From positions 916,986 to 980,985 of the forward strand of contig NZ_JACVQB010000001.1 of assembly GCF_018881575.1 (NCBI RefSeq): a stretch of DNA of 64,000 nt, written 5' to 3'. The notes under the pieces were generated by a model, which was not told the origin of the DNA, searched no databases, and was given only the letters and a program-made list of their open reading frames with translations. This DNA comes from Polynucleobacter sp. UK-Kesae-W10 (GTDB lineage: Bacteria; Pseudomonadota; Gammaproteobacteria; Burkholderiales; Burkholderiaceae). Position 1 is the first letter of the stretch. Every line of letters begins with the position of its first letter. Made by a program: the position numbers and the translations under genes. Shown here in pieces: positions 1 through 64,000 of this stretch.

Positions 1-492
1 TTGCGTGATCAGTTAGTGCCACTCAATCAAAAGTATCCCCTCCATGAATTGCTAGATGCGTGCGAGCGTTATCTACCATTTGCGCCAAGGGATTTTTTAA
101 CCTTTGAGTACTGCATGCTCGACGGTGTAAATGATTCTGATATTCAGGCGAAAGAATTGGTGCGCTTACTCAAGAACATTAAGTGCAAAATTAATCTCAT
201 TCCCTTTAATCCATTCCCGGAGTCTGGCCTGAAGCGGTCACCTGCTCAGAGAGTGCATGCTTTTGCCAGTATCTTGCTTGACGCTGGCATGGTAGCTACA
301 GTTCGCAAGACCCGCGGTGATGATATTGCTGCTGCCTGTGGCCAATTGGCGGGTGATGTGGTTGACCGCACACGTGTGCGTGAGCGTGCTGTGCACAAAG
401 CAGAGATTGAGATTGAAGAAGTTCAGTCTGATGACGATTTTGAAGTAAAGCAAAATGAGCGCCCCGTTGAGTGGCTTAAAAAGTTAAATTAA
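1..492 (+). CDS. rlmN: RlmN, 23S rRNA A2503 / tRNA A37 C2-methyltransferase, 3' part
   Basis: The 163 residues visible are the C-terminal part of RlmN, a radical-SAM enzyme that methylates C2 of A2503 in 23S rRNA and A37 in some tRNAs. The frame is open at base 1, so the first TTG is an internal Leu codon and the CxxxCxxC cluster lies outside the window. The segment [11 protein letters not shown] and the C-terminal [17 protein letters not shown] are seen; the Cys of AACGQL corresponds to the resolving cysteine that forms the methyl-enzyme adduct in this family. A charged tail of about 45 residues follows. The stop is 10 bases before ispG, so the two are likely co-transcribed. Confidence 0.95.
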
Positions 493-502
493 TTAGATCC
501 CT

Positions 503-1777
503 ATGAGCTCTAATCAGTCACCCCTCCCAAAGCTACCTTTAGGCCCAGCGCCGAAGCGCGCTACTCGCCAAGCTAAGGTTGTTTGGCAGTCAAACATCAT
601 CACTGTCGGTGGTGATGCTCCGGTACGTGTGCAGTCCATGACCAATACCGATACGGCTGATGCAGTGGGTACCGCAATACAGGTGAAAGAATTAGCGCGT
701 GCGGGTTCAGAGATGGTGCGTATTACCGTCAACACACCAGAGGCTGCAGCAGCAGTTCCTTATATTCGTGAGCAGTTAGACAAGATGGATGTTTTGGTGC
801 CCTTGATTGGCGACTTCCATTACAACGGCCACACTTTATTAAATGATTACCCCGATTGCGCGAAGGCTCTATCGAAGTACCGCATCAATCCTGGCAATGT
901 CGGTAAGGGCGCGAAGCGAGATCCTCAGTTTGCGCAGATGATTGAGGCAGCTTGCAAATATGACAAGCCTATTCGCATTGGAGTCAATTGGGGCAGCTTA
1001 GATCAAGATCTACTGGCATCCATCATGGATAGCAATGCTGCATTGGCGGTGCCTAAGACAGCGCAAGAGGTGATGATTGAGGCTTTAATTCAGTCAGCAC
1101 TACAGTCTGCAGAAAAAGCGGTTGAGTTGGGAATGAATCCTGATCAAATTCTGCTTTCTTGCAAAGTCAGCAATGTGCAAGACTTGGTTGCGGTATATCG
1201 CGATCTTTCGCGTCGTTCTGACTATCCCTTGCATTTAGGTTTAACCGAAGCAGGCATGGGTAGCAAAGGAATTGTCTCTTCTACAGCGGCCATGGGTATT
1301 TTGTTGCAAGAGGGTATTGGCGACACGATTCGTGTTTCATTAACGCCAGATCCCGGTGCTCCGCGTGAAAATGAAGTGATTGTTGCCCAAGAAATTTTGC
1401 AGACCATGGGATTGCGTAACTTCACTCCTATGGTGATTGCCTGTCCCGGCTGTGGCAGAACAACTAGTACGACCTTCCAGGAGTTGGCTGCCAATATTCA
1501 ATCGTACTTACGTCAGCAAATGCCGATTTGGAAGAAAACCCATCCAGGTGTTGAGAATATGAACGTGGCTGTGATGGGCTGCATTGTGAATGGTCCTGGC
1601 GAGAGTAAGCATGCCAATATTGGTATTTCATTGCCGGGAACGGGTGAAACACCAACGGCACCGGTATTTGTGGATGGCATTAAAGTGAAGACACTGCGTG
1701 GTGACAATATTGCCCAAGAGTTTCAGGTCATCGTAGACGACTATGTCAAACAGCACTATGCCACTAAGTCTGAATAA
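503..1777 (+). CDS. ispG: IspG, 4-hydroxy-3-methylbut-2-en-1-yl diphosphate synthase
   Basis: IspG (GcpE) converts methylerythritol cyclodiphosphate to HMBPP, the penultimate step of the MEP isoprenoid pathway, using a [4Fe-4S] cluster. The three cluster cysteines are visible: Cys314 and Cys317 in CPGCGRTT and Cys360 in [10 protein letters not shown]. The N-terminal TIM barrel has [11 protein letters not shown] and NPGNVGKG. The 424 residues are longer than the 372 of the E. coli protein, as usual in betaproteobacteria. The ATG lies 10 bases after rlmN and 23 bases separate it from hisS. In many Burkholderiales a rodZ/pilW-type gene sits between rlmN and ispG; here there is none. Confidence 0.97.
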
Positions 1778-1800
1778 GTTTTATTAGAAGAACAATAAAG

Positions 1801-3129
1801 ATGACCGATCAAAACAACACCGCAAAAGCTCAAAAAGCACAAAAAATTAATGGCGTGCGCGGCATGAATGATTTATTGCCGGCAGATGCAGCGCAATGGG
1901 CGCATCTCGAGCATGTACTGCGAGATTTAACGCGCGCTTATGGCTATGAGTTTTTAAGAACGCCCATCGTAGAGGCAACAGCGGTATTTCAACGCGGCAT
2001 TGGTGAAGTAACGGATATTGTTGAAAAAGAAATGTATTCCTTTGAGGATCGCCTCAATGGTGAGCAGTTGACTTTGCGCCCAGAGGGTACGGCAGCACTC
2101 GTACGCTCCATCATTGAAAATAATTTATTGTATGAAGGCCCCAAGCGGCTTTGGTATACCGGGCCCATGTTTCGTCATGAGCGTCCACAGCGTGGACGCT
2201 ATCGTCAGTTCCACCAGTTTGGTATTGAGGCACTGGGTTTTGCCGGTCCTGATATCGATGCCGAGATCATTCTCATGGGTCAACGCCTATGGGATGAGTT
2301 GGGTCTCAAGGGTGTGCGTCTCGAAATAAACTCGCTGGGTCAAGCTCCAGAGCGCGCTCAACATCGCGCCGCTTTAGTGACTTACTTTGAGAAAAACAAA
2401 TCACAGTTAGATGAAGACTCTCAACGACGCCTGCTGAGCAATCCATTGCGTATTCTGGATTCCAAGAATCCGGAGATGCAGGCATTGATCGAAGGTGCGC
2501 CTAAGCTCTTAGATTTCTTGGGTGAAGAATCGCTGGCGCATTTCAATGCAGTACAAGCCTTACTCAAGGCAAACAATATTCCTTGCAAGATTAACCCGCG
2601 CTTAGTGCGTGGCTTGGATTACTACAACCTCACCGTATTTGAGTGGGTGACTGATGAGCTTGGCGCACAAGGCACGATTGCGGGCGGTGGTCGTTACGAT
2701 CCACTGATCGAGCGTATGGGGGGTAAAGCGGCCCCAGCTTGTGGTTGGGCGATGGGCATGGAGCGGGTTCTGGAGCTGATGAAAGTCTCAGGCTCTTTGC
2801 CAGAAGCGCAAGCCCAATGCGATATTTTTGTATTACACCAAGGTGGCGAGACCTTAACTGCTGCCATGATCATTGCTGAGCGTCTTCGTAGTGCTGGTAT
2901 CGATACCATTCTCTTTTGCCCTCCAGATGGGCAATCTGCCAGCTTTAAGTCGCAGATGAAGAAGGCTGATGCCAGTGGGGCGGCCTTTGCAGTCATTATT
3001 GGGCCAGATGAATTGGCTAAAAATGAGGCTGCGCTGAAGGACTTACGTGGTACCGGCGAGCAAAAGTCCGTGTCTTTAGATGGAGTACTAGAGGCGGCAA
3101 TTGAAGCCCTGGTAGGCGCATCCGAATAG
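1801..3129 (+). CDS. hisS: Histidyl-tRNA synthetase
   Basis: HisS charges tRNA-His in the cytoplasm; class II synthetase, 442 residues. The class II motif 2 region ([11 protein letters not shown] followed by [18 protein letters not shown]) and the histidine-specific motifs LVRGLDYYN and GGRYD are present, followed by a C-terminal anticodon-binding domain (about 345-440). It begins with a short Lys/Gln-rich extension before [10 protein letters not shown]. It follows ispG by 23 bases and precedes the YfgM-like gene by 47. The catalytic core is related to that of HisZ at 10425-11585, which lacks a synthetase role. Confidence 0.97.
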
Positions 3130-3176
3130 AATGGCTTATTCACAGATAGATTATTGATAAATTAGCTTGGAATGAC

Positions 3177-3836
3177 ATGCCTTTAGACCTCGAAGAACAA
3201 GAACAGTTAGACCAATTCAAAGCGTTTTGGCAAAAGTATCGCAACCTCATTACTGGCGTTGCTACAGCTGCTTTATTTGCCTATGCCGCCTACAGTGGGT
3301 ATCAGTGGTGGCGTAATAGCCAAGCACTAGAGGCGTCTAAGTTATACGAAACGATGGTAAGCGCTATTGCTAAAGGTGACAAAGAGCAAACCTTGCGTGC
3401 AGCTGACGATTTGCAAAAGGATTTCGGTCGCACGCCCTATGCGCCCATGTCAAGTTTGATTGCCGCCAGAATTTCTGCTGATGCAGGTGATAGTGCTAAG
3501 GCCTTAGATTATTTGCGTTGGGCTGCTAAGAATGCCTCCAATGATGGTTATCTCGCTTTGGCAAAGATGCGCCTGGTTTCTCAATTGATTGAGCAGGGTA
3601 CTGAGAAAGATTTTGCGGAAGCCGATCAAATTCTGAAAGATAAGCCAGTTGCTGGCTTTGAAGCTTTATGGCTTGAGCGTCGTGGAGATTGGTATTTAGC
3701 TCAGAAGAAAAATGCAGAAGCAAAAGCCAGTTATCAAGAGGCTTGGAAAAAATTAGATCAGGCAAAAGAGTTTCCTGAAGAGGCGCGTCGCCTCTTGAAG
3801 GTCAAATTAGATGCCGTTGGAGGAGTTGCTCAGTGA
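3177..3836 (+). CDS. YfgM-like periplasmic TPR protein (SecYEG ancillary subunit family)
   Basis: A 219-residue protein with a short acidic cytoplasmic N-terminus, one membrane segment at about 21-42 (NLITGVATAALFAYAAYSG) and a periplasmic helical-repeat domain. This matches the YfgM family, which in E. coli binds the SecYEG translocon together with PpiD and helps hand over periplasmic clients. The gene order hisS-yfgM-bamB-der is the same in E. coli, which supports the call. The stop codon overlaps the bamB start by one base, suggesting translational coupling. No catalytic motif is visible, as expected. Confidence 0.88.
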   Translation: MPLDLEEQEQLDQFKAFWQKYRNLITGVATAALFAYAAYSGYQWWRNSQALEASKLYETMVSAIAKGDKEQTLRAADDLQKDFGRTPYAPMSSLIAARISADAGDSAKALDYLRWAAKNASNDGYLALAKMRLVSQLIEQGTEKDFAEADQILKDKPVAGFEALWLERRGDWYLAQKKNAEAKASYQEAWKKLDQAKEFPEEARRLLKVKLDAVGGVAQ

Positions 3837-4990
3837 TGGTTTTGATCAAGCCCGTCGTAAAGCGTATTGGTGCCGCCTTGGTGGTGGGCACCCTTGCCGC
3901 AGCTTTGCTTGCTTGTTCTGGTAACGCGCGGGTGCGTAAACCTGCTGAGTTAGTAGAGGTAAAAAATCAATTTGATTTGCAGCCTATTTGGTCAACGAGT
4001 ATCGGCTCATCTGAAACCTTTAACTTTCATCCAGTCGTCGCTGGTGATGCAGTCTATGCTGCGTCTCATCGTGGCAATCTCGTCAAGGTGGATTTACAAA
4101 CCGGTAACAAGGTTTGGGAAGCTTCTGTGCCTGAGCGGCTGACAGTAGGCCCTGGATCCGATGGTCGTACTACTGCAGTGGTGACCACTAAAGGCGCTGT
4201 CTATGCTTATGATGATTCTGGTAAACCGCTTTGGAATGTCAATGTCGGTAGTGAAGTTTTGAGTGAGCCGGTAGTGGCAGGTGGCATCGTCGTAGTGCGT
4301 ACGCTAGATAATCGCTTTATTGGTTTGGATGCTCAAACTGGTGTGCGTAAGTGGATGTACCAACGTCAGCAGTCAGCTTTATCCCTACGGGTTGGTTATG
4401 GCATGCTGCCAATCAACAATGAAGTCATCGTGACGGGTTTTGCAGGCGGTCGCTTTGGGATGATTGCTATTGCGAATGGCGGCTTGATTTGGGAAACCCC
4501 TGTGTCCTTTCCAAAAGGCTTTTCTGAGATTGAGCGCTTAAACGATGTCACTGCAAAACCCAGCATGGAAGCCGACATTCTGTGCGCAGTGTCTTATCAA
4601 GGTCGCATTGGTTGTGGTCAAGCGCGTAACGGTAACTTATTGTGGTTTAAAGATTACTCGAGCTATACCGGCACAGCCCAAAGCTCAGATCTCGTTTTCT
4701 CGGCGAATGAAAAATCGTATGTCACTGCTTTTGCGACTAAAGATGGCACTCAGGTTTGGGAAAATACACAGCTAACCTTCCGGGATGTTGGTGAGCCACT
4801 TGCTGTCGGCAGAGTAGTGCTCATGGGTGATGCACAAGGTTATGTGCATGCATTTTCGCAGGCGAATGGTGAGCTGATTGCTCGTATGCGTCATGACAGT
4901 AGTCCAATCACAGCTGCCCCGATTGCGGTAGGTGGCCTCATCTTGATTCAATCTCAAGGTGGAAAATTAGCGGCGTACAGTCCAAAATGA
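3836..4990 (+). CDS. bamB: BamB, lipoprotein of the outer-membrane beta-barrel assembly machine
   Basis: BamB is the beta-propeller lipoprotein of the BAM complex, which inserts beta-barrel proteins in the outer membrane. The N-terminus has a basic stretch, a hydrophobic core and the lipobox LLAC (Cys at about residue 27). The rest shows PQQ-like propeller repeats with recurrent GxxxW/LW blades (for example [31 protein letters not shown]). I chose the ATG at 3836, overlapping the previous stop (TGATG); a GTG at 3833 in the same frame is also possible, with GGAGG 10-13 bases upstream. Its stop overlaps der by four bases (ATGA). Confidence 0.95.
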
Positions 4991-6351
4991 ACCCAGTCAT
5001 CACTATTGTCGGTCGTCCCAATGTTGGGAAGTCCACGCTCTTTAATCGCTTAACGCGTTCCCGTGATGCTTTAGTGGCTGACTTTTCTGGTTTAACTAGA
5101 GATCGACACTACGGTAAAGGCCGCATTGGTGAGCGCGCATTTATTTGCGTGGATACCGGTGGTTTTGAGCCCGTGGCTAAAACCGGCATTGTGGCTGAGA
5201 TGGCTAAGCAAACCAAACAAGCCGTAGCGGAATCGGACATTGTGATTTTCTTGGTCGATGGCCGCCTCGGTATGGCGCCGCAAGACCGCGTCATTGCCGA
5301 TTTCTTGCACAAGACTGGTCGTCCAGTGATCTTGGCGGTTAATAAAACCGAAGGCATGCAAGCCGGTGTAGTCACTGCTGACTTCCACGAACTTGGATTA
5401 GGCGAGCCATTCCCGATTTCATCAGCACATGGCGATGGTGTGCGTGGTCTCATTGATGATGCGCTAGATTCACTCGGCATTGCCGAACCCGATGAAGATG
5501 AATTAGCCAACGATCCAAATCGCCCGATGAAGATTGCAGTGGTAGGCCGTCCAAACGTTGGCAAATCGACCCTCATCAATAAATTGATTGGTGAAGAGCG
5601 CGTTATTGCTTTTGATATGCCTGGAACCACTCGAGATGCGATTGAAGTGCCTTTTGAGCGCAATGGCAAGCCTTATGTTTTGGTGGATACTGCGGGCTTG
5701 CGCCGCCGTGGAAAAGTATTTGAAGCGATTGAGAAGTTTTCAGTTGTCAAAACCCTGCAAGCGATCGCTGATTGCAATGTGGTTATTTTGATGCTCGATG
5801 CGCAACAAGATATTTCTGAGCAAGATGCCCATATCGCTGGCTTTATTGTTGAAGCAGGCCGTGCATTAGTCGTTGCTGTGAATAAATGGGATGGAATTGA
5901 TGCTTACGTGAAAGAGCGTGCGCGTTTAGAAATTGCTCAAAAGTTGCGTTTCTTGGACTTTGCAAACGTCCATCCGATCTCTGCAAAAAAAGGTACTGGC
6001 CTCAAAGAGCTCTTTAAAGATGTGGATGCAGCCTATGCGGCGGCGATGGCGAAGTTGCCTACGCCACGCTTAACCCGCATCTTGCAAGAAGCAGTAGAGC
6101 ATCAACAGCCTAAACGGGTTGGTATGGGCCGTCCAAAATTACGTTATGCACACCAAGGGGGCATGAATCCGCCGATCGTGGTGATTCATGGCACTTCATT
6201 GAGTGGTGTGACTGATAGTTATAAGCGCTATCTAGAAGGCCGTTTTAGGGATGTCTTTAAGTTGCGCGGTACCCCATTGCGGATTCAGATGAATACCGCC
6301 AAAAACCCCTATGTGGATGCTGATAAGGGCAAAAAGGGTAAGAAACGGTAA
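4987..6351 (+). CDS. der: Der (EngA), tandem GTPase for 50S ribosome assembly
   Basis: Der is an essential GTPase with two G domains in tandem that acts in maturation of the large ribosomal subunit. Both P-loops are visible, GRPNVGKS at residues 9-16 and again at 187-194, with DTGG/DTAG switch II motifs and NKTE/NKWD specificity motifs, then a KH-like C-terminal domain (about 370-440) and a Lys/Gly-rich tail ending GKKGKKR. The 454 residues fit the proteobacterial family. Its start overlaps the bamB stop (ATGA), so it ends a tight chain hisS-yfgM-bamB-der. Confidence 0.97.
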
Positions 6352-6539
6352 TTTTGCGATAAGCTTTTGCTCTTGGAGCGGGGAGGGCTTGATTTTTTTG
6401 CAAATCGGCCCAATATACCTAGTTCAGTAGTAGATGTAATTTGCAGTGTGTAATTTGCAGTGATGATTGATTAGTAAGAGATGAATTAAAAAAGCAAGAC
6501 TCCCAAAAAAAAGCATATAAAAGATAAATAAGGAGCAGT
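6352..6539 (+). promoter_or_regulatory. der-hfq intergenic region, likely hfq promoter region
   Basis: This 188-base stretch separates der from hfq and is AT-rich. I see no clear der terminator. A possible sigma-70 promoter is TTGATT near 6390 followed after about 17 bases by AATATA/ATATAC. Further on there is an exact 14-base tandem direct repeat (6435-6462). The ribosome binding site AGGAG lies at 6531-6535, five bases before the hfq ATG. The promoter assignment is tentative. Confidence 0.4.
6435..6462. repeat. Exact tandem direct repeat, 14 bp x 2
   Basis: TGTAATTTGCAGTG occurs twice back to back with no spacer, at 6435-6448 and 6449-6462, in the leader region upstream of hfq. It may be a recent slippage duplication or a pair of half-sites; nothing else in the window repeats it that I noticed. 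Confidence 0.9.
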
Positions 6540-6782
6540 ATGAACAACAATAAAATCCAATTACTTCAGGATCCATTTCTGAACGCATTGCGCAAGGAAC
6601 ACATTCCCGTTTCAATCTATCTCGTCAATGGTATTAAGTTGCAGGGCAATATTGAATCCTTTGATCAATACGTTGTCCTCTTGCGTAATACCGTGACGCA
6701 AATGGTCTACAAACATGCAATCTCTACGATCGTTCCCGCTCGTGCGATTGACTTCCGCGTAGAAGAAGGCAACTCTGTATAA
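6540..6782 (+). CDS. hfq: Hfq, RNA chaperone
   Basis: Hfq forms a hexameric Sm-like ring that pairs small RNAs with mRNAs. The 80-residue protein contains the Sm1 region ([16 protein letters not shown]) and Sm2 motif YKHAIST, plus [12 protein letters not shown] at the N-terminus, which carries the proximal-face residues. The C-terminal tail is very short (about 12 residues after the Sm core), as in many betaproteobacteria, in contrast to E. coli. A good AGGAG precedes the ATG. The gene sits between der and hflX, the usual neighbourhood. Its presence fits the candidate small RNA at 25756-25916, though no link is shown. Confidence 0.98.
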
Positions 6783-8016
6783 AACCGGAGTAGATGCGGC
6801 GCGCGCAGTCCTTGTTGGTGTAGATACAGGACGCGAAGATTTTGCAGACAGCATGGCTGAACTCAGCCTCCTGGCTGATAGTGCTGGATCCATACCTGCT
6901 GCTAGCGTTATTGCACGTAAGGGTAGAACTGATCCAGCGCTATTCATTGGGTCTGGCAAAGCCAATGAACTCAAGCGCGTCATGGAAGAGCATGATGCTG
7001 AGCTCGCGATCTTTAATCATCCCTTATCGCCTACACAGCAGCGTAATTTAGAGCGTCATATTGGCCGCCATGTGATGGATCGCACGGGCTTAATTTTGGA
7101 TATTTTTAGTCAAAGAGCCCAAAGTCATATTGGTAAGACGCAAGTGGAGTTGGCGCAAGTGCGTTACCGCATGTCACGTTTGGTACGGGCATGGAGTCAC
7201 CTGGAGCGTCAGCGCGGAGGTATTGGTGTGCGTGGTGGCCCGGGTGAAACTCAAATGGAGCTCGATCGCCGGATGTTGGCAACAAAAGCCAAGCGCCTGG
7301 AAAATGAATTAGAAAAACTGCAGCGTCAGCAGCGCACCCAAAGAAGGGCGCGCAACCGGAAGGATGTGTTCTCAGTTTCATTGGTGGGTTACACCAACGC
7401 GGGCAAATCCACCTTATTTAATGCCTTAACTAAGGCTGGCACCTATGCAGCCGACCAACTCTTTGCCACCCTCGATACCACCTCAAGAAAAGTCCATTTG
7501 GAGGGGGTGGGGTCGATTGTGGTCTCTGATACCGTTGGATTTATCCGGGAATTGCCGCACCAGCTGGTGGAGGCTTTTCGGGCTACCTTAGACGAAACTA
7601 TACATGCAGACCTGATTTTGCATGTCATTGATGCCTGTAGCCCAGTCGCCAGAGAGCAAAAGGCTGAGGTAGAGGCGGTTTTGGAGGAAATCGGGGCAGA
7701 TGACATCCCCCGCATCGAGGTCATGAATAAGATTGATTTAATGCCCCAAACCTTCACCCGCGGGGCTGTTTTGGAGCGGGATAATCAGGGCTATCCAAGC
7801 CAGATTTTCCTGTCCGCCCAAACGGGCTTAGGCCTTGATTTACTGAGGGCAACCTTGGCCGAATGCTCCCAAATGACTGATAAAATGAGGGCTGAACAAA
7901 ACCGTGCCAAAACCCAGATGGCCCCGGACGAGTTTTTAGCCCCTTTACCCGAACGACCAGAATCATCCGAATTTAATCCGATCCCTAAGCGAAGCTATCT
8001 ATCTAATGATGCGTAA
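6775..8016 (+). CDS. hflX: HflX, ribosome-associated GTPase (probable CTG start)
   Basis: HflX is a GTPase that splits or rescues 70S ribosomes, notably under heat stress. The P-loop GYTNAGKS is at about residues 205-212, with switch II DTVGFI and NKID further on, and the family's GGPGETQ motif before the G domain. An ATG exists at 6853, but the frame upstream of it encodes conserved HflX N-terminal sequence ([13 protein letters not shown]), back to an in-frame stop at 6760. No ATG, GTG or TTG lies in 6763-6852; the only near-cognate codon is CTG at 6775, preceded by GAAGAAGG, five bases before the hfq stop. I therefore annotate 413 residues from CTG; the ATG version would be 387. Confidence 0.85.
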
Positions 8017-9535
8017 ATTTACAGGCCTGTTTTCGGTCAATGATCCAGGTTGGGGTAATAGCCACAACAATGGCTCGAAAGATGCCAAAGATGGGCAGGG
8101 AACTGAGCAAGCGCCAAAGGTGGATCCGGAGCAGGTTAATAAGCCGGGCGGTCAGCAAGCAAAGCCAGATGGGCCGCCAGATTTAGATGAATTGTGGCGC
8201 GATTTCAATGATCGTATTGCTGGAATTTTTGGCGGTAAGAAAAAGCCTGGTAGTAGTTTCAATCCCGGCGCAAACCCTAATTCAAATACTCCCCCCAATA
8301 AGCCCAATAGTGGCGATATTCCTCCGCCTTCACAACGCGGCGGTAATGGTGGTGGCATTGGCGGAAATTCTGCTGGACCCAATTTCAATTTCACCAATCC
8401 CTTTGGCTCCAAGAGCGGGCCATTAGCCGCGATTGCGATTGTTGCCTTTATTTGGATCTGCAGCGGATTTTTCATTATTCAAGAAGGTCAAGCAGGCGTA
8501 GTGCTGACCTTCGGTAAATATGACTACACCGCTAAGCCGGGTATCAACTGGCACTTGCCTTGGCCGATTCAATCGGCTGAGACAGTTAATGTTTCTGGGG
8601 TACGTTCAGTTGAGGTGGGTCGCCCAGTATTAATTAAGGCAACCAATCAAAAAGACTCTTCGATGTTGACCGAAGATGAAAACATTATTGATGTGCGCTT
8701 TGCAGTGCAGTACCGCCTAAAAGATCCCACCGATTATTTATTTAACAACCGCGATCCGGATGCGGCGGTAGTGCAAGCAGCAGAAACTGCAGTGCGAGAG
8801 ATTGTGGCTCGCAGCAAGATGGATACCGTCTTGTATGAAGGTCGTGAAAAGATTGGCATTGATCTTGCTGCTTCGATTCAGAAGATTTTGGATAGCTATA
8901 AAACCGGTATCTATGTCACTAGCGTAACCGTACAAAATGTACAACCCCCCGAGCAAGTGCAGGCTGCATTTGATGATGCGGTAAAGGCGGGTCAGGACCA
9001 GGAGCGCCTCAAGAGCGAAGGTCAGGCATATGCGAATGACATTATTCCGCGCGCCAAAGGCACAGCTGCGCGTTTGATTCAAGAGGCTGAAGGCTACAAG
9101 GCGCGGGTTGTTGCTACTGCTGAGGGCGATGCTGGTCGCTTTAAACAAATCCTGGTGGAATACTCCAAAGCGCCTGGCGTAACACGGGATCGGATGTATA
9201 TCGACACGATGCGTGAGATGTATAACAACGTCACGAAGATCTTGGTTGATACCACCAAGAGCAATAGTTTGCTGTACTTGCCTTTAGATAAGATTGTTGC
9301 GCAAGTCAGTGCAGAGAGCGCGCAGGCTGCAAGTGCCCAAGTCAATTCCGGCGGTACAACAACCCCAACGGGTTCGGTGACAGTAGGTGGCGCCACTGGT
9401 GCTACAGGTACTACCGCTCCAGCCTCAGCGAGTCCAGTAGCAAACCCAGTAAGTGCTCCTGCGCCAGCTAGTAATGGCGATCGTATAGTGGACAAGCGCG
9501 ATGGTTTGCGTAGTCGTGATCGGGATTCGCGCTAA
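8006..9535 (+). CDS. hflK: HflK, SPFH/prohibitin-family modulator of FtsH
   Basis: HflK and HflC form a large membrane-anchored cage around the FtsH protease. The 509-residue protein has a Gly/Pro/Asn-rich cytoplasmic N-terminus (1-135), one membrane segment at about 139-160 and a periplasmic SPFH domain beginning FIIQEGQAGVVLTFGKY, then coiled coil with EAEGYKARVVATAEGDA. A Gly/Thr/Ala/Pro-rich linker of roughly 50 residues and a charged end (RSRDRDSR) follow, making it longer than the 419-residue E. coli protein. The start overlaps the end of hflX by 11 bases and the stop overlaps the hflC start by one, so the three are translationally coupled. Confidence 0.96.
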   Translation: MMRKFTGLFSVNDPGWGNSHNNGSKDAKDGQGTEQAPKVDPEQVNKPGGQQAKPDGPPDLDELWRDFNDRIAGIFGGKKKPGSSFNPGANPNSNTPPNKPNSGDIPPPSQRGGNGGGIGGNSAGPNFNFTNPFGSKSGPLAAIAIVAFIWICSGFFIIQEGQAGVVLTFGKYDYTAKPGINWHLPWPIQSAETVNVSGVRSVEVGRPVLIKATNQKDSSMLTEDENIIDVRFAVQYRLKDPTDYLFNNRDPDAAVVQAAETAVREIVARSKMDTVLYEGREKIGIDLAASIQKILDSYKTGIYVTSVTVQNVQPPEQVQAAFDDAVKAGQDQERLKSEGQAYANDIIPRAKGTAARLIQEAEGYKARVVATAEGDAGRFKQILVEYSKAPGVTRDRMYIDTMREMYNNVTKILVDTTKSNSLLYLPLDKIVAQVSAESAQAASAQVNSGGTTTPTGSVTVGGATGATGTTAPASASPVANPVSAPAPASNGDRIVDKRDGLRSRDRDSR

Positions 9536-10404
9536 TGAATGCAAATCGTTTAATTGCTGCGGGCATCGCCTTTATTGCACTCATCTATGTGCTTTCCTCG
9601 AGCATCTTTGTGGTGGATCAACGCAAATTTGCCGTGGTATTTTCATTCGGGCAAATTGTTCGAGTCATTGAAACCCCTGGTATTCAGGTGAAGTACCCAG
9701 GCCCTTTTGAAAGTGTTCGCTTTTTTGATCGCCGGATTTTGACGATTGATAATCCTGAGGCTGAGCGCTTTATTACTGCTGAAAAAAAGAATCTTCTGGT
9801 GGATTCTTATGTGAAGTGGCGCATTGTCGATCCCCGTAAATTCTTTATCAGCTTTAAAGGTGATGAGCGTTTGGCGCAGGATCGTTTGACGCAATTGGTT
9901 CGTTCCGCACTCAATGAAGAATTTACAAAACGTACAGTGCGGGAGTTAATCTCGGATCAGCGCGAAGAAGTGATGCAAGGGATTCGCAAAAAGGTTGCCG
10001 ATGATGCTTCTGATATTGGCGTAGAGATCGTCGATGTTCGTCTGAAGCGAGTGGATTTGCTGGCTGAGATTAGTGATTCAGTCTATCGCCGTATGGAAGC
10101 CGAGCGTAAACGCGTGGCAAATGAATTGCGTTCCACTGGCGCTGCGGAGTCCGACAAGATTCGTGCCAATGCAGAGCGTCAACGCGATACCATTTTGGCT
10201 GAAGCGTATCGCGATGCTCAAAAAATTAAAGGGGCAGGGGATGCCAAGGCAACTGCTTTATATGCTGAAGCATTTGGGCGCGATCCTCAGTTTGCCCAGT
10301 TCTATCAGAGCCTTGAGGCCTACCGTAACTCTTTCAAAGATAAGAAGGATGTCATGGTGGTAGAGCCTAATGGCGAGTTCTTTAAGTTCCTGCATAAAAA
10401 ATAA
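9535..10404 (+). CDS. hflC: HflC, SPFH/prohibitin-family modulator of FtsH
   Basis: Partner of HflK. The 289 residues start with a membrane anchor (about 5-22, LIAAGIAFIALIYVLSSSIF) and continue with the SPFH domain (VVDQRKFAVVFSFGQIVRV) and a helical region with AESDKIRANAERQRD, ending in KFLHKK. Start overlaps the hflK stop as TAATG. hisZ follows after 20 bases, so the run hflX-hflK-hflC-hisZ-purA looks like one transcription unit. Confidence 0.97.
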   Translation: MNANRLIAAGIAFIALIYVLSSSIFVVDQRKFAVVFSFGQIVRVIETPGIQVKYPGPFESVRFFDRRILTIDNPEAERFITAEKKNLLVDSYVKWRIVDPRKFFISFKGDERLAQDRLTQLVRSALNEEFTKRTVRELISDQREEVMQGIRKKVADDASDIGVEIVDVRLKRVDLLAEISDSVYRRMEAERKRVANELRSTGAAESDKIRANAERQRDTILAEAYRDAQKIKGAGDAKATALYAEAFGRDPQFAQFYQSLEAYRNSFKDKKDVMVVEPNGEFFKFLHKK

Positions 10405-10424
10405 GAAAGCGATTAATCTACATC

Positions 10425-11585
10425 ATGAATCGTTGGTTACTTCCTGAAGATATTGCAGATGTTTTGCCAGCCGAGGCTCGCAAGGTGGAGACATTGCGTC
10501 GCGCCATCTTGGATCTTTACCAATCCTATGGATATGAGCTAGTTGCTCCTCCTATTTTGGAGTTTTTGGATTCACTTCTCACTGGCACTGGCTCAGATCT
10601 CAATTTAGAGACCTTCAAATTGGTCGACCAATTATCGGGTCGTACTTTAGGCTTACGCGCGGACATTACGCCACAGGTAGCGCGAATTGATGCGCACTTA
10701 TTAAATCGTGCCGGCGTTACTCGTCTCTGTTATGCGGGCTCTGTTGCCCATGCACGCACTCCAGTTGGCAGTGCTTCACGCGAACAATTGCAATTGGGCG
10801 CCGAGATTTACGGATCTGCGAACTGGGAAGCCGACTTTGAGGCTATCACCTTGTTGTTCAACACTTTAGAGATCGCAGGCCTGACAAAGGTGTATCTAGA
10901 CCTCTCGCATGCCGGTATTTTGACAGGTGTTTTGGCTGAGCAAAAACTCAATACAGAAACGATCGAGGCTTTATATGGTCTTCTGCAAAGTAAAGATCGT
11001 CCCCGCTTGCGTCAGTGGGCAAGCTGTTTGCCAGCCAAAGTGGCTCAAGCACTGATTGCTTTGACCGAATTAAATGGCCCTTGTGCACAAGTGTTAGCCA
11101 AGGCTAAGCAAGTATTACCTCAGCACGCTGCAATTGATCAAGCCTTAGCAGACTTAGAGCGCGTGGTTTGTGCGGTGAACACCAATTGCGGCTTAGAACT
11201 CAGTATTGACCTGGCCGATTTGCGGGGCTACCAGTATCACAGCGGTGTGATGTTTGCTGCCTATGTTGATGGCTTAGCGCAACCGATTGCTCGGGGCGGC
11301 CGCTATGATCAGGTAGGGCAGGCATTTGGGCGTTCACGTCCTGCAACGGGCTTCTCCTTGGATTTGCTGACCCTAGCGAATTTGTCACCATCAAATACAC
11401 GTAAGCTGGCTATTCTTGCGCCGTGGACGCAAGATGCTGCGCTGGATAAAGCAATTGCGGATTTACGGAGCCGTGGCGAAGTCGTTGTGCAAGTGCCCGC
11501 TGGTCAAGTGGTTGAGGCTGCTGAATATGTATGTGATCGAGAATTAGTCTTACAAGGCAATTCTTGGGAAGTAAAGAAGAAGTAA
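10425..11585 (+). CDS. hisZ: HisZ, ATP phosphoribosyltransferase regulatory subunit
   Basis: HisZ is a histidyl-tRNA-synthetase paralogue that joins the short-form HisG to form the first enzyme of histidine biosynthesis. The 386 residues begin WLLPEDIADVLPAEA and keep class II-like blocks (LRADITPQVARIDAH, GGRYDQVGQAFG) but lack the anticodon-binding domain of HisS. Its presence implies that a short-form hisG exists elsewhere in this genome. It is placed between hflC and purA, the standard betaproteobacterial order. Confidence 0.95.
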   Translation: MNRWLLPEDIADVLPAEARKVETLRRAILDLYQSYGYELVAPPILEFLDSLLTGTGSDLNLETFKLVDQLSGRTLGLRADITPQVARIDAHLLNRAGVTRLCYAGSVAHARTPVGSASREQLQLGAEIYGSANWEADFEAITLLFNTLEIAGLTKVYLDLSHAGILTGVLAEQKLNTETIEALYGLLQSKDRPRLRQWASCLPAKVAQALIALTELNGPCAQVLAKAKQVLPQHAAIDQALADLERVVCAVNTNCGLELSIDLADLRGYQYHSGVMFAAYVDGLAQPIARGGRYDQVGQAFGRSRPATGFSLDLLTLANLSPSNTRKLAILAPWTQDAALDKAIADLRSRGEVVVQVPAGQVVEAAEYVCDRELVLQGNSWEVKKK

Positions 11586-11608
11586 AGCATTAGTAGCAAA
11601 GCGATTAG

Positions 11609-12985
<1,377 letters not shown>

Positions 12986-13062
12986 TGGAAAATATTTGAT
13001 TCAGTAAAGAAGTAAACAACCTACTAACCCGATTATTAACTTTTGCATAAGAAATTAACATC

Positions 13063-15279
13063 ATGACTGCGCGCACAACCTGCAATAGCCTTCAAGTAGC
13101 AACCCCTCTGTACAGTTTTATCGAAGACAAAGTGCTTCCTGGAACTGGCATTAAGAGCGCTGACTTTTGGAAGGGTTTTGATGAGATCGTTAAAGACTTA
13201 ACCCCAAAGAATGAAGCCTTATTAGCAAAGCGTGATCGCATTCAGGTGGATTTAGACAAATGGCATCAAGCCAATCCCGGCCCCATCAAAGATATGCCCG
13301 CATATCGCAAATTCTTAAAAGAGATTGCTTACTTAGATGAAGTGCCAGGGAAAGTAGTTGGCACTACTCAAAACGTTGATGATGAATTGGCTCTGCAAGC
13401 AGGCCCTCAGTTAGTGGTGCCCGTGCTCAATGCGCGCTATGCATTGAATGCAGCTAATGCCCGCTGGGGTTCTTTATATGATGCCCTCTACGGCACGGAT
13501 GTTCTCTCTGAGGAAGATGGAGCAACAAAGGCAGGTGGCTATAACCCCATTCGTGGCGCCAAGGTTGTGGCTTATGCACGCAATTTCTTGGACCAAGCTG
13601 CTCCGCTGGCTAAAGGCTCACACCGTGATTCCGTGGCTTACACAGTAGATGGCAACAAGTTATCCGTAAAGCTTAAGGATGGTAGCACCACAGGGCTAGC
13701 TGATGAAAAGCAATTCGTAGGCTATCAAGGTGATGCAGCGGCTCCTAGCTCTGTGCTCTTGCGTAATAACGGCGTGCATATTGATATTGAGATCAACAAG
13801 ACCAAAACCATTGGCGCCAGCGATCCTGCTGGCATTAACGATGTCATTCTTGAGGCAGCGCTATCTACGATTTTGGACTTGGAAGACTCCATTGCTGCAG
13901 TAGATGGCGATGACAAAGTCCTCGCCTATGAAAACTGGCTAGGCATCCTCAAGGGCACTTTGGTTGAGGAAGTGAAGAAGGGTGATAAGACGATTACTCG
14001 TGCGCTGAATCCAGATCGTAAATACAAAGCTGGTATTGGTGCAGTCAATGCTAAAGACGGTGTCGTGACTTTGCATGGTCGCTCACTCTTGTTCCTCCGT
14101 AACGTTGGCCACTTGATGACAAATCCAGCCATCATTACCGGTGAGGGTAAAGAAATCTACGAAGGCATCTTGGATGCAGTGGTTACCGTATTGATTGCCT
14201 TATATGACATCAACCGCTCTGCAACTCAGGCGATTGGCAATACACGCAAGGGTTCTGTTTACATCGTTAAACCAAAAATGCACAGCCCAGAAGAGGTCGC
14301 CTTCGCCGCTGAATTATTTGGCCGCGTAGAGAAGCTATTGGGCTTGCCAGCAGATACCGTTAAATTAGGCATCATGGATGAAGAGCGCCGCATGAGTGCC
14401 AACATCAAGGCGGCGATTGCTGCTGCAGGCGCGCGCGTTGCCTTTATTAATACTGGCTTCCTTGATCGCACTGGCGATGAAATGCATACCTCGATGTATG
14501 CTGGCCCAATGATCCGTAAGGGTGATATGAAAACCAGCAAGTGGTTGTCAGCCTATGAGCGCCGTAACGTATTTGCAGGCCTGGATTGTGGCTTGCGTGG
14601 TCGCGCTCAAATCGGCAAAGGAATGTGGGCCATGCCCGACATGATGAAGGCCATGGTTGAGCAAAAGATCGTGCATCCTAAGGCGGGTGCCAATACTGCT
14701 TGGGTTCCTTCTCCAACAGCGGCTACTTTGCACGCACTTCACTATCATCAAGTGAACGTTGCAGAGCTGCAAAAAGAGATGGAAAAGCTCGATACTGCCG
14801 CTGAAGCAGAAGCGCTAATTAACGACTTGTTAACGATTCCGGTCGCCGAAAAGCCAAACTGGTCTAAAGAAGAAATTCAGCAAGAATTGGATAACAACTG
14901 CCAGGGTATCTTGGGTTATGTAGTTCGCTGGATTGACCAGGGCGTTGGTTGCTCTAAGGTTCCTGATATTCATAACGTGGGTTTGATGGAAGACCGCGCT
15001 ACTTTGCGTATCTCTAGTCAGCATATCGCTAACTGGTTGTTGCACGGCATCGTGACTGCTGATCAGGTGAACGAGACCTTACAGCGCATGGCTAAGGTGG
15101 TTGATGGTCAAAATGCTGGCGATCCTTTGTATAAGCCGATGATGCCGAACTACAAAGACTCTTATGCCTATAAAGCAGCAAGCGATTTGATCTTCAAGGG
15201 TCTTGAGCAGCCTAATGGCTATACCGAGCCACTCTTGCATGCATGGCGCTTAGAGGTAAAGAAGGCTAATGCGAAGTAA
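13063..15279 (+). CDS. glcB: Malate synthase G
   Basis: Malate synthase G condenses glyoxylate with acetyl-CoA to malate, for growth on glycolate or C2 compounds. The 738 residues match the G isoform in length and contain [10 protein letters not shown], the loop [25 protein letters not shown] and [13 protein letters not shown] with the glyoxylate/Mg site, and [22 protein letters not shown] near the end. No isocitrate lyase or glycolate oxidase gene is adjacent. The strong hairpin terminator at 15300-15334 ends the transcript. Confidence 0.97.
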
Positions 15280-15299
15280 TCGAATCTAAGTATTGAATC

Positions 15300-15334
15300 A
15301 AAATGGATTTGTCGAAAGACAAGTCCATTTTTTT
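15300..15334 (+). terminator. Rho-independent terminator of glcB
   Basis: A 14-bp stem with one G-U pair (AAAATGGATTTGTC / GACAAGTCCATTTT) closed by a GAAA tetraloop, followed by a run of T to 15334, 20 bases after the glcB stop. Confidence 0.9.
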
Positions 15335-15347
15335 ATTCGACCCCTAT

Positions 15348-15842
15348 ATGTTCGGATTTCTAAATATTTTTTCTCGCTCGGAAGCTCAATTTCCATTTCA
15401 GCATAACGATGGCGGAAGATCGGCTGCTGGCTTTAAGGGTGGAGCAGGCGATTGTGTGGTGAGATCGATTGCAATCGCCGCCAACCTTCCTTATTTTCAG
15501 GTGTACGAAGATTTGCGTGATGCGAATGCGCGTTACGCACAAGAGCGTGACAATAAACTATCTCGCCTCTTGAATCAGCGTGGCTCATCGCCTCGTAACG
15601 GCAATCATCGGAATGTCTTTCATGATTACATTCTGGCGCAAGGCTTTGAGTGGGTGCCGACAATGAAGGTAGGCGCCGGCTGCCAGGTCCACCTCAGACC
15701 CGATGAATTGCCCAATGGCACACTGATTGTGAAGGTTTCCAAGCACCTGACTGCAGTTATTGATGGGGTTATGCATGATACCCATGACCCCTCTCGGGGA
15801 GGCAGTCGCTGTGTATACGGTTACTACATCAAGAGTCGCTAA
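15348..15842 (+). CDS. Small protein with papain-like (C39-like) Cys/His signature
   Basis: Not a family I can name firmly. With the ATG at 15348 it has 164 residues. An upstream ATG at 15303 lies inside the glcB terminator stem, so I reject it, though no good ribosome site precedes either. The motif GGAGDCVVRSIAIA has Cys36 at the start of a predicted helix, and KHLTAVIDG has His133 on a strand with Asp144 or Asp147 following (HDTHDP). This Cys-helix/His-strand order resembles papain-like C39 folds; the catalytic role is inference. There is no signal peptide or membrane segment, so a cytoplasmic protein is likely. It converges with, and overlaps by 14 bases, the channel-like gene on the other strand. 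Confidence 0.6.
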   Translation: MFGFLNIFSRSEAQFPFQHNDGGRSAAGFKGGAGDCVVRSIAIAANLPYFQVYEDLRDANARYAQERDNKLSRLLNQRGSSPRNGNHRNVFHDYILAQGFEWVPTMKVGAGCQVHLRPDELPNGTLIVKVSKHLTAVIDGVMHDTHDPSRGGSRCVYGYYIKSR

Positions 15843-16353
15843 GTTCCTTGCGGCCGTATTTGAGATTCCAAGCTGCTTTATAAGTGTTGGTCATGCCAAT
15901 CATGACTGATGTTGTCCAGGCCAAAGAAAATAAACCCGTAAACGCTATAAAGAAGGCAAGACTTTTCCAGCCCGTAGGCAGTAGGTCGGAAACAAAGCCA
16001 ACAGTGGTGTAGCAACTGCCTGCAAACAATAGGGCTTGTACAGCATCATCCATTAAACCTAAACCCAGTATGAAAAAACACCAGATAATGATTTCGCAGA
16101 TATGCACTAATGCGATAAAGAAGAATGAGGCGTAAAAGTGCATGAAGACACGGTTGTACTGACCTAGGTCAAGATTTGATTGAGTCCTACCCTCAAAGCG
16201 CATGATGATGTGATTAATCAGGCTGCCGTGAAAAACCAGAATGATGATGAGACCTAGAACTCCAAAGAAAATATCGGTAATCAATGGGATAAATGGAATC
16301 CCCAATACCGTTGAATTGGCTAGCGGAGTTGGTAGATTGGGAAGAATGGACAT
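15829..16353 (-). CDS. Ion-channel-like membrane protein with altered K+ filter
   Basis: A 174-residue membrane protein with about four hydrophobic segments (around 25-45, 73-100, a pore-like helix with SCYTTVGF at about 112-119, and 130-155). The TTVGF motif followed by a re-entrant loop and an outer helix resembles the pore of two-TM potassium channels (Ion_trans_2), but the usual TVGYGD/TVGFGD reads TVGFVSD here. Related small channel-like proteins occur in Burkholderiales. Function as a selective K+ channel is uncertain. It ends overlapping the convergent gene at 15842. Confidence 0.65.
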   Translation of the reverse strand: MSILPNLPTPLANSTVLGIPFIPLITDIFFGVLGLIIILVFHGSLINHIIMRFEGRTQSNLDLGQYNRVFMHFYASFFFIALVHICEIIIWCFFILGLGLMDDAVQALLFAGSCYTTVGFVSDLLPTGWKSLAFFIAFTGLFSLAWTTSVMIGMTNTYKAAWNLKYGRKELSDS

Positions 16354-16423
16354 GGGCGGTAGCCTGCAAATATTGGTATCAAGGGGGATAATGTCATATT
16401 GACTATTTCCTGTAAAGCAGACC

Positions 16424-17656
16424 TTGAGCCAGCCCCAAAACCTATTTCAATCCAATAAACAAGAACGCTTTTTTCTCCTGGCATTAGCAGGTATTCAGTT
16501 CACGCATATCTTGGATTTCATGATCATGATGCCTTTAGGGCCTCAGTTCATTGCTGCGCTCTCGATTAATACCCATCAGTTCGGTTTATTGCTGTCCTCT
16601 TATACCTTTGCTGCAGCTATTGCCGGGGTATTTGCCACCTATTACATTGATCGATTTGAGCGCAGGCAATTGCTCTTGCGCCTGTATATTTGTTTCATCA
16701 TTGCTACGATTGCCTGCGGATTTGCTCCCAACTACCACATGCTTTTTATTGCGAGAGCCTGTGCTGGCGCCTTCGGTGGAATTTTGGGTTCCTTGGTACA
16801 AACAATTGTTGCAGACTCCATTCCTTTTGAGAGAAGAGGCAAGGCCCTGGGCACCGTGATGGCAGCATTTTCCGTATCGACAGTTGCCGGTGTGCCCCTT
16901 AGCTTGTTTTTGGCGAACCACATTAGTTTCTTAGGATGGCGTGCTCCGTTTATGTTTATTGGCTTGATCTCAGTGCTGATTCTTTTCATCGGGTATCGCA
17001 ATATTCCGAAGATCTCGGGCCACTTACATCATGTGCAAGAGGGAAGTCGCTTTAAGCAAATCTACGATGTGTTTATTGCCCATCGCCATTTACGCGCATT
17101 TTTATTCATTGGCCTGGTGATGGTGACAGGTTTCTCGGTGATTCCCTACATCGCCCTCTATCTCACGGCCAATGTAGGCGTAGCGAATTCTTATATCTCA
17201 TTGATTTATCTCTGCGGAGGTATTGCCACGCTCATGAGTTCACGCTTCATTGGTCATATGGCCGATAAGTTTGGCAAGGTGAAGGTGTTTCGGGTCCTAG
17301 CTATTATTAGTCTGGCGCCCATCCTGATCACTACGAATTTAGGCCCTGTACCCATTTGGATTGTGTTGGTCAATCAGACGGCATTCTTTATTCTGATCTC
17401 TGGCCGCATGATTCCAACGATGGCAATTGTCAGCCAAATGGTTGAGCCCAAAATCCGAGGAACGTTTATGAGTTTGGTTGGGTCAGTTCAGATGCTAGCC
17501 TCTGGAATTGCATCCGTATTAGCGGGATTGGTTGTGACCATTGCGGTAGATGGCCAAATGGAGCATTACAACTTGGTTGGATATGGAGCAACCGTGTGTG
17601 GTTTGCTTACATTCTGGCTGGTAGGATATATTCATTCCGATACAAAAAAAGCATAA
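16424..17656 (+). CDS. MFS transporter, DHA1-type efflux family
   Basis: A 410-residue protein with twelve hydrophobic segments characteristic of the major facilitator superfamily. It starts with a short polar N-terminus, then TM1 (LLALAGIQFTHILDFMIMM) and the loop 2-3 motif DRFERRQLL, a variant of the MFS motif A; ARACAGAFGGILGSLVQ is TM4 and GTVMAAFSVSTVAGVPLSL is motif C-like TM5. The start is a TTG at 16424; no ATG is available upstream before an in-frame stop, and the ribosome site is weak. The pattern recalls sugar/drug antiporters of the AraJ type, but the substrate cannot be read from sequence. Ten bases separate it from the hydrolase gene. Confidence 0.85.
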   Translation: MSQPQNLFQSNKQERFFLLALAGIQFTHILDFMIMMPLGPQFIAALSINTHQFGLLLSSYTFAAAIAGVFATYYIDRFERRQLLLRLYICFIIATIACGFAPNYHMLFIARACAGAFGGILGSLVQTIVADSIPFERRGKALGTVMAAFSVSTVAGVPLSLFLANHISFLGWRAPFMFIGLISVLILFIGYRNIPKISGHLHHVQEGSRFKQIYDVFIAHRHLRAFLFIGLVMVTGFSVIPYIALYLTANVGVANSYISLIYLCGGIATLMSSRFIGHMADKFGKVKVFRVLAIISLAPILITTNLGPVPIWIVLVNQTAFFILISGRMIPTMAIVSQMVEPKIRGTFMSLVGSVQMLASGIASVLAGLVVTIAVDGQMEHYNLVGYGATVCGLLTFWLVGYIHSDTKKA

Positions 17657-17666
17657 GGAGTTATTC

Positions 17667-18350
17667 ATGATCGAATACCAAAGACCTGATGGTCAATCTG
17701 TTAAAGGATATTTAGCGGAGCCTGCAAATGCGGAGCATGCCCCTGGTGTAGTGGTGATTCAGGAGTGGTGGGGCTTGGATGAGGAGGTGAAGGCTGTTGC
17801 CGATCGTTTAGCGCAGGCTGGTTATCGCGCCTTAGTTCCCGATCTCTATCGTGGCAAGCTGGCTTTGGAAGCGAAAGAAGCAGAACACTTAATGGGCGAT
17901 CTCAATTTTGGTGATGCTGCTGGCCAAGACATTCGCGGTGCAGTTCAATACTTAAAATCTACTGGCAGCAAAAAAGTGGCTGTCACCGGATTTTGTATGG
18001 GTGGTGCATTAACAGTGCTTTCTGCATGCCATGTTCCTGAATTAGACGCCACGGTAGTTTGGTACGGCTATCCTCCTTTGGAATACGTTGACGCTGCAGC
18101 AATGACTAAGCCCATGTTAGCGCACTGGGCTACTCAAGATGACTTCTTTGCCATCTCAGGGGTAGATCAACTTGAGGAGAAGCTCAAAGCGGCAGGAGTC
18201 AACTACGACTTTCAGCGCTACGATGCCAAACATGCCTTTGCTAACCCTAAATCGGATTCACGCGGCTTACCACCGCTCCAGTACAACGCAGCAGCAGCAA
18301 CATTGGCATGGGATAGAACGCTGGAGTTCCTCAAAAAGAATTTAGCCTAA
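17667..18350 (+). CDS. Dienelactone hydrolase family protein
   Basis: An alpha/beta-hydrolase of 227 residues. The triad can be read as Cys110 (GFCMGG nucleophile elbow), Asp158 (TQDDFF) and His189 (KHAFAN), which is the Cys-Asp-His set of carboxymethylenebutenolidase. EWWGLDEEV near the N-terminus is also typical. The enzyme would open dienelactone-type esters in aromatic degradation, but many members are of unknown substrate and no aromatic pathway gene is near. A good AAGGAG lies before the ATG and the MFS gene ends 10 bases upstream, so the two are probably co-expressed. Confidence 0.88.
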   Translation: MIEYQRPDGQSVKGYLAEPANAEHAPGVVVIQEWWGLDEEVKAVADRLAQAGYRALVPDLYRGKLALEAKEAEHLMGDLNFGDAAGQDIRGAVQYLKSTGSKKVAVTGFCMGGALTVLSACHVPELDATVVWYGYPPLEYVDAAAMTKPMLAHWATQDDFFAISGVDQLEEKLKAAGVNYDFQRYDAKHAFANPKSDSRGLPPLQYNAAAATLAWDRTLEFLKKNLA

Positions 18351-18374
18351 CTGACTAATAAAAGTGAATTTGCA

Positions 18375-18872
18375 ATGCACCTTTTTTCTGAAAATCTCGC
18401 AGTAGAAATTTCGACTTATTACCGCAATCTCGTCTTAGGACATGGTGTGACACCAAAAGTATTTACTTTGGTCAATGTCGATGGCGATCAATATCTATTT
18501 TTCATTGACGACTTGCAAATGGAAAGGGCAGACGAGGACCAATTCTTAGCCTATATCGTGCATCAACATGATGCCGTAGCCTATGCACGTGGCACATTGG
18601 TGATTGTGGATCAGAGCCAGCAATTTATCGAGTTTGCTGTTGTTGATAAAGATGATGAGCAGGCAATTGTGTGCTCTGCCCAGCTGACCCGTGATTTGGA
18701 AGATAAGCCAATTGGCTTAACTGAATTCGAAAAGACGCTCGTCAAACGAAACTCGATTGTCTTTGGTCATCTTTACGATCCAGTAAAGCTCTCAGAAGAA
18801 AAGACGGAGGACTTTGAAAGCCTTTGGGAAGAAATGAAGCCCAAGATTCTCCATCGCATGATGGGTCTGTGA
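18375..18872 (+). CDS. Conserved-looking protein of unknown function
   Basis: I do not recognise this 165-residue protein. It is soluble, acidic, with no signal peptide or membrane segment. The first half looks like alternating strands (FTLVNVDGDQYLFFIDD, GTLVIVDQSQQFIEFAVVD) and the C-terminus is a charged helix (EDFESLWEEMKPKILHRMM). It follows the hydrolase by 24 bases on the same strand and could be in that unit. No Shine-Dalgarno sequence is evident before the ATG. The low-complexity-free composition and codon use like the neighbours support a real gene. Confidence 0.7.
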   Translation: MHLFSENLAVEISTYYRNLVLGHGVTPKVFTLVNVDGDQYLFFIDDLQMERADEDQFLAYIVHQHDAVAYARGTLVIVDQSQQFIEFAVVDKDDEQAIVCSAQLTRDLEDKPIGLTEFEKTLVKRNSIVFGHLYDPVKLSEEKTEDFESLWEEMKPKILHRMMGL

Positions 18873-18883
18873 GGTTTTAGCTC

Positions 18884-20197
18884 TTATGGCTTAGATTCGA
18901 ACTTCGTTCTCAGAAAATTTCGGGAAATAGCCTCTAAGCTAAACGAGCCAATCAGGGCTGCAAGTAAGGCGATCGCGCTCCCTGGCGCCGTCTGAACGAC
19001 GTTGATAAACAGGGTCGCGAATAAACCCAGATTGACGATGATGGCCGCCCAGAGGGGCCACAGCTTTGCTCCGGTTTGTTTGCGAACCTTGATATGGCCA
19101 AGGGTAATAGCCGCATAAACCAGCAGAAAAGCTAAGCTCGCCATTTTTCCGACAACATCGAGTGGAAAAGCTAAAACCAAGGCAATTACGATTAATGCTG
19201 AAATACTTAAGGAGCGTGCTTGTGTTTTGAGAACAGCATCTCCGAGCATCTCGGAGATTGAGCTCTTGGCAGCCATATCTGCTGCGATATTAGAGGCAGC
19301 AAAAATGGTGGCATTGAGGGCAGCTGCGCAGGCTAGCAGCGCACAAGAGGCGATGACAATGAATCCGAGTTTGCCAGCAACGATCTGTGCGGCATCAGCA
19401 AGCACATGTCCACTAAATTGCAACATTTGTGATGGCGTCAGCAAGAGTTCAGTTGCAACACTCACCAGTACATAAGCAATGGTTACCAAAACCAAGGCTG
19501 AGAACATTGCCATAGGTAATTCTTTTTGGGGTTCTTGCATGGCATTCGAGGAATTGGTAACTACGCCAAATCCTTGGTAGTTGATATAGAGAATGCCTGT
19601 GGCAATCGCAATGCCGTTAATGGACCAACCAGACATCTCAAACTGACTGATATTCGCTGTATGGATACCGCCCGCAGAAAAGAGTAGCAGAGCAATCGTG
19701 ACAAAACCAATCGCTATTGTTTCAGCGCGACCAACAATATCGGTACCCAGTAAATTGATTCCGGCACAGAGGATCACGATCACCGCACTAACGAGTTTGA
19801 CTTCATTGGGGGAGAGCGCTGATCCCATCAGCGTATTGGCATATTCTGCAAAGCCGGCTGCATACAAAGCGGCTGCAATCAGATAGGCAATGTATTGAAA
19901 GATATTAAGACCTCCTGAAATAACGCCAGGTCCAAAACTCATGACAGTAAAAGTGGCTGCCCCACCACTGCTAGGGAAGGTTGCTCCAAGCTTGGCATAG
20001 GAGTAGACCGAGAAGGAGGCCGCAAAAGCACCCAGTAAAAATGCCAAAGGAACATGGGTACCAGCATGAATACTGGCAGTTCCTAGTAATGAAAAGAGGC
20101 CGGCCCCCATCATCCCGCCAATGCCTAAGGCAGTGGCTGAAAAGAGGCTAATTTTCTGTGCCTGTTTGCCTGATTTCTTGAGTAGGACTGAATTCAC
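18884..20197 (-). CDS. APC-superfamily amino-acid permease
   Basis: A 437-residue inner-membrane transporter with about twelve hydrophobic segments. The first contains GIGGMMGAGLFSLLG, the unwound-helix GxG motif of the amino acid-polyamine-organocation superfamily, and YINYQGFGVVTNSSNAMQEPQKELPMAM matches the conserved TM6-7 loop. The start is a GTG at 20197; the nearest downstream ATG would cut into TM1. Substrate is unknown. It converges with the unknown gene ending at 18872 and has no partner on its strand. Confidence 0.87.
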   Translation of the reverse strand: MNSVLLKKSGKQAQKISLFSATALGIGGMMGAGLFSLLGTASIHAGTHVPLAFLLGAFAASFSVYSYAKLGATFPSSGGAATFTVMSFGPGVISGGLNIFQYIAYLIAAALYAAGFAEYANTLMGSALSPNEVKLVSAVIVILCAGINLLGTDIVGRAETIAIGFVTIALLLFSAGGIHTANISQFEMSGWSINGIAIATGILYINYQGFGVVTNSSNAMQEPQKELPMAMFSALVLVTIAYVLVSVATELLLTPSQMLQFSGHVLADAAQIVAGKLGFIVIASCALLACAAALNATIFAASNIAADMAAKSSISEMLGDAVLKTQARSLSISALIVIALVLAFPLDVVGKMASLAFLLVYAAITLGHIKVRKQTGAKLWPLWAAIIVNLGLFATLFINVVQTAPGSAIALLAALIGSFSLEAISRNFLRTKFESKP

Positions 20198-20265
20198 TGG
20201 GCTTTCTCGAAATGGCTAGCTTGTAATTGGATGATATGACCCCATATAAGGTCTAGTGAGGTGTT

Positions 20266-20352
20266 TGGTGCCCAGGAAGGGACTCGAACCCCCACAACCT
20301 TACGATCGCCAGCACCTGAAGCTGGTGCGTCTACCAATTTCGCCACCTGGGC
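20266..20352 (-). tRNA. tRNA-Leu (anticodon CAG)
   Basis: On the minus strand the sequence begins GCCCAGGTGGCGAAATTGG, has an anticodon stem CCAGC/GCTGG closing the loop TTCAGGT (anticodon CAG, reading CUG), a long class II variable arm (CGATCGTAAGGTTG region), the T loop GGTTCGAGTCC, and an acceptor stem GCCCAGG/CCTGGGC. The discriminator A and 3' CCA are encoded (20266-20269). Long variable arm and anticodon agree on leucine. Confidence 0.96.
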
Positions 20353-20360
20353 ATGCCTCT

Positions 20361-20366
20361 ATTATA
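20361..20366 (-). promoter_or_regulatory. -10 box of the tRNA-Leu promoter
   Basis: On the minus strand a perfect TATAAT lies eight bases before the 5' end of the mature tRNA, so the leader would be only a few bases. The -35 is not well conserved (AAGCCT at 17-base spacing). Confidence 0.6.
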
Positions 20367-20510
20367 GGGGGATGGGCGTTTTTAGGCTTTTTTTCACCCC
20401 ATTTTGGCTTTTTCCCTTCAGACTTGGTGGTTTGATACAGTAGCCTTATTCATAACAAAAATAGATATCAGTAGATATATAGATAGGGCATGTATTGCCG
20501 AAGGAATTAA

Positions 20511-22895
20511 ATGCGTAAAGCAAAAGACTTGATGCCCCGTGAGGCCGACCGTTTAGGTACGGTTCAAGGGCATCGAGATGGATTTGGGTTTGTCATTCCC
20601 GATGATGGTGGTGAAGATATTTTTCTCTCCGAGAGAGAAATGTCCCGCGTCATGCATGGCGATAGAGTCAATGTCAGAGTATTAGGAACCGATCGACGTG
20701 GTCGCCCAGAAGGGCAGATCGTTGAGGTGGTGCTGCATGCCAACAAAGTAGTGATCGGCCGACTATTGAATGAGAACGGCGTGTTAATTGTTGCGCCTGA
20801 AGATAAGCGTATTGGTCATGACATTCTGATTCCGCCGAAGGGGCAAGGACAGGCTAAATTAGGCCAAGTAGTGAGTGTTGAAATTATTGATTACCCAGAT
20901 AGCTATCGCCAGGCCGTAGGGCGTGTTGTAGAGGTTTTAGGTGAGATCGATGACCCGGGTATGGAAATCGAGATTGCAGTACGCAAGTACGGCGTGCCCC
21001 ATGAGTTTTCAGCGGCAGCGATGAAGGAGGCTGCAGCACTGCCCGATACCGTGCAGCAGTCAGATCTCGAGGGTCGAGTCGATCTGCGTGATGTTCCTCT
21101 GGTCACCATTGATGGTGCGGATGCGCGTGACTTTGATGATGCCGTTTATTGTGAGCCGGTCATGTACGGCAAGACAAAGGCGTGGCGCCTAATTGTGGCA
21201 ATCGCTGACGTTTCGCATTACGTCAAACCGGGTCATCCATTGGATGACGAAGGTTTACTGCGTGCTACATCTGTCTACTTCCCCAGACGCGTCATCCCCA
21301 TGTTGCCGGAGAAGATCTCCAACGGACTTTGCTCGCTCAATCCTAATGTAGATCGCCTTTGTATGGTGTGCGACTCTGTGGTCGACAACAACGGTGTAGT
21401 GCTGGCCTATCAGTTCTATCCCGCGGTAATGCATTCTGCGCAACGCTTTACCTATGACACGGTTTGGGAGATTCTCTCTAATAGTAAGGGCCCTGAAGCA
21501 GCACGATTTGCTCAGTTTCGCCCTTTGTTGACCAATCTGTATTCACTCTTCAAAATATTGCTATCTGCTCGTGAGAAGCGTGGTGCGATTGAGTTTGAAA
21601 CAACTGAGACACAAATCATTAGCAATGAACTCGGTAAGATTTTGCGCATTGAGCCGCGCCTTCGCAATGATGCTCACCGCTTAATTGAAGAGTGTATGTT
21701 GACAGCCAACGTTTGCGCTGCTGACTTTATTGAAAAGAATAAGCATCTCAGTCTGTATCGCGTGCACGGCGAGCCTTCCGAAGAGAAACTAGTTACCTTG
21801 CGTCAAGTATTACGAACATCAGGCCTATCTCTTGGTGGTGGTGAAAAACCAAAACCACGTGATTTTGCTAAGTTGATGCGTGAAATTAAAGATCGCCCGG
21901 ATGCCAATATGTTGCAGTCCGTTGTTTTACGCTCTATGCAGCAAGCAATGTACCAACCGGATAACGAAGGCCACTTTGGTTTAGCGTATCCAGCGTATTC
22001 TCATTTCACCAGTCCGATTCGTCGCTATCCAGACTTATTGACCCATCGTGTCATTAAATCCATTCTGGAAAAGAAACCTTACGTTCCTGTTCTACCTCCT
22101 AAAGTACCGCTAAATCTCACATTGCCTCGTAAGGGTAAAGGTAGAGAAAATGCGGTCAATGCCAAGAAATCCCAAAGCGATGCTAAAGCGGGTGCAGCTA
22201 AAGGAACACGTGTTCCTAAGGGTGCTAATGCTGCTTTGCCTATTTGGGGTCAATTGGGCGTTCACTGCTCCTCGAATGAGCGGCGTGCAGATGAAGCCTC
22301 GCGTGATGTCGAGGCATGGCTCAAGTGCTATTACATGCGAGATCATCTTGGTCAAGAGTATGCGGGTACTGTTACCGGCGTAGCAAACTTTGGTCTCTTT
22401 ATTCAGCTAGAGAACCTGTTTGTTGAAGGTATGGTTCACGTCACTGAACTGGGTGGTGATTACTTCCAGTACGATGAAGCTCGCCAAGAATTGCGTGGCG
22501 AGCGAACCGGTATTCGCTATCGTTTAGGTGACCGCCTGCATGTCTTAGTCAGTCGTGTAGATTTGGATGCGCGCAAAATTGAATTTAGCCTAGTGAAAAG
22601 TTCTGGTGCCGAAGGTGCTGGCTCCTCCAGTCGTCGTCAGTTGTTGTTAGCTGCTGATACCGGTAGGCCCAATAAAAAGGCTGCTCCCAATAAGAGTAGG
22701 CCAGCTCATAAAGCGCCTCAAAAGCCCAGCGGAATCAATGTCAATGCTGCAAAGTCTGCCGGCGCCTTGGGTGCTACACAATCTAAGAGCAAAGCTAGTC
22801 GTAAGAATGGCAAGGCCAGCAAGCCTAATAGATCTGTTGGAAAACCTGCGGGTAGTAAACCACCAGTTCGCAATACCAAAGCACGCCGCAAGTAA
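20511..22895 (+). CDS. rnr: RNase R, 3'-5' exoribonuclease
   Basis: RNase R degrades structured RNA processively and takes part in rRNA quality control and trans-translation. The order of domains is: cold-shock domains at about 15-160, RNB catalytic domain (VTIDGADARDFDDAV with the Mg-binding Asp residues at about 200-213; RRYPDLLTHR later), an S1 domain at about 620-700 and a basic Lys/Ser/Ala-rich tail of roughly 95 residues. An insertion rich in Lys, Gly and Ala (about residues 525-575) interrupts the end of the RNB domain before LGVHCSSNERRADEA and is about 30 residues longer than in E. coli. rlmB follows 35 bases later, as in many proteobacteria. Confidence 0.96.
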   Translation: MRKAKDLMPREADRLGTVQGHRDGFGFVIPDDGGEDIFLSEREMSRVMHGDRVNVRVLGTDRRGRPEGQIVEVVLHANKVVIGRLLNENGVLIVAPEDKRIGHDILIPPKGQGQAKLGQVVSVEIIDYPDSYRQAVGRVVEVLGEIDDPGMEIEIAVRKYGVPHEFSAAAMKEAAALPDTVQQSDLEGRVDLRDVPLVTIDGADARDFDDAVYCEPVMYGKTKAWRLIVAIADVSHYVKPGHPLDDEGLLRATSVYFPRRVIPMLPEKISNGLCSLNPNVDRLCMVCDSVVDNNGVVLAYQFYPAVMHSAQRFTYDTVWEILSNSKGPEAARFAQFRPLLTNLYSLFKILLSAREKRGAIEFETTETQIISNELGKILRIEPRLRNDAHRLIEECMLTANVCAADFIEKNKHLSLYRVHGEPSEEKLVTLRQVLRTSGLSLGGGEKPKPRDFAKLMREIKDRPDANMLQSVVLRSMQQAMYQPDNEGHFGLAYPAYSHFTSPIRRYPDLLTHRVIKSILEKKPYVPVLPPKVPLNLTLPRKGKGRENAVNAKKSQSDAKAGAAKGTRVPKGANAALPIWGQLGVHCSSNERRADEASRDVEAWLKCYYMRDHLGQEYAGTVTGVANFGLFIQLENLFVEGMVHVTELGGDYFQYDEARQELRGERTGIRYRLGDRLHVLVSRVDLDARKIEFSLVKSSGAEGAGSSSRRQLLLAADTGRPNKKAAPNKSRPAHKAPQKPSGINVNAAKSAGALGATQSKSKASRKNGKASKPNRSVGKPAGSKPPVRNTKARRK

Positions 22896-22930
22896 TAATC
22901 TATTCAGAATAAGTCAGAACAAATACCAAG

Positions 22931-23686
22931 ATGAAACAAATATTAGTTGGATTTCATGCGGTTCAAGCGCGCTTGCGCGTTGATCCCGATAGCCTCAAGT
23001 CGGTCTACTTTGATCCAAGTCGTCGTGATCGCCGTATGGGTGACTTTCTAAAACAAGCGGAAGAGATTTTGGGTGAGCGTTTGCACGCTGCTGATGCGGA
23101 GCGCTTACAAAAATTGACAGGTCATGATCGTCACCAAGGTGTAGTGGCTTTGGCCGAAAAAATGACTATTGCACGGACGATTACCGAGGTGATTGAAGAC
23201 GTTGAAGGTGCAAAAGAAAAGCCTTTATTTCTCATATTGGATGGTGTAACGGATCCCCATAACTTCGGTGCTTGTTTGCGGGTGGCTGATGGTGCAGGTG
23301 TAGATGCGGTAGTCATTCCAAAGGACCGTTCAGCTTCCATTAATGCTACGGTCAGTAAAGTTTCTAGCGGCGCTTCTGAGGTAATACCGGTGATTACGGT
23401 GACCAATCTGGTTCGCAGCATGAAAGAAATGCAGGAAGCAGGCGTATGGATTATCGGCACGGATGATGAGGCTGAAAAATCTATTTATGACATCGACCTG
23501 ACAGGCTCAATCGCGATTGTCATGGGGGCAGAAGGTGAGGGCATGCGTCGCTTGACTAAAGAAACCTGTGATGAGCTTGTACGTATTCCAATGCAAGGCG
23601 TGGTCTCCAGTTTGAATGTTTCTGTTGCCAGCGGCGTATGCCTGTATGAGGCATTAAGACAGCGGCTTGCTAAAACTAAAAAATAA
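22931..23686 (+). CDS. rlmB: RlmB, 23S rRNA G2251 2'-O-methyltransferase
   Basis: A SPOUT-class methyltransferase of 251 residues that modifies G2251 in the P-loop of 23S rRNA. The N-terminal substrate-binding domain starts [10 protein letters not shown], and the knotted SAM-binding domain has [21 protein letters not shown], the late motif [13 protein letters not shown] and [18 protein letters not shown]. It lies directly after rnr, the E. coli arrangement. Confidence 0.96.
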
Positions 23687-23722
23687 GCCTAAGCTGAAAC
23701 AAGTAACAATAAAGGGGCTCAT

Positions 23723-23908
23723 ATGAAATGCAATATTGGACACACGGATCGCGTACTACGCATGACTGTTGGTGTAACACTGATGGGTCTGGCGGGTTTT
23801 GGTATTACCGGGCCTTGGGCATGGATCGGAATCATCCCTCTGGCAACAGGCATGTTTGGTAATTGTCCGGCTTATACCTTGCTAGGCATCAATACAGCCA
23901 AGAAGTAA
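23723..23908 (+). CDS. DUF2892 (YgaP-like) small membrane protein
   Basis: A 61-residue protein with two hydrophobic segments (VLRMTVGVTLMGLAGFGI and WIGIIPLATGMFGNCPAYTLLG). It matches DUF2892 proteins, which start MKCNIG or similar and carry the motif GNCPAY; the domain is found alone or fused to rhodanese in YgaP. Function is not known. An AAAGGGG ribosome site precedes the ATG, and a bidirectional terminator follows. Confidence 0.85.
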   Translation: MKCNIGHTDRVLRMTVGVTLMGLAGFGITGPWAWIGIIPLATGMFGNCPAYTLLGINTAKK

Positions 23909-23932
23909 GCAATAAACGAAGTGCTCACATGT

Positions 23933-23962
23933 AAAGCCATGGTAAACGCTATGGCTTTTTTA
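23933..23962. terminator. Terminator between the DUF2892 gene and tal
   Basis: An 8-bp stem AAAGCCAT / ATGGCTTT with a 10-base loop, followed by a T run on the plus strand. It lies between convergent genes and reaches the tal stop codon; termination is best supported in the plus direction. Confidence 0.75.
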
Positions 23963-24937
23963 TTTTCCCAATAGAGTCTCAAGCTTTTCTGTATCAATGC
24001 AGAAATTTCGAATACCTTCAGCCAGTTTTTCAGTGGCCATCGCATCATTGTTCAGTTGCAATCTAAAGCTTGGTTCATCTAATTTCAGCGGGATAATATT
24101 TTCAGCACTCAAAGCGGCTTGTGCATTGGCTGTATCCAGTTTTTTAGTTACAGCCGTAAAGCCTGTACTTAATTCACTCAGGAGTTCTGGGCTAATGGTC
24201 AGCAGATCGCAACCAGCCAGCTCTAGAATTTGCGTGGTATTGCGAAAGCTTGCGCCCATGATTTCAGTGGGAATGCCAAAGTGTTTGTAATAGTGAAAAA
24301 TGCGTTTTACTGAAGTTACACCAGGATCATTTGCTCCGCCGTGAGTTGCATCGCTCCAATTGGACCCTAACTTCACTTTGTACCAATCAGTAATGCGGCC
24401 TACAAAAGGCGAAATCAGCTTTGCGTTAGCAGCGCCACAAGCAGCTGCTTGCACAAGCGAGAAGAGTAGAGTCATATTGCAATGAATGCCATCTGACTCC
24501 AATTCTTTGGCAGCCGCAATGCCTTCCCAGGTGGCAGCCAGCTTGATTAAGATCCGTTTGCGATCAACACCATGCGACTCATACAAAGCGATTAAGTGTT
24601 TTGCTTTGGCAACGGTGGCCTTGGTGTCGAAGGAGAGGCGGGCGTCTACTTCGGTAGACACTCGACCAGGAACAATCTTCAAGATTTCCATGCCAAATGC
24701 GACCAAGATGTAGTCAACCAGTTCAGTTGGATTTAAACCTGGGTGAGCAGCTTTAACGGCATTGACCAATGACTGATAATTGGGCTGCTGGGCAGCCTTC
24801 AGAATCAGCGAGGGATTGGTAGTTGCGTCCTGTGGCTGAAACTCTTGCATGCGCTCAAAATCGCCTGTGTCGGCTACTACCGTAGTGAGTTTCTTGAGTT
24901 GCTCAAGTTGGCTTGGGGCTAAGGTAGTGCTATTCAT
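23960..24937 (-). CDS. tal: Transaldolase
   Basis: Transaldolase moves a dihydroxyacetone unit between sugar phosphates in the non-oxidative pentose phosphate pathway. With the ATG at 24937 the protein has 325 residues and the Schiff-base lysine in [11 protein letters not shown] is Lys132, the same number as in E. coli TalB, which supports this start over a TTG at 24958. DATTNPSLI near the N-terminus and [11 protein letters not shown] are family motifs. It is divergent from rpiA, which acts in the same pathway, across 93 bases. Confidence 0.96.
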
Positions 24938-24974
24938 AAGGGTGTAAGGGGATCTCAAAGGATGGTTTCTTGAA

Positions 24975-24986
24975 TATCATATGATA
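24975..24986. promoter_or_regulatory. 12-bp palindrome between divergent tal and rpiA
   Basis: TATCATATGATA is a perfect palindrome, placed 37 bases before the tal ATG and 44 before the rpiA ATG. It could be a shared operator or simply overlapping -10 elements of divergent promoters (TATGAT / TATCAT); no more can be said. Confidence 0.35.
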
Positions 24987-25030
24987 GATGTATTCATTAA
25001 TCCGCTCCAGTAAAGGCCGTTAGCAAACCC

Positions 25031-25741
25031 ATGAATCAGGATCAACTCAAACAGATGGTAGGTGAGGCAGCCCGCGATGAGGTCTTAAAGCTGCCTGCTG
25101 GGCAAATCTTGGGCGTAGGCACCGGCTCCACTGCGAATTGCTTTATTGATGCGCTTGCCCCCTACAAGAGTCATTTTGCTGGAACGGTCTCAAGCTCAAA
25201 TGCCACTACTGAGCGTTTGTTAAAGCATGGCTTCAAAGTGCTGGATCCAAATGATGTTCAAGGCTTGCCAGCCTACGTGGATGGCGCAGATGAGATTGAT
25301 CCTGCTGGACACATGATTAAAGGCGGCGGCGGCGCATTGACTCGCGAAAAGATTATTGCCTCGATGGCAAAGCAATTTATTTGCATTTGTGATTCTTCAA
25401 AACAGGTGCCTGTATTGGGTAACTTTGCGCTCCCTGTAGAAATCATTCCACTGGCTAAAGGTGTGGTGAGTAGGGAACTTGAGAAATTGGGTGGTAAGGT
25501 TTCTCTTCGTTTGGCTAAGAACACTCGCGCCGATCTCCATCAAACTCCGAGTGAGCCTTTTGTAACCGATAATGGCGGGTGGATTTTGGATATTGCTGGC
25601 TTGCAAATTGCCAATCCCCTGCAGATGGAGGCGCAAATCAACCAAATTGCGGGCGTCATCACGGTAGGCTTGTTCGCGAAAGAAAAGGCGAATATCTTGT
25701 TGGTCAGCAATGCCTCTGGCGTTGAGCGCCTTGCTCTCTAA
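25031..25741 (+). CDS. rpiA: Ribose-5-phosphate isomerase A
   Basis: RpiA interconverts ribose-5-phosphate and ribulose-5-phosphate. The 236 residues show GVGTGSTANCFIDAL (phosphate/substrate loop), SSSNATTERL, YVDGADEID with the catalytic acidic residues, and KGGGGALTREKI. Length fits the family (219-230). Promoter should lie in the 93-base gap shared with tal; the terminator structure at 25754-25787 lies just after the stop. Confidence 0.97.
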   Translation: MNQDQLKQMVGEAARDEVLKLPAGQILGVGTGSTANCFIDALAPYKSHFAGTVSSSNATTERLLKHGFKVLDPNDVQGLPAYVDGADEIDPAGHMIKGGGGALTREKIIASMAKQFICICDSSKQVPVLGNFALPVEIIPLAKGVVSRELEKLGGKVSLRLAKNTRADLHQTPSEPFVTDNGGWILDIAGLQIANPLQMEAQINQIAGVITVGLFAKEKANILLVSNASGVERLAL

Positions 25742-25753
25742 TTACTGAAAGAT

Positions 25754-25787
25754 AATAAAAAACCCGACGGGGTATGCCCATCGGGTT
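25754..25787 (-). terminator. Terminator shared by rpiA and the small-RNA candidate
   Basis: Stem AACCCGA-C-GGG / CCC-A-TCGGGTT with one internal mismatch and a small loop. Read on the minus strand it is followed by TTTTTTATTAT, a good U tract; on the plus strand the tract is only TTGTTT. It therefore looks best suited to end the minus-strand RNA and may also end rpiA. Confidence 0.8.
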
Positions 25788-25916
25788 GTTTGCCATGGTA
25801 TGCATGGCGCAGGCACTCGGAAGGTATTTCGTTCCTTAGCCTATAAGCGCATAGATGCGCTTATTTTTACTGGCTTTCGCCAATGTGGCGGGGCACTATT
25901 ACTGCCTCACCACGAT
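25756..25916 (-). ncRNA. Candidate structured small RNA, no known family recognised
   Basis: On the minus strand a strong promoter (25920-25948) would start an RNA near 25913-25916 that ends at the terminator near 25756, about 160 nt. I can fold by eye: hairpin 1 (25885-25913), GTGGTG-A-GGCA paired with TGCC-C-CGCCAC around a 7-base loop; hairpin 2 (25870-25883), TGGC-GAAA-GCCA with a GNRA tetraloop; hairpin 3 (25843-25864), 9 bp ATAAGCGCA/TGCGCTTAT; a weak AAGG/CCTT hairpin; hairpin 5 (25792-25808), GCCATG/CATGGC; then the terminator. No ORF with a start and ribosome site is apparent. It does not look like 6S, tmRNA, SRP or RNase P RNA to me. Confidence 0.65.
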
Positions 25917-25919
25917 TAC

Positions 25920-25948
25920 ATCCTATGCCTGTGTTTTTAGTGTGTCAA
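25920..25948 (-). promoter_or_regulatory. Sigma-70 promoter of the small-RNA candidate
   Basis: Minus strand: TTGACA (25943-25948), 17-base spacer, TAGGAT (25920-25925). Upstream of the -35 there are A/T tracts (about 25950-25980) that resemble an UP element. This is the best -35/-10 match I noticed in the window, and it does not serve any protein gene. Confidence 0.75.
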
Positions 25949-25981
25949 CAATAAAAACTGCTTTTATGGAACTATTTTTAT

Positions 25982-25999
25982 GCTGTATTGCAATACAGC
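25982..25999. repeat. 18-bp perfect palindrome downstream of the yggX gene
   Basis: GCTGTATTGCAATACAGC reads the same on both strands. It begins 10 bases after the stop of the YggX gene. No T run follows in either direction, so it is not a typical terminator; it sits about 35 bases upstream of the small-RNA -35 and could be an operator or a transcript-end hairpin. Confidence 0.5.
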
Positions 26000-26008
26000 G
26001 ATAACGCT

Positions 26009-26281
26009 TTACTCTGCTGGGGGTACGTAGCCTTGGGCCATATCTGCCCCGCCTTCAAAGAAGTATTTCTCAACCTGCTTTAAAAGGTATTGGCGTGCGC
26101 GTGGATCAGCCATGTTCAGGCGGTTTTCATTAATCAACATGGTTTGTTGCTTTAACCAAGCAGCCCAAGCTTCTTTGGAAACTTGATTCCAAATCTTTTT
26201 GCCCAATTCGCCAGGAAGTGGGGCGAAATCCATGCCTTCGGCTTCCTTATTGAGTTTGATGCATTGAACCATGCGTACCAT
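26009..26281 (-). CDS. YggX family, probable Fe(2+)-trafficking / oxidative damage protection protein
   Basis: A 90-residue protein with the YggX pattern: Cys near the N-terminus ([15 protein letters not shown]), [19 protein letters not shown], and [25 protein letters not shown]. In enterics YggX limits oxidative damage to iron-sulfur proteins. The ATG at 26281 is used; an internal ATG three codons later also exists. It follows argA (start 27678, end 26314) by 32 bases on the same strand, so it is probably in the argA transcript. Confidence 0.93.
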
Positions 26282-26313
26282 CTGTAATGCCTTTCTTGTT
26301 TAGTGCTTATTGC

Positions 26314-27678
26314 TTATAGATCTTTAGTTAAAACCATGGACTTACGGTCCCAGTTATAAATTTGCTTTCTTTCTTCCGGCAAATCCTCCACCGATGCTCG
26401 CTTAAAGCCACGTTTGAGGAACCAGTGCTCAGTTCTTGTAGTGAGAACAAATAATTTTTTGATGCCCTCTTGTTTGGCTCTCATTTCAATGCGCTTGAGA
26501 AGGCGTTCACCGTCACCGGACCCTTGAACATCTGGATCTACAGCAAGGCAGGCCAACTCACCCACACCGTTAGGGAAGGGAAATAGGGCTGCGCAACCGA
26601 AGAGAACACGATCATGCTCAATGACTGAGAAGCGCTGAATATCACGTTCAATCACATCCTGTCCGCGAGCAGCCAGAATACCTTCTTCTTCGAGTGGCAT
26701 GGTAAGTTGCAAGATACCGCCAACGTCATCTTGATTGGCTTCACGCAAGTTCTCAATATCGGAAGAGGCTAGCATCATGCCGATGCCATCATGGGTAAAG
26801 AGCTCTTCCAGGAGTGCGCCATCTTGATTGCAGGGCAGGAAGTGCACACGACTGACGCCTGCACGAATTGCTCTGCTGGAGATATTGAGCAAACTCTTCA
26901 TACCCACATCCAGATCTTTGTTTTGGCCTACATATTCTTGTAGCTGTGGCAATGAGAGTTCGGTAATGAAGTCGCCTTCAGCATCTTTCAAGCCACCATA
27001 AGGGCTCAAGAAAATCAGCTTATCCGCTTTTAGTGCGGCAGCAGTCGAAGCCGCAACATCTTCATAGGCCAAATTAAAAGCTTGGCCGGTTGGTGAGAAG
27101 CCAAGTGGTGAGAGCAGAACAATCTTATTGCTATCAAGTGAGAGCTTAATCGATGTGGAATCCACTTTACGAACTAAGCCGGTATGGATGTAGTCGACAC
27201 CTTCTACAACGCCTACTGGCATCGCAGTAATGAAGTTGCCAGAAATCACGGAGATACGAGACCCCGCCATGGGCGTGTTTGGTAAGCCGCGGCTAAATGC
27301 TGCCTCGATATCTAAACGCAATTCACCGGCCGCCTCTTTGACGCACTCTAAGGCTGCAGCATCAGTAATTCGATAGCTGTGCATAGCGCTCTTGCCAAAC
27401 TTACTCTTAATCTTGCGCAGCATCAGCTGCTCTTCAATCTGCGGACGAATGCCGTGAACGAGGACGATGCGCATCCCCATGGCATGCAACATTGCAATAT
27501 CCTCAATCAGGTTCTCAAGACCGATTTCTTGGACGAGTTCGCCAGCAAAGGCGATCACAAAGGTCTTTTCTCGAAAACTATGAATATAAGGCGCAACGTC
27601 GCGCAACCAGCCCACAAAAGGGAAGTTAGAGGTAGATTCTTCAGCGCTTGGCGCCTGGTTTGGTGCATTTGTCGGCAT
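26314..27678 (-). CDS. argA: N-acetylglutamate synthase ArgA
   Basis: ArgA acetylates glutamate, the first step of arginine biosynthesis, and is usually feedback-inhibited by arginine through its amino-acid-kinase-like domain. The 454 residues have that domain at about 20-305 (FVIAFAGELVQE, VHGIRPQIEEQL) and a GNAT acetyltransferase domain from about 310 with the acetyl-CoA loop VDPDVQGSGDGERLLKRIE and LTTRTEHWFLKRGF. The N-terminal start is at 27678, only 17 bases from the divergent hrpA start. The YggX gene follows downstream. Confidence 0.95.
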   Translation of the reverse strand: MPTNAPNQAPSAEESTSNFPFVGWLRDVAPYIHSFREKTFVIAFAGELVQEIGLENLIEDIAMLHAMGMRIVLVHGIRPQIEEQLMLRKIKSKFGKSAMHSYRITDAAALECVKEAAGELRLDIEAAFSRGLPNTPMAGSRISVISGNFITAMPVGVVEGVDYIHTGLVRKVDSTSIKLSLDSNKIVLLSPLGFSPTGQAFNLAYEDVAASTAAALKADKLIFLSPYGGLKDAEGDFITELSLPQLQEYVGQNKDLDVGMKSLLNISSRAIRAGVSRVHFLPCNQDGALLEELFTHDGIGMMLASSDIENLREANQDDVGGILQLTMPLEEEGILAARGQDVIERDIQRFSVIEHDRVLFGCAALFPFPNGVGELACLAVDPDVQGSGDGERLLKRIEMRAKQEGIKKLFVLTTRTEHWFLKRGFKRASVEDLPEERKQIYNWDRKSMVLTKDL

Positions 27679-27695
27679 AGTGAGAAAATTATAGG

Positions 27696-30600
27696 GTGCA
27701 AGAGCCTATAAACCAACAAAAACCCACAGCAATCTCTTCGTCTGTGCCTGCTTCCAACAATGGGCGCAGGCTTGAAATCCGCTTTCCGGAAGAATTGCCG
27801 GTCTCAGGTCAGCGTCAACTCATCAAGGATGCGCTCCAGAGCCATCAGGTTGTCATCGTCTGTGGTGAGACGGGCTCAGGCAAGACCACGCAGCTGCCAA
27901 AGATTTGCCTGGATCTTGGCAGAGGCACGATCAATGGCGGCAAGCTCATTGGCCATACCCAACCGCGCAGGATTGCAGCTACTGCAACCGCCAAGCGTAT
28001 AGCGCAGGAGCTGGGGTCGCCAATTGGGCAAGATGTGGGTTATCAAGTCCGCTTTGCTGATAAGACCAGTAACACCGCCTCGATCAAGTTAATGACGGAT
28101 GGCATCTTGTTGGCTGAGACCCAGCGTGACCCCCACTTGAAGGCCTACGACACACTCATCATTGATGAGGCGCATGAACGCAGTCTGAACATCGATTTCT
28201 TATTGGGATACCTACGACAGTTGCTTCCCAAGAGGCCTGATCTCAAACTCATCATTACCTCTGCCACGATTGACGCACAGCGTTTTGCTGAGCACTTTGC
28301 ACTCAAAGGCAAAGTAGCGCCCGTGATAGAGGTGAGTGGTAGGTTGTTTCCGGTAGAGCAGCGTTACTCGCCTCTAGAGCCGGACACCAAGCCTGATGGC
28401 AAAAAGGAATCGAAGACTGCTAAAGAAATTCCGGACGCGGTTGCAGAAGAAATTGCTAAGGTGTGGCGGGAGGGAAGTAGTGGTGCAGGGGATGTCTTGG
28501 TATTTTTGCCGGGCGAGCGCGAGATTCGGGATTGCGCCGAGGCGCTTCGCAAAGACCATGTCTTGCAGCAACGCTTTCATCCGGAGGTACTGAGTTTATT
28601 TGCTCGTCAATCTGTAGCCGAACAAGAGAGGGTCTTCTCTCCTGGTAATGGTCGCCGCATTATTTTGACCACCAACGTGGCCGAGACCTCTTTAACGGTG
28701 CCTAATATTCGCTATGTCATCGATAGTGGCTTAGCTCGAGTCAAACGCTATTCTTATCGCAATAAAGTGGAGCAGTTACAGATTGAGCCCATATCGCAAG
28801 CAGCGGCCAATCAAAGGGCGGGTCGTTGCGGCCGCGTCTCGGATGGTATTTGTGTGCGCCTCTACAGTGAGCAAGACTTTCAAAGCCGCCCCAAATTTAC
28901 TGATCCTGAAATTCTGCGCAGTTCATTGGCAGCTGTCTTGCTGCGCATGAGCGCTTTACGCTTATCTAAAATTCAGCATTTCCCATTTATTGATAAACCG
29001 CTGGGAAGGGCTATTGCGGATGGAGTGCAGTTACTCGATGAGCTAGGAGCCATTGAGTTTGATGATGCGGGCTCTGCTGACGGTAAAGATCTCAATAACA
29101 GCTTTAAGCTCACACAGATTGGTAAGCAGTTGGCAGCACTCCCGCTTGATCCTCGAATCGGCAGGATGTTATTGGCAGCCAAAGAGCAAAATGCGTTGAA
29201 AGAAGTCACCATCATCGCTTGCGCTCTAGCCACTCAGGACCCACGCGAACGCCCTATAGATCAGGGGGCAGCTGCAGACCAAGCGCATTTGCAATTTGCA
29301 GACGAGCGCTCTGAGTTTCTCAGTTTTGTGAAGCTTTGGAATTGGTACCAAGATGCCCTTCAGCATAAACATAGCAATCGACAACTAGAAACTTTGTGCC
29401 GCAGCAAGTTTTTATCCCCTCGTCGTTTGCGTGAGTGGCGGGATGTCTATGGACAGCTTCACACCATGCTTGGCGAGAAAGGCTGGAAGGAGAATGCCTT
29501 ACCAGCTACCTATGAGCAAGTCCACGTTTCATTGCTCACTGGTTTATTGGGATACGTTGCTAAAAAAGAAGAGGATGAAAAATCTCAGGATCGCAATAGT
29601 AAAACTGGTGGTTACGTAGGCGCCAGAGGAATACGCCCCTTTATTTGGCCCGGCTCAACGATCGGCAAGAAGGCAGGTGCTTGGATTTTGGCGGGGGAGC
29701 TTCAAGAAACCAGCCGCATGTATGCCCGCACGATTGCCAAAATTGAGCCGCAATGGGTAGAACGCGTAGCCGCCCATCGACTCATCAAATCCTTAAGTGA
29801 TCCATTTTGGGATAACCGCCAGGGGGAGGTCTTAGCCTTTGAGCGTGGCACTTTATATGGTTTACCGATTTATCACGGTCGTCGGGTGCGCTATGAGCCG
29901 CATAACCCAGAGGAAGCGCGTGAGTTGTTTATCCGTCAGGCCTTGGTTCAAGAAGAAATGTTTGGGCGCATGGATACTCCTGCACTTTCGCGCGAGACCG
30001 AGGCCGATGCTAAGAAAAAATATCCTGGACTCTTTCATTTCTTTTGGCATAACCGACGGCTCATTAAAGAAATTGAAGCCTTAGAACACCGCTCTCGGCG
30101 TCCCGATGTATTGGTCGACGATGAATTGCTCTTTGCTTTTTATGACGCTCGTATTCCCAAGGGAATATGTAATCGAGAAGGTCTTCAGTCGCAGCTGAAA
30201 CAAAACCCTGAGATGGATGCGCAATTACGTTTAGAAAAGGCCGACCTCATGCGTCATGAGGCTGCTGGCATCACGGTAGATCGATATCCCAAAGTGATGA
30301 AGGTAGGTGGGGCGGAATTGAGTCTGACCTATCACTTTGAGCCAGGTAGCCCCAAGGACGGAGTCACCTTGGTAGTTCCATTGGCGCAATTAAATCAAGT
30401 CGATGGTCGCCGCTGCGAATGGCTTGTGCCGGGAATGTGTGAAGAAAAGATTTTGCTGCTCCTTAAAACCTTGCCCCAAAAGTTGCGACGTCACTGCGTG
30501 CCATTACCGGATTACGCCAAATCGTATTTGGAGCGAAAGCTTGAAGCAAAGCAATTTGGTGTCGGTGATTTTATGGATAGCTTGATTGAAGATATCCGCC

Positions 30601-31742
30601 AAGAGCGTGGACTGGAAATTAAGCGCACTGACTTTAGGCCCGAAGCTTTGCCTTTGCATTCCTCTATGAACTTTCGCCTGATAGATGAGCATGGTCGACA
30701 GCTAGAGGTCGAGCGCAATTTAGTGCGCCTACGATCTGAATATGGCCAGACTGCACGTTCAGCTTTCCAAGTGGTTGCCCAGGAGGTGGCGCAGACCGAG
30801 TTGGGTATTGAGCCCACCAAGACTGCGCCCACCAATGTCAAGGCAGAGGGCGGTGATCAAGCCCGTAAGGTTGAGCAGGGCGGCTATCGTGCCTGGGAGT
30901 TTGGCGAGTTGCCTGAAACTCTAGAAATTCAAAAAGGTAATAAAACACTATTTGGCTATCCTGCTTTAATTGATCGCGGAGACTATTGCGATCTGGAAGT
31001 ATTTGATGATTTAGTGGAAGCGCGCAAACAGCATGTGCTGGGATTGCGACGGTTATTTGCCCTGGGCAATAAAGACACCATTAAGGCATTACAAAAACAA
31101 TTGCCAGGCCTAAGAGAATTGGGATTGCTATTTATCAATGTGGGCTCTGTCGACAATCTGATTGAGCAAATTCTCAATCTGTCGATTGAGCGGGCTTTTA
31201 TGACTGAGCCATTACCCAATACCGCAGAGCAATTTTCAGAAAGAATGCAGGCCGGTAAGCCACGATTGGCATTAATTGCACAAGAAGTGGCGCGACATGC
31301 CCTAAGCGCACTCCAGGCCTATGCAGATTTGCAGAAGAAATTGGCCCAAGCCAAAGCAGCTTCACCTAGTGCGTATGCGGATATCCAATCTCAAGTTCAG
31401 GGATTGATCTTTCCTAAATTTGTGGCAGAGATTCCATATGCTCAGTTAGTGCATTTACCACGCTATCTTAAGGCAGTGGCAATGCGGATCGACAAGATGC
31501 GATCCAACCCTGCCCGGGATGCGCAATGTCAAAAAGATTGGGAATCGGTTGCAAGACCATGGCAAAAACGGATGCAGGGTGCCAAGGGATCTGCTGCTTA
31601 TGCGATGGCAGATGACCAGGCGTTGACGGATTTTCGCTGGCAACTGGAAGAGCTCAGGGTCGCTTTGTATGCTCAGGAGCTTAAAACCCCGACTCCAATG
31701 TCCTTGAAGCGCCTGGAAAAAGTTTTGGCTAGTTTGCGCTAG
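27696..31742 (+). CDS. hrpA: HrpA, DEAH-box ATP-dependent RNA helicase
   Basis: A 1348-residue DEAH/RHA helicase; HrpA in E. coli resolves stalled ribosomes and affects mRNA processing. Walker A GETGSGKTTQ is at about 57-66, DEAH at 157-160 (IIDEAHERS), SAT follows, and motif VI QRAGRCGR is at about 370-380. A helicase-associated region, an OB fold and the long HrpA-specific C-terminal DUF3418 region (to the end) follow. The start is a GTG at 27696; GTG at 27744 is another possibility, and both leave the P-loop intact. Promoter must lie within argA coding sequence or the tiny gap. Confidence 0.95.
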   Translation: MQEPINQQKPTAISSSVPASNNGRRLEIRFPEELPVSGQRQLIKDALQSHQVVIVCGETGSGKTTQLPKICLDLGRGTINGGKLIGHTQPRRIAATATAKRIAQELGSPIGQDVGYQVRFADKTSNTASIKLMTDGILLAETQRDPHLKAYDTLIIDEAHERSLNIDFLLGYLRQLLPKRPDLKLIITSATIDAQRFAEHFALKGKVAPVIEVSGRLFPVEQRYSPLEPDTKPDGKKESKTAKEIPDAVAEEIAKVWREGSSGAGDVLVFLPGEREIRDCAEALRKDHVLQQRFHPEVLSLFARQSVAEQERVFSPGNGRRIILTTNVAETSLTVPNIRYVIDSGLARVKRYSYRNKVEQLQIEPISQAAANQRAGRCGRVSDGICVRLYSEQDFQSRPKFTDPEILRSSLAAVLLRMSALRLSKIQHFPFIDKPLGRAIADGVQLLDELGAIEFDDAGSADGKDLNNSFKLTQIGKQLAALPLDPRIGRMLLAAKEQNALKEVTIIACALATQDPRERPIDQGAAADQAHLQFADERSEFLSFVKLWNWYQDALQHKHSNRQLETLCRSKFLSPRRLREWRDVYGQLHTMLGEKGWKENALPATYEQVHVSLLTGLLGYVAKKEEDEKSQDRNSKTGGYVGARGIRPFIWPGSTIGKKAGAWILAGELQETSRMYARTIAKIEPQWVERVAAHRLIKSLSDPFWDNRQGEVLAFERGTLYGLPIYHGRRVRYEPHNPEEARELFIRQALVQEEMFGRMDTPALSRETEADAKKKYPGLFHFFWHNRRLIKEIEALEHRSRRPDVLVDDELLFAFYDARIPKGICNREGLQSQLKQNPEMDAQLRLEKADLMRHEAAGITVDRYPKVMKVGGAELSLTYHFEPGSPKDGVTLVVPLAQLNQVDGRRCEWLVPGMCEEKILLLLKTLPQKLRRHCVPLPDYAKSYLERKLEAKQFGVGDFMDSLIEDIRQERGLEIKRTDFRPEALPLHSSMNFRLIDEHGRQLEVERNLVRLRSEYGQTARSAFQVVAQEVAQTELGIEPTKTAPTNVKAEGGDQARKVEQGGYRAWEFGELPETLEIQKGNKTLFGYPALIDRGDYCDLEVFDDLVEARKQHVLGLRRLFALGNKDTIKALQKQLPGLRELGLLFINVGSVDNLIEQILNLSIERAFMTEPLPNTAEQFSERMQAGKPRLALIAQEVARHALSALQAYADLQKKLAQAKAASPSAYADIQSQVQGLIFPKFVAEIPYAQLVHLPRYLKAVAMRIDKMRSNPARDAQCQKDWESVARPWQKRMQGAKGSAAYAMADDQALTDFRWQLEELRVALYAQELKTPTPMSLKRLEKVLASLR

Positions 31743-31800
31743 GTCAAATCCACCCTGATTTAAGGGTATTTCGCCTATTTGCATTGCTTACAATGTGGGT

Positions 31801-32835
31801 ATGTATACAAATACCCAGTTCAGCAGTTTTCGCCTCTTCGCCATATCTGCTGTTTTAGCGCTACTCAGTTTCCCCCATTTGGCAATTTCTCAAACAGCAA
31901 GTGCGCCAGCTGTTGCCCTATCAAACCAACCAAAGTTGGCCGTGATTCTGAATTCGGGCTCCGCTTCGGTGAGTTTGATTGACATGACTACGCACCAAGT
32001 CACTAAAACGATTCCAGTTGGTAAAGAGCCGCATCACCTCATGATGACGCCAGATCAGAAAACCTTGCTGATTGCCAATGCCGCTGGCAATGATGTGGTC
32101 CTCATGAATCCAGTTAGCGGTGAAATCACTGGTAAGGTGCCTAACATCATCGATCCATATCAGATTGGCTACTCACCGAATCACAAATGGTTTGTTGCTA
32201 ATGGCAATCGCTTAGATCGTGTCGATATTTACGCAGCCAATGGCGCTGATCTGAAGTTGGCTAAAACTGTTAAGTTAGCAAAAACACCAAGTCATATTGC
32301 ATTTACTTCCGATAGCAAAATTGCGTTCATTACTTTGCAGGACTCTAGTGAGCTCGCAGCAATTGATTTAGAAACACAAAATGTGCTTTGGGTGATGCCC
32401 ACTGGAAAAGTACCCGCCGGTTTATGGATGACCCCGGGCGATCAATACTTATTAGTTGGTATTACGGGTGAGGACAATGTCCAGGTCATCGATTGGAAGA
32501 ATCGCAAAGAAGTGAAGCGGATCTTTACAGGGAAGGGCGCACACAACTTCCGCCCGCTTGGGGATAAGAAGCATGTATTCGTGAGTAATCGCATCGCTTC
32601 CACCATTAGCTTGATTAATATGCAGACTTTAGAAAAAGTGGCCGACATTACCGGCTTGCCTTCAGGTCCAGATGATATGGAAATCACGCCAGATGGCAAA
32701 ACGATGTGGGTGACATTTCGTTTTGCTAAAAAGGTGGGGGTGATTGATATTCCTTCCATGAAATTAGTGGAAGTCATTCCAGTGGGTAAATCTCCTCATG
32801 GCGTTTTCTTTTACCCAAGGGCATCTTGGGAATAA
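31801..32835 (+). CDS. Secreted YVTN-type beta-propeller protein
   Basis: A 344-residue protein with a signal peptide (about 1-30: SFRLFAISAVLALLSFPHLAIS) and a periplasmic seven-bladed propeller of YncE/YVTN type with repeats such as HQVTKTIPVGKEPHHLMMTP, GKVPAGLWMTPGDQ and PDDMEITPDGK. The start is the ATG at 31801; a GTG six bases upstream is in frame. Function unknown; such proteins often bind partners or nucleic acid. The stop is four bases before the next start, so it heads a run of closely packed genes. Confidence 0.85.
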   Translation: MYTNTQFSSFRLFAISAVLALLSFPHLAISQTASAPAVALSNQPKLAVILNSGSASVSLIDMTTHQVTKTIPVGKEPHHLMMTPDQKTLLIANAAGNDVVLMNPVSGEITGKVPNIIDPYQIGYSPNHKWFVANGNRLDRVDIYAANGADLKLAKTVKLAKTPSHIAFTSDSKIAFITLQDSSELAAIDLETQNVLWVMPTGKVPAGLWMTPGDQYLLVGITGEDNVQVIDWKNRKEVKRIFTGKGAHNFRPLGDKKHVFVSNRIASTISLINMQTLEKVADITGLPSGPDDMEITPDGKTMWVTFRFAKKVGVIDIPSMKLVEVIPVGKSPHGVFFYPRASWE

Positions 32836-32839
32836 GCGC

Positions 32840-33628
32840 ATGAATAGCAAGCATCTCATTTGCTTTACAGCCGCGCTGATGCTCGGCTGTTTTTCATTTG
32901 GCAGTCAGGCTCAAACTGCCAGCTGCAATAAAACGGTGTATTTGACGTTTGATACTGGCAATATGTCGGTGGCTCATAAAGTGGATGAGATCCTCAGGCG
33001 CCAGTCCGTCAAGGCCACCTTTTTTCTAGCGAATGAAAAAACCTATCGTGGTGACTATGCCTTAGAAGATTCTTGGAAGCCGTTTTGGCAGCAACTGGCT
33101 AAAGAGGGCCATCACTTTGGTAGTCATACCTATGATCATGATTACTTTGTGAAGGATGGACCCAAAGGCCAAGTCTTTGAAAAGCCCCAATTTGGTCCTA
33201 AAGCAGGGGAGACCATTTTGTATAACGAAGCGGCGATGTGCAAACAGATTCGCAGGGTAGATCAGCGCTTTCAGGAGATGACAAACCAAGCCTTGCAAAA
33301 GATATGGCGTGCTCCGGGGGGTAAAACTTCACCCACCTTGATTCGGATCGGTGATATGTGCGGTTATCAGCACATCGGCTGGGCGCCAGCAGGATTTTTA
33401 GGGGATGAACTCAATTCAGATAAGCATCCAAATAGCGTGCTACTGGATCAAGCGAGTCGCAATATCAAGGATGGCGACATTACGATGGCGCATCTGGGTA
33501 TTTGGTCCAGAAAGGATCCTTGGGCGCCTGCAGTCTTGGAGCAGCTCATTATCAATTTAAAGCAGCGCGGCTTCTGCTTTGGGGTATTGCCCAGCGGCAG
33601 CCAAAATTCTGCAGATCAGTCAAAATAA
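32840..33628 (+). CDS. Polysaccharide deacetylase (NodB-like) family protein, periplasmic
   Basis: A 262-residue protein with a signal peptide (MNSKHLICFTAALMLG..., cleaved near AQA) and a NodB homology fold. Motif 1 reads TFDTGN instead of TFDDG, so the first Asp is kept and the metal-binding second Asp is Thr; motif 2 has the HxxxH pair in GSHTYDHDYF; RAPGGKTSP is motif 3. Motif 4 may be LAWAPAGF-like. The variant TFDTG is, from memory, common in a Burkholderiales subgroup, so it may be active on an atypical substrate. The ATG at 32840 is chosen because a longer frame would start inside the propeller gene. The next gene starts three bases after. Confidence 0.85.
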   Translation: MNSKHLICFTAALMLGCFSFGSQAQTASCNKTVYLTFDTGNMSVAHKVDEILRRQSVKATFFLANEKTYRGDYALEDSWKPFWQQLAKEGHHFGSHTYDHDYFVKDGPKGQVFEKPQFGPKAGETILYNEAAMCKQIRRVDQRFQEMTNQALQKIWRAPGGKTSPTLIRIGDMCGYQHIGWAPAGFLGDELNSDKHPNSVLLDQASRNIKDGDITMAHLGIWSRKDPWAPAVLEQLIINLKQRGFCFGVLPSGSQNSADQSK

Positions 33629-33631
33629 AGC

Positions 33632-34603
33632 ATGGATTTCGCCCAGATCACTTCTGCTACAGCCGCCGCATACGGTAGCGCTCAAGAGTGGCTCTTCTCC
33701 AATATCGTTGGGCCGGTTCTCTACCAGCTCGATTTGATGTCTTGGGCTGAAGACGCATTTGATGGGGTGGATTGGTTTTTATTTGGTTGTATCCAAATAT
33801 TTTTAATTGTGGTGGTACTGCGTACTTGGGAGCGCTTTAATCCAGCCGAAATGCAAGAGCATTTCTCAAAAGCCAGCAGGGCAGATGTGTTCTATACCTT
33901 GTTTCATCGTCTGGGTATTTTTCATGGGCTGATTTTTATTGCATTGTCAGGATTCTTTTTTGAAATCGACTCTGTCTTGCATGACTTTCGTTTTGATCGC
34001 TTCAATGTCGAAAACTGGTGGCCCGGTATCACTTCGATTCCAGTAGTGAGTTTTTTCCTGTATCTCGTCTTATTGGATTTTGTCGATTACTGGTATCACC
34101 GGGCATCCCACGCTTTTAACTGGTGGTGGCAATTGCATGCTTTGCATCATAGCCAAACCGTGATGACCGCATGGTCAGATAACCGCAATCATCTTTTGGA
34201 TGATGTGATGCGTGCCTGCGTGATGGCATTTTTTGCATTGTTGTTTGGCGTATCGCCAGGTCAATTTATTGCCTTAGTCGCTTTGAGTCAATTTATTCAA
34301 AGCTGGCAGCATGCCAATATCAAAGTCCATTTAGGTCCTGCTCGATATCTTTTGATATCTCCTTTGTATCATCGTATGCACCATGCAGTAGGGTATGGCC
34401 ATGAAGCTCAAGGTAAGCCCGGCGTATTGGGCGGCTGTAATTTTGGCATCTTATTTCCCTGGTGGGACATGGCATTTCAGACCGCTATTTTCCCCAAGGC
34501 GGTCTATCCAACAGGCGTGAGGGATTTGAACGTTTCGCAAAATGTCATTACCCAGCAATGGCAGGGTTTAAAGCACGCATTCAAAGAGTTGTTACCAAAG
34601 TAA
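33632..34603 (+). CDS. Fatty acid hydroxylase / sterol desaturase superfamily protein
   Basis: An integral-membrane di-iron protein of 323 residues. The superfamily's histidine clusters are visible: WYHRASH (about 153-159), LHALHHS (about 168-174) and YHRMHHAVG (about 247-255); hydrophobic segments occur at about 40-68, 90-112, 128-152 and 190-215. Members hydroxylate or desaturate lipid chains. Substrate cannot be told; bacterial homologues modify fatty acids or hopanoid-type lipids. It lies three bases after the deacetylase-like gene and 30 before the EI24-like gene. Confidence 0.88.
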   Translation: MDFAQITSATAAAYGSAQEWLFSNIVGPVLYQLDLMSWAEDAFDGVDWFLFGCIQIFLIVVVLRTWERFNPAEMQEHFSKASRADVFYTLFHRLGIFHGLIFIALSGFFFEIDSVLHDFRFDRFNVENWWPGITSIPVVSFFLYLVLLDFVDYWYHRASHAFNWWWQLHALHHSQTVMTAWSDNRNHLLDDVMRACVMAFFALLFGVSPGQFIALVALSQFIQSWQHANIKVHLGPARYLLISPLYHRMHHAVGYGHEAQGKPGVLGGCNFGILFPWWDMAFQTAIFPKAVYPTGVRDLNVSQNVITQQWQGLKHAFKELLPK

Positions 34604-34604
34604 C

Positions 34605-34620
34605 CATGCCATTAGGCATG
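34605..34620 (+). other. Small hairpin between the hydroxylase gene and the EI24-like gene
   Basis: CATGCC-ATTA-GGCATG forms a 6-bp stem directly after the hydroxylase stop. No T run follows, so it is not a terminator; it may affect mRNA stability within the operon. Confidence 0.35.
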
Positions 34621-34633
34621 CAATAGGAGTGTT

Positions 34634-35503
34634 ATGGTCGGTTTACCGCAAATGTTTAGATCGTTTGGACTCGCCTTGGTGGGGACCATGCATCCTCGGA
34701 TGTTGTGGCTCAGTTTGCGCCCATTTCTGATCGTCTCCATCTTATGGGGTTGCCTCATATGGTTGACTTGGACTCCAGCACTCGAAGCATTGAGTGTTTT
34801 TCTAACGACCTCCGTGTTCACTAGCTGGATTCAAGAGGGCTTGATTTGGGCTGGCTTTGAAAATGCGCGAGCATGGATAGCGCCACTCTTTTTTGTCATG
34901 CTGATTATTCCCTTAATCACGATTAGCTTGCTTGTACTCGTTGCCTTTTCAACGGTACCTGCCATTGTGAACATAGTGGCTAGGCAGGCGGCTTATCAGC
35001 ACTTAGAGCGCAGGCGAGGTGGCAGCTTTATCGGCAGCTTAATCTACACCTTATGGTCTGCTCTCATCTGTTTGGCGCTGGTCATGCTTACGTTGCCAGT
35101 GTGGTGGGTACCCCCGCTGGTTGCTGTATTGCCGCCATTGCTATGGGGCTGGTTAACGATGCGCTTAATGTCTTATGACGTCCTGGCGAAACATGCCAGT
35201 GCGCAAGAGCGCGATCTCTTATTGGCGCAATATCGTTGGCCATTGCTCACTATGGGAATCATTTCTGGAATGCTTGGAGCTGTGCCAACATTCTTCTGGG
35301 CAACTTCAGCATTGGCTTTGGTTTTATTTCCCATCGTCAGTTTTGTTGCTCTGTGGGTTTACTCTCTCATCTTTGTATTTGCAGCATTATGGTTTAGTCA
35401 TTTTTTATTGGATGCACTCAAAACACTCAGACAAGAAGAGTTAGATAAATCACTCACAGTCGAAACACGCGTTATTGATCCGGAGCTTCCCTATCATGGT
35501 TGA
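34634..35503 (+). CDS. EI24 domain-containing membrane protein
   Basis: A 289-residue inner-membrane protein with about six hydrophobic segments (roughly 12-40, 62-95, 122-160, 195-215, 220-245). The pattern of a long hydrophobic protein with LIYTLWSALICLALVMLTLP and LMSYDVLAKHAS resembles the EI24/CysZ-like family of Burkholderiales proteins. The role is not known; CysZ itself is a sulfate transporter, but that function should not be assumed. A ribosome site AGGAG lies nine bases before the ATG. The stop overlaps the next start by eight bases. Confidence 0.75.
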   Translation: MVGLPQMFRSFGLALVGTMHPRMLWLSLRPFLIVSILWGCLIWLTWTPALEALSVFLTTSVFTSWIQEGLIWAGFENARAWIAPLFFVMLIIPLITISLLVLVAFSTVPAIVNIVARQAAYQHLERRRGGSFIGSLIYTLWSALICLALVMLTLPVWWVPPLVAVLPPLLWGWLTMRLMSYDVLAKHASAQERDLLLAQYRWPLLTMGIISGMLGAVPTFFWATSALALVLFPIVSFVALWVYSLIFVFAALWFSHFLLDALKTLRQEELDKSLTVETRVIDPELPYHG

Positions 35504-36359
35504 TGCAGTCAAAAAAGTAGTAATCGATGAACCGGCGCAAGAGAGCAGGGCTGCACGACGCTTTGGCTTGATCGTCATTGGCGATGAAATCCTCTCGGGG
35601 CGCCGTCAAGATAAACACATGAGTAAGTTAATTGAGCTGCTCAATGAGCGCGGTTTAAGTCTGTCCTGGGCAAAGTATGTTGCTGACGATCCAGAGCAAA
35701 TTACGGCGACCTTAAAAGAAAGTTTTGCCAGCGGAGATGTGGTGTTTAGTACTGGCGGTATTGGCGCAACCCCGGATGATCACACACGTCAATGTGCGGC
35801 ACTCGCATTAGGTACTAAAGCAGAATTGCATCCTACTGCGCAAGAGTTGATAGCAGGGCGCATTCAGTCCATGGCGGAGGGAGATCCAATCAAGGCGGAT
35901 TTAAATACTCCAGAGAATCAGCATCGCTTCAAGATGGGTGAGTTCCCGATTGGAAGCGACATCATTCCCAATCCCTACAACCAGATTCCTGGATTTCGGA
36001 TTCGCGAGCACCATTTTGTTCCCGGCTTTCCGGTAATGGCTGCGCCGATGATGGCGTGGTGCCTGGATACCCACTACCAGGAGCTCTTTCATCAGGAAAA
36101 CTGGGCTGAGCAAAGTTTCATCGTGCCTAAGGGGATTGAATCGACTTTGACGCCCTTGATGGAGCGTATAGAGGCTAATTTCCCTGGGGTGAAGGTCTTT
36201 AGTCTGCCCTCCGTTGGTGACGCTAGCAAAGGCGGTGTTTATGCTCAAAGACACATTGAATTGGGCATCAAAGGGAACGCCAACCTGCTGGAAAGCGCCT
36301 GGATTGCCCTAAGAGCGGGCACCCAGGAGCTTGGTTACGAAATTCACGATATCGCCTAA
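35496..36359 (+). CDS. CinA/MoaB-like molybdopterin-binding domain protein
   Basis: A 287-residue protein whose N-terminal half is the molybdopterin-binding (MoCF_biosynth) fold: LIVIGDEILSGRRQDKH, VFSTGGIGATPDDHT and PGFPVMAAPMM. The order matches the N-terminal domain of CinA, but the C-terminal nicotinamide-nucleotide amidohydrolase domain is absent. Related single-domain proteins act in pyridine-nucleotide or unknown metabolism. The ATG at 35496 overlaps the EI24-like gene by eight bases. The hairpin at 36361-36391 follows directly after the stop. Confidence 0.82.
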   Translation: MVDAVKKVVIDEPAQESRAARRFGLIVIGDEILSGRRQDKHMSKLIELLNERGLSLSWAKYVADDPEQITATLKESFASGDVVFSTGGIGATPDDHTRQCAALALGTKAELHPTAQELIAGRIQSMAEGDPIKADLNTPENQHRFKMGEFPIGSDIIPNPYNQIPGFRIREHHFVPGFPVMAAPMMAWCLDTHYQELFHQENWAEQSFIVPKGIESTLTPLMERIEANFPGVKVFSLPSVGDASKGGVYAQRHIELGIKGNANLLESAWIALRAGTQELGYEIHDIA

Positions 36360-36360
36360 T

Positions 36361-36399
36361 CCTATATTGCACTAAAAAGGTGCAATATAGGTATTTTTT
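36361..36399 (+). terminator. Terminator hairpin overlapping an NtrC box
   Basis: A perfect 12-bp inverted repeat CCTATATTGCAC / GTGCAATATAGG with a 7-base loop, followed by TATTTTTTGG. It starts two bases after the stop of the CinA-like gene. The same dyad contains a good NtrC site (36368-36384). Confidence 0.75.
36368..36384 (+). promoter_or_regulatory. NtrC binding site 1 upstream of glnA
   Basis: TGCACTAAAAAGGTGCA fits the TGCACYA-N3-TRGTGCA consensus at 13 of 14 fixed positions. Its centre is about 135 bases before the start site predicted from the -24/-12 element, which is near the distance of the E. coli glnA enhancer. Confidence 0.7.
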
Positions 36400-36419
36400 G
36401 GTAGAAAGCAGGGGAATCG

Positions 36420-36436
36420 GGCACTTAAACAGTGCA
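36420..36436 (+). promoter_or_regulatory. Second, weaker NtrC-like site upstream of glnA
   Basis: GGCACTTAAACAGTGCA matches the same consensus at about 11 of 14 positions, with the core inverted repeat GCACT/AGTGC. It is flanked by a larger inverted repeat, GGGGAAT at 36411-36417 and ATTCCCC at 36446-36452. Confidence 0.5.
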
Positions 36437-36485
36437 ATAATGGCTATTCCCCGATGTTTGCTTCAGTAAATTACATACATCCGTT

Positions 36486-36500
36486 AGGCATGTTTGATGC
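36486..36500 (+). promoter_or_regulatory. Possible sigma-54 -24/-12 element for glnA
   Basis: AGGCATGTTTGATGC has GG and GC separated by ten bases and keeps GGCA.G and TGC of the sigma-54 consensus TGGCACG-N4-TTGC. Predicted start near 36511, 55 bases before the glnA ATG. The same segment is a dyad (AGGCAT/ATGCCT). Given the state of NtrC here (see glnG) the assignment is uncertain. Confidence 0.4.
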
Positions 36501-36565
36501 CTGGAATGAACAAGGGTGTATGCCTTAAGTTTGAATTCCGAGTTTAGTTAATAGAGGAGATTTGC

Positions 36566-37981
36566 ATGACGAAGACCGTCGCTGATGTGATGAAGTTAGT
36601 TAAAGAGAAAGAATGTACTTTCGTTGATTTCCGCTTTGTAGATACAAAGGGTAAAGAGCAGCACACAACAGTACCTATTTCTGCATTTGACGAAGACAAG
36701 TTTGAGAGCGGTCATGCATTTGACGGCTCTTCTATTGCTGGTTGGAAGGGTATTGAAGCTTCTGACATGTTGCTCAAACCAGATCCAACAGCTGCTTACA
36801 TTGATCCATTCTATGAAGAGCCAACATTGGTGTTGACTTGTGATGTGATCGAGCCAGCAGATGGCAAAGGTTATGACCGCGATCCACGCTCTATTGCAAA
36901 ACGTGCTGAAGCATATTTGAAGAGCACCGGTCTTGGTGACGCTGCTTACTTTGGCCCAGAGCCAGAGTTCTTTGTATTTGACGGCGTTCGCTGGGGTGCT
37001 GATATGCAGGGTTGCTTCGTGAAGATTGATTCCGAAGAGGCTCCATGGTCATCAGGCGCTGAAATCGAAGGCGGCAATACTGGCCACCGTCCAGGTAAAA
37101 AGGGCGGTTACTTCCCAGTAGCTCCTGTAGATACTTTCCAAGATATGCGTTCTGAAATGTGCTTGATTCTCGAATCATTGGGCATTCCAGTTGAAGTTCA
37201 CCACCATGAAGTTGCTGGTCAAGGCCAAAACGAATTGGGTACCAAGTTCAGCACATTAGTACAGCGTGCTGACTGGACTATCTGGCAGAAGTATGTCATT
37301 CAAAACGTAGCGCACGCTTATGGCAAGACAGCCACTTTCATGCCTAAGCCAGTAGTTGGTGATAACGGTTCTGGTATGCACGTTCACCAATCCGTTTGGA
37401 AGAACGGCGAGAACTTGTTTGCTGGTAACGGCTACGCAGGTTTGTCAGAGTTCGCATTGTTCTACATTGGCGGCATCATTAAGCACGCTAAAGCATTGAA
37501 CGCGATTACCAACCCAGGTACAAACTCATACAAGCGTTTGGTTCCAGGCTTTGAGGCTCCAGTGAAGTTGGCCTACTCAGCACGTAACCGTTCTGCTTCT
37601 ATCCGTATTCCACACGTTTCAAATCCTAAGGGTCGTCGTATCGAAACTCGCTTCCCAGATCCATTGGCAAACCCATACTTGGCATTCTCTGCCTTGTTGA
37701 TGGCTGGTTTGGATGGTGTTCAGAACAAGATTCATCCTGGCGATGCTGCGGATAAGAACTTGTATGACTTACCACCAGAAGAAGATGCAAAGATCCCAAC
37801 CGTTTGCGCAAGCTTGGAAGAGGCATTGGATGCATTGAAGAAAGATCACGAGTTCTTGACTCGCGGTGGTGTATTCACTGAATCCATGATTGATGCATAT
37901 ATCAATTTGAAGATGGAAGATGTCACACGTTTCCGTATGACAACTCATCCAATCGAATTTGATATGTACTACTCCCTGTAA
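36566..37981 (+). CDS. glnA: Glutamine synthetase, type I
   Basis: GlnA makes glutamine from glutamate, ammonia and ATP. The 471 residues match type I-beta enzymes: [13 protein letters not shown] (adenylate/Mg loop), [42 protein letters not shown] and NRSASIRIP. Tyr400 in NLYDLPPEE is the conserved adenylylation site, so control by GlnE is expected. A GAGGAG site precedes the ATG. The gene's leader carries NtrC-like boxes and ntrB-ntrC follow. Codon choice is strongly biased, as in a highly expressed gene. Confidence 0.98.
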
Positions 37982-37995
37982 GCGAAGGAGAGAAC

Positions 37996-39129
37996 TTGAG
38001 CGCAGGTTTGTTGCGCAATTCGTTCAAGGGAGCAGCTTCGGCTGCTCCTTTTTTTCCGACATTGCTCGATCAGATGCCCAATGCCATCGTGGTTTTTGAG
38101 GCTGAGAACCAACAATTGGTTTATGTGAATCCCGCTGCGGAGTCAGCGTTAGATCTTTCACGTAAGTCACTTGAGGGTCAATCTGTGCACGATTTATTTG
38201 GGGACAACGAAGCGCTCAATTCTATGATTAGCGAAGTGAAGCTGGGTCATGTCATGGCGCAGCGCCAAGAAATGGTCCTACATTCATTGCCCGGCAGTAT
38301 TCATCAAGATTCCATTCCGGCCCACGTAGTAGTGGCCTCCTTGGAGGATCCTGCTTTGATTATGATGGAGTGGTTTCCGATTGATCAGCAGCTTCGTAGT
38401 GAGCGTGATGAGCGCGTCACACAACAAGTAGAGGCTAATAAGCAGTTGATGCGCAATCTTGCGCACGAGATCAAGAACCCGTTGGGCGGCATTCGTGGAG
38501 CTGCTCAATTACTGGAGTTTGAATTACCTGAGAAAGGTTTGCGTGAATATACGCAAGTCATTATTAAGGAATCTGATCGTCTGCAGACTCTCGTCGATCG
38601 ACTCTTAGCTCCACATCGCAAGGCTCATGTGATTGAAGCCTTTAATGTGCATGAAGCCTTAGAACGTGTGCGCAGTTTGGTGTTAGCTGAGTTTCCCAAA
38701 GGGTTACGCATTATTCGCAACTATGACACTAGCTTGCCTGATGTATTAGGGGATCGCGAACAATTGATTCAGGCGGTCCTCAACATTGTGCATAACGCAG
38801 CTCAAGCACTTTCAGAAGAAATTGCTCAGGGCATTGCGCAGATTGAATTGAAAACTCGGGTTGCCCGATCCGTCACCATCGCTAAGCATCGCTATAAGTT
38901 AGCCATGGATTTGCATGTGATCGATAACGGCCCTGGTATTCCAAAGGAAATTATTGAGCGCATCTTCTTTCCGCTAGTTTCTGGGCGCGAAGGGGGTAGT
39001 GGCTTGGGTCTGACCCTAGCGCAAACCTTTGTTCAACAGCATCAGGGCTTTATTGCATGCGATAGCCGCCCTGGCCGCACCGATTTTCATATACAAATTC
39101 CATACCGCACGCAGGAGAAAACATCATGA
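37996..39129 (+). CDS. glnL: NtrB (GlnL), nitrogen sensor histidine kinase
   Basis: NtrB phosphorylates or dephosphorylates NtrC under control of PII. The 377-residue protein has an N-terminal PAS domain (about 25-130: LDQMPNAIVVFEAENQQLVYVNP), a HisKA segment with LAHEIKNPLGGIRGAAQ (phospho-His157), an N box (VLNIVHNAAQALSEE), G1 (DNGPGIPKEI) and G2 (GREGGSGLGL). The start is a TTG at 37996, with GGAG five bases upstream. The first 20 codons contain an intrinsic terminator (38029-38055), so an ATG at 38074 that would clip the PAS helix is an alternative. Stop overlaps ntrC by four bases. Confidence 0.93.
   Translation: MSAGLLRNSFKGAASAAPFFPTLLDQMPNAIVVFEAENQQLVYVNPAAESALDLSRKSLEGQSVHDLFGDNEALNSMISEVKLGHVMAQRQEMVLHSLPGSIHQDSIPAHVVVASLEDPALIMMEWFPIDQQLRSERDERVTQQVEANKQLMRNLAHEIKNPLGGIRGAAQLLEFELPEKGLREYTQVIIKESDRLQTLVDRLLAPHRKAHVIEAFNVHEALERVRSLVLAEFPKGLRIIRNYDTSLPDVLGDREQLIQAVLNIVHNAAQALSEEIAQGIAQIELKTRVARSVTIAKHRYKLAMDLHVIDNGPGIPKEIIERIFFPLVSGREGGSGLGLTLAQTFVQQHQGFIACDSRPGRTDFHIQIPYRTQEKTS
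38029..38055 (+). terminator. Intrinsic terminator inside the 5' end of ntrB
   Basis: GGAGCAGC-TTCG-GCTGCTCC followed by seven T residues: an 8-bp GC-rich stem with a UUCG tetraloop, 48 bases after the glnA stop. It overlaps codons of ntrB encoding AASAAPFF, so it would set the ratio of glnA to ntrBC transcripts. Confidence 0.88.
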
Positions 39130-40577
39130 AACCAATTTGGATCGTCGACGATGACCAATCGATTCGTTGGGTCTTGGAAAAGGCATTAGCGCGGGAGAAT
39201 ATTCCGCACAAGAGCTTCTCCAATCCAAACGACGTGCTCAATGCATTGGAAAAAGATACGCCTCAGGTATTAATCTCGGATATTCGTATGCCCCGTGGTA
39301 ATGGTTTGGATTTATTGCAGCAAGTTAAAGCGAGTCATCCGAATTTACCAGTCATTATCATGACTGCGTATTCTGATTTGGATTCAGCGGTTTCTTCTTT
39401 TCAAGGCGGCGCATTTGAATACCTCACCAAACCTTTTGATGTGGAAAAGGCAGTTGAGTTAATTCATCGCGCAGTTGAGCAGGGTATTCGTAGTGAGTCA
39501 GGCGCGAAAGAATTAACCGGTTGGCGTCAAGAGGCCACCGAGATTATTGGTCAGGCACCTGCTATGCAGGAAATTTTCCGTGCCATTGGTCGTTTGGCTC
39601 AGTCACATGCCACTGTACTGATTACCGGCGAATCCGGTACAGGTAAAGAGTTGGTTGCGCATGCTTTGCATAAGCACAGCCCACGTGCTAAGGGTCCTTT
39701 TGTTTCATTAAGCACCTCAGCAGTACCAAAAGATTTGTTGGAATCAGAGCTGTTTGGTCATGAGCGTGGTGCCTTTCCTGGTGCCCAAACATTGCGTCGT
39801 GGACGTTTTGAACAAGCCGATGGCGGAACCTTATTTTTAGGCGAAGTAGGTGATTTGCCATTTGACTTGCAAACTCGCCTATTGCGCGTTCTGACTGATG
39901 GCCATTTCTATCGCATCGGCGGGCAAGATCCGATTAAGGCGAATGTCCGCATTATTGCCTCAACTCATCAAAACTTAGAACAGCGCGTTGCCGCTGGCTT
40001 GTTCCGCGAAGATTTATTGCATCGTTTGAATGTGATTCGTTTACGCATGCCATCTTTGCGCGAGCGCAGTGAAGATATTGCAATGTTGGCAAGGCACTTT
40101 ATGCTCTCTTGCGCGAAATCCTTGGGGGTAGAGCCAAAGAAACTCTCCGATGAAGTGCTTAAAGAGATTAGCGCCATGCCTTTTCCAGGTAACGTGCGCC
40201 AGCTAGAGAACTTGTGCCACTGGTTAACCGTCATGACGCCAGCAAGCATTATTGGGGTATCTGATTTACCTACAGACATCTTGGCCGAAGCAGGAGAACA
40301 GTCGGTAGTGTTGCAAGGCGAGTCAGCGCCTGTAAATCCGGCGTTGGCTAAAGTGGCTGCTGGTGATTGGGAGAGTGGTCTTGGCCGTTTGGCAGTCAAA
40401 ATGCTGCAAGACGGTGATCAGAATGTCTTTGATGCACTATCCTCTCGTTTTGAGAAGGCGGTATTGCAGGCTGCACTTGAAGTGACTCGCGGACGACGCG
40501 TAGAGGCAGCTCAGCGCTTAGGTATTGGGCGTAATACGATTACAAGAAAATTGCAGGAACTGGGGATAGATGACTGA
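39126..40577 (+). CDS. glnG: NtrC (GlnG), nitrogen response regulator, with altered GAFTGA and Walker B
   Basis: A 483-residue regulator with a receiver domain (phospho-Asp52 in LISDIRMP, Lys in TKPFD), a central AAA+ domain and a C-terminal Fis-type HTH (about 440-480, VEAAQRLGIGRNTITRKLQ). Walker A is intact (GESGTGKE) as is REDLLHRLNV. However, the sigma-54-contacting loop reads GAFPGA at 215-220 (Pro for the conserved Thr) and the Walker B stretch is TLFLGEVGD, with Gly239 replacing the Mg-coordinating Asp. Sigma-54 activation may thus be lost; Rhodobacter capsulatus NtrC, which also lacks GAFTGA, works with sigma-70. Frame is otherwise complete, so this is not a simple pseudogene. Confidence 0.92.
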   Translation: MKPIWIVDDDQSIRWVLEKALARENIPHKSFSNPNDVLNALEKDTPQVLISDIRMPRGNGLDLLQQVKASHPNLPVIIMTAYSDLDSAVSSFQGGAFEYLTKPFDVEKAVELIHRAVEQGIRSESGAKELTGWRQEATEIIGQAPAMQEIFRAIGRLAQSHATVLITGESGTGKELVAHALHKHSPRAKGPFVSLSTSAVPKDLLESELFGHERGAFPGAQTLRRGRFEQADGGTLFLGEVGDLPFDLQTRLLRVLTDGHFYRIGGQDPIKANVRIIASTHQNLEQRVAAGLFREDLLHRLNVIRLRMPSLRERSEDIAMLARHFMLSCAKSLGVEPKKLSDEVLKEISAMPFPGNVRQLENLCHWLTVMTPASIIGVSDLPTDILAEAGEQSVVLQGESAPVNPALAKVAAGDWESGLGRLAVKMLQDGDQNVFDALSSRFEKAVLQAALEVTRGRRVEAAQRLGIGRNTITRKLQELGIDD

Positions 40578-41418
40578 TTCAATTCGAATTGCGGCGTGGA
40601 ATGTGAATTCCTTAAAAGTTCGCCTTCCACACGTACTTCGTTGGCTGCAGGATCAAGAAAAAAAGCAACAACCCATTGATGGCTTGTGCTTGCAAGAGCT
40701 TAAGCTGACCGATGATAAGTATCCCCATCAAGAGTTGGAGGCAGCAGGCTACCTAAGCCTTGCCGCTGGCCAAAAGACCTACAACGGCGTGGCGATAATT
40801 GTGCGCAAAGCTGCGTTAGCCTCTATCGCCTCAGATGTCGCTACCAGCTTTCTCAAGCCGGTTCGAAATATTCCGCAATTTGAAGATGAGCAGCAGCGTA
40901 TTCTAGCTGCCACTATTCCATTTGCTGGCATGCAGCCAATCCGATTGGTCTCTGCCTACTTCCCGAATGGACAATCGCCTGATAGCGATAAGTTTGTTTA
41001 TAAACTGGGTTGGTTAAAAGCCCTCCAAACTTGGTTATCAGAAGAACTTGCACAAACTCAACGTCTAGCGCTTCTTGGAGACTTTAATATTGCTCCGGCT
41101 GATGAGGATGTCCACGATCCTAAGGCTTGGGAAGGTCAGAACTTGGTTTCACTACCAGAAAGAAACGCTTTTCAAGAATTGCTAAACCTTGGAATGCACG
41201 ATTCCTTTAGGATGTTTGAGCAAGCACCTAAGACTTATAGTTGGTGGGATTACCGCATGATGGGCTTTAGAAGAAATGCGGGTATGCGCATCGATCACAT
41301 CCTATTAAGCGAAGCCCTCAAAGCGCAATGCAGCGCTAGTGTGGTAGATAAAGAGCCAAGAACTTGGGAGCAGCCCTCAGACCATGCCCCGGTGATTGCT
41401 ACCATTAAAAAATCCTAA
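40570..41418 (+). CDS. xth: Exodeoxyribonuclease III
   Basis: ExoIII/AP endonuclease of base-excision repair, 282 residues. AAWNVNSLKVRL and LQELKLTDDKYP hold the metal-binding Asn and Glu; LLGDFNIAPADEDVHDP and the C-terminal RIDHILLS and QPSDHAPVIATI have the Asp/His catalytic residues. The ATG at 40570 overlaps the end of ntrC by eight bases, so it is probably transcribed with ntrBC. Confidence 0.94.
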   Translation: MTDSIRIAAWNVNSLKVRLPHVLRWLQDQEKKQQPIDGLCLQELKLTDDKYPHQELEAAGYLSLAAGQKTYNGVAIIVRKAALASIASDVATSFLKPVRNIPQFEDEQQRILAATIPFAGMQPIRLVSAYFPNGQSPDSDKFVYKLGWLKALQTWLSEELAQTQRLALLGDFNIAPADEDVHDPKAWEGQNLVSLPERNAFQELLNLGMHDSFRMFEQAPKTYSWWDYRMMGFRRNAGMRIDHILLSEALKAQCSASVVDKEPRTWEQPSDHAPVIATIKKS

Positions 41419-41437
41419 GCGGTTCACCCACGCATCC

Positions 41438-42046
41438 ATGATGCCTATTTTGTATTCGTATCGAAGATGTCCTTATGCCATGAGAGCGCGGATGGCTTTG
41501 AAGTATGCGGGCATTCAAATTGAGCATCGAGAAATTGAGCTCAGAAATAAACCACGCTCAATGCTCCAAGCATCTCCCAAAGGAACTGTTCCTGTATTGC
41601 TCGTTGAAGGTAAGGTCATTGATCAAAGTCTCAACATCATGCACTGGGCCCTTCAGCAATCGGATCCCGATGGATGGAAGGGCGTCGACGAACTGCTTGC
41701 TCAAGATTGGATTGAGAAAAATGATGGCCCATTTAAAAGGCTATTAGACCAATACAAATACCCTAATCGCCATCCTGATTTGAACCCCAATGAGGTATTG
41801 CAGAGTGCCATACATCTGATGTTAGAGCCCATGGAGCTAACATTACAGACCCACCCTTTTTTAATGGGTGCCAAGCAGACCTGGGTAGACATTGCTATCT
41901 TTCCGTTTATTCGGCAGTTCTCAATGGTCAAGCCGGAGCGTTTTCAAGAGCTAGCTCTGCCTGCGCTTCGGGCGTGGCTCCAGCTACATCTTGAATCCGA
42001 TTTATTTCAGGCGGTGATGGAAAAACATCCAACTTGGTTGGATTGA
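41438..42046 (+). CDS. Glutathione S-transferase family protein
   Basis: A 202-residue protein with a thioredoxin-fold N-terminal domain: YSYRRCPYAMRARMAL has Cys11 in a CPYA context, and GTVPVLLVEGKVIDQSL gives the cis-Pro and the glutathione-binding QS. The C-terminal helical domain follows from about 85. This pattern is nearer to omega/GrxB-like GSTs that act as reductases than to classical transferases. An ATG at 41438 is chosen over the upstream start that runs in from the xth end; ATG at 41441 is equally possible. Confidence 0.85.
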   Translation: MMPILYSYRRCPYAMRARMALKYAGIQIEHREIELRNKPRSMLQASPKGTVPVLLVEGKVIDQSLNIMHWALQQSDPDGWKGVDELLAQDWIEKNDGPFKRLLDQYKYPNRHPDLNPNEVLQSAIHLMLEPMELTLQTHPFLMGAKQTWVDIAIFPFIRQFSMVKPERFQELALPALRAWLQLHLESDLFQAVMEKHPTWLD

Positions 42047-42069
42047 TTCAATGGATAAGGCAAGAGTGA

Positions 42070-42402
42070 TCAATTGCATTGCCGATATTTTTGCTTCTTA
42101 GCATCAATAAGGTAGTCAACAAATACCAACAGAGGGTCAAACTGCTTTTCCCCCAGAATTGCAAATTGAAATCCTTTTGGCGCTACTTGATTTGACCCAA
42201 ACCAGGAATAGGCCGTCATCAAGCGTGAGGTCTTTCCGTTAATGGTTAAATCGACATCCGAGGCGGTACCATTGTTATCGGGATTAACGAGTCGGTATTC
42301 AATATTCGTCTTACCGTTGCAATAGACCACCCCCTCTGCCTTCTCCATGGCACTGGCAAACAAGGGGATGCACAAAAGTAGGGCGGTAATAGCTCTCAAC
42401 AT
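42070..42402 (-). CDS. Small exported protein of unknown function
   Basis: 110 residues with a signal peptide (MLRAITALLLCIPLFASA) and a small mature domain containing two Cys (VVYCNGKTN near the start and YRQCN at the end) that could form a disulfide. I do not recognise the family. A start seven codons upstream is possible. It converges with the GST gene and is divergent from the lipoprotein gene across 35 bases, at the edge of a more AT-rich segment. Confidence 0.65.
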   Translation of the reverse strand: MLRAITALLLCIPLFASAMEKAEGVVYCNGKTNIEYRLVNPDNNGTASDVDLTINGKTSRLMTAYSWFGSNQVAPKGFQFAILGEKQFDPLLVFVDYLIDAKKQKYRQCN

Positions 42403-42437
42403 ATAAAATACCAATAATTTCAATAATAATCTTCTGT

Positions 42438-42812
42438 ATGAATTTTAAGCGACTAATCCTGTCATGTTTTGCAATATTTAGTATTAGCTCTTGCACTACC
42501 TATCGCTATGAGTACATAGCCCCTCCAACGGAGTCGGGTAAAACTTGTGCAACTCAATGCATGACCACAAAGCAGGTTTGTTATAACGCAATGGGACAAC
42601 AGGCGCAGAATAATGCTAATGCATGCCATCAGCAAAATAATTTTAGCTATCAAGCCTGCGTGAACCGTGCGCAAAGTCATGATGATGTCAAAAAATGTAA
42701 CCCCAATCCTCAGTATTGCCCAACCAATCCAAATTACTGGCAGTGCGATGAATCTTATAGACAGTGTTTCGCTACTTGTGGCGGCACTGTGAATGTATAC
42801 AAAAACGAGTAG
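42438..42812 (+). CDS. Cysteine-rich lipoprotein of unknown function
   Basis: 124 residues. The N-terminal MNFKRLILSCFAIFSISSC is a lipoprotein signal with Cys at residue 19. The mature part has ten more Cys (for example KTCATQC, CNPNPQYC, QCDESYRQCFATC), enough for five disulfides, and many Asn/Gln. No known family. Its stop is five bases before the autotransporter ATG, which suggests co-expression and export to the envelope. Confidence 0.75.
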   Translation: MNFKRLILSCFAIFSISSCTTYRYEYIAPPTESGKTCATQCMTTKQVCYNAMGQQAQNNANACHQQNNFSYQACVNRAQSHDDVKKCNPNPQYCPTNPNYWQCDESYRQCFATCGGTVNVYKNE

Positions 42813-42817
42813 AGCGA

Positions 42818-44647
42818 ATGAAACTTAAAAATAAAATACTGTTAGTAATTCAAGGATTTTTAATTGCTTTATTGGTTGGCTACGCAAATATAAGTACAGC
42901 GGCACCATGTACCCCAGACAGTACCAGCCCATCTAGCGACTGCTCGGATTTATTAATAAATTCAAATGCAGGTGTATTGGTAAATAATTACACTATTAGT
43001 GCAACTGGAACCTTTGCGGTAAGAGATACTGCGGGCGGCACTTTTTCGCTATTTACCAATAACGGAACAATCAACTCAGGAACGACGGCTGCAGTTGCGA
43101 TTGGTACTGCTGTAGGAAATTTTGTGAATAACGGCACGATTCGCAACGGCTTGCCCTCTGCTCCTGTTGGCTCAGGTGGCATCGCTGTTGGCTCAGGCGG
43201 ATCCATTGTCACCTTGACTAATACAGGATCAATAACACCAACCTCTGGCAATGGAGTTCAGAATCTCGCTGGCGGCTCTATTGATTCAATCATTAATTCA
43301 GGAGTAATTGGATCTGGCTCAACTTTTGGTGTAGCAAACGCAGGCACAATCGGCACCATCACCAATACTGGAAGAATTAGTGGTGCAGTAGAAGGTATTC
43401 AGAATGGTGGAACCATTGGAGTTATAAACAATTCAAATGGCTCCCTTTTTTATAATGGAAGACTTCCCAGTTCATATAACGTAATCATTAATAGCCCATC
43501 TGACTATGGACAAATTCGCCTTCAGACAGGCTCTGGAGCGATGAATTTTGGAATATATGCAGGCTCAACGGTTGCAAAAGGAACTTATGCATCCGTATTG
43601 ATGTCTAACTTTACATCGACAAATCTCAATAATCTAAGCGGTAATTACAATGGCTTCACGTATAAATTGATTCAAAATTTAAGCAATTGGGATCTTGTGG
43701 TTACCGGTGCTTCTACGGCCGATACCCAACAATCCCTTGCCAATACTGCGAAAGTCTTGCAGGGCACGTACACTATCCAAAATGCGGCTCTGGTCAATAG
43801 CTTTACCTATGACTGTAATGAGTTTGGCGCTAATAACGTTTGCGTGAGTGCGGGTGGCCGCAATACTGCTGTATCTGCAGCTAACGGATTAAACAACACA
43901 AGCGCATTACTGATTGCAGCTTATCGTCCGCATCCTAATTATCGTGTTGGTGCATATGTAGACCAAAATCTTTCGGTGAATAATGCCGGAAGCACTGTTA
44001 ATCTTGGCAATAACACACCATTAATTGGCTTGTTTGCCGCCTGGAATGAGCGTTTAGATGGCACAGGTGCCGAAGTTAAGGCCTCTACTGCCTACGGTCA
44101 AAAGAACACAACCATTACCAGACAAGTGGTAGGTTCCTCGGAAGCTGGCTCTGGCTCATCTCAGTTAAATAGTCAAGGCATCCAATTGGTCGGAAAGTAC
44201 GGCTTTGGTGTAGTGAAGGACGTTATTGTTTCGCCATACGCAGGCATTCGTTATACCCAGAATAATATGGGTGGATACACAGAAGGGGCATCTAGCTCTG
44301 TAACCGCTCCATTAACCTATAGTGCTTTGAATACAAACGCTACAACTGCTTTAGCTGGTGTAGGGGCTTCCTATCAATTTATTCCTCAAGCGCTTGTATT
44401 TGCTAGTGCTGGTGTAGAAACTGATACCAATACTTCAAATGGCACTTACTCCGCCACTGGAATAGCTGGCTTAGCCCCAGTGAACTTTAATGCGAATCTA
44501 GTAAAAACTCGTGCAACAGCGATGCTTGGTGCAGCCTATGATGTAGTAAAAAATCAGCGACTAGCAATCACTGGAATTTATAGGCAAGAGCCATACCAAG
44601 CAATGCAAACTACTACTGTGATGGCAACTTATACGATAGGTCTATAA
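42818..44647 (+). CDS. Autotransporter-type outer-membrane protein
   Basis: 609 residues from the ATG at 42818. A signal peptide (about 1-28, LLVIQGFLIALLVGYANISTA) is followed by a passenger of about 290 residues rich in Gly, Asn, Ser and Thr with repeats such as ITNTGRI, IINSGVI and FVNNGTI, typical of a parallel beta-helix. The last 290 residues form a beta-barrel domain beginning near TQQSLANTAKVLQ and ending in VMATYTIGL; the final residue is Leu rather than the usual aromatic. An earlier in-frame start would run into the lipoprotein gene. Passenger function cannot be read. Confidence 0.85.
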   Translation: MKLKNKILLVIQGFLIALLVGYANISTAAPCTPDSTSPSSDCSDLLINSNAGVLVNNYTISATGTFAVRDTAGGTFSLFTNNGTINSGTTAAVAIGTAVGNFVNNGTIRNGLPSAPVGSGGIAVGSGGSIVTLTNTGSITPTSGNGVQNLAGGSIDSIINSGVIGSGSTFGVANAGTIGTITNTGRISGAVEGIQNGGTIGVINNSNGSLFYNGRLPSSYNVIINSPSDYGQIRLQTGSGAMNFGIYAGSTVAKGTYASVLMSNFTSTNLNNLSGNYNGFTYKLIQNLSNWDLVVTGASTADTQQSLANTAKVLQGTYTIQNAALVNSFTYDCNEFGANNVCVSAGGRNTAVSAANGLNNTSALLIAAYRPHPNYRVGAYVDQNLSVNNAGSTVNLGNNTPLIGLFAAWNERLDGTGAEVKASTAYGQKNTTITRQVVGSSEAGSGSSQLNSQGIQLVGKYGFGVVKDVIVSPYAGIRYTQNNMGGYTEGASSSVTAPLTYSALNTNATTALAGVGASYQFIPQALVFASAGVETDTNTSNGTYSATGIAGLAPVNFNANLVKTRATAMLGAAYDVVKNQRLAITGIYRQEPYQAMQTTTVMATYTIGL

Positions 44648-44662
44648 GGATATAAATTGCTT

Positions 44663-44691
44663 AAAAAGCCCGCATTCTTGCGGGCTTTTTT
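44663..44691. terminator. Bidirectional terminator after the autotransporter gene and prlC
   Basis: A 12-bp stem AAAAAGCCCGCA / TGCGGGCTTTTT with loop TTCT lies between the two convergent genes; the A and T runs at either side make it active in both directions. Confidence 0.9.
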
Positions 44692-44727
44692 ATCTTTGAT
44701 GGGTTATTAAAAAGCACCATCACACTC

Positions 44728-46854
44728 TTAGGCTAACCCACCATGCCGCAGCAATGCATCAATGCTGGGCTCTCTTCCGCGGAATGCTTTGAAGGATTGA
44801 GCAGCAGGGCGACTACCACCCACTTCTAGAATCTCAGTGCGGTATCGCGCGCCAGTTTTTGGATCTAATACTGAGCCAGTCAGTTTTGCAGCTTCCTCAA
44901 AAGCAGAATAAGCATCTGCAGAGAGTACTTCCGCCCATTTATAGCTGTAATAGCCTGCGGCATAGCCGCCTGCGAAGATATGACTGAAGGTATTAATCCA
45001 GCGAGAAATCTCAGGCTGCGGAATGATGGCATAGGCTTTGGCGATCTCCCTCGTGAGCTCTAGGACAGCTTGGCCTTTGGCATCCTTCGCATCAAAATGA
45101 GAGTGCAGGCGCCAATCAGTCAGCGACATCACAATTTGCCGCAGGGTCATCAATCCATTCTGAAAGTTCTTGGCAGCCAGAATTTTTTCAAATAACTTAC
45201 GTGGCAATGGTTTACCGGTATCGACATGCGCAGTCATTTTTTCTAAGACTTCCCACTCCCAGCAGAAGTTTTCCATAAACTGACTTGGTAATTCAACAGC
45301 ATCCCATTCAACTCCATTGATGCCTGATACTCCCAGCGCGCCAACTTGCGTCAAGAGGTGATGCAAGCCATGACCACTTTCATGGAAAAGGGTAATGACA
45401 TCATCGTGGGTGATGGTAGGCTGGCGCAATACGCCATCGACCTTGACCGGTGGAGCAAAGTTACAAACAAGGTACGCAACTGGCACCTGAATTTCTCCGC
45501 TAGCAAGCTCTCTGCGGCCGCGAGCATCGTCCATCCATGCGCCACCCCGTTTACTAGGGCGCGCATAAGGATCTAAATAAAAATAAGCAACAGTTTTGCC
45601 TGTAACATCCTTTACAGCGAACGATTGCACATCGGCATGCCAGCTTGGCAAGTCTGCTGCCTCAATCTTGACTCCAAATAGCGTTTGAATTACCCCGAAT
45701 AGGCCATCGAGCACCTTGGGTAAAGGGAAGTATTGTTTAAGTTCATTTTCAGAAAATGCATAGCGTACTTGCTTGAGTCTTTCAGCAGCAAAGGCGGTGT
45801 CCCAAGGTTCAACGCCATCCATTAATCCAAGCTCTGTTTTAGCAAAGGCGCAAAGTTCATCCCAATCTCTTTGGGCGAAGGGTTTGGCCTTCTCTGCAAA
45901 ATTAGTCAAGAAGAGATCTACTTCATCGACGGTGTTGGCCATCTTTGGCGCAAGGCTTAGGGCGGCGTAGTTAGCAAAGCCCAGCATACGCGCCTCTTCA
46001 TCACGCAAACGCAATTGATCGAGCATGTTTTGGGTGTTATCCCAGGCGATATTGCCTTGTGCATATTGCGGTGCTAGCTCAGATGCGCGGGTGACATAAG
46101 CTTCATACATGAGGCGGCGCAGAGTACGATTTTCTGAGTACTGCATCACTGGGTAATAGGACGGGAAGTGCAGGGTAAAAGCCCAGCCGGTCAGGCCTTT
46201 TTGCTGCGCTGTATCAGCCGCTGCCGCTTTGACATCGTCTGGCAGGCCTACGAGATCGACCTCATTGGTGATGAGATGCACAAAACCATCGGTTGCATCC
46301 AGTACGTGATCAGAGAAGGATTTACCAAGCATAGCCTGCTCATCTTGGATTTGAGAAAAGCGCGCTTTATCGGTATCGCTTAATTCTGCGCCACCCAATC
46401 TAAAGTCACGCAAAGAATTCTCAATCACTTTTTTCTGTGCAGTATTGAGTGTAGAAAATTCTGGGCTGTTTTTGAGCAACTTAAATTGTTGGTAGAGCGC
46501 CAGGTTTTGACCGAGGCTAGAAAAAAATGCGGTAACCTCAGGCAGCATTTCACCATAGGCGCTTCTGAGCTCAGGCGTATCAGCAACGCCATTGAGATGG
46601 GAGATGACGCTCCAAGATCTACCGAGGGATTCAGTAGCGTCCTCTAGTGGCTCTACTAAGGTATTCCAGTTAGCTGGAGTTTGAGGATCAGTAGCAACAT
46701 CTACAGCGTGTTGTGCATGCTTTAACAAAAACGCTATTGCAGGTTTGATGTGTTCGGGCCGTACGTCTGAGTAAGCGGCAATCCCTCGACCAAAGGTCAG
46801 TAGAGGATTGTTTTGTAAATCGAGGGGTAAGGTATTGCAGAGGGATGTAGTCAT
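44728..46854 (-). CDS. prlC: Oligopeptidase A (M3 metallopeptidase)
   Basis: PrlC degrades short peptides, including cleaved signal peptides, in the cytoplasm. The 708 residues carry the zinc motif FHESGH (His491, Glu492, His495) and the downstream Glu in the VEWDAVELPSQFMENF helix; the C-terminal SGGYAAGYYSYKWAEVLSADAY pattern is conserved in M3 enzymes. Its start is 18 bases after folD's stop, so it ends a four-gene unit kinase-regulator-folD-prlC. Confidence 0.95.
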   Translation of the reverse strand: MTTSLCNTLPLDLQNNPLLTFGRGIAAYSDVRPEHIKPAIAFLLKHAQHAVDVATDPQTPANWNTLVEPLEDATESLGRSWSVISHLNGVADTPELRSAYGEMLPEVTAFFSSLGQNLALYQQFKLLKNSPEFSTLNTAQKKVIENSLRDFRLGGAELSDTDKARFSQIQDEQAMLGKSFSDHVLDATDGFVHLITNEVDLVGLPDDVKAAAADTAQQKGLTGWAFTLHFPSYYPVMQYSENRTLRRLMYEAYVTRASELAPQYAQGNIAWDNTQNMLDQLRLRDEEARMLGFANYAALSLAPKMANTVDEVDLFLTNFAEKAKPFAQRDWDELCAFAKTELGLMDGVEPWDTAFAAERLKQVRYAFSENELKQYFPLPKVLDGLFGVIQTLFGVKIEAADLPSWHADVQSFAVKDVTGKTVAYFYLDPYARPSKRGGAWMDDARGRRELASGEIQVPVAYLVCNFAPPVKVDGVLRQPTITHDDVITLFHESGHGLHHLLTQVGALGVSGINGVEWDAVELPSQFMENFCWEWEVLEKMTAHVDTGKPLPRKLFEKILAAKNFQNGLMTLRQIVMSLTDWRLHSHFDAKDAKGQAVLELTREIAKAYAIIPQPEISRWINTFSHIFAGGYAAGYYSYKWAEVLSADAYSAFEEAAKLTGSVLDPKTGARYRTEILEVGGSRPAAQSFKAFRGREPSIDALLRHGGLA

Positions 46855-46872
46855 CCCTCTAGCTTAATGGAT

Positions 46873-47727
46873 CTAGTGCTTGGCTGCTTTTTCAGCAGCT
46901 TCCAAAGTATTCATGAGCAGCATCGTGATGGTCATTGGACCAACCCCACCAGGGACCGGGGTAATCCAGCTGGCGACATACTTGGCGGTATCGAAATCTA
47001 CATCCCCGCAGAGCTTGCCATCAGGCAGGCGGTTGATGCCTACATCAATCACCACAGCACCATTTTTGACCATGTCCCCAGAAACCATCTTTGGTTTACC
47101 GGTAGCCACAACCAGGATATCGGCATCTTTGGTGTGGTGCGCTAGATCACGGGTTTTGCTATTGCAAATCGTGACGGTAGCGCCCGCTTGCAACAGCAGC
47201 ATAGCCATTGGCTTGCCAACGATATTGGAGGCGCCAACAATCACTGCACGAGCGCCACGAATAGGATAGTCAATGCTTTCTAAAATCTTCATGCAGCCAT
47301 AAGGGGTGCAAGGTTTAAATTCGGGCTGACCTACCATGAGTGCACCTGCATTGGCTACGTGAAAGCCATCCACGTCTTTCTCAGGAGCAATCGCTTCCAG
47401 TACACGTTCAGAGGCAATGTGCTCTGGCAAAGGCAGTTGAACCAAAATACCATGAATAGCTGGGTCAGCATTCAAGGTAGCAATGCGAGCCAATAATTCT
47501 TCTTCGCCCAATTCTGCAGAATAGCGCTCCAAGACAGAATGAAAGCCCACGTCTTCACAGGCCTTCACTTTATTACGAACATAGACCTGGCTAGCAGGGT
47601 TGTCACCCACCACAATGACCGCTAAACCAGGTCTTACACCTTTAGCGGTAACAATGGCGCCACGGGCTGCAATTTCAGCGCGTAGTTTTTTGGAGAGAGC
47701 GTTTCCATCAAGTAATTGAGCGGGCAT
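46873..47727 (-). CDS. folD: FolD, methylenetetrahydrofolate dehydrogenase / cyclohydrolase
   Basis: FolD interconverts 5,10-methylene-, methenyl- and 10-formyl-THF. With the ATG at 47727 (MPAQLLDG) it has 284 residues. [14 protein letters not shown] holds the catalytic Lys, [10 protein letters not shown] and KDVDGFH are folate-site motifs, and [16 protein letters not shown] is the NADP loop; [10 protein letters not shown] ends the core. A TTG 12 bases upstream is an alternative start. Twelve bases separate it from the upstream regulator stop. Confidence 0.96.
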
Positions 47728-47739
47728 TACAGGGAGCAA

Positions 47740-48387
47740 TTAATTAGGTTGTGGGTCAGATAAGGCAAGGCGGAGGAGGTCGGCAACGGTGTTGACGTTG
47801 AGCTTTTCCATGATGTTGGCGCGATGCGCCTCAACTGTCTTAATGGAGATACCTAAGTCATCAGCGATTTGCTTATTCAAGCGCCCAGCCACAATGCGCT
47901 CGAGCACTTGGCGCTCACGACCGGTTAACTTGCTCAGCAAGCTTTGGGTAATTTTTCTTTGACTTGCTTGTGAGTAATCTACTCGTGCTTTGGCAAGCAT
48001 GCGATCGACTAAACCGCACAATTCATTTTCTTTAAACGGCTTCTCAATGAAATCGACAGCACCGCGTTTCATCGTGGAGACAGCCATCGAGACATCGCCG
48101 TGACCCGTAATAAAAGCAACTGGCATTGGCAGGTTTTCACTAATGAGGCGCTCTTGTAATTCCAGGCCAGACATGCCGGGCATACGCACATCGAGAATAG
48201 CGCAGGAGATAGTAGATTTATCTGTGCTTTGGAGTGATTGTAAAAAACGTTCAGCACTTGCGTGACAGCGCACTACATAACCATTACTTTCTAAAAGCCA
48301 GGTGAGCGAATCACGCACTGCTTCATCATCATCGACTACGTAGACAACTTCGGCCTGGTTTGGTTTGGTGTTAGCGCTTAAATTCAT
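47740..48387 (-). CDS. FixJ/NarL-type response regulator
   Basis: A 215-residue regulator with a receiver domain (VVDDDEAVRDSL, phospho-Asp in AILDVRMPG, Thr/Lys sites GHGD and EKPF) and a C-terminal LuxR-type HTH (about 145-210, LTGRERQVLERIVAGRLNKQIADDLGIS). This matches FixJ/DctR-type proteins. The ATG at 48387 is preferred to a TTG at 48411. It pairs with the kinase upstream and is divergent from aceE, so a role in regulating the pyruvate dehydrogenase genes or the uptake of their substrates is a reasonable inference. Confidence 0.9.
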   Translation of the reverse strand: MNLSANTKPNQAEVVYVVDDDEAVRDSLTWLLESNGYVVRCHASAERFLQSLQSTDKSTISCAILDVRMPGMSGLELQERLISENLPMPVAFITGHGDVSMAVSTMKRGAVDFIEKPFKENELCGLVDRMLAKARVDYSQASQRKITQSLLSKLTGRERQVLERIVAGRLNKQIADDLGISIKTVEAHRANIMEKLNVNTVADLLRLALSDPQPN

Positions 48388-48423
48388 ATCGGGTCTCGCA
48401 AGGTGATTCAATAAGTACGGCTA

Positions 48424-50964
48424 TTAAACGGCCCCTTTAGTTTCCGGGGATTCCAAGGGTAGAAGTATTGTAAAGGTGCAGCCAACCAGCTTGGTATGTT
48501 CTGCATCCATCGTATTGGTTGCCCACAGGCGCCCATGATGGGATTCGATGATCGAGCGGCAAATATTCAATCCCATGCCCATACCATCACTTTTGGTACT
48601 AAAAAACGGCTCAAACATGCGCTGAGACACGGATTCGGCAATTCCAGCTCCGCCATCGGACACTTGAATGCGCAGCATGGCAGGGAAAATGCTGGTATCT
48701 AAATCAGCGCTAATCTTGACTGGGGGTGCAGACCAGCGTGAGGATAGGGGGTAGGCTTCTCGAGTACTATCTAACCCATTCTTTAATAAATTCACCAGCA
48801 CTTGTAGGATTAGGACGGGATCCAGATCTACATTTGGGAGATTGTCGGCAATATTGGAAGCGATCGATAGGCGATGGCGGTGGGCTTCAATCTCTACCAG
48901 ACCCACAGCGTCACTAATGATCTCGCTAATGGCAGAAGATTTTCTTTGAGGCTCGCTACGTTTTACAAAACCCCGAATGCGTTGAATGATCGTGCCAGCG
49001 CGATGGGCTTGGTCTGATGCTTTTTCGAGTGCCGGCAAAATCTCTTTAGTAAGCGCGGGATCTAAGTTTCCCTCCAAGCGTTTGGCAACACCCATGCAGT
49101 AGTTAGAGATGGCCGATAGGGGTTGGTTTAATTCATGCGCTAGTGAAGAAGCCATTTCACCCATCGTGGTTAAACGGCTCGTAAATTGCATGCGCTCTTC
49201 TTGTTGGCGCGCTACATCATCCGCCTCTTTACGCATAGTGATATCGGTTGCAATCAGGAGCTGTGCAAGGTGTCCATCTACCCATGGAATAAAGCGGCGG
49301 CGTACTTCGTACCATTTATTGCTGCCATCATCCAATTGAATCTCTTCAGACTCAGACTCTTGATATAGGAAAGAGGTCGGAATACCATCGCGCACATAAT
49401 CCTGCAGATCTTGTGCAATCGTATGTAAGGTATCAATTTTGTTTTCTTGATGCGCTAACTGGAAATGCCCTTTGGAGTCATTCCCAAAATTTTCGCGATA
49501 AAAGCGATTGGCGAACAGAAGTTCATCTGTCTCTAGGGATACAACTGATACTGCTGCATCTAGCCCTTCTAAAACGGTGGTGAAGCGCTCTTGTGAGGCC
49601 GCTAACTCTTCACGAATTTTCTTTGGCTCGGAGATATCAATTAAGGAAGTGACCCAGCCGGTCTGCTTACCTTTTTCATTGATGAGCGGTGCAATAAAGG
49701 TACGCGTCTGAATCAGGGTGCCATCTTTTCTCAAAATGGCGCCTTCAATCCCTTTTTTCATGCTGCTGCTGACCTCTGATTTTAAGGCGCGATTCATCTT
49801 ATCTACCAATTCATCACGGCGGCTATCTGGCCAGAAAGGGAAGGGTGGCGTAAGACCCATCAGCTCTTTAGCGGTCCAGCCAGTCATCTCGCAGAATGCA
49901 CGGTTCACATAAGTAATTCGTTTTTGCATATCGTGTGCACGGATTCCCACCGGGGTAGAGTTTTCCATGGCATTACGAAAGTTTGTTTCAGTCCGCAAGT
50001 TTGCTTCTGCTTCCTGCCGCACTTGCATCTGCTTTAAGACTGACCACAGACTCCAGATAACGAAGGCGCATAAACCTAATACCACCCCAATGAGCATCCT
50101 GAAGGTGAGGTTAGTTGGTGGCGGATATGTGTCAATACGTAAAGTCAAATTTGGACTCAGTACGCCAATATCTAAACTGGTTTGATTGCTAAATGCTCGT
50201 TTGGGCGTATCGCGGTCTGATGAGATGGACAGCACGCGATCATTGTCGGTAAGTAAGGTAAAGCGGTAATGTGCCTTGAGCTCGCCTGGAATCACATCCA
50301 AGATCCCTTGTGTCGTATACAGGGCGGCCAAAAAGCCAATTACTTCACCGCCAACAATATTTGGGGCAACTTGCCAGAAAATCGTTTTCCGCTCTTTGGC
50401 CAGCGGCTCTTCATTGGGAAGATTGAGCGTGATGAATTCACTGAAGGCCGCGCGACCAGTGATACGGCTCAGTTCAATGGCACTCAAAAGACCTGCGTTT
50501 GCAGCTTGATCATTTTGGGTTTTACTAATCCAGTCTGTTTTGGCATTGGCGGGAGGCACTGTCCATAGACGCTGATTTTTATCGCTAATCCAAATGACTT
50601 TAACGATTTCATGGTTATTAATTACTAGATCATCGGCTTGATCACGCGCCATCAGCATGAGCTTACTATCGTCAGGACTTGCAGCAATTTCCCGATTGAT
50701 CGTATTTAACGTATCTTGATTGTTGGCAAATCTCAGTTGAATGCGTTGCTTCGCGAATGAGAGCTCTCTATAGAGAGCGGATTCTTGCTGCCCCTTTTCT
50801 TGCAAGTGCAGGGTCCCCAAAATAATGCCCATGACCAAGGTAAAGAGAACAATGGCCAATAAAGGGGTGTAAACGAGCCGAAATCCGCGAATTTTGCGGA
50901 GCCATTTGAAGGGCTTGATGAGCAAGCTGGGTAAAGCCGTCGATTTCATAGGAATATGGCCCAT
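48424..50964 (-). CDS. PAS-containing sensor histidine kinase (DctS/FixL-like)
   Basis: A membrane-bound kinase of 846 residues. TM1 at about 33-52 (YTPLLAIVLFTLVMGIIL) and TM2 at about 288-307 (LIGVVLGLCAFVIWSLWS) enclose a periplasmic sensor domain; two PAS domains follow (about 331-450 and 460-590), then HisKA with SLAHELNQPLSAISNY, the N box VLVNLLKNGLDSTREA and the G boxes SDGGAGIAES and DGMGMGLNI. The ligand is unknown; the topology resembles dicarboxylate sensors of the DctB/DctS type. An AAGG lies before the ATG at 50964. Its regulator gene follows after 37 bases. Confidence 0.9.
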   Translation of the reverse strand: MGHIPMKSTALPSLLIKPFKWLRKIRGFRLVYTPLLAIVLFTLVMGIILGTLHLQEKGQQESALYRELSFAKQRIQLRFANNQDTLNTINREIAASPDDSKLMLMARDQADDLVINNHEIVKVIWISDKNQRLWTVPPANAKTDWISKTQNDQAANAGLLSAIELSRITGRAAFSEFITLNLPNEEPLAKERKTIFWQVAPNIVGGEVIGFLAALYTTQGILDVIPGELKAHYRFTLLTDNDRVLSISSDRDTPKRAFSNQTSLDIGVLSPNLTLRIDTYPPPTNLTFRMLIGVVLGLCAFVIWSLWSVLKQMQVRQEAEANLRTETNFRNAMENSTPVGIRAHDMQKRITYVNRAFCEMTGWTAKELMGLTPPFPFWPDSRRDELVDKMNRALKSEVSSSMKKGIEGAILRKDGTLIQTRTFIAPLINEKGKQTGWVTSLIDISEPKKIREELAASQERFTTVLEGLDAAVSVVSLETDELLFANRFYRENFGNDSKGHFQLAHQENKIDTLHTIAQDLQDYVRDGIPTSFLYQESESEEIQLDDGSNKWYEVRRRFIPWVDGHLAQLLIATDITMRKEADDVARQQEERMQFTSRLTTMGEMASSLAHELNQPLSAISNYCMGVAKRLEGNLDPALTKEILPALEKASDQAHRAGTIIQRIRGFVKRSEPQRKSSAISEIISDAVGLVEIEAHRHRLSIASNIADNLPNVDLDPVLILQVLVNLLKNGLDSTREAYPLSSRWSAPPVKISADLDTSIFPAMLRIQVSDGGAGIAESVSQRMFEPFFSTKSDGMGMGLNICRSIIESHHGRLWATNTMDAEHTKLVGCTFTILLPLESPETKGAV

Positions 50965-51037
50965 TTTGCCTTATTGCTGCACATCAATTCGTTTTTTACC
51001 GGCCAGCTCGGCATTCTATTTGCACCGCAATAAAATA

Positions 51038-51068
51038 CCACATTATGAGAAATATTATCATTATGTGG
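51038..51068. promoter_or_regulatory. 31-bp imperfect palindrome upstream of aceE
   Basis: CCACATTATGA (51038-51048) and TCATTATGTGG (51058-51068) are inverted arms with one mismatch, around an AT-rich centre. The centre lies about 59 bases before the predicted aceE start, a common position for an activator, and about 90 bases from the kinase start. A candidate site for the FixJ-type regulator or another factor. Confidence 0.45.
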
Positions 51069-51076
51069 AAAATTCC

Positions 51077-51105
51077 TTGTTTACACCCATATACCTTCCT
51101 AGAAT
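51077..51105 (+). promoter_or_regulatory. Candidate sigma-70 promoter of aceE
   Basis: TTGTTT (51077-51082), a 17-base spacer and TAGAAT (51100-51105). Start predicted near 51112, giving a leader of about 65 bases to the ATG at 51178, which has GGAG upstream. Confidence 0.5.
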
Positions 51106-51177
51106 GTTGCCTATAGAGTGAGTAATAAATGTTCTAGTACATGTAGTAACTAATGAAGCAATCAATGGAGACAAGTT

Positions 51178-53874
51178 ATGGCTGCAGTTCCAGATCAGGT
51201 TTTGGGAAAACAAAATGCACAGGACGCAGATCCTGGTGAAACGCAAGAGTGGTTACAGGCCCTCGATGGTGTTATTCGCAACGAAGGTCCGCAGCGAGCT
51301 GCCTACCTCATTGATCAGCAAATTTCACACGCACGTGTCAATGGTGTTGATCAGCCCTTTCATGCTGAAACACCCTACATCAATACGATTCCAGTAGAAA
51401 ATCAAGCGCGCTTGCCTGGCGATCAAAATGTAGAACACCGTATTCGTTCATACACTCGTTGGAATGCGATGGCCATGGTGTTGCGTGCCAACAAAGACAC
51501 CAACGTTGGTGGCCATATTTCTTCCTTTCAATCTGCGGCTACTCTGTATGACGTAGGCTTTAATCATTTTTGGCATGCTCCATCTCCTGAGCATGGCGGC
51601 GATCTGATTTTTGTACAAGGTCACTCAGCACCTGGCGTATATGCCCGCGCTTATATGTTAGGCCGCTTGGCAGATGAACAGCTAGATAACTTCCGCCAAG
51701 AGGTTGGCGGCAAAGGTATCTCATCTTATCCACATCCTTGGTTGATGCCCGATTTCTGGCAATTCCCAACAGTCTCCATGGGTCTTGGCCCAATCATGGC
51801 GATTTATCAAGCTCGCTTCATGAAGTACTTAAGAGACCGCGGCTTCATTCAAGAGCAAGGTCGTAAGGTTTGGGCCTTCTTGGGCGACGGTGAAACCGAT
51901 GAGCCTGAATCCTTGGGTGCGATTGGTATGGCCGGTCGCGAGAAGTTGGATAACTTGATCTTTGTAATTAACTGTAACTTGCAACGTCTTGATGGTCCTG
52001 TGCGTGGTAACGGCAAGATTATTCAAGAGCTCGAGAGTGAGTTCCGTGGCGCAGGTTGGAACGTGATTAAAGTGGTTTGGGGTGGTCAGTGGGATGCCCT
52101 GTTTGCTCGCGATAAGAAGGGCATCTTGATGCAACGTCTTGGCGAGATTGTTGACGGCCAATACCAGACTATGAAGGCAAAGAATGGTGCTTATGTCCGT
52201 GAGACCGTCTTTAACACTCCAGAATTAAAAGCACTGGTAAGCGATTGGAGTGACGAAGAAATTTGGCAACTCAATCGTGGTGGTCATGATCCCCATAAGG
52301 TATATGCAGCATTCCATGCGGCGGTGAACCATAAAGATCAGCCAACAGTCATTTTGGCGCACACGATTAAAGGGTATGGCATGGGCGGCTCTGGTGAGGC
52401 GATGAATATTGCACACCAAGCCAAGAAAATGAATGCGGATGACGTGCGTCGTTTCCGTGATCGCTTTGAGATCCCTGTAAAAGATGAGCAGCTAGATGAG
52501 ATGCCTTTGGTGAAGTTTGCTGAGGGTAGTCCTGAGTTGGAATACATGAAGGCGCGTCGTAATGAGTTAGGTGGTTACTTGCCACAGCGTCGTATGAAAG
52601 CCGAAAGTTTGCCTGTTCCTGCTTTAGACGCGTTTGCACCATTGCTAGAAGCTACTACAGAGGGTCGTGAGATTTCAACCACAATGGCTTTTGTACGCAT
52701 GTTGAATACAGTGGTACGCGACAAAGTATTAGGTAAGCGCGTTGTGCCGATCGTTCCGGATGAGTCTCGCACTTTTGGTATGGAGGGTATGTTCCGCCAG
52801 TTAGGTATTTGGAATCAATTGGGTCAGCTCTACACACCAGAAGATCATGATCAACTGATGTTCTATAAAGAGGACAAAACGGGTCAGATTTTGCAAGAGG
52901 GTATTAATGAAGCAGGCGGCATGTGTGATTGGATTGCTGCAGCAACATCCTACTCAACCCATGGCGTACCGATGTTGCCGTTCTATATTTTCTACTCCAT
53001 GTTTGGTTTCCAGCGTATTGGTGACTTAGCATGGGCAGCAGGGGATATGCGTAGCCGCGGTTTCTTGCTTGGCGGTACTGCCGGTAGAACGACCTTAAAT
53101 GGCGAGGGCTTGCAACATGAAGATGGTCATAGCCATCTGTGGAGTGCGGCAGTTCCAAACTGCATTAGCTACGACCCAACTTTTGCATTTGAGTTAGCAG
53201 TTGTCATTCAAGACGGTATGCGTCGCATGTTGGAAGTGCAAGAAGACGTCTACTACTACGTCACATTGATGAATGAGAACTATGCACATCCAGCAATGCC
53301 TAAAGGTGCCGAAAAGGACATCATTAAGGGCATGTATAAGCTCAAGTCAGTAGGTGATGACAAAGCTAAGCTGCGCGTTCAACTCTTAGGTTCTGGCACG
53401 ATCTTCCGTGAAGTTATTGAGGCTGCTGAAATGCTCCATAAAGATTGGGGTATTGCATCAGATTTGTGGGGTTGCCCAAGCTTTACTGAGTTGGGTCGTG
53501 ACTGGAATGCAGTCCATCGCGCCAATTTACTCAATCCTACTGCTGCGCCAACACTGTCTCATGTAGAGAAATGCTTAAAAGATACTAGTGGCCCGATTGT
53601 TGCTGCTACTGACTACGTGCGTTTATTTGCTGAACAGATTCGTCCGGCTATCCAGCATATGGGTCGTCGTTACGAAGTATTGGGTACCGATGGTTTTGGT
53701 CGTTCCGATACCCGCGAAAAATTACGTGACTTCTTTGAGGTAGATCGTCGCTGGGTAGTAGTAACAGCCTTGAGATCTTTGGTGGATGCAGGTCAACTGG
53801 ATCGTCAAAAGTTGGCTGAAGCTATTCAGAAGTACGGTATCGACGCCACTAAACCAAACCCAATGACGGTTTAA
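51178..53874 (+). CDS. aceE: Pyruvate dehydrogenase E1 component (homodimeric type)
   Basis: AceE decarboxylates pyruvate with thiamine diphosphate and transfers acetyl to the lipoyl group of AceF. The 898-residue protein matches the homodimeric E1 of proteobacteria (E. coli 887). GDGETDEPES followed by NCNLQRLDG is the ThDP-Mg motif; HTIKGYGMG, RTFGMEGMFRQ and HEDGHSHL are other conserved blocks. The ATG has a GGAG site. aceF follows 14 bases after. It is divergent from the kinase/regulator pair. Confidence 0.97.
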   Translation: MAAVPDQVLGKQNAQDADPGETQEWLQALDGVIRNEGPQRAAYLIDQQISHARVNGVDQPFHAETPYINTIPVENQARLPGDQNVEHRIRSYTRWNAMAMVLRANKDTNVGGHISSFQSAATLYDVGFNHFWHAPSPEHGGDLIFVQGHSAPGVYARAYMLGRLADEQLDNFRQEVGGKGISSYPHPWLMPDFWQFPTVSMGLGPIMAIYQARFMKYLRDRGFIQEQGRKVWAFLGDGETDEPESLGAIGMAGREKLDNLIFVINCNLQRLDGPVRGNGKIIQELESEFRGAGWNVIKVVWGGQWDALFARDKKGILMQRLGEIVDGQYQTMKAKNGAYVRETVFNTPELKALVSDWSDEEIWQLNRGGHDPHKVYAAFHAAVNHKDQPTVILAHTIKGYGMGGSGEAMNIAHQAKKMNADDVRRFRDRFEIPVKDEQLDEMPLVKFAEGSPELEYMKARRNELGGYLPQRRMKAESLPVPALDAFAPLLEATTEGREISTTMAFVRMLNTVVRDKVLGKRVVPIVPDESRTFGMEGMFRQLGIWNQLGQLYTPEDHDQLMFYKEDKTGQILQEGINEAGGMCDWIAAATSYSTHGVPMLPFYIFYSMFGFQRIGDLAWAAGDMRSRGFLLGGTAGRTTLNGEGLQHEDGHSHLWSAAVPNCISYDPTFAFELAVVIQDGMRRMLEVQEDVYYYVTLMNENYAHPAMPKGAEKDIIKGMYKLKSVGDDKAKLRVQLLGSGTIFREVIEAAEMLHKDWGIASDLWGCPSFTELGRDWNAVHRANLLNPTAAPTLSHVEKCLKDTSGPIVAATDYVRLFAEQIRPAIQHMGRRYEVLGTDGFGRSDTREKLRDFFEVDRRWVVVTALRSLVDAGQLDRQKLAEAIQKYGIDATKPNPMTV

Positions 53875-53888
53875 TACGAGAGCTATTC

Positions 53889-55490
53889 ATGAGTCAAATA
53901 ATCGAAATTAAAGTTCCGGACATTGGTGATTACAAAGATGTTCCTGTGATTGAAGTTCTGGTGAAGCCAGGTGATCAAGTGGAGAAAGAGCAGTCTATTG
54001 TTGTGCTTGAGTCCGATAAGGCAACGATGGATGTTCCTTCATCTCACTCTGGTGTGGTGAAAGAGGTCAAAGTTAAAGTTGGAGACAATCTTTCCGAGGG
54101 ATCGGTGGTGATCACGCTGGAAGAGGGCGCAGCTACTGCAGCCGCTCCTGTTGCTAGCACTCCTACTGCTTCAGTACCAGCACCGGCTGCTACAGGTGGT
54201 GCGGCAATTGAAGTTAAAGTTCCGGACATTGGCGATTACAAAGATGTGCCTGTCATTGAAGTTCTGGTGAAGGCAGGCGACAAGGTTGAGAAAGAGCAAT
54301 CGATTGTGGTGCTCGAATCCGACAAGGCGACGATGGATGTTCCTTCATCTCACTCCGGTGTGGTGAAAGAAGTTAAAGTCAAAGTTGGGGATAACCTTTC
54401 CGAGGGATCGGTGGTCGTCATTTTGGAAGCTGGCGCGGCATCATCGGCTTCCGCATCCGCTCCAGCGGTAAGTGCTCCAGCAGCACCAGCAGCCAAAGCA
54501 GTAGAGCCTCCTATTCCAAGAGCACCTGCGCCTCCTCCTATTAGTAATACGCCTGCACCAGTCGATACTGCCGTAAGTCATGCTAGCCCTTCAGTGCGTA
54601 AGTTCGCACGCGAGCTGGGCGTTACTATCGGGCAAGTCAAAGGTTCTGGTCCAAAAGGCCGCATTACGCAAGAAGACGTGCAAGCTTTTGTAAAAGCGGC
54701 AATGAGCGGTGGTGCGGGTAGTCCTGCAGCTGTATCTAGTGGCGGTAGCTTGGGCGGCCTCAATCTTATTCCTTGGCCAAAAGTCGATTTCACAAAATTT
54801 GGTGAGATTGAGCGTCAGCCATTAAACCGCATTAAGAAATTGACTGCTGCAAACTTGGGTCGCAACTGGGTCATGATCCCAGCAGTGACTTATCACGAAG
54901 ATGCAGACATTACTGATTTAGAAGCATTCCGCGTTCTCACAAACAAAGAGAATGAGAAGAAGGGCGTCAAGATCACAATGCTAGCCTTCTTAATGAAAGC
55001 TGCAGTGGCCGCATTGAAGAAATATCCTGAGTTCAATAGCTCCTTAGATGGCGATGATTTGATCTTGAAGAAGTACTTCAATATTGGATTTGCTGCAGAT
55101 ACCCCAACTGGTTTGGTGGTACCGGTGATTAAAGATGCCGATAAAAAAGGAATCTTTGAGCTCGCAAAAGAAACATCTGAATTGGCAGCCCTTGCACGTG
55201 ATGGCAAGTTAAAGCCAGATCAAATGCAGGGCGCCAGTTTCACTATCTCTTCCTTGGGTGGCATCGGTGGAACGTACTTCTCTCCGATTGTGAATGCTCC
55301 TGAGGTCGCAATTCTTGGCGTGAGTAAGGCGGCAATGAAGCCGGTTTGGGATGGCAAGCAGTTTGTACCACGCCTCATCTGCCCATTGTCTCTCTCTGCG
55401 GATCATCGCGTCATTGATGGTGCTTTGGCTACACGCTTTAATGTGTATATCGCTCAACTCTTAGCCGACTTCCGTCGCGCCAGTCTGTAA
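53889..55490 (+). CDS. aceF: Dihydrolipoamide acetyltransferase (E2) with two lipoyl domains
   Basis: AceF forms the core of the pyruvate dehydrogenase complex. The order is lipoyl domain 1 (about 4-78, lipoyl Lys44 in SDKATM), Ala/Pro linker, lipoyl domain 2 (about 106-180, Lys146), a second Ala/Pro linker, a peripheral subunit-binding domain (about 230-265, ASPSVRKFARELGV) and the catalytic domain (from about 300) ending with LSADHRVIDGALA, with its His and Asp. The two lipoyl domains differ at only a few residues. E. coli has three lipoyl domains. lpdA follows after nine bases. Confidence 0.97.
   Translation: MSQIIEIKVPDIGDYKDVPVIEVLVKPGDQVEKEQSIVVLESDKATMDVPSSHSGVVKEVKVKVGDNLSEGSVVITLEEGAATAAAPVASTPTASVPAPAATGGAAIEVKVPDIGDYKDVPVIEVLVKAGDKVEKEQSIVVLESDKATMDVPSSHSGVVKEVKVKVGDNLSEGSVVVILEAGAASSASASAPAVSAPAAPAAKAVEPPIPRAPAPPPISNTPAPVDTAVSHASPSVRKFARELGVTIGQVKGSGPKGRITQEDVQAFVKAAMSGGAGSPAAVSSGGSLGGLNLIPWPKVDFTKFGEIERQPLNRIKKLTAANLGRNWVMIPAVTYHEDADITDLEAFRVLTNKENEKKGVKITMLAFLMKAAVAALKKYPEFNSSLDGDDLILKKYFNIGFAADTPTGLVVPVIKDADKKGIFELAKETSELAALARDGKLKPDQMQGASFTISSLGGIGGTYFSPIVNAPEVAILGVSKAAMKPVWDGKQFVPRLICPLSLSADHRVIDGALATRFNVYIAQLLADFRRASL
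53901..54431. repeat. In-gene duplication of the lipoyl domain (two ~225-bp copies)
   Basis: Copies at about 53901-54125 and 54207-54431, offset by 306 bases, are nearly identical in protein and still alike in DNA; for example GAGGGATCGGTGGT ends both. They are separated by an Ala/Pro-rich linker. Confidence 0.85.
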
Positions 55491-55499
55491 GGAGGATAT

Positions 55500-57281
55500 A
55501 TGGCTAAGCAAAATATCCTCGTTCCTGATATTGGCGACTACTCTAATGTGCCAGTGATTGAGGTATTGATCAAAGTAGGTGATGTTGTTAAAAAAGAGCA
55601 GCCTTTATTGGTGCTGGAGTCTGATAAAGCAACCATGGAAGTGCCTGCAGATGCTGCCGGTACGGTTACTAGTATTGCGGTAAAGCTCGGCGACAAAGTG
55701 AGCAAGGGTTCTGTGATTGCAGAAATTGAAGCCAGTGCTGGCGCAAGCTCTACACCTGCACCTAAAGCTCCCGCTCCCGCCGCAGCTCCTGCGCCAGCTG
55801 CTCTTGCCCCCGCTCCTAAAGCAGGGCAATACGGTGGCAAAGTGGATCATGAGTGTGAAGTATTGGTGCTCGGTGCTGGCCCTGGTGGCTATAGTGCCGC
55901 CTTCAGAAGTGCGGATTTGGGTATGAATACGGTTTTAGTAGAGCGTTACCCAACTTTGGGTGGCGTTTGTCTAAACGTAGGTTGCATCCCATCCAAGGCT
56001 TTGTTGCACACAACATCTGTGATGGATGAAGTCAAAACGATGGCCAAACATGGCATTACCTTTGGCGCGCCGAAGATTGAAATTGATCAACTGCGCGGCT
56101 ACAAAGAATCTGTGATCGCAAAGCTAACTGGTGGATTGGCTGGAATGGCTAAGGCACGTAAAGTCAAAGTGGTGCGTGGCCTTGGGAAGTTTCTGGATGC
56201 AAACCATATTGAAGTAGAGCTAACCAACGGTACGGGCCAAGACCTTACGGGTCAAAAAGAAGTGGTGCGTTTTCAGAAGGCCATCATTGCTGCAGGTAGT
56301 CAGCCAGTGAAGTTACCATTTTTGCCGGAAGATCCGCGCATTGTTGATAGCACTGGCGCTTTATTGCTCAAGAGCATTCCCAAAAGAATGTTGGTGATTG
56401 GTGGCGGCATCATTGGTCTAGAAATGGCTACTGTCTACAGCACTCTTGGCTCACGCATTGATATTGCTGAGATGATGGATGGTTTGATGGCTGGTGCCGA
56501 CCGTGATTTAGAAAAGGTCTGGGAGAAATTTAACGCCGGACGTTTTGAAAAGATCATGCTCAAAACCCGCGCCGCTAAGGCTGAAGCAAAGCCTGATGGC
56601 ATAGTCGTGAGCTTTGAAGGTGAAAATGCACCTGCTGAGCCACAAACTTACGATCTGGTGTTAGTTGCAGTAGGGCGCACACCCAATGGCAAGAAGATTG
56701 ATGCCGACAAAGCAGGTGTTCAAGTAGATGAGCGTGGCTTTATCCCGGTGGATAAGCAAATGCGTACCAATGTCCCAAACATTTTTGCTATTGGCGATTT
56801 GGTTGGCCAACCCATGTTGGCTCATAAAGCAGTACATGAAGGTCATGTGGCAGCCGAAGCAGCTGCAGGTGAGAAGTCCTATTTTGATGCCAAGCAAATT
56901 CCTTCTGTTGCCTATACCGATCCAGAAGTAGCTTGGGCTGGCTTAACAGAAGAGCAGTGTAAGGCACAAGGCATTGCCTATGAAAAAGGATTATTCCCGT
57001 GGGCCGCTAGTGGACGTGCGATTGCCAATGGTCGTGACGAGGGATTCACCAAGCTCATTTTTGATGCGAATACCCATCGCATTATTGGTGGCGGTATTGT
57101 AGGTACGCATGCCGGTGACTTGATTGGTGAAGTATGTCTTGCGATTGAGATGGGGGCTGATGCGGTAGATATCGGTAAAACAATTCATCCACATCCAACC
57201 TTAGCTGAATCAGTAGGCTTGGCGGCGGAAGCAGCCCACGGCCATTGCACTGACTTGCCACCAGTGAAGAAGAAGTCGTAG
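55500..57281 (+). CDS. lpdA: Dihydrolipoamide dehydrogenase (E3) with N-terminal lipoyl domain
   Basis: LpdA reoxidises dihydrolipoamide with NAD+. The 593 residues begin with a lipoyl domain (Lys43 in SDKATME) and an Ala/Pro linker (about 80-108), followed by FAD-binding GAGPGGYSAAFR, the redox disulfide GGVCLNVGC (Cys157/Cys162), the NAD site VIGGGIIGLEMA, and the C-terminal interface with IHPHPTLAES. The N-terminal lipoyl extension is common in betaproteobacterial E3 enzymes. A bidirectional terminator follows. Confidence 0.97.
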   Translation: MAKQNILVPDIGDYSNVPVIEVLIKVGDVVKKEQPLLVLESDKATMEVPADAAGTVTSIAVKLGDKVSKGSVIAEIEASAGASSTPAPKAPAPAAAPAPAALAPAPKAGQYGGKVDHECEVLVLGAGPGGYSAAFRSADLGMNTVLVERYPTLGGVCLNVGCIPSKALLHTTSVMDEVKTMAKHGITFGAPKIEIDQLRGYKESVIAKLTGGLAGMAKARKVKVVRGLGKFLDANHIEVELTNGTGQDLTGQKEVVRFQKAIIAAGSQPVKLPFLPEDPRIVDSTGALLLKSIPKRMLVIGGGIIGLEMATVYSTLGSRIDIAEMMDGLMAGADRDLEKVWEKFNAGRFEKIMLKTRAAKAEAKPDGIVVSFEGENAPAEPQTYDLVLVAVGRTPNGKKIDADKAGVQVDERGFIPVDKQMRTNVPNIFAIGDLVGQPMLAHKAVHEGHVAAEAAAGEKSYFDAKQIPSVAYTDPEVAWAGLTEEQCKAQGIAYEKGLFPWAASGRAIANGRDEGFTKLIFDANTHRIIGGGIVGTHAGDLIGEVCLAIEMGADAVDIGKTIHPHPTLAESVGLAAEAAHGHCTDLPPVKKKS

Positions 57282-57313
57282 GTGTGTAGGTCTTCGCTAG
57301 ACCTCCCAGCATG

Positions 57314-57341
57314 AAAAAAGCCCCGATATTCGGGGCTTTTT
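57314..57341. terminator. Bidirectional terminator after lpdA and the phasin gene
   Basis: A 12-bp stem AAAAAGCCCCGA / TCGGGGCTTTTT with a 3-base loop, between convergent genes. Confidence 0.9.
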
Positions 57342-57395
57342 CTTAGATCAATCCTGCGAGTACTGCGTTGATCGCAGTACAACACGACGCAGTAC

Positions 57396-57950
57396 TTATT
57401 TTTTCTTGCTTGCTTTACTTGCTGCGCTAGCAGATTTTGTAACCGCTTCTGTTGCAGTATTGATATTGGTTTGTGCCACCTCGACAGCATGCTTCACTGC
57501 TTTTTGGCTAGTCTCGTAAACATTATTTGCTGACGCAATCGCTTGTTTGAGAGCTTGTACTGCTACATCAGAACCGGCTGGAGCATTCTTGGTCCACTCT
57601 TCAACCAAGGCATTCATTTTCTTCTGTCCTGCCTGAAATTCTTTTTCAGCAGATTTATTAAAGCTGTCTTGCGTCTCATGCGCTAACTCGTAGAGATGAC
57701 GGCTATAAGAAATAATTTTTTCAGCGATCGGCTGTACGGTTTCTGCTTGATGGGCGAGAAGCTGTTGAATATCTTTGACTTCCAATGCTTTCTTGGCGTT
57801 ATTTACGCTGTCACTTAAGCTCTGTTTTGCAATGGCAAGATTGAGCTCAACCAATTTCTCAATACTTTGCAGTGCTTGGTTGGTGAGGCCACTCAAGGTC
57901 TCTAAATTGGCTTTTTGTGCTGCAGCGATTTGTTCTGGCGTTAAATTCAT
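57396..57950 (-). CDS. Phasin family protein
   Basis: A 184-residue amphipathic helical protein starting NLTPEQIAAAQKANLETLSGLTNQA and ending with a Lys/Ala-rich tail (SAASKASKKK), which is typical of PhaP-type phasins that coat polyhydroxyalkanoate granules. The ATG at 57950 has AGGGATAG just upstream; a longer frame from 57986 is less likely. No PHA synthase is near. Also could be a related helical protein that binds the nucleoid. Confidence 0.85.
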   Translation of the reverse strand: MNLTPEQIAAAQKANLETLSGLTNQALQSIEKLVELNLAIAKQSLSDSVNNAKKALEVKDIQQLLAHQAETVQPIAEKIISYSRHLYELAHETQDSFNKSAEKEFQAGQKKMNALVEEWTKNAPAGSDVAVQALKQAIASANNVYETSQKAVKHAVEVAQTNINTATEAVTKSASAASKASKKK

Positions 57951-58169
57951 TTCTATCCCTTTCTGTGGGTGTACTGCCTTGTTCAACTATGAGCCTGTCA
58001 ATCCTTGAGGTCAACTGCTAATTTAGGTCCCATTATAGGACCCCATGATTGCTATGCATGATGGCAGCAGGGTTTGAAGGGGTAGAAGGGTGATGTGTAG
58101 GCGGAGATGCAAAAAAGCCTAAAATCGATGTTTCCATTTAAAAAACTGCATATTTTCAGTAATTTATCC

Positions 58170-59057
58170 ATGAAGCTAGGTCTAGACGACGTTATTGCAC
58201 CTGTATTTGTGCTGATTTGGAGCACCGGCTTTGTGATTGCGCGTTTGGCAATGCCTTATGTTGAGCCAGCAACCTTTTTGTTTTGGCGCTTTGCGGGCGT
58301 CATTGCTGCCATGGCTGCCTTAAGCCTTATTTGGCGTATCAGCTGGCCAAGTTGGTCTCAAATGAAACATATTGCAGTCGCAGGCATCCTGTTGCAGTTT
58401 GGTTATTTGCTGGGTGTTTGGTGTGCGGTGCGCTTGGGGATGACCGCAGGGTTGGTGGCCATCATTGTTGGTTTGCAGCCAATATTAACCGCGTGGTTTG
58501 CAGCTTGGATTTCTGAAAAGGTTTCACCACGTCAGTGGATAGGCTTATGTTTTGGTTTTGCAGGCGTTGCATTAGTGGTGGCGGAAAAAATTGGATTTGC
58601 ACATATCCCACTCGTGAGCTATGTGTTGGCATTCATTGCGCTTTTATCGATCACCTTCGGCACTCTGTATCAAAAGAAGTACTGTCCAGTATTTGATTTA
58701 CGTGCGGGCTCTTCGATTCAGTTTGGCGTATCGGCAGTCCTGTGTTTTTTCTGTATGTACTTTTTTGAATCCGGCGTCATGGTTTGGAATGGTTCCGTGA
58801 TTGGCGCTCTACTGTGGGCGATCTTCCCGTTGTCCATTGGCTCCATCAGCCTTTTATTTATGATGATTCGTAAAGGCGCCGCCACAAAGGTGACCAGTCT
58901 GCTGTATTTGACGCCGCCAACGACGGCATTGATGGCCTGGCTACTATTTGACGAGCCTTTTACGTTCATGATGGCTTTGGGACTCTGTTTGACAATGACG
59001 GGGGTGGTGTTGGTGAACGCCCGTCAGACCAATACCGTGGCCACGATCGCGGAATAG
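58170..59057 (+). CDS. EamA/DMT-family transporter
   Basis: A 295-residue protein with ten predicted membrane helices in two EamA repeats (for example VFVLIWSTGFVIARLA, LLGVWCAVRLGMTAGLVAIIVG, LLYLTPPTTALMAWLLFDE). The DMT superfamily covers metabolite and drug exporters; substrate unknown. Start sites at 58107 and 58128 are possible, but the position of the first helix fits the ATG at 58170. It faces away from the phasin gene. Confidence 0.83.
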   Translation: MKLGLDDVIAPVFVLIWSTGFVIARLAMPYVEPATFLFWRFAGVIAAMAALSLIWRISWPSWSQMKHIAVAGILLQFGYLLGVWCAVRLGMTAGLVAIIVGLQPILTAWFAAWISEKVSPRQWIGLCFGFAGVALVVAEKIGFAHIPLVSYVLAFIALLSITFGTLYQKKYCPVFDLRAGSSIQFGVSAVLCFFCMYFFESGVMVWNGSVIGALLWAIFPLSIGSISLLFMMIRKGAATKVTSLLYLTPPTTALMAWLLFDEPFTFMMALGLCLTMTGVVLVNARQTNTVATIAE

Positions 59058-59164
59058 GGTGTATTTAGTGGGATGGATTACCCAAGATGGGGCGAATAAA
59101 TCGGTTTTCGCTTGGGAAATTAATTATCATTCCGTATGTTAAAAGTTTTGGAAGGTATTTTGGG

Positions 59165-60166
59165 ATGCGTTTGAATCGTTTTGGGCTGATGGTCTTTGTT
59201 TTTGCTTTTGTCTGGGGTGCAATGAATATTGCGCCAGCAACTGCCGCCAGCAAAGATAAAGACAAACCCAAAAGCACTAAAGTTGTCGTCAAATCTCCTA
59301 AAAAGCCTAGAACTGTTCGCGTTACCGTCACCCGCTCCAATGCACCAGAAGTTGCCGCGCCACCATCTTTAGCAACAGCGCTTGGCTTGCGTGGCCAACA
59401 TGATGATCTCAGCTTAAAGTCCAGTGTAGCAATGGTAGTGAATCAAGACACCAAAGAGGTGTACTTTGAAAAAAATCCCTCAGTCAGCCTGCCTATTGCT
59501 TCGATTACTAAACTCATGACTGCGATGGTAGTGTTGGACTCCAAATTGCCATTGAATGAAACCATTGTGATTAATGAAGAGGATGCGCATATTTATAAGC
59601 GCTCCCGTTTGGCTGGTGGGACCGTCTTAACGCGAGACGAAGCCTTGCACTTAGCATTGATGTCATCAGAGAACCGCGCCGCGTATACTCTTGGCCGAAA
59701 TTACCCTGGTGGCGTACCCGCCTTTGTGGATGCCATGAACCGCAAAGCCAAAGAGCTCAACATGGATCATTCTCATTTTGCAGATCCAACTGGTTTGCTT
59801 AGTGAGAACGTGGCTTCAGCTGAAGATCTCACACGCATGCTTAACGCTGCGTATCAGTACAAATTAATACGAGAGTATTCCACTTGGCCAGATTTAACGA
59901 TGGTCATTGCTAAGCGCCCACAAAAATTCTTGAACACAAATCGCTTAGTGCGTTCTGGTGATATGGATATCGGTCTGCAGAAAACAGGTTTTATTAATGC
60001 GGCAGGTAAGTGCTTAGTCATGCAAGCCCGCGTGAACAACACGCCTCTCTTGTTGGTCTTCCTAGATTCAGTTGGAACCCAGTCTCGTTTTGCTGATGCC
60101 GTCCGCGTGCGAGATTGGTATGAGCGGATGCCTTCTGGGGCACAACCCATTCGTCGCTTGATGTAA
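59165..60166 (+). CDS. pbpG: D-alanyl-D-alanine endopeptidase, PBP7 type
   Basis: A periplasmic peptidoglycan endopeptidase of 333 residues. After a signal peptide (about 1-27) and a Lys/Val-rich linker comes the peptidase S11 domain: SITK with nucleophile Ser113 and Lys116, the SEN motif in SSENRAAYTLG, and the KTG motif in QKTGFINAAGKC. The SPW-like specifics match PbpG more than DacA. The ATG at 59165 (with GGGATG context) is chosen; upstream ATG at 59087 would add 26 residues before the signal. Confidence 0.9.
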   Translation: MRLNRFGLMVFVFAFVWGAMNIAPATAASKDKDKPKSTKVVVKSPKKPRTVRVTVTRSNAPEVAAPPSLATALGLRGQHDDLSLKSSVAMVVNQDTKEVYFEKNPSVSLPIASITKLMTAMVVLDSKLPLNETIVINEEDAHIYKRSRLAGGTVLTRDEALHLALMSSENRAAYTLGRNYPGGVPAFVDAMNRKAKELNMDHSHFADPTGLLSENVASAEDLTRMLNAAYQYKLIREYSTWPDLTMVIAKRPQKFLNTNRLVRSGDMDIGLQKTGFINAAGKCLVMQARVNNTPLLLVFLDSVGTQSRFADAVRVRDWYERMPSGAQPIRRLM

Positions 60167-60179
60167 GGGTGGGGCTGAG

Positions 60180-61004
60180 TTAGGCTGAACTGCCTGGCTC
60201 AGTGGTCTTGGGTTTGTAGCCCATGCCTTTAGAAATCTGCAAAGCAGTCTCTTGGAGTGAGCGCAGCCAATCTGCCTGAATACGATCGGTTGGTGCGCTC
60301 AGTGATAAGCCGGCCACTAGCTTGCCGGTGTCATCCAAAATAGCAGCAGCTATACAACTCACGCCCAGCTCTAATTCTTCATCATCACGGGCATTGCCTA
60401 CTCTGCGCACGTGATTCAATTCAGATTCTAATTTCGCTAAATCGGTAATACTATTGCGCGTATGGCCCGACAGTCCAGTACGGGTGACATAGGCACGAAC
60501 TTGATTTGCATCATCGCTCGCCAAGAAGAGCTTGCCAACAGAGGTTAAATGTAAAGGGGCGCGTCCACCAATCGCCCGTACGACTTGCATGCCAGAGCGT
60601 TCGCTGTAAGCGCGATCCACATACACAATTTCATCACCTTGCCGCACAGACAGATTAACGGTCTCACCAGTCAGTTTGTGTAGGGTGCGCATCGGCACTT
60701 GGGCTGCTTCGCGAACAGATAGTCTGGCTTTGACTAAGTTGCCTAGCTCCAGGAGTTTGAGTCCGAGCCGATAGGTGCCACCATCCCCGCGCTCGACCAA
60801 TCGGCAGGCAACCATGTCGTTGAGAATGCGATGTGCAGTAGAAGGGTGTAGGCCAGTCTCTTCGGCGAGATTTTTGAGGCTGCAGGATTCTTCATGCAAG
60901 GCAAGCGCATCAAGCAAATTCATCATGCGCTCAACGACCTGGATAGCAGTTTTCGCTACTTCTCCAGTGCTTTTAGAGGTTTTGATAGTTTTGCCAGTAT
61001 TCAT
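60180..61004 (-). CDS. IclR-family transcriptional regulator
   Basis: 274 residues: an N-terminal winged HTH (about 20-85, SLKNLAEETGLHPSTAHRILNDMV) and a C-terminal effector-binding domain (GELVNLS region, ELGVSCIAAAIL and GLSLSAPTDRI), the IclR layout. The target is unknown; neighbours are pyrD and pbpG. The ATG at 61004 fits better than one at 61034. The gene is 114 bases downstream of pyrD, so it may have its own promoter. Confidence 0.9.
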   Translation of the reverse strand: MNTGKTIKTSKSTGEVAKTAIQVVERMMNLLDALALHEESCSLKNLAEETGLHPSTAHRILNDMVACRLVERGDGGTYRLGLKLLELGNLVKARLSVREAAQVPMRTLHKLTGETVNLSVRQGDEIVYVDRAYSERSGMQVVRAIGGRAPLHLTSVGKLFLASDDANQVRAYVTRTGLSGHTRNSITDLAKLESELNHVRRVGNARDDEELELGVSCIAAAILDDTGKLVAGLSLSAPTDRIQADWLRSLQETALQISKGMGYKPKTTEPGSSA

Positions 61005-61118
61005 GCTGCTTATTGTAGCGATTTCATGCCCCATTGCATATTATGAAATCACATTTTATAAAAATACCTCATCAGCCCTGGTTGGGGCGCAAATCAGGGT
61101 AAATCAGCTCAATAGGGT

Positions 61119-62147
61119 CTAGCGGAGCGCTTTAGCGCATTCATTGACCAAGTCAGGGCCGCGATAGATTAAACCGCTATAGAGCTGCACAAGGCTTGCG
61201 CCAGCCACAATCTTTTCCCGGGCATCAGCTCCACTCAGAATGCCTCCAACACCAATGATGGGGAGGGTATTGCCAAGCCTGGCCTTGAGGGCCTTGATGA
61301 CAATATTGGAGGCAATACGAACAGGGGCGCCTGATAAGCCACCCATTTCTTCTCCATGCTCTAGGCCTTGAACAGCCTCTCGGGAGATGGTGGTGTTGGT
61401 GGCAATGACTGCATCAATACCAAACTCCATCAGAAGATCGGCGATGAGATTGACATCAGAGGACTCTAGGTCTGGGGCTATTTTCAAAAAGAGCGGTTTA
61501 CGTATACCATGGTGATCACTTAAACGTTTTCTGGCTTCGTCTAAATCCACCAACAAAGAGCGCAGCATTTCTTCTCCCTGTAGGGCGCGCAGATTTTGTG
61601 TGTTGGGCGAGGAGATGTTGACGGTGATGTAGGAAGCAATTTCATAGACGGCATCCATCGCTAGGACGTAGTCTTTTGCTGCATCCTCGATTGGGGTCGC
61701 AGCATTCTTGCCAATATTTAATCCCAATACACCGCCGTTTTGCCAAAATGTGGAGCGGCGAGCGCGGGCAACACAGGCCTCAACGCCATCATTATTAAAT
61801 CCCATGCGATTAATAATGGCTTGCGCTTGGGGCAGGCGAAACATGCGGGGTTTGGGATTGCCAGGCTGAGGGCGTGGGGTAACAGTACCAATTTCTAAAA
61901 AACCAAAACCGAGTGCAGCCAGTGCATCGATATGTTTACCGTCTTTATCGAGTCCAGCAGCTAAGCCCACTGGGTTTGCAAACGTAATGCCGCATAAGGT
62001 GTGAGGATCGGCAACCGGTTTGCTAACGAATTTATCTAGCAGCCCCCAACGCTGTGCACGATCTAAATTTGACAGGGTGAGATTGTGGGCTTGCTCGGGG
62101 TCAAGGCAAAACAGCCAGGGGCGAAGAAGAGAATAGCGATCGATCAT
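61119..62147 (-). CDS. pyrD: Dihydroorotate dehydrogenase, class 2
   Basis: PyrD oxidises dihydroorotate to orotate with the quinone pool, in pyrimidine synthesis. The 342 residues start with the amphipathic membrane-binding helix ([18 protein letters not shown]), then the FMN barrel with [24 protein letters not shown] (catalytic Ser), IATNTTISR and [11 protein letters not shown]. It begins ten bases after the end of the bpt gene, so the two are likely in one unit with aat. Confidence 0.96.
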
Positions 62148-62156
62148 AGCCAGATA

Positions 62157-62903
62157 TTATGAACCAGTCAGTGCCTGCCAATGATCGTCGATTAACCCTT
62201 CCATGGGCTGATACTTGATCTTATAAGACATCTTTTCGCTCTCGCGGATGTAGTAGCCTAGATAGAGGTAGGGTAAGTGCAGTACTTTGGCTTGTTCAAT
62301 TTGCCACAGAATGCTATAGCTTCCAAAGCTTGCTGAAGGGTCGCTCGCATCATAAAAGGTATAGACCGAGGAGATGCCTTGGTCAAGGATGTCGATCATG
62401 CTAACCATGCGTAAGCGGCCAGGGTGCGTATCCTGCGCACCATCCCGAAACTCCACGATGCGGGAGTTCACGCGACTTTGCAGCAGAAATTGCATGTACT
62501 GATCTTGATCGTCGCTATCCATGTCACCACCAGAGTGGCGATCGTTTTGATAGCGTTGATATAGCTGATAGTGCTCTTCTTGATAGCCGAGGTTTAAAAC
62601 AAAGGCTTCTAGATTGCTATGTTTTTTCCAGGCGCGTCGCTGGCTACGTGTGGGAATAAATTGATTCACGAGAATGCGTGTCGCTATACAGGCTTTGCAT
62701 TCATCACAGTAGGGGCGGTAGGTATATAAACCGCTCCGACGAAATCCGGCATTTAATAATTCACTATAGATATCAGCATTGATTAAATGCGATGGTGTGG
62801 CCACTTGCGAGCGTGCGGTTTTATTTGGCAGATAGCTACAGGCATAAGGCGCAGTTGCATAAAACTGAAGTGCGGTTAAGGGAAGCTCTTTAAGCCGGGT
62901 CAT
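62157..62903 (-). CDS. bpt: Aspartate/glutamate leucyltransferase (Bpt)
   Basis: Bpt transfers Leu from Leu-tRNA to N-terminal Asp or Glu, marking proteins for the N-degron ClpAP/ClpS route. The 248-residue protein has the conserved cysteine pattern near the start ([27 protein letters not shown]) and [24 protein letters not shown] later. Aat, directly upstream with a four-base overlap (ATGA), carries out the sister reaction on Lys/Arg, so the two N-degron enzymes are co-transcribed. Confidence 0.94.
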
Positions 62904-63637
62904 AGCCAGTGGGTCAAAATATGTTTATCGAAATTCCAAGGTTTCTCTATATTAGTTTGATTTAGAGAGATTTGCAGCTGCTCTAGGAAGCTTTGCCTGC
63001 CAATTGGTGCAGCCCCTAAAGAGTGGAGGTGTGCGGTTTCTTGTTGGCAATCAATCATGCTGACATGATTGCGGCTGCACCAGGCACTTAAGGCGGCCAA
63101 GGCAATCTTGGAAGCGTTTGGTTTGCGGCTAAACATCGATTCCCCAAACACCATTCCCCCTAAAGCAACGCAATAGAGTCCACCAATCAATTGTCCGTTT
63201 TCGATGACAGCAATGCTATGAGCATGTCCCTGCTCATGAATCGCAGTATAAGCATCCATGATTTCATGGGTGATCCAGGTGCCATCTTGGTCTTTTCGAG
63301 TGCTAGTTGCACAAGCGCGAATCACCTGAGGAAAATCGATATCCACTTGAATTTGGGAATGTGCATCCCGACAAAAAAGACGAATATTTTTTCGCAGAGA
63401 TTCACTGCATTTGAAATTTTCAGGCTTCAGTGTCATGCGGGGGTCAGGTGACCACCACAAAACAGGCTGCTTATCGGAATACCAGGGAAAGATGCCGAGG
63501 CGATACGCCTTTACAAGTTGCCCAGGATAAATGCGCTCGCTAACGGCAATAAGTCCTGGCACGTTGGGATCTGGATCGACTTCAGACAAGGGGTTTGGAA
63601 AAAGGTCCTGCGGCCCCAACCAAGGAATTTGACTCAT
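62900..63637 (-). CDS. aat: Leucyl/phenylalanyl-tRNA-protein transferase
   Basis: Aat adds Leu or Phe to N-terminal Lys or Arg. The 245 residues contain [21 protein letters not shown], the family signature, and [20 protein letters not shown]. Stop overlaps the bpt start. The Nudix gene upstream ends nine bases before the ATG. Confidence 0.95.
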
Positions 63638-63646
63638 CTTGCGAAA

Positions 63647-64000
63647 TTAAATTCTCTCTGAGGGCAGTACGTCACGGCTGCGCACGTGAAACTCGCCATT
63701 GAGGACACCAGCTGCGCGATCTGCAAAAAACCACTCCAGAGTTTGCTTGACGGTAGGAAAGGCTAGCTCGTTCCAGGGTATTTCAGATTCATGAAAGAGT
63801 GCTACCTCTAAACTCTCTTCTCCTGCAGCAAAGGTAGGAGTAGGCATCTTGGCCAAATAAAACAGGTGCACTTGTTCTGCATGTGGAACATTGAGCAAGG
63901 AGTAGAGTGGTCCAATCTCTACATGCGCACCGGCTTCTTCTAGCGTTTCTCTAGCCGCACCGTGACTAGTGCTTTCACCAAGCTCCATAAAGCCGGCGGG
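63647..64000 (-). CDS. Nudix hydrolase, 5' part cut by the window end
   Basis: The gene runs off the right edge; the visible C-terminal 117 residues include the whole Nudix box, GFMELGES...RETLEEAGA (Gly, Glu, RE and EE with the right spacing). The frame is open to base 64000 upstream of the internal ATG at 63988. Nudix enzymes hydrolyse nucleoside diphosphate derivatives; which one cannot be told. Likely first gene, or an upstream gene, of the aat-bpt-pyrD unit. Confidence 0.9.
   Translation of the reverse strand, partial: PAGFMELGESTSHGAARETLEEAGAHVEIGPLYSLLNVPHAEQVHLFYLAKMPTPTFAAGEESLEVALFHESEIPWNELAFPTVKQTLEWFFADRAAGVLNGEFHVRSRDVLPSERI

Follow-up and report, generated by a model that had tools for sequence, protein, structure and literature searches.

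HRC-28-1 of Polynucleobacter: a structured RNA with a conserved promoter of its own, and probably a free-standing small RNA

A structured RNA between yggX and rpiA

Polynucleobacter species are among the commonest bacteria of the freshwater plankton, and their genomes are small (~2 Mb). We analyzed a stretch of 64,000 nt, hereafter the window, from the 2.04 Mb genome of Polynucleobacter sp. UK-Kesae-W10 (GCF_018881575.1, contig NZ_JACVQB010000001.1, positions 916,986 to 980,985). A structured non-coding RNA lies on the minus strand of this window, behind yggX on the same strand and opposite the convergent rpiA. The features, in window coordinates, are as follows; two-sided changes are base pairs in which both partners have changed among the yggX-linked relatives or, where stated, in a wider set of sequences.

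26009..26281, minus strand: yggX (Fe(2+)-trafficking protein; PF04362, E 3.5e-42), the upstream gene, on the same strand as the RNA
25943..25948, minus strand: −35 element TTGACA, its first five bases invariant in 53/53 relatives
25920..25925, minus strand: −10 element TAGGAT, mean majority frequency 0.99 (53 relatives)
25754..25913, minus strand: structured non-coding RNA (HRC-28-1); fold z −7.0, covariance model 176 bits, covariation
25885..25913, minus strand: P1, 10 pairs over 11 positions with one mismatch; conserved apex A-G-N5-G-U; two-sided changes in 6/10 pairs
25871..25882, minus strand: P2, GNRA-capped (GAAA, GCAA or GUAA in most members); a few others have it replaced or lack it
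25843..25864, minus strand: P3, 9 pairs, UYNN tetraloop, invariant A-U closing pair; two-sided changes in 5/9 pairs (53 sequences), 8/9 in the wider set
25811..25842, minus strand: P4, composite hairpin with P5 inside; two-sided changes in 3/4 pairs, 4/4 in the wider set
25819-25835, minus strand: P5, within P4; two-sided changes in 1/4 pairs, 3/4 in the wider set
25792..25808, minus strand: P6, 6 pairs, 100% paired; two-sided changes in 4/6
25761..25787, minus strand: intrinsic terminator stem, 11 pairs
25754..25762, minus strand: U tract; the RNA ends in six U
25031..25741, plus strand: rpiA (PF06026, E 1.4e-53), the convergent downstream gene
~6564, plus strand: Hfq gene

The RNA is present once in the host genome. 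An earlier note on this DNA had seen no reading frame here, and indeed no ORF of at least 60 aa overlaps the RNA on either strand; the short ORFs within it show no conservation. The same note had set the RNA apart from 6S, tmRNA, SRP and RNase P RNA and had named the Rfam covariance models as a check: no family of Rfam 15 reaches its gathering score for the RNA, nor does anything appear at permissive thresholds, and an identity with 6S RNA was rejected because the 6S RNA of this genome is located elsewhere than 25754-25913. The sole other RNA gene that Rfam matched within the window is a tRNA-Leu (CAG) at 20266-20352 on the minus strand.

The RNA had been taken for an unnamed one, but it has already been published as HRC-28-1 (Brewer et al. 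2021, RNA Biol., PMC8632094). As the published account gives it, the motif has 33 examples, mostly from Polynucleobacter, with a PRK05408 gene (yggX) upstream, an opposite rpiA downstream, and six stems of which the last is a terminator; it was judged an unlikely riboswitch and was proposed to be a structured element in the 3′-UTR of the upstream gene. Here yggX (PF04362) and rpiA (PF06026) stand in the same order and orientation, six stems end in an intrinsic terminator, and the hosts are again mostly Polynucleobacter. Judged by location, architecture and host as reported there, the RNA at 25754-25913 is HRC-28-1. Within the literature covered by a text search, this name occurs in PMC8632094 only.

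Fold, terminator and covariation

The minus-strand sequence 25754-25914 (161 nt) folds at −72.7 kcal/mol, compared with −44.5 ± 4.0 for dinucleotide shuffles, and none of 200 shuffles folded as well. The plus strand of the same segment also folds well (z −5.9), as is expected of hairpins. The stems described earlier, at least five hairpins, are all there, and the composite P4/P5 brings the number to six. Of the 159 positions of the consensus, about 58 are left unpaired and are spread over short stretches. The RNA is predicted to be stable, since closed hairpins contain or adjoin nearly all of its bases, those at both ends of the molecule included. A mutual-information analysis of the 53 sequences gave no coherent helix beyond the known ones, whether as further pairs or as pseudoknots. 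The U tract behind the terminator stem (25787-25761) is better on the minus than on the plus strand, as had been noticed, and the terminator likely serves the convergent rpiA as well.

BLASTN located the RNA in the genome of the window and in 54 others of the genus, with no convincing match beyond it. Compensatory changes among these relatives, proposed earlier as a check, were found in an alignment of 53 full-length yggX-linked sequences (A1; consensus structure of 47 pairs): 20/47 pairs have two-sided changes, 98.6% of pair cells are kept, and 0/500 shuffles did as well. When the partners were slid by 1-3 columns as a control, pairing was 36-39%. Each helix has at least one compensated pair except P2, whose stem sequence is nearly invariant in this set and whose GNRA loop is kept in most members. 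A wider set of 27 sequences that includes diverged copies (A2), fitted to the model and hence biased towards structure, has two-sided changes in 34/47 pairs (179 such cells versus 47 in shuffles), and here all six hairpins show covariation.

P2 is also the most replaceable stem. It is deleted in one sequence (L158, genome G226, 1606-1749), and a longer unrelated hairpin is found in its place among L054, L156 and L157.

These alignments bear on the reading that the locus holds a bare terminator with chance structure around it, or a DNA repeat. In keeping with a bare terminator, rpiA shares this terminator, which is also kept in genomes that lack the RNA, but both forms of the reading are refuted by the covariation, which extends to all six hairpins in the wider set and, among the yggX-linked sequences, to every hairpin except P2. 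A repeat is further contradicted by the single copy in the genome, and we give this reading practically no credence.

A conserved promoter upstream of the RNA

The TTGACA-N17-TAGGAT promoter that had been proposed on the minus strand is present (25948-25943 and 25925-25920) and is conserved across the 53 relatives. By count, the region has no more promoter-like sites than chance would give (2 found, 2.3 expected), so that evolutionary evidence is needed, and it is conservation that puts this pair above chance. TTGAC has a majority base frequency of 1.00 in the 53 yggX-linked members, compared with 0.55 for the spacer and 0.57 for the 20 nt ahead of the promoter. The two elements are spaced by 17 nt in 41/53 members, as they are in the window, and by 16 nt in the other 12/53. 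The −10 element matches the consensus in 4/6 positions, and its two non-consensus G are kept almost everywhere. The A/T tracts that had been seen upstream reflect A/T-rich DNA that is general in the family, the 24 nt ahead of the −35 element averaging 73% A+T.

From the position of the −10 element we infer a transcription start at 25913, an invariant G seven bases downstream, which would agree with the 5′ end near 25913-25916 that had been predicted. Depending on the relative, the −35 element lies between 14 and 74 nt behind the yggX stop. Between yggX and the promoter of the window (25983-25998) lies a perfect 16-bp palindrome, CTGTATTGCAATACAG; as a similar sequence occurs in only 3/53 relatives, it lies outside the RNA unit. 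We also looked for a wider regulon with the same promoter, and none is visible, since TTGAC-N16-19-TAGGAT has 3 sites in the genome versus 4 for the reversed control.

Distribution and copies at other loci

A second covariance model matched 127/186 Polynucleobacter genomes (E ≤ 0.001). Other Burkholderiaceae gave weak matches of up to 44 bits, the eleven inspected being terminators behind coding frames, and an order-wide scan for the RNA returned nothing convincing. A pattern made of the promoter and P1 found 61 stretches in 84,980 species genomes, which come from Polynucleobacter or from betaproteobacterial or Burkholderiaceae MAGs, bar one cyanobacterial MAG; the latter was rejected as a chance match because it lacks any match to the covariance model. 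In viral contigs the pattern found none. As far as searched, the RNA thus appears by sequence to be confined to Polynucleobacter. Polynucleobacter necessarius PPGSP2 (L160 / L245) has the RNA intact, as well as its promoter and every stem.

The covariance model further identified diverged full-length homologues (42-108 bits; L146-L155 and L180) at about five loci away from yggX:

Between a PIN-domain gene and a polyketide-cyclase-like gene: genomes G069, G178, G209, G150, G063, G161 and G054
Next to a divergent LysR gene: G011
Next to a divergent ChrR-cupin-like gene: G210
Two loci in G212: one behind hemW, the other next to a divergent TctC gene

All of these copies start with GUGG or GUGA just after a −35/−10 pair spaced by 17 nt, so that promoter, six stems and terminator recur as a unit. 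At the PIN-gene and hemW loci the RNA is again behind a co-directional gene. At the LysR, cupin and TctC loci (L152, L154, L155) the upstream gene points away, which makes read-through from that gene impossible and requires a promoter of the RNA's own. A still more diverged candidate of 55 bits (L181, genome G220, 1252-1425, minus strand) is preceded by a promoter-like pair, TTGCCA-N17-CAGAAT, and the ORF upstream of it is divergent.

Several genomes, conversely, carry yggX but not the RNA. RNA-less yggX-rpiA junctions were found in G191 (L118), G186 (L117) and G088 (L121); G191 retains the 3′ half of P6 plus the terminator, G186 a terminator only. Since it has been lost from some genomes, the RNA is not essential to the genus. 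In a tree of RpiA and YggX, most genomes with alternative loci belong to a clade that is sister to the main one (support 0.92-0.98), and a basal clade yielded no RNA; the three losses (G186, G191, G088) and the relocated copy of G011 fall inside the main clade. By this placement the RNA is at least as old as the split of the main and sister clades and has moved together with its promoter.

An independent RNA or part of the yggX message

Two readings of HRC-28-1 can be weighed against these observations. The published suggestion is a structured 3′-UTR element of the yggX mRNA, which would protect or regulate the message in cis or be released from it by processing (PMC8632094, as far as that account sets it out). 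It fits the position of the RNA just behind yggX on the same strand in most genomes, with no evident yggX terminator between, and the terminator that is kept where the RNA is lost. Against it stand a near-invariant promoter between yggX and the RNA, copies away from yggX, three of them with a divergent upstream gene, and the persistence of yggX without the RNA. An RNA that is always part of the yggX message would have neither a promoter of its own nor copies elsewhere, and by this sequence evidence we consider the published reading improbable.

The other reading, a free-standing small RNA of about 160 nt, was that of the earlier note, and it draws support from the conserved promoter and from the unit recurring at other loci. 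The RNA has a promoter of its own, as judged from sequence, an intrinsic terminator, and no conserved ORF. In the mechanism that we propose, this sigma-70-type promoter would start the ~160-nt RNA and its own intrinsic terminator would end it; the RNA would fold into six consecutive hairpins and act away from its site of synthesis. Leaving aside its mode of action, we consider it highly probable that HRC-28-1 is a free-standing RNA acting in trans. Since no clear yggX terminator precedes the RNA, transcription likely also continues into it from yggX, and in most genomes some yggX messages probably end at the terminator of the RNA. The 3′-UTR idea may therefore describe a second, minor source of the RNA where it follows yggX.

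Possible mode of action

Bases common to nearly all copies, the diverged ones among them, are found at both P1 ends, in the terminator, and at the tips of P1, P3 and P5. The conserved tips, A-G....G-U (P1), A-U..-U (P3) and A-C...-U (P5), consist of the closing pair and the edge bases, while the loop interiors are among the most variable parts of the RNA and differ between clades. No unpaired stretch of at least 7 bases, as a seed of the Hfq type would offer, is conserved family-wide.

As the tips are conserved while the loop interiors vary, recognition of the tips is suggested rather than one long antisense seed, since such a seed ought to be conserved better than any other unpaired part. Our tentative preference, which we hold at somewhat less than even confidence, is that the RNA is recognised by its shape at the P1, P3 and P5 tips by an RNA-binding protein or complex.

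Competing with this, as another form of the free-standing RNA, is an antisense sRNA dependent on Hfq, whose exposed loops (P5 CNAAAU.., P1, A-rich linkers) would pair with mRNAs while Hfq holds the U tract. Hfq is encoded in the window, as had been pointed out, the RNA ends in six U, and accessible loops exist. Pfam searches of the host genome matched neither ProQ (PF04352) nor CsrA (PF02599), both of which gave matches in control genomes, and with Hfq present this leaves fewer candidate RNA chaperones. The variable loop interiors and the lack of a conserved unpaired stretch of at least 7 bases count against pairing of this kind, which we find possible and rank slightly below tip recognition. 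A role as a ProQ client was rejected, as no ProQ was found in the genome.

The multi-hairpin, stand-alone architecture would also suit a CsrB/RsmZ-like decoy for CsrA. Each RNA has on average 0.01 unpaired GGA motifs, and with no CsrA found by Pfam the decoy is refuted unless a CsrA unlike the Pfam model exists; we regard it as scarcely credible.

Returning to tip recognition, fewer partners come into question given the conserved tips and the apparent lack of ProQ and CsrA. A wider proposal is that a genus-specific RNA, moving with its promoter and present in most lineages, shows three hairpin tips to a protein partner and thereby represents a new class of mode of action in a bacterium without detectable ProQ or CsrA; this we consider doubtful. 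In the literature covered by a text search, only two papers describe structured RNAs from Polynucleobacter, and an independent, conserved and relocating RNA in this genus would correct the published 3′-UTR reading of HRC-28-1.

Comparison with known systems

Among Rfam families the match of lowest E is anti-hemB (RF02837, Burkholderia RNA 7), with a weak likeness in the last two hairpins and the terminator (18-21 bits); it reaches 18.4 bits against a gathering score of 49.5, over only 81 positions and at chance-level E (0.24 and 0.7). 6S RNA (RF00013) is alike in length and in being a stand-alone gene, but it is one long hairpin with a central bubble, whereas the RNA here is a row of hairpins. 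Decoys of the CsrB/RsmZ type share the row of hairpins and the own promoter and terminator; unlike them, the RNA lacks exposed GGA motifs, and its genome has no CsrA match. The closest system is HRC-28-1 as published, with 33 examples and a suggested place in a 3′-UTR in the account available (PMC8632094), compared, in the present analysis, with more than 120 genomes, a promoter of its own that is conserved, and diverged copies at other loci. What is new, on the evidence of sequence, is this promoter and the recurrence at several other loci, by which HRC-28-1 would be reassigned from a 3′-UTR element to an independent sRNA.
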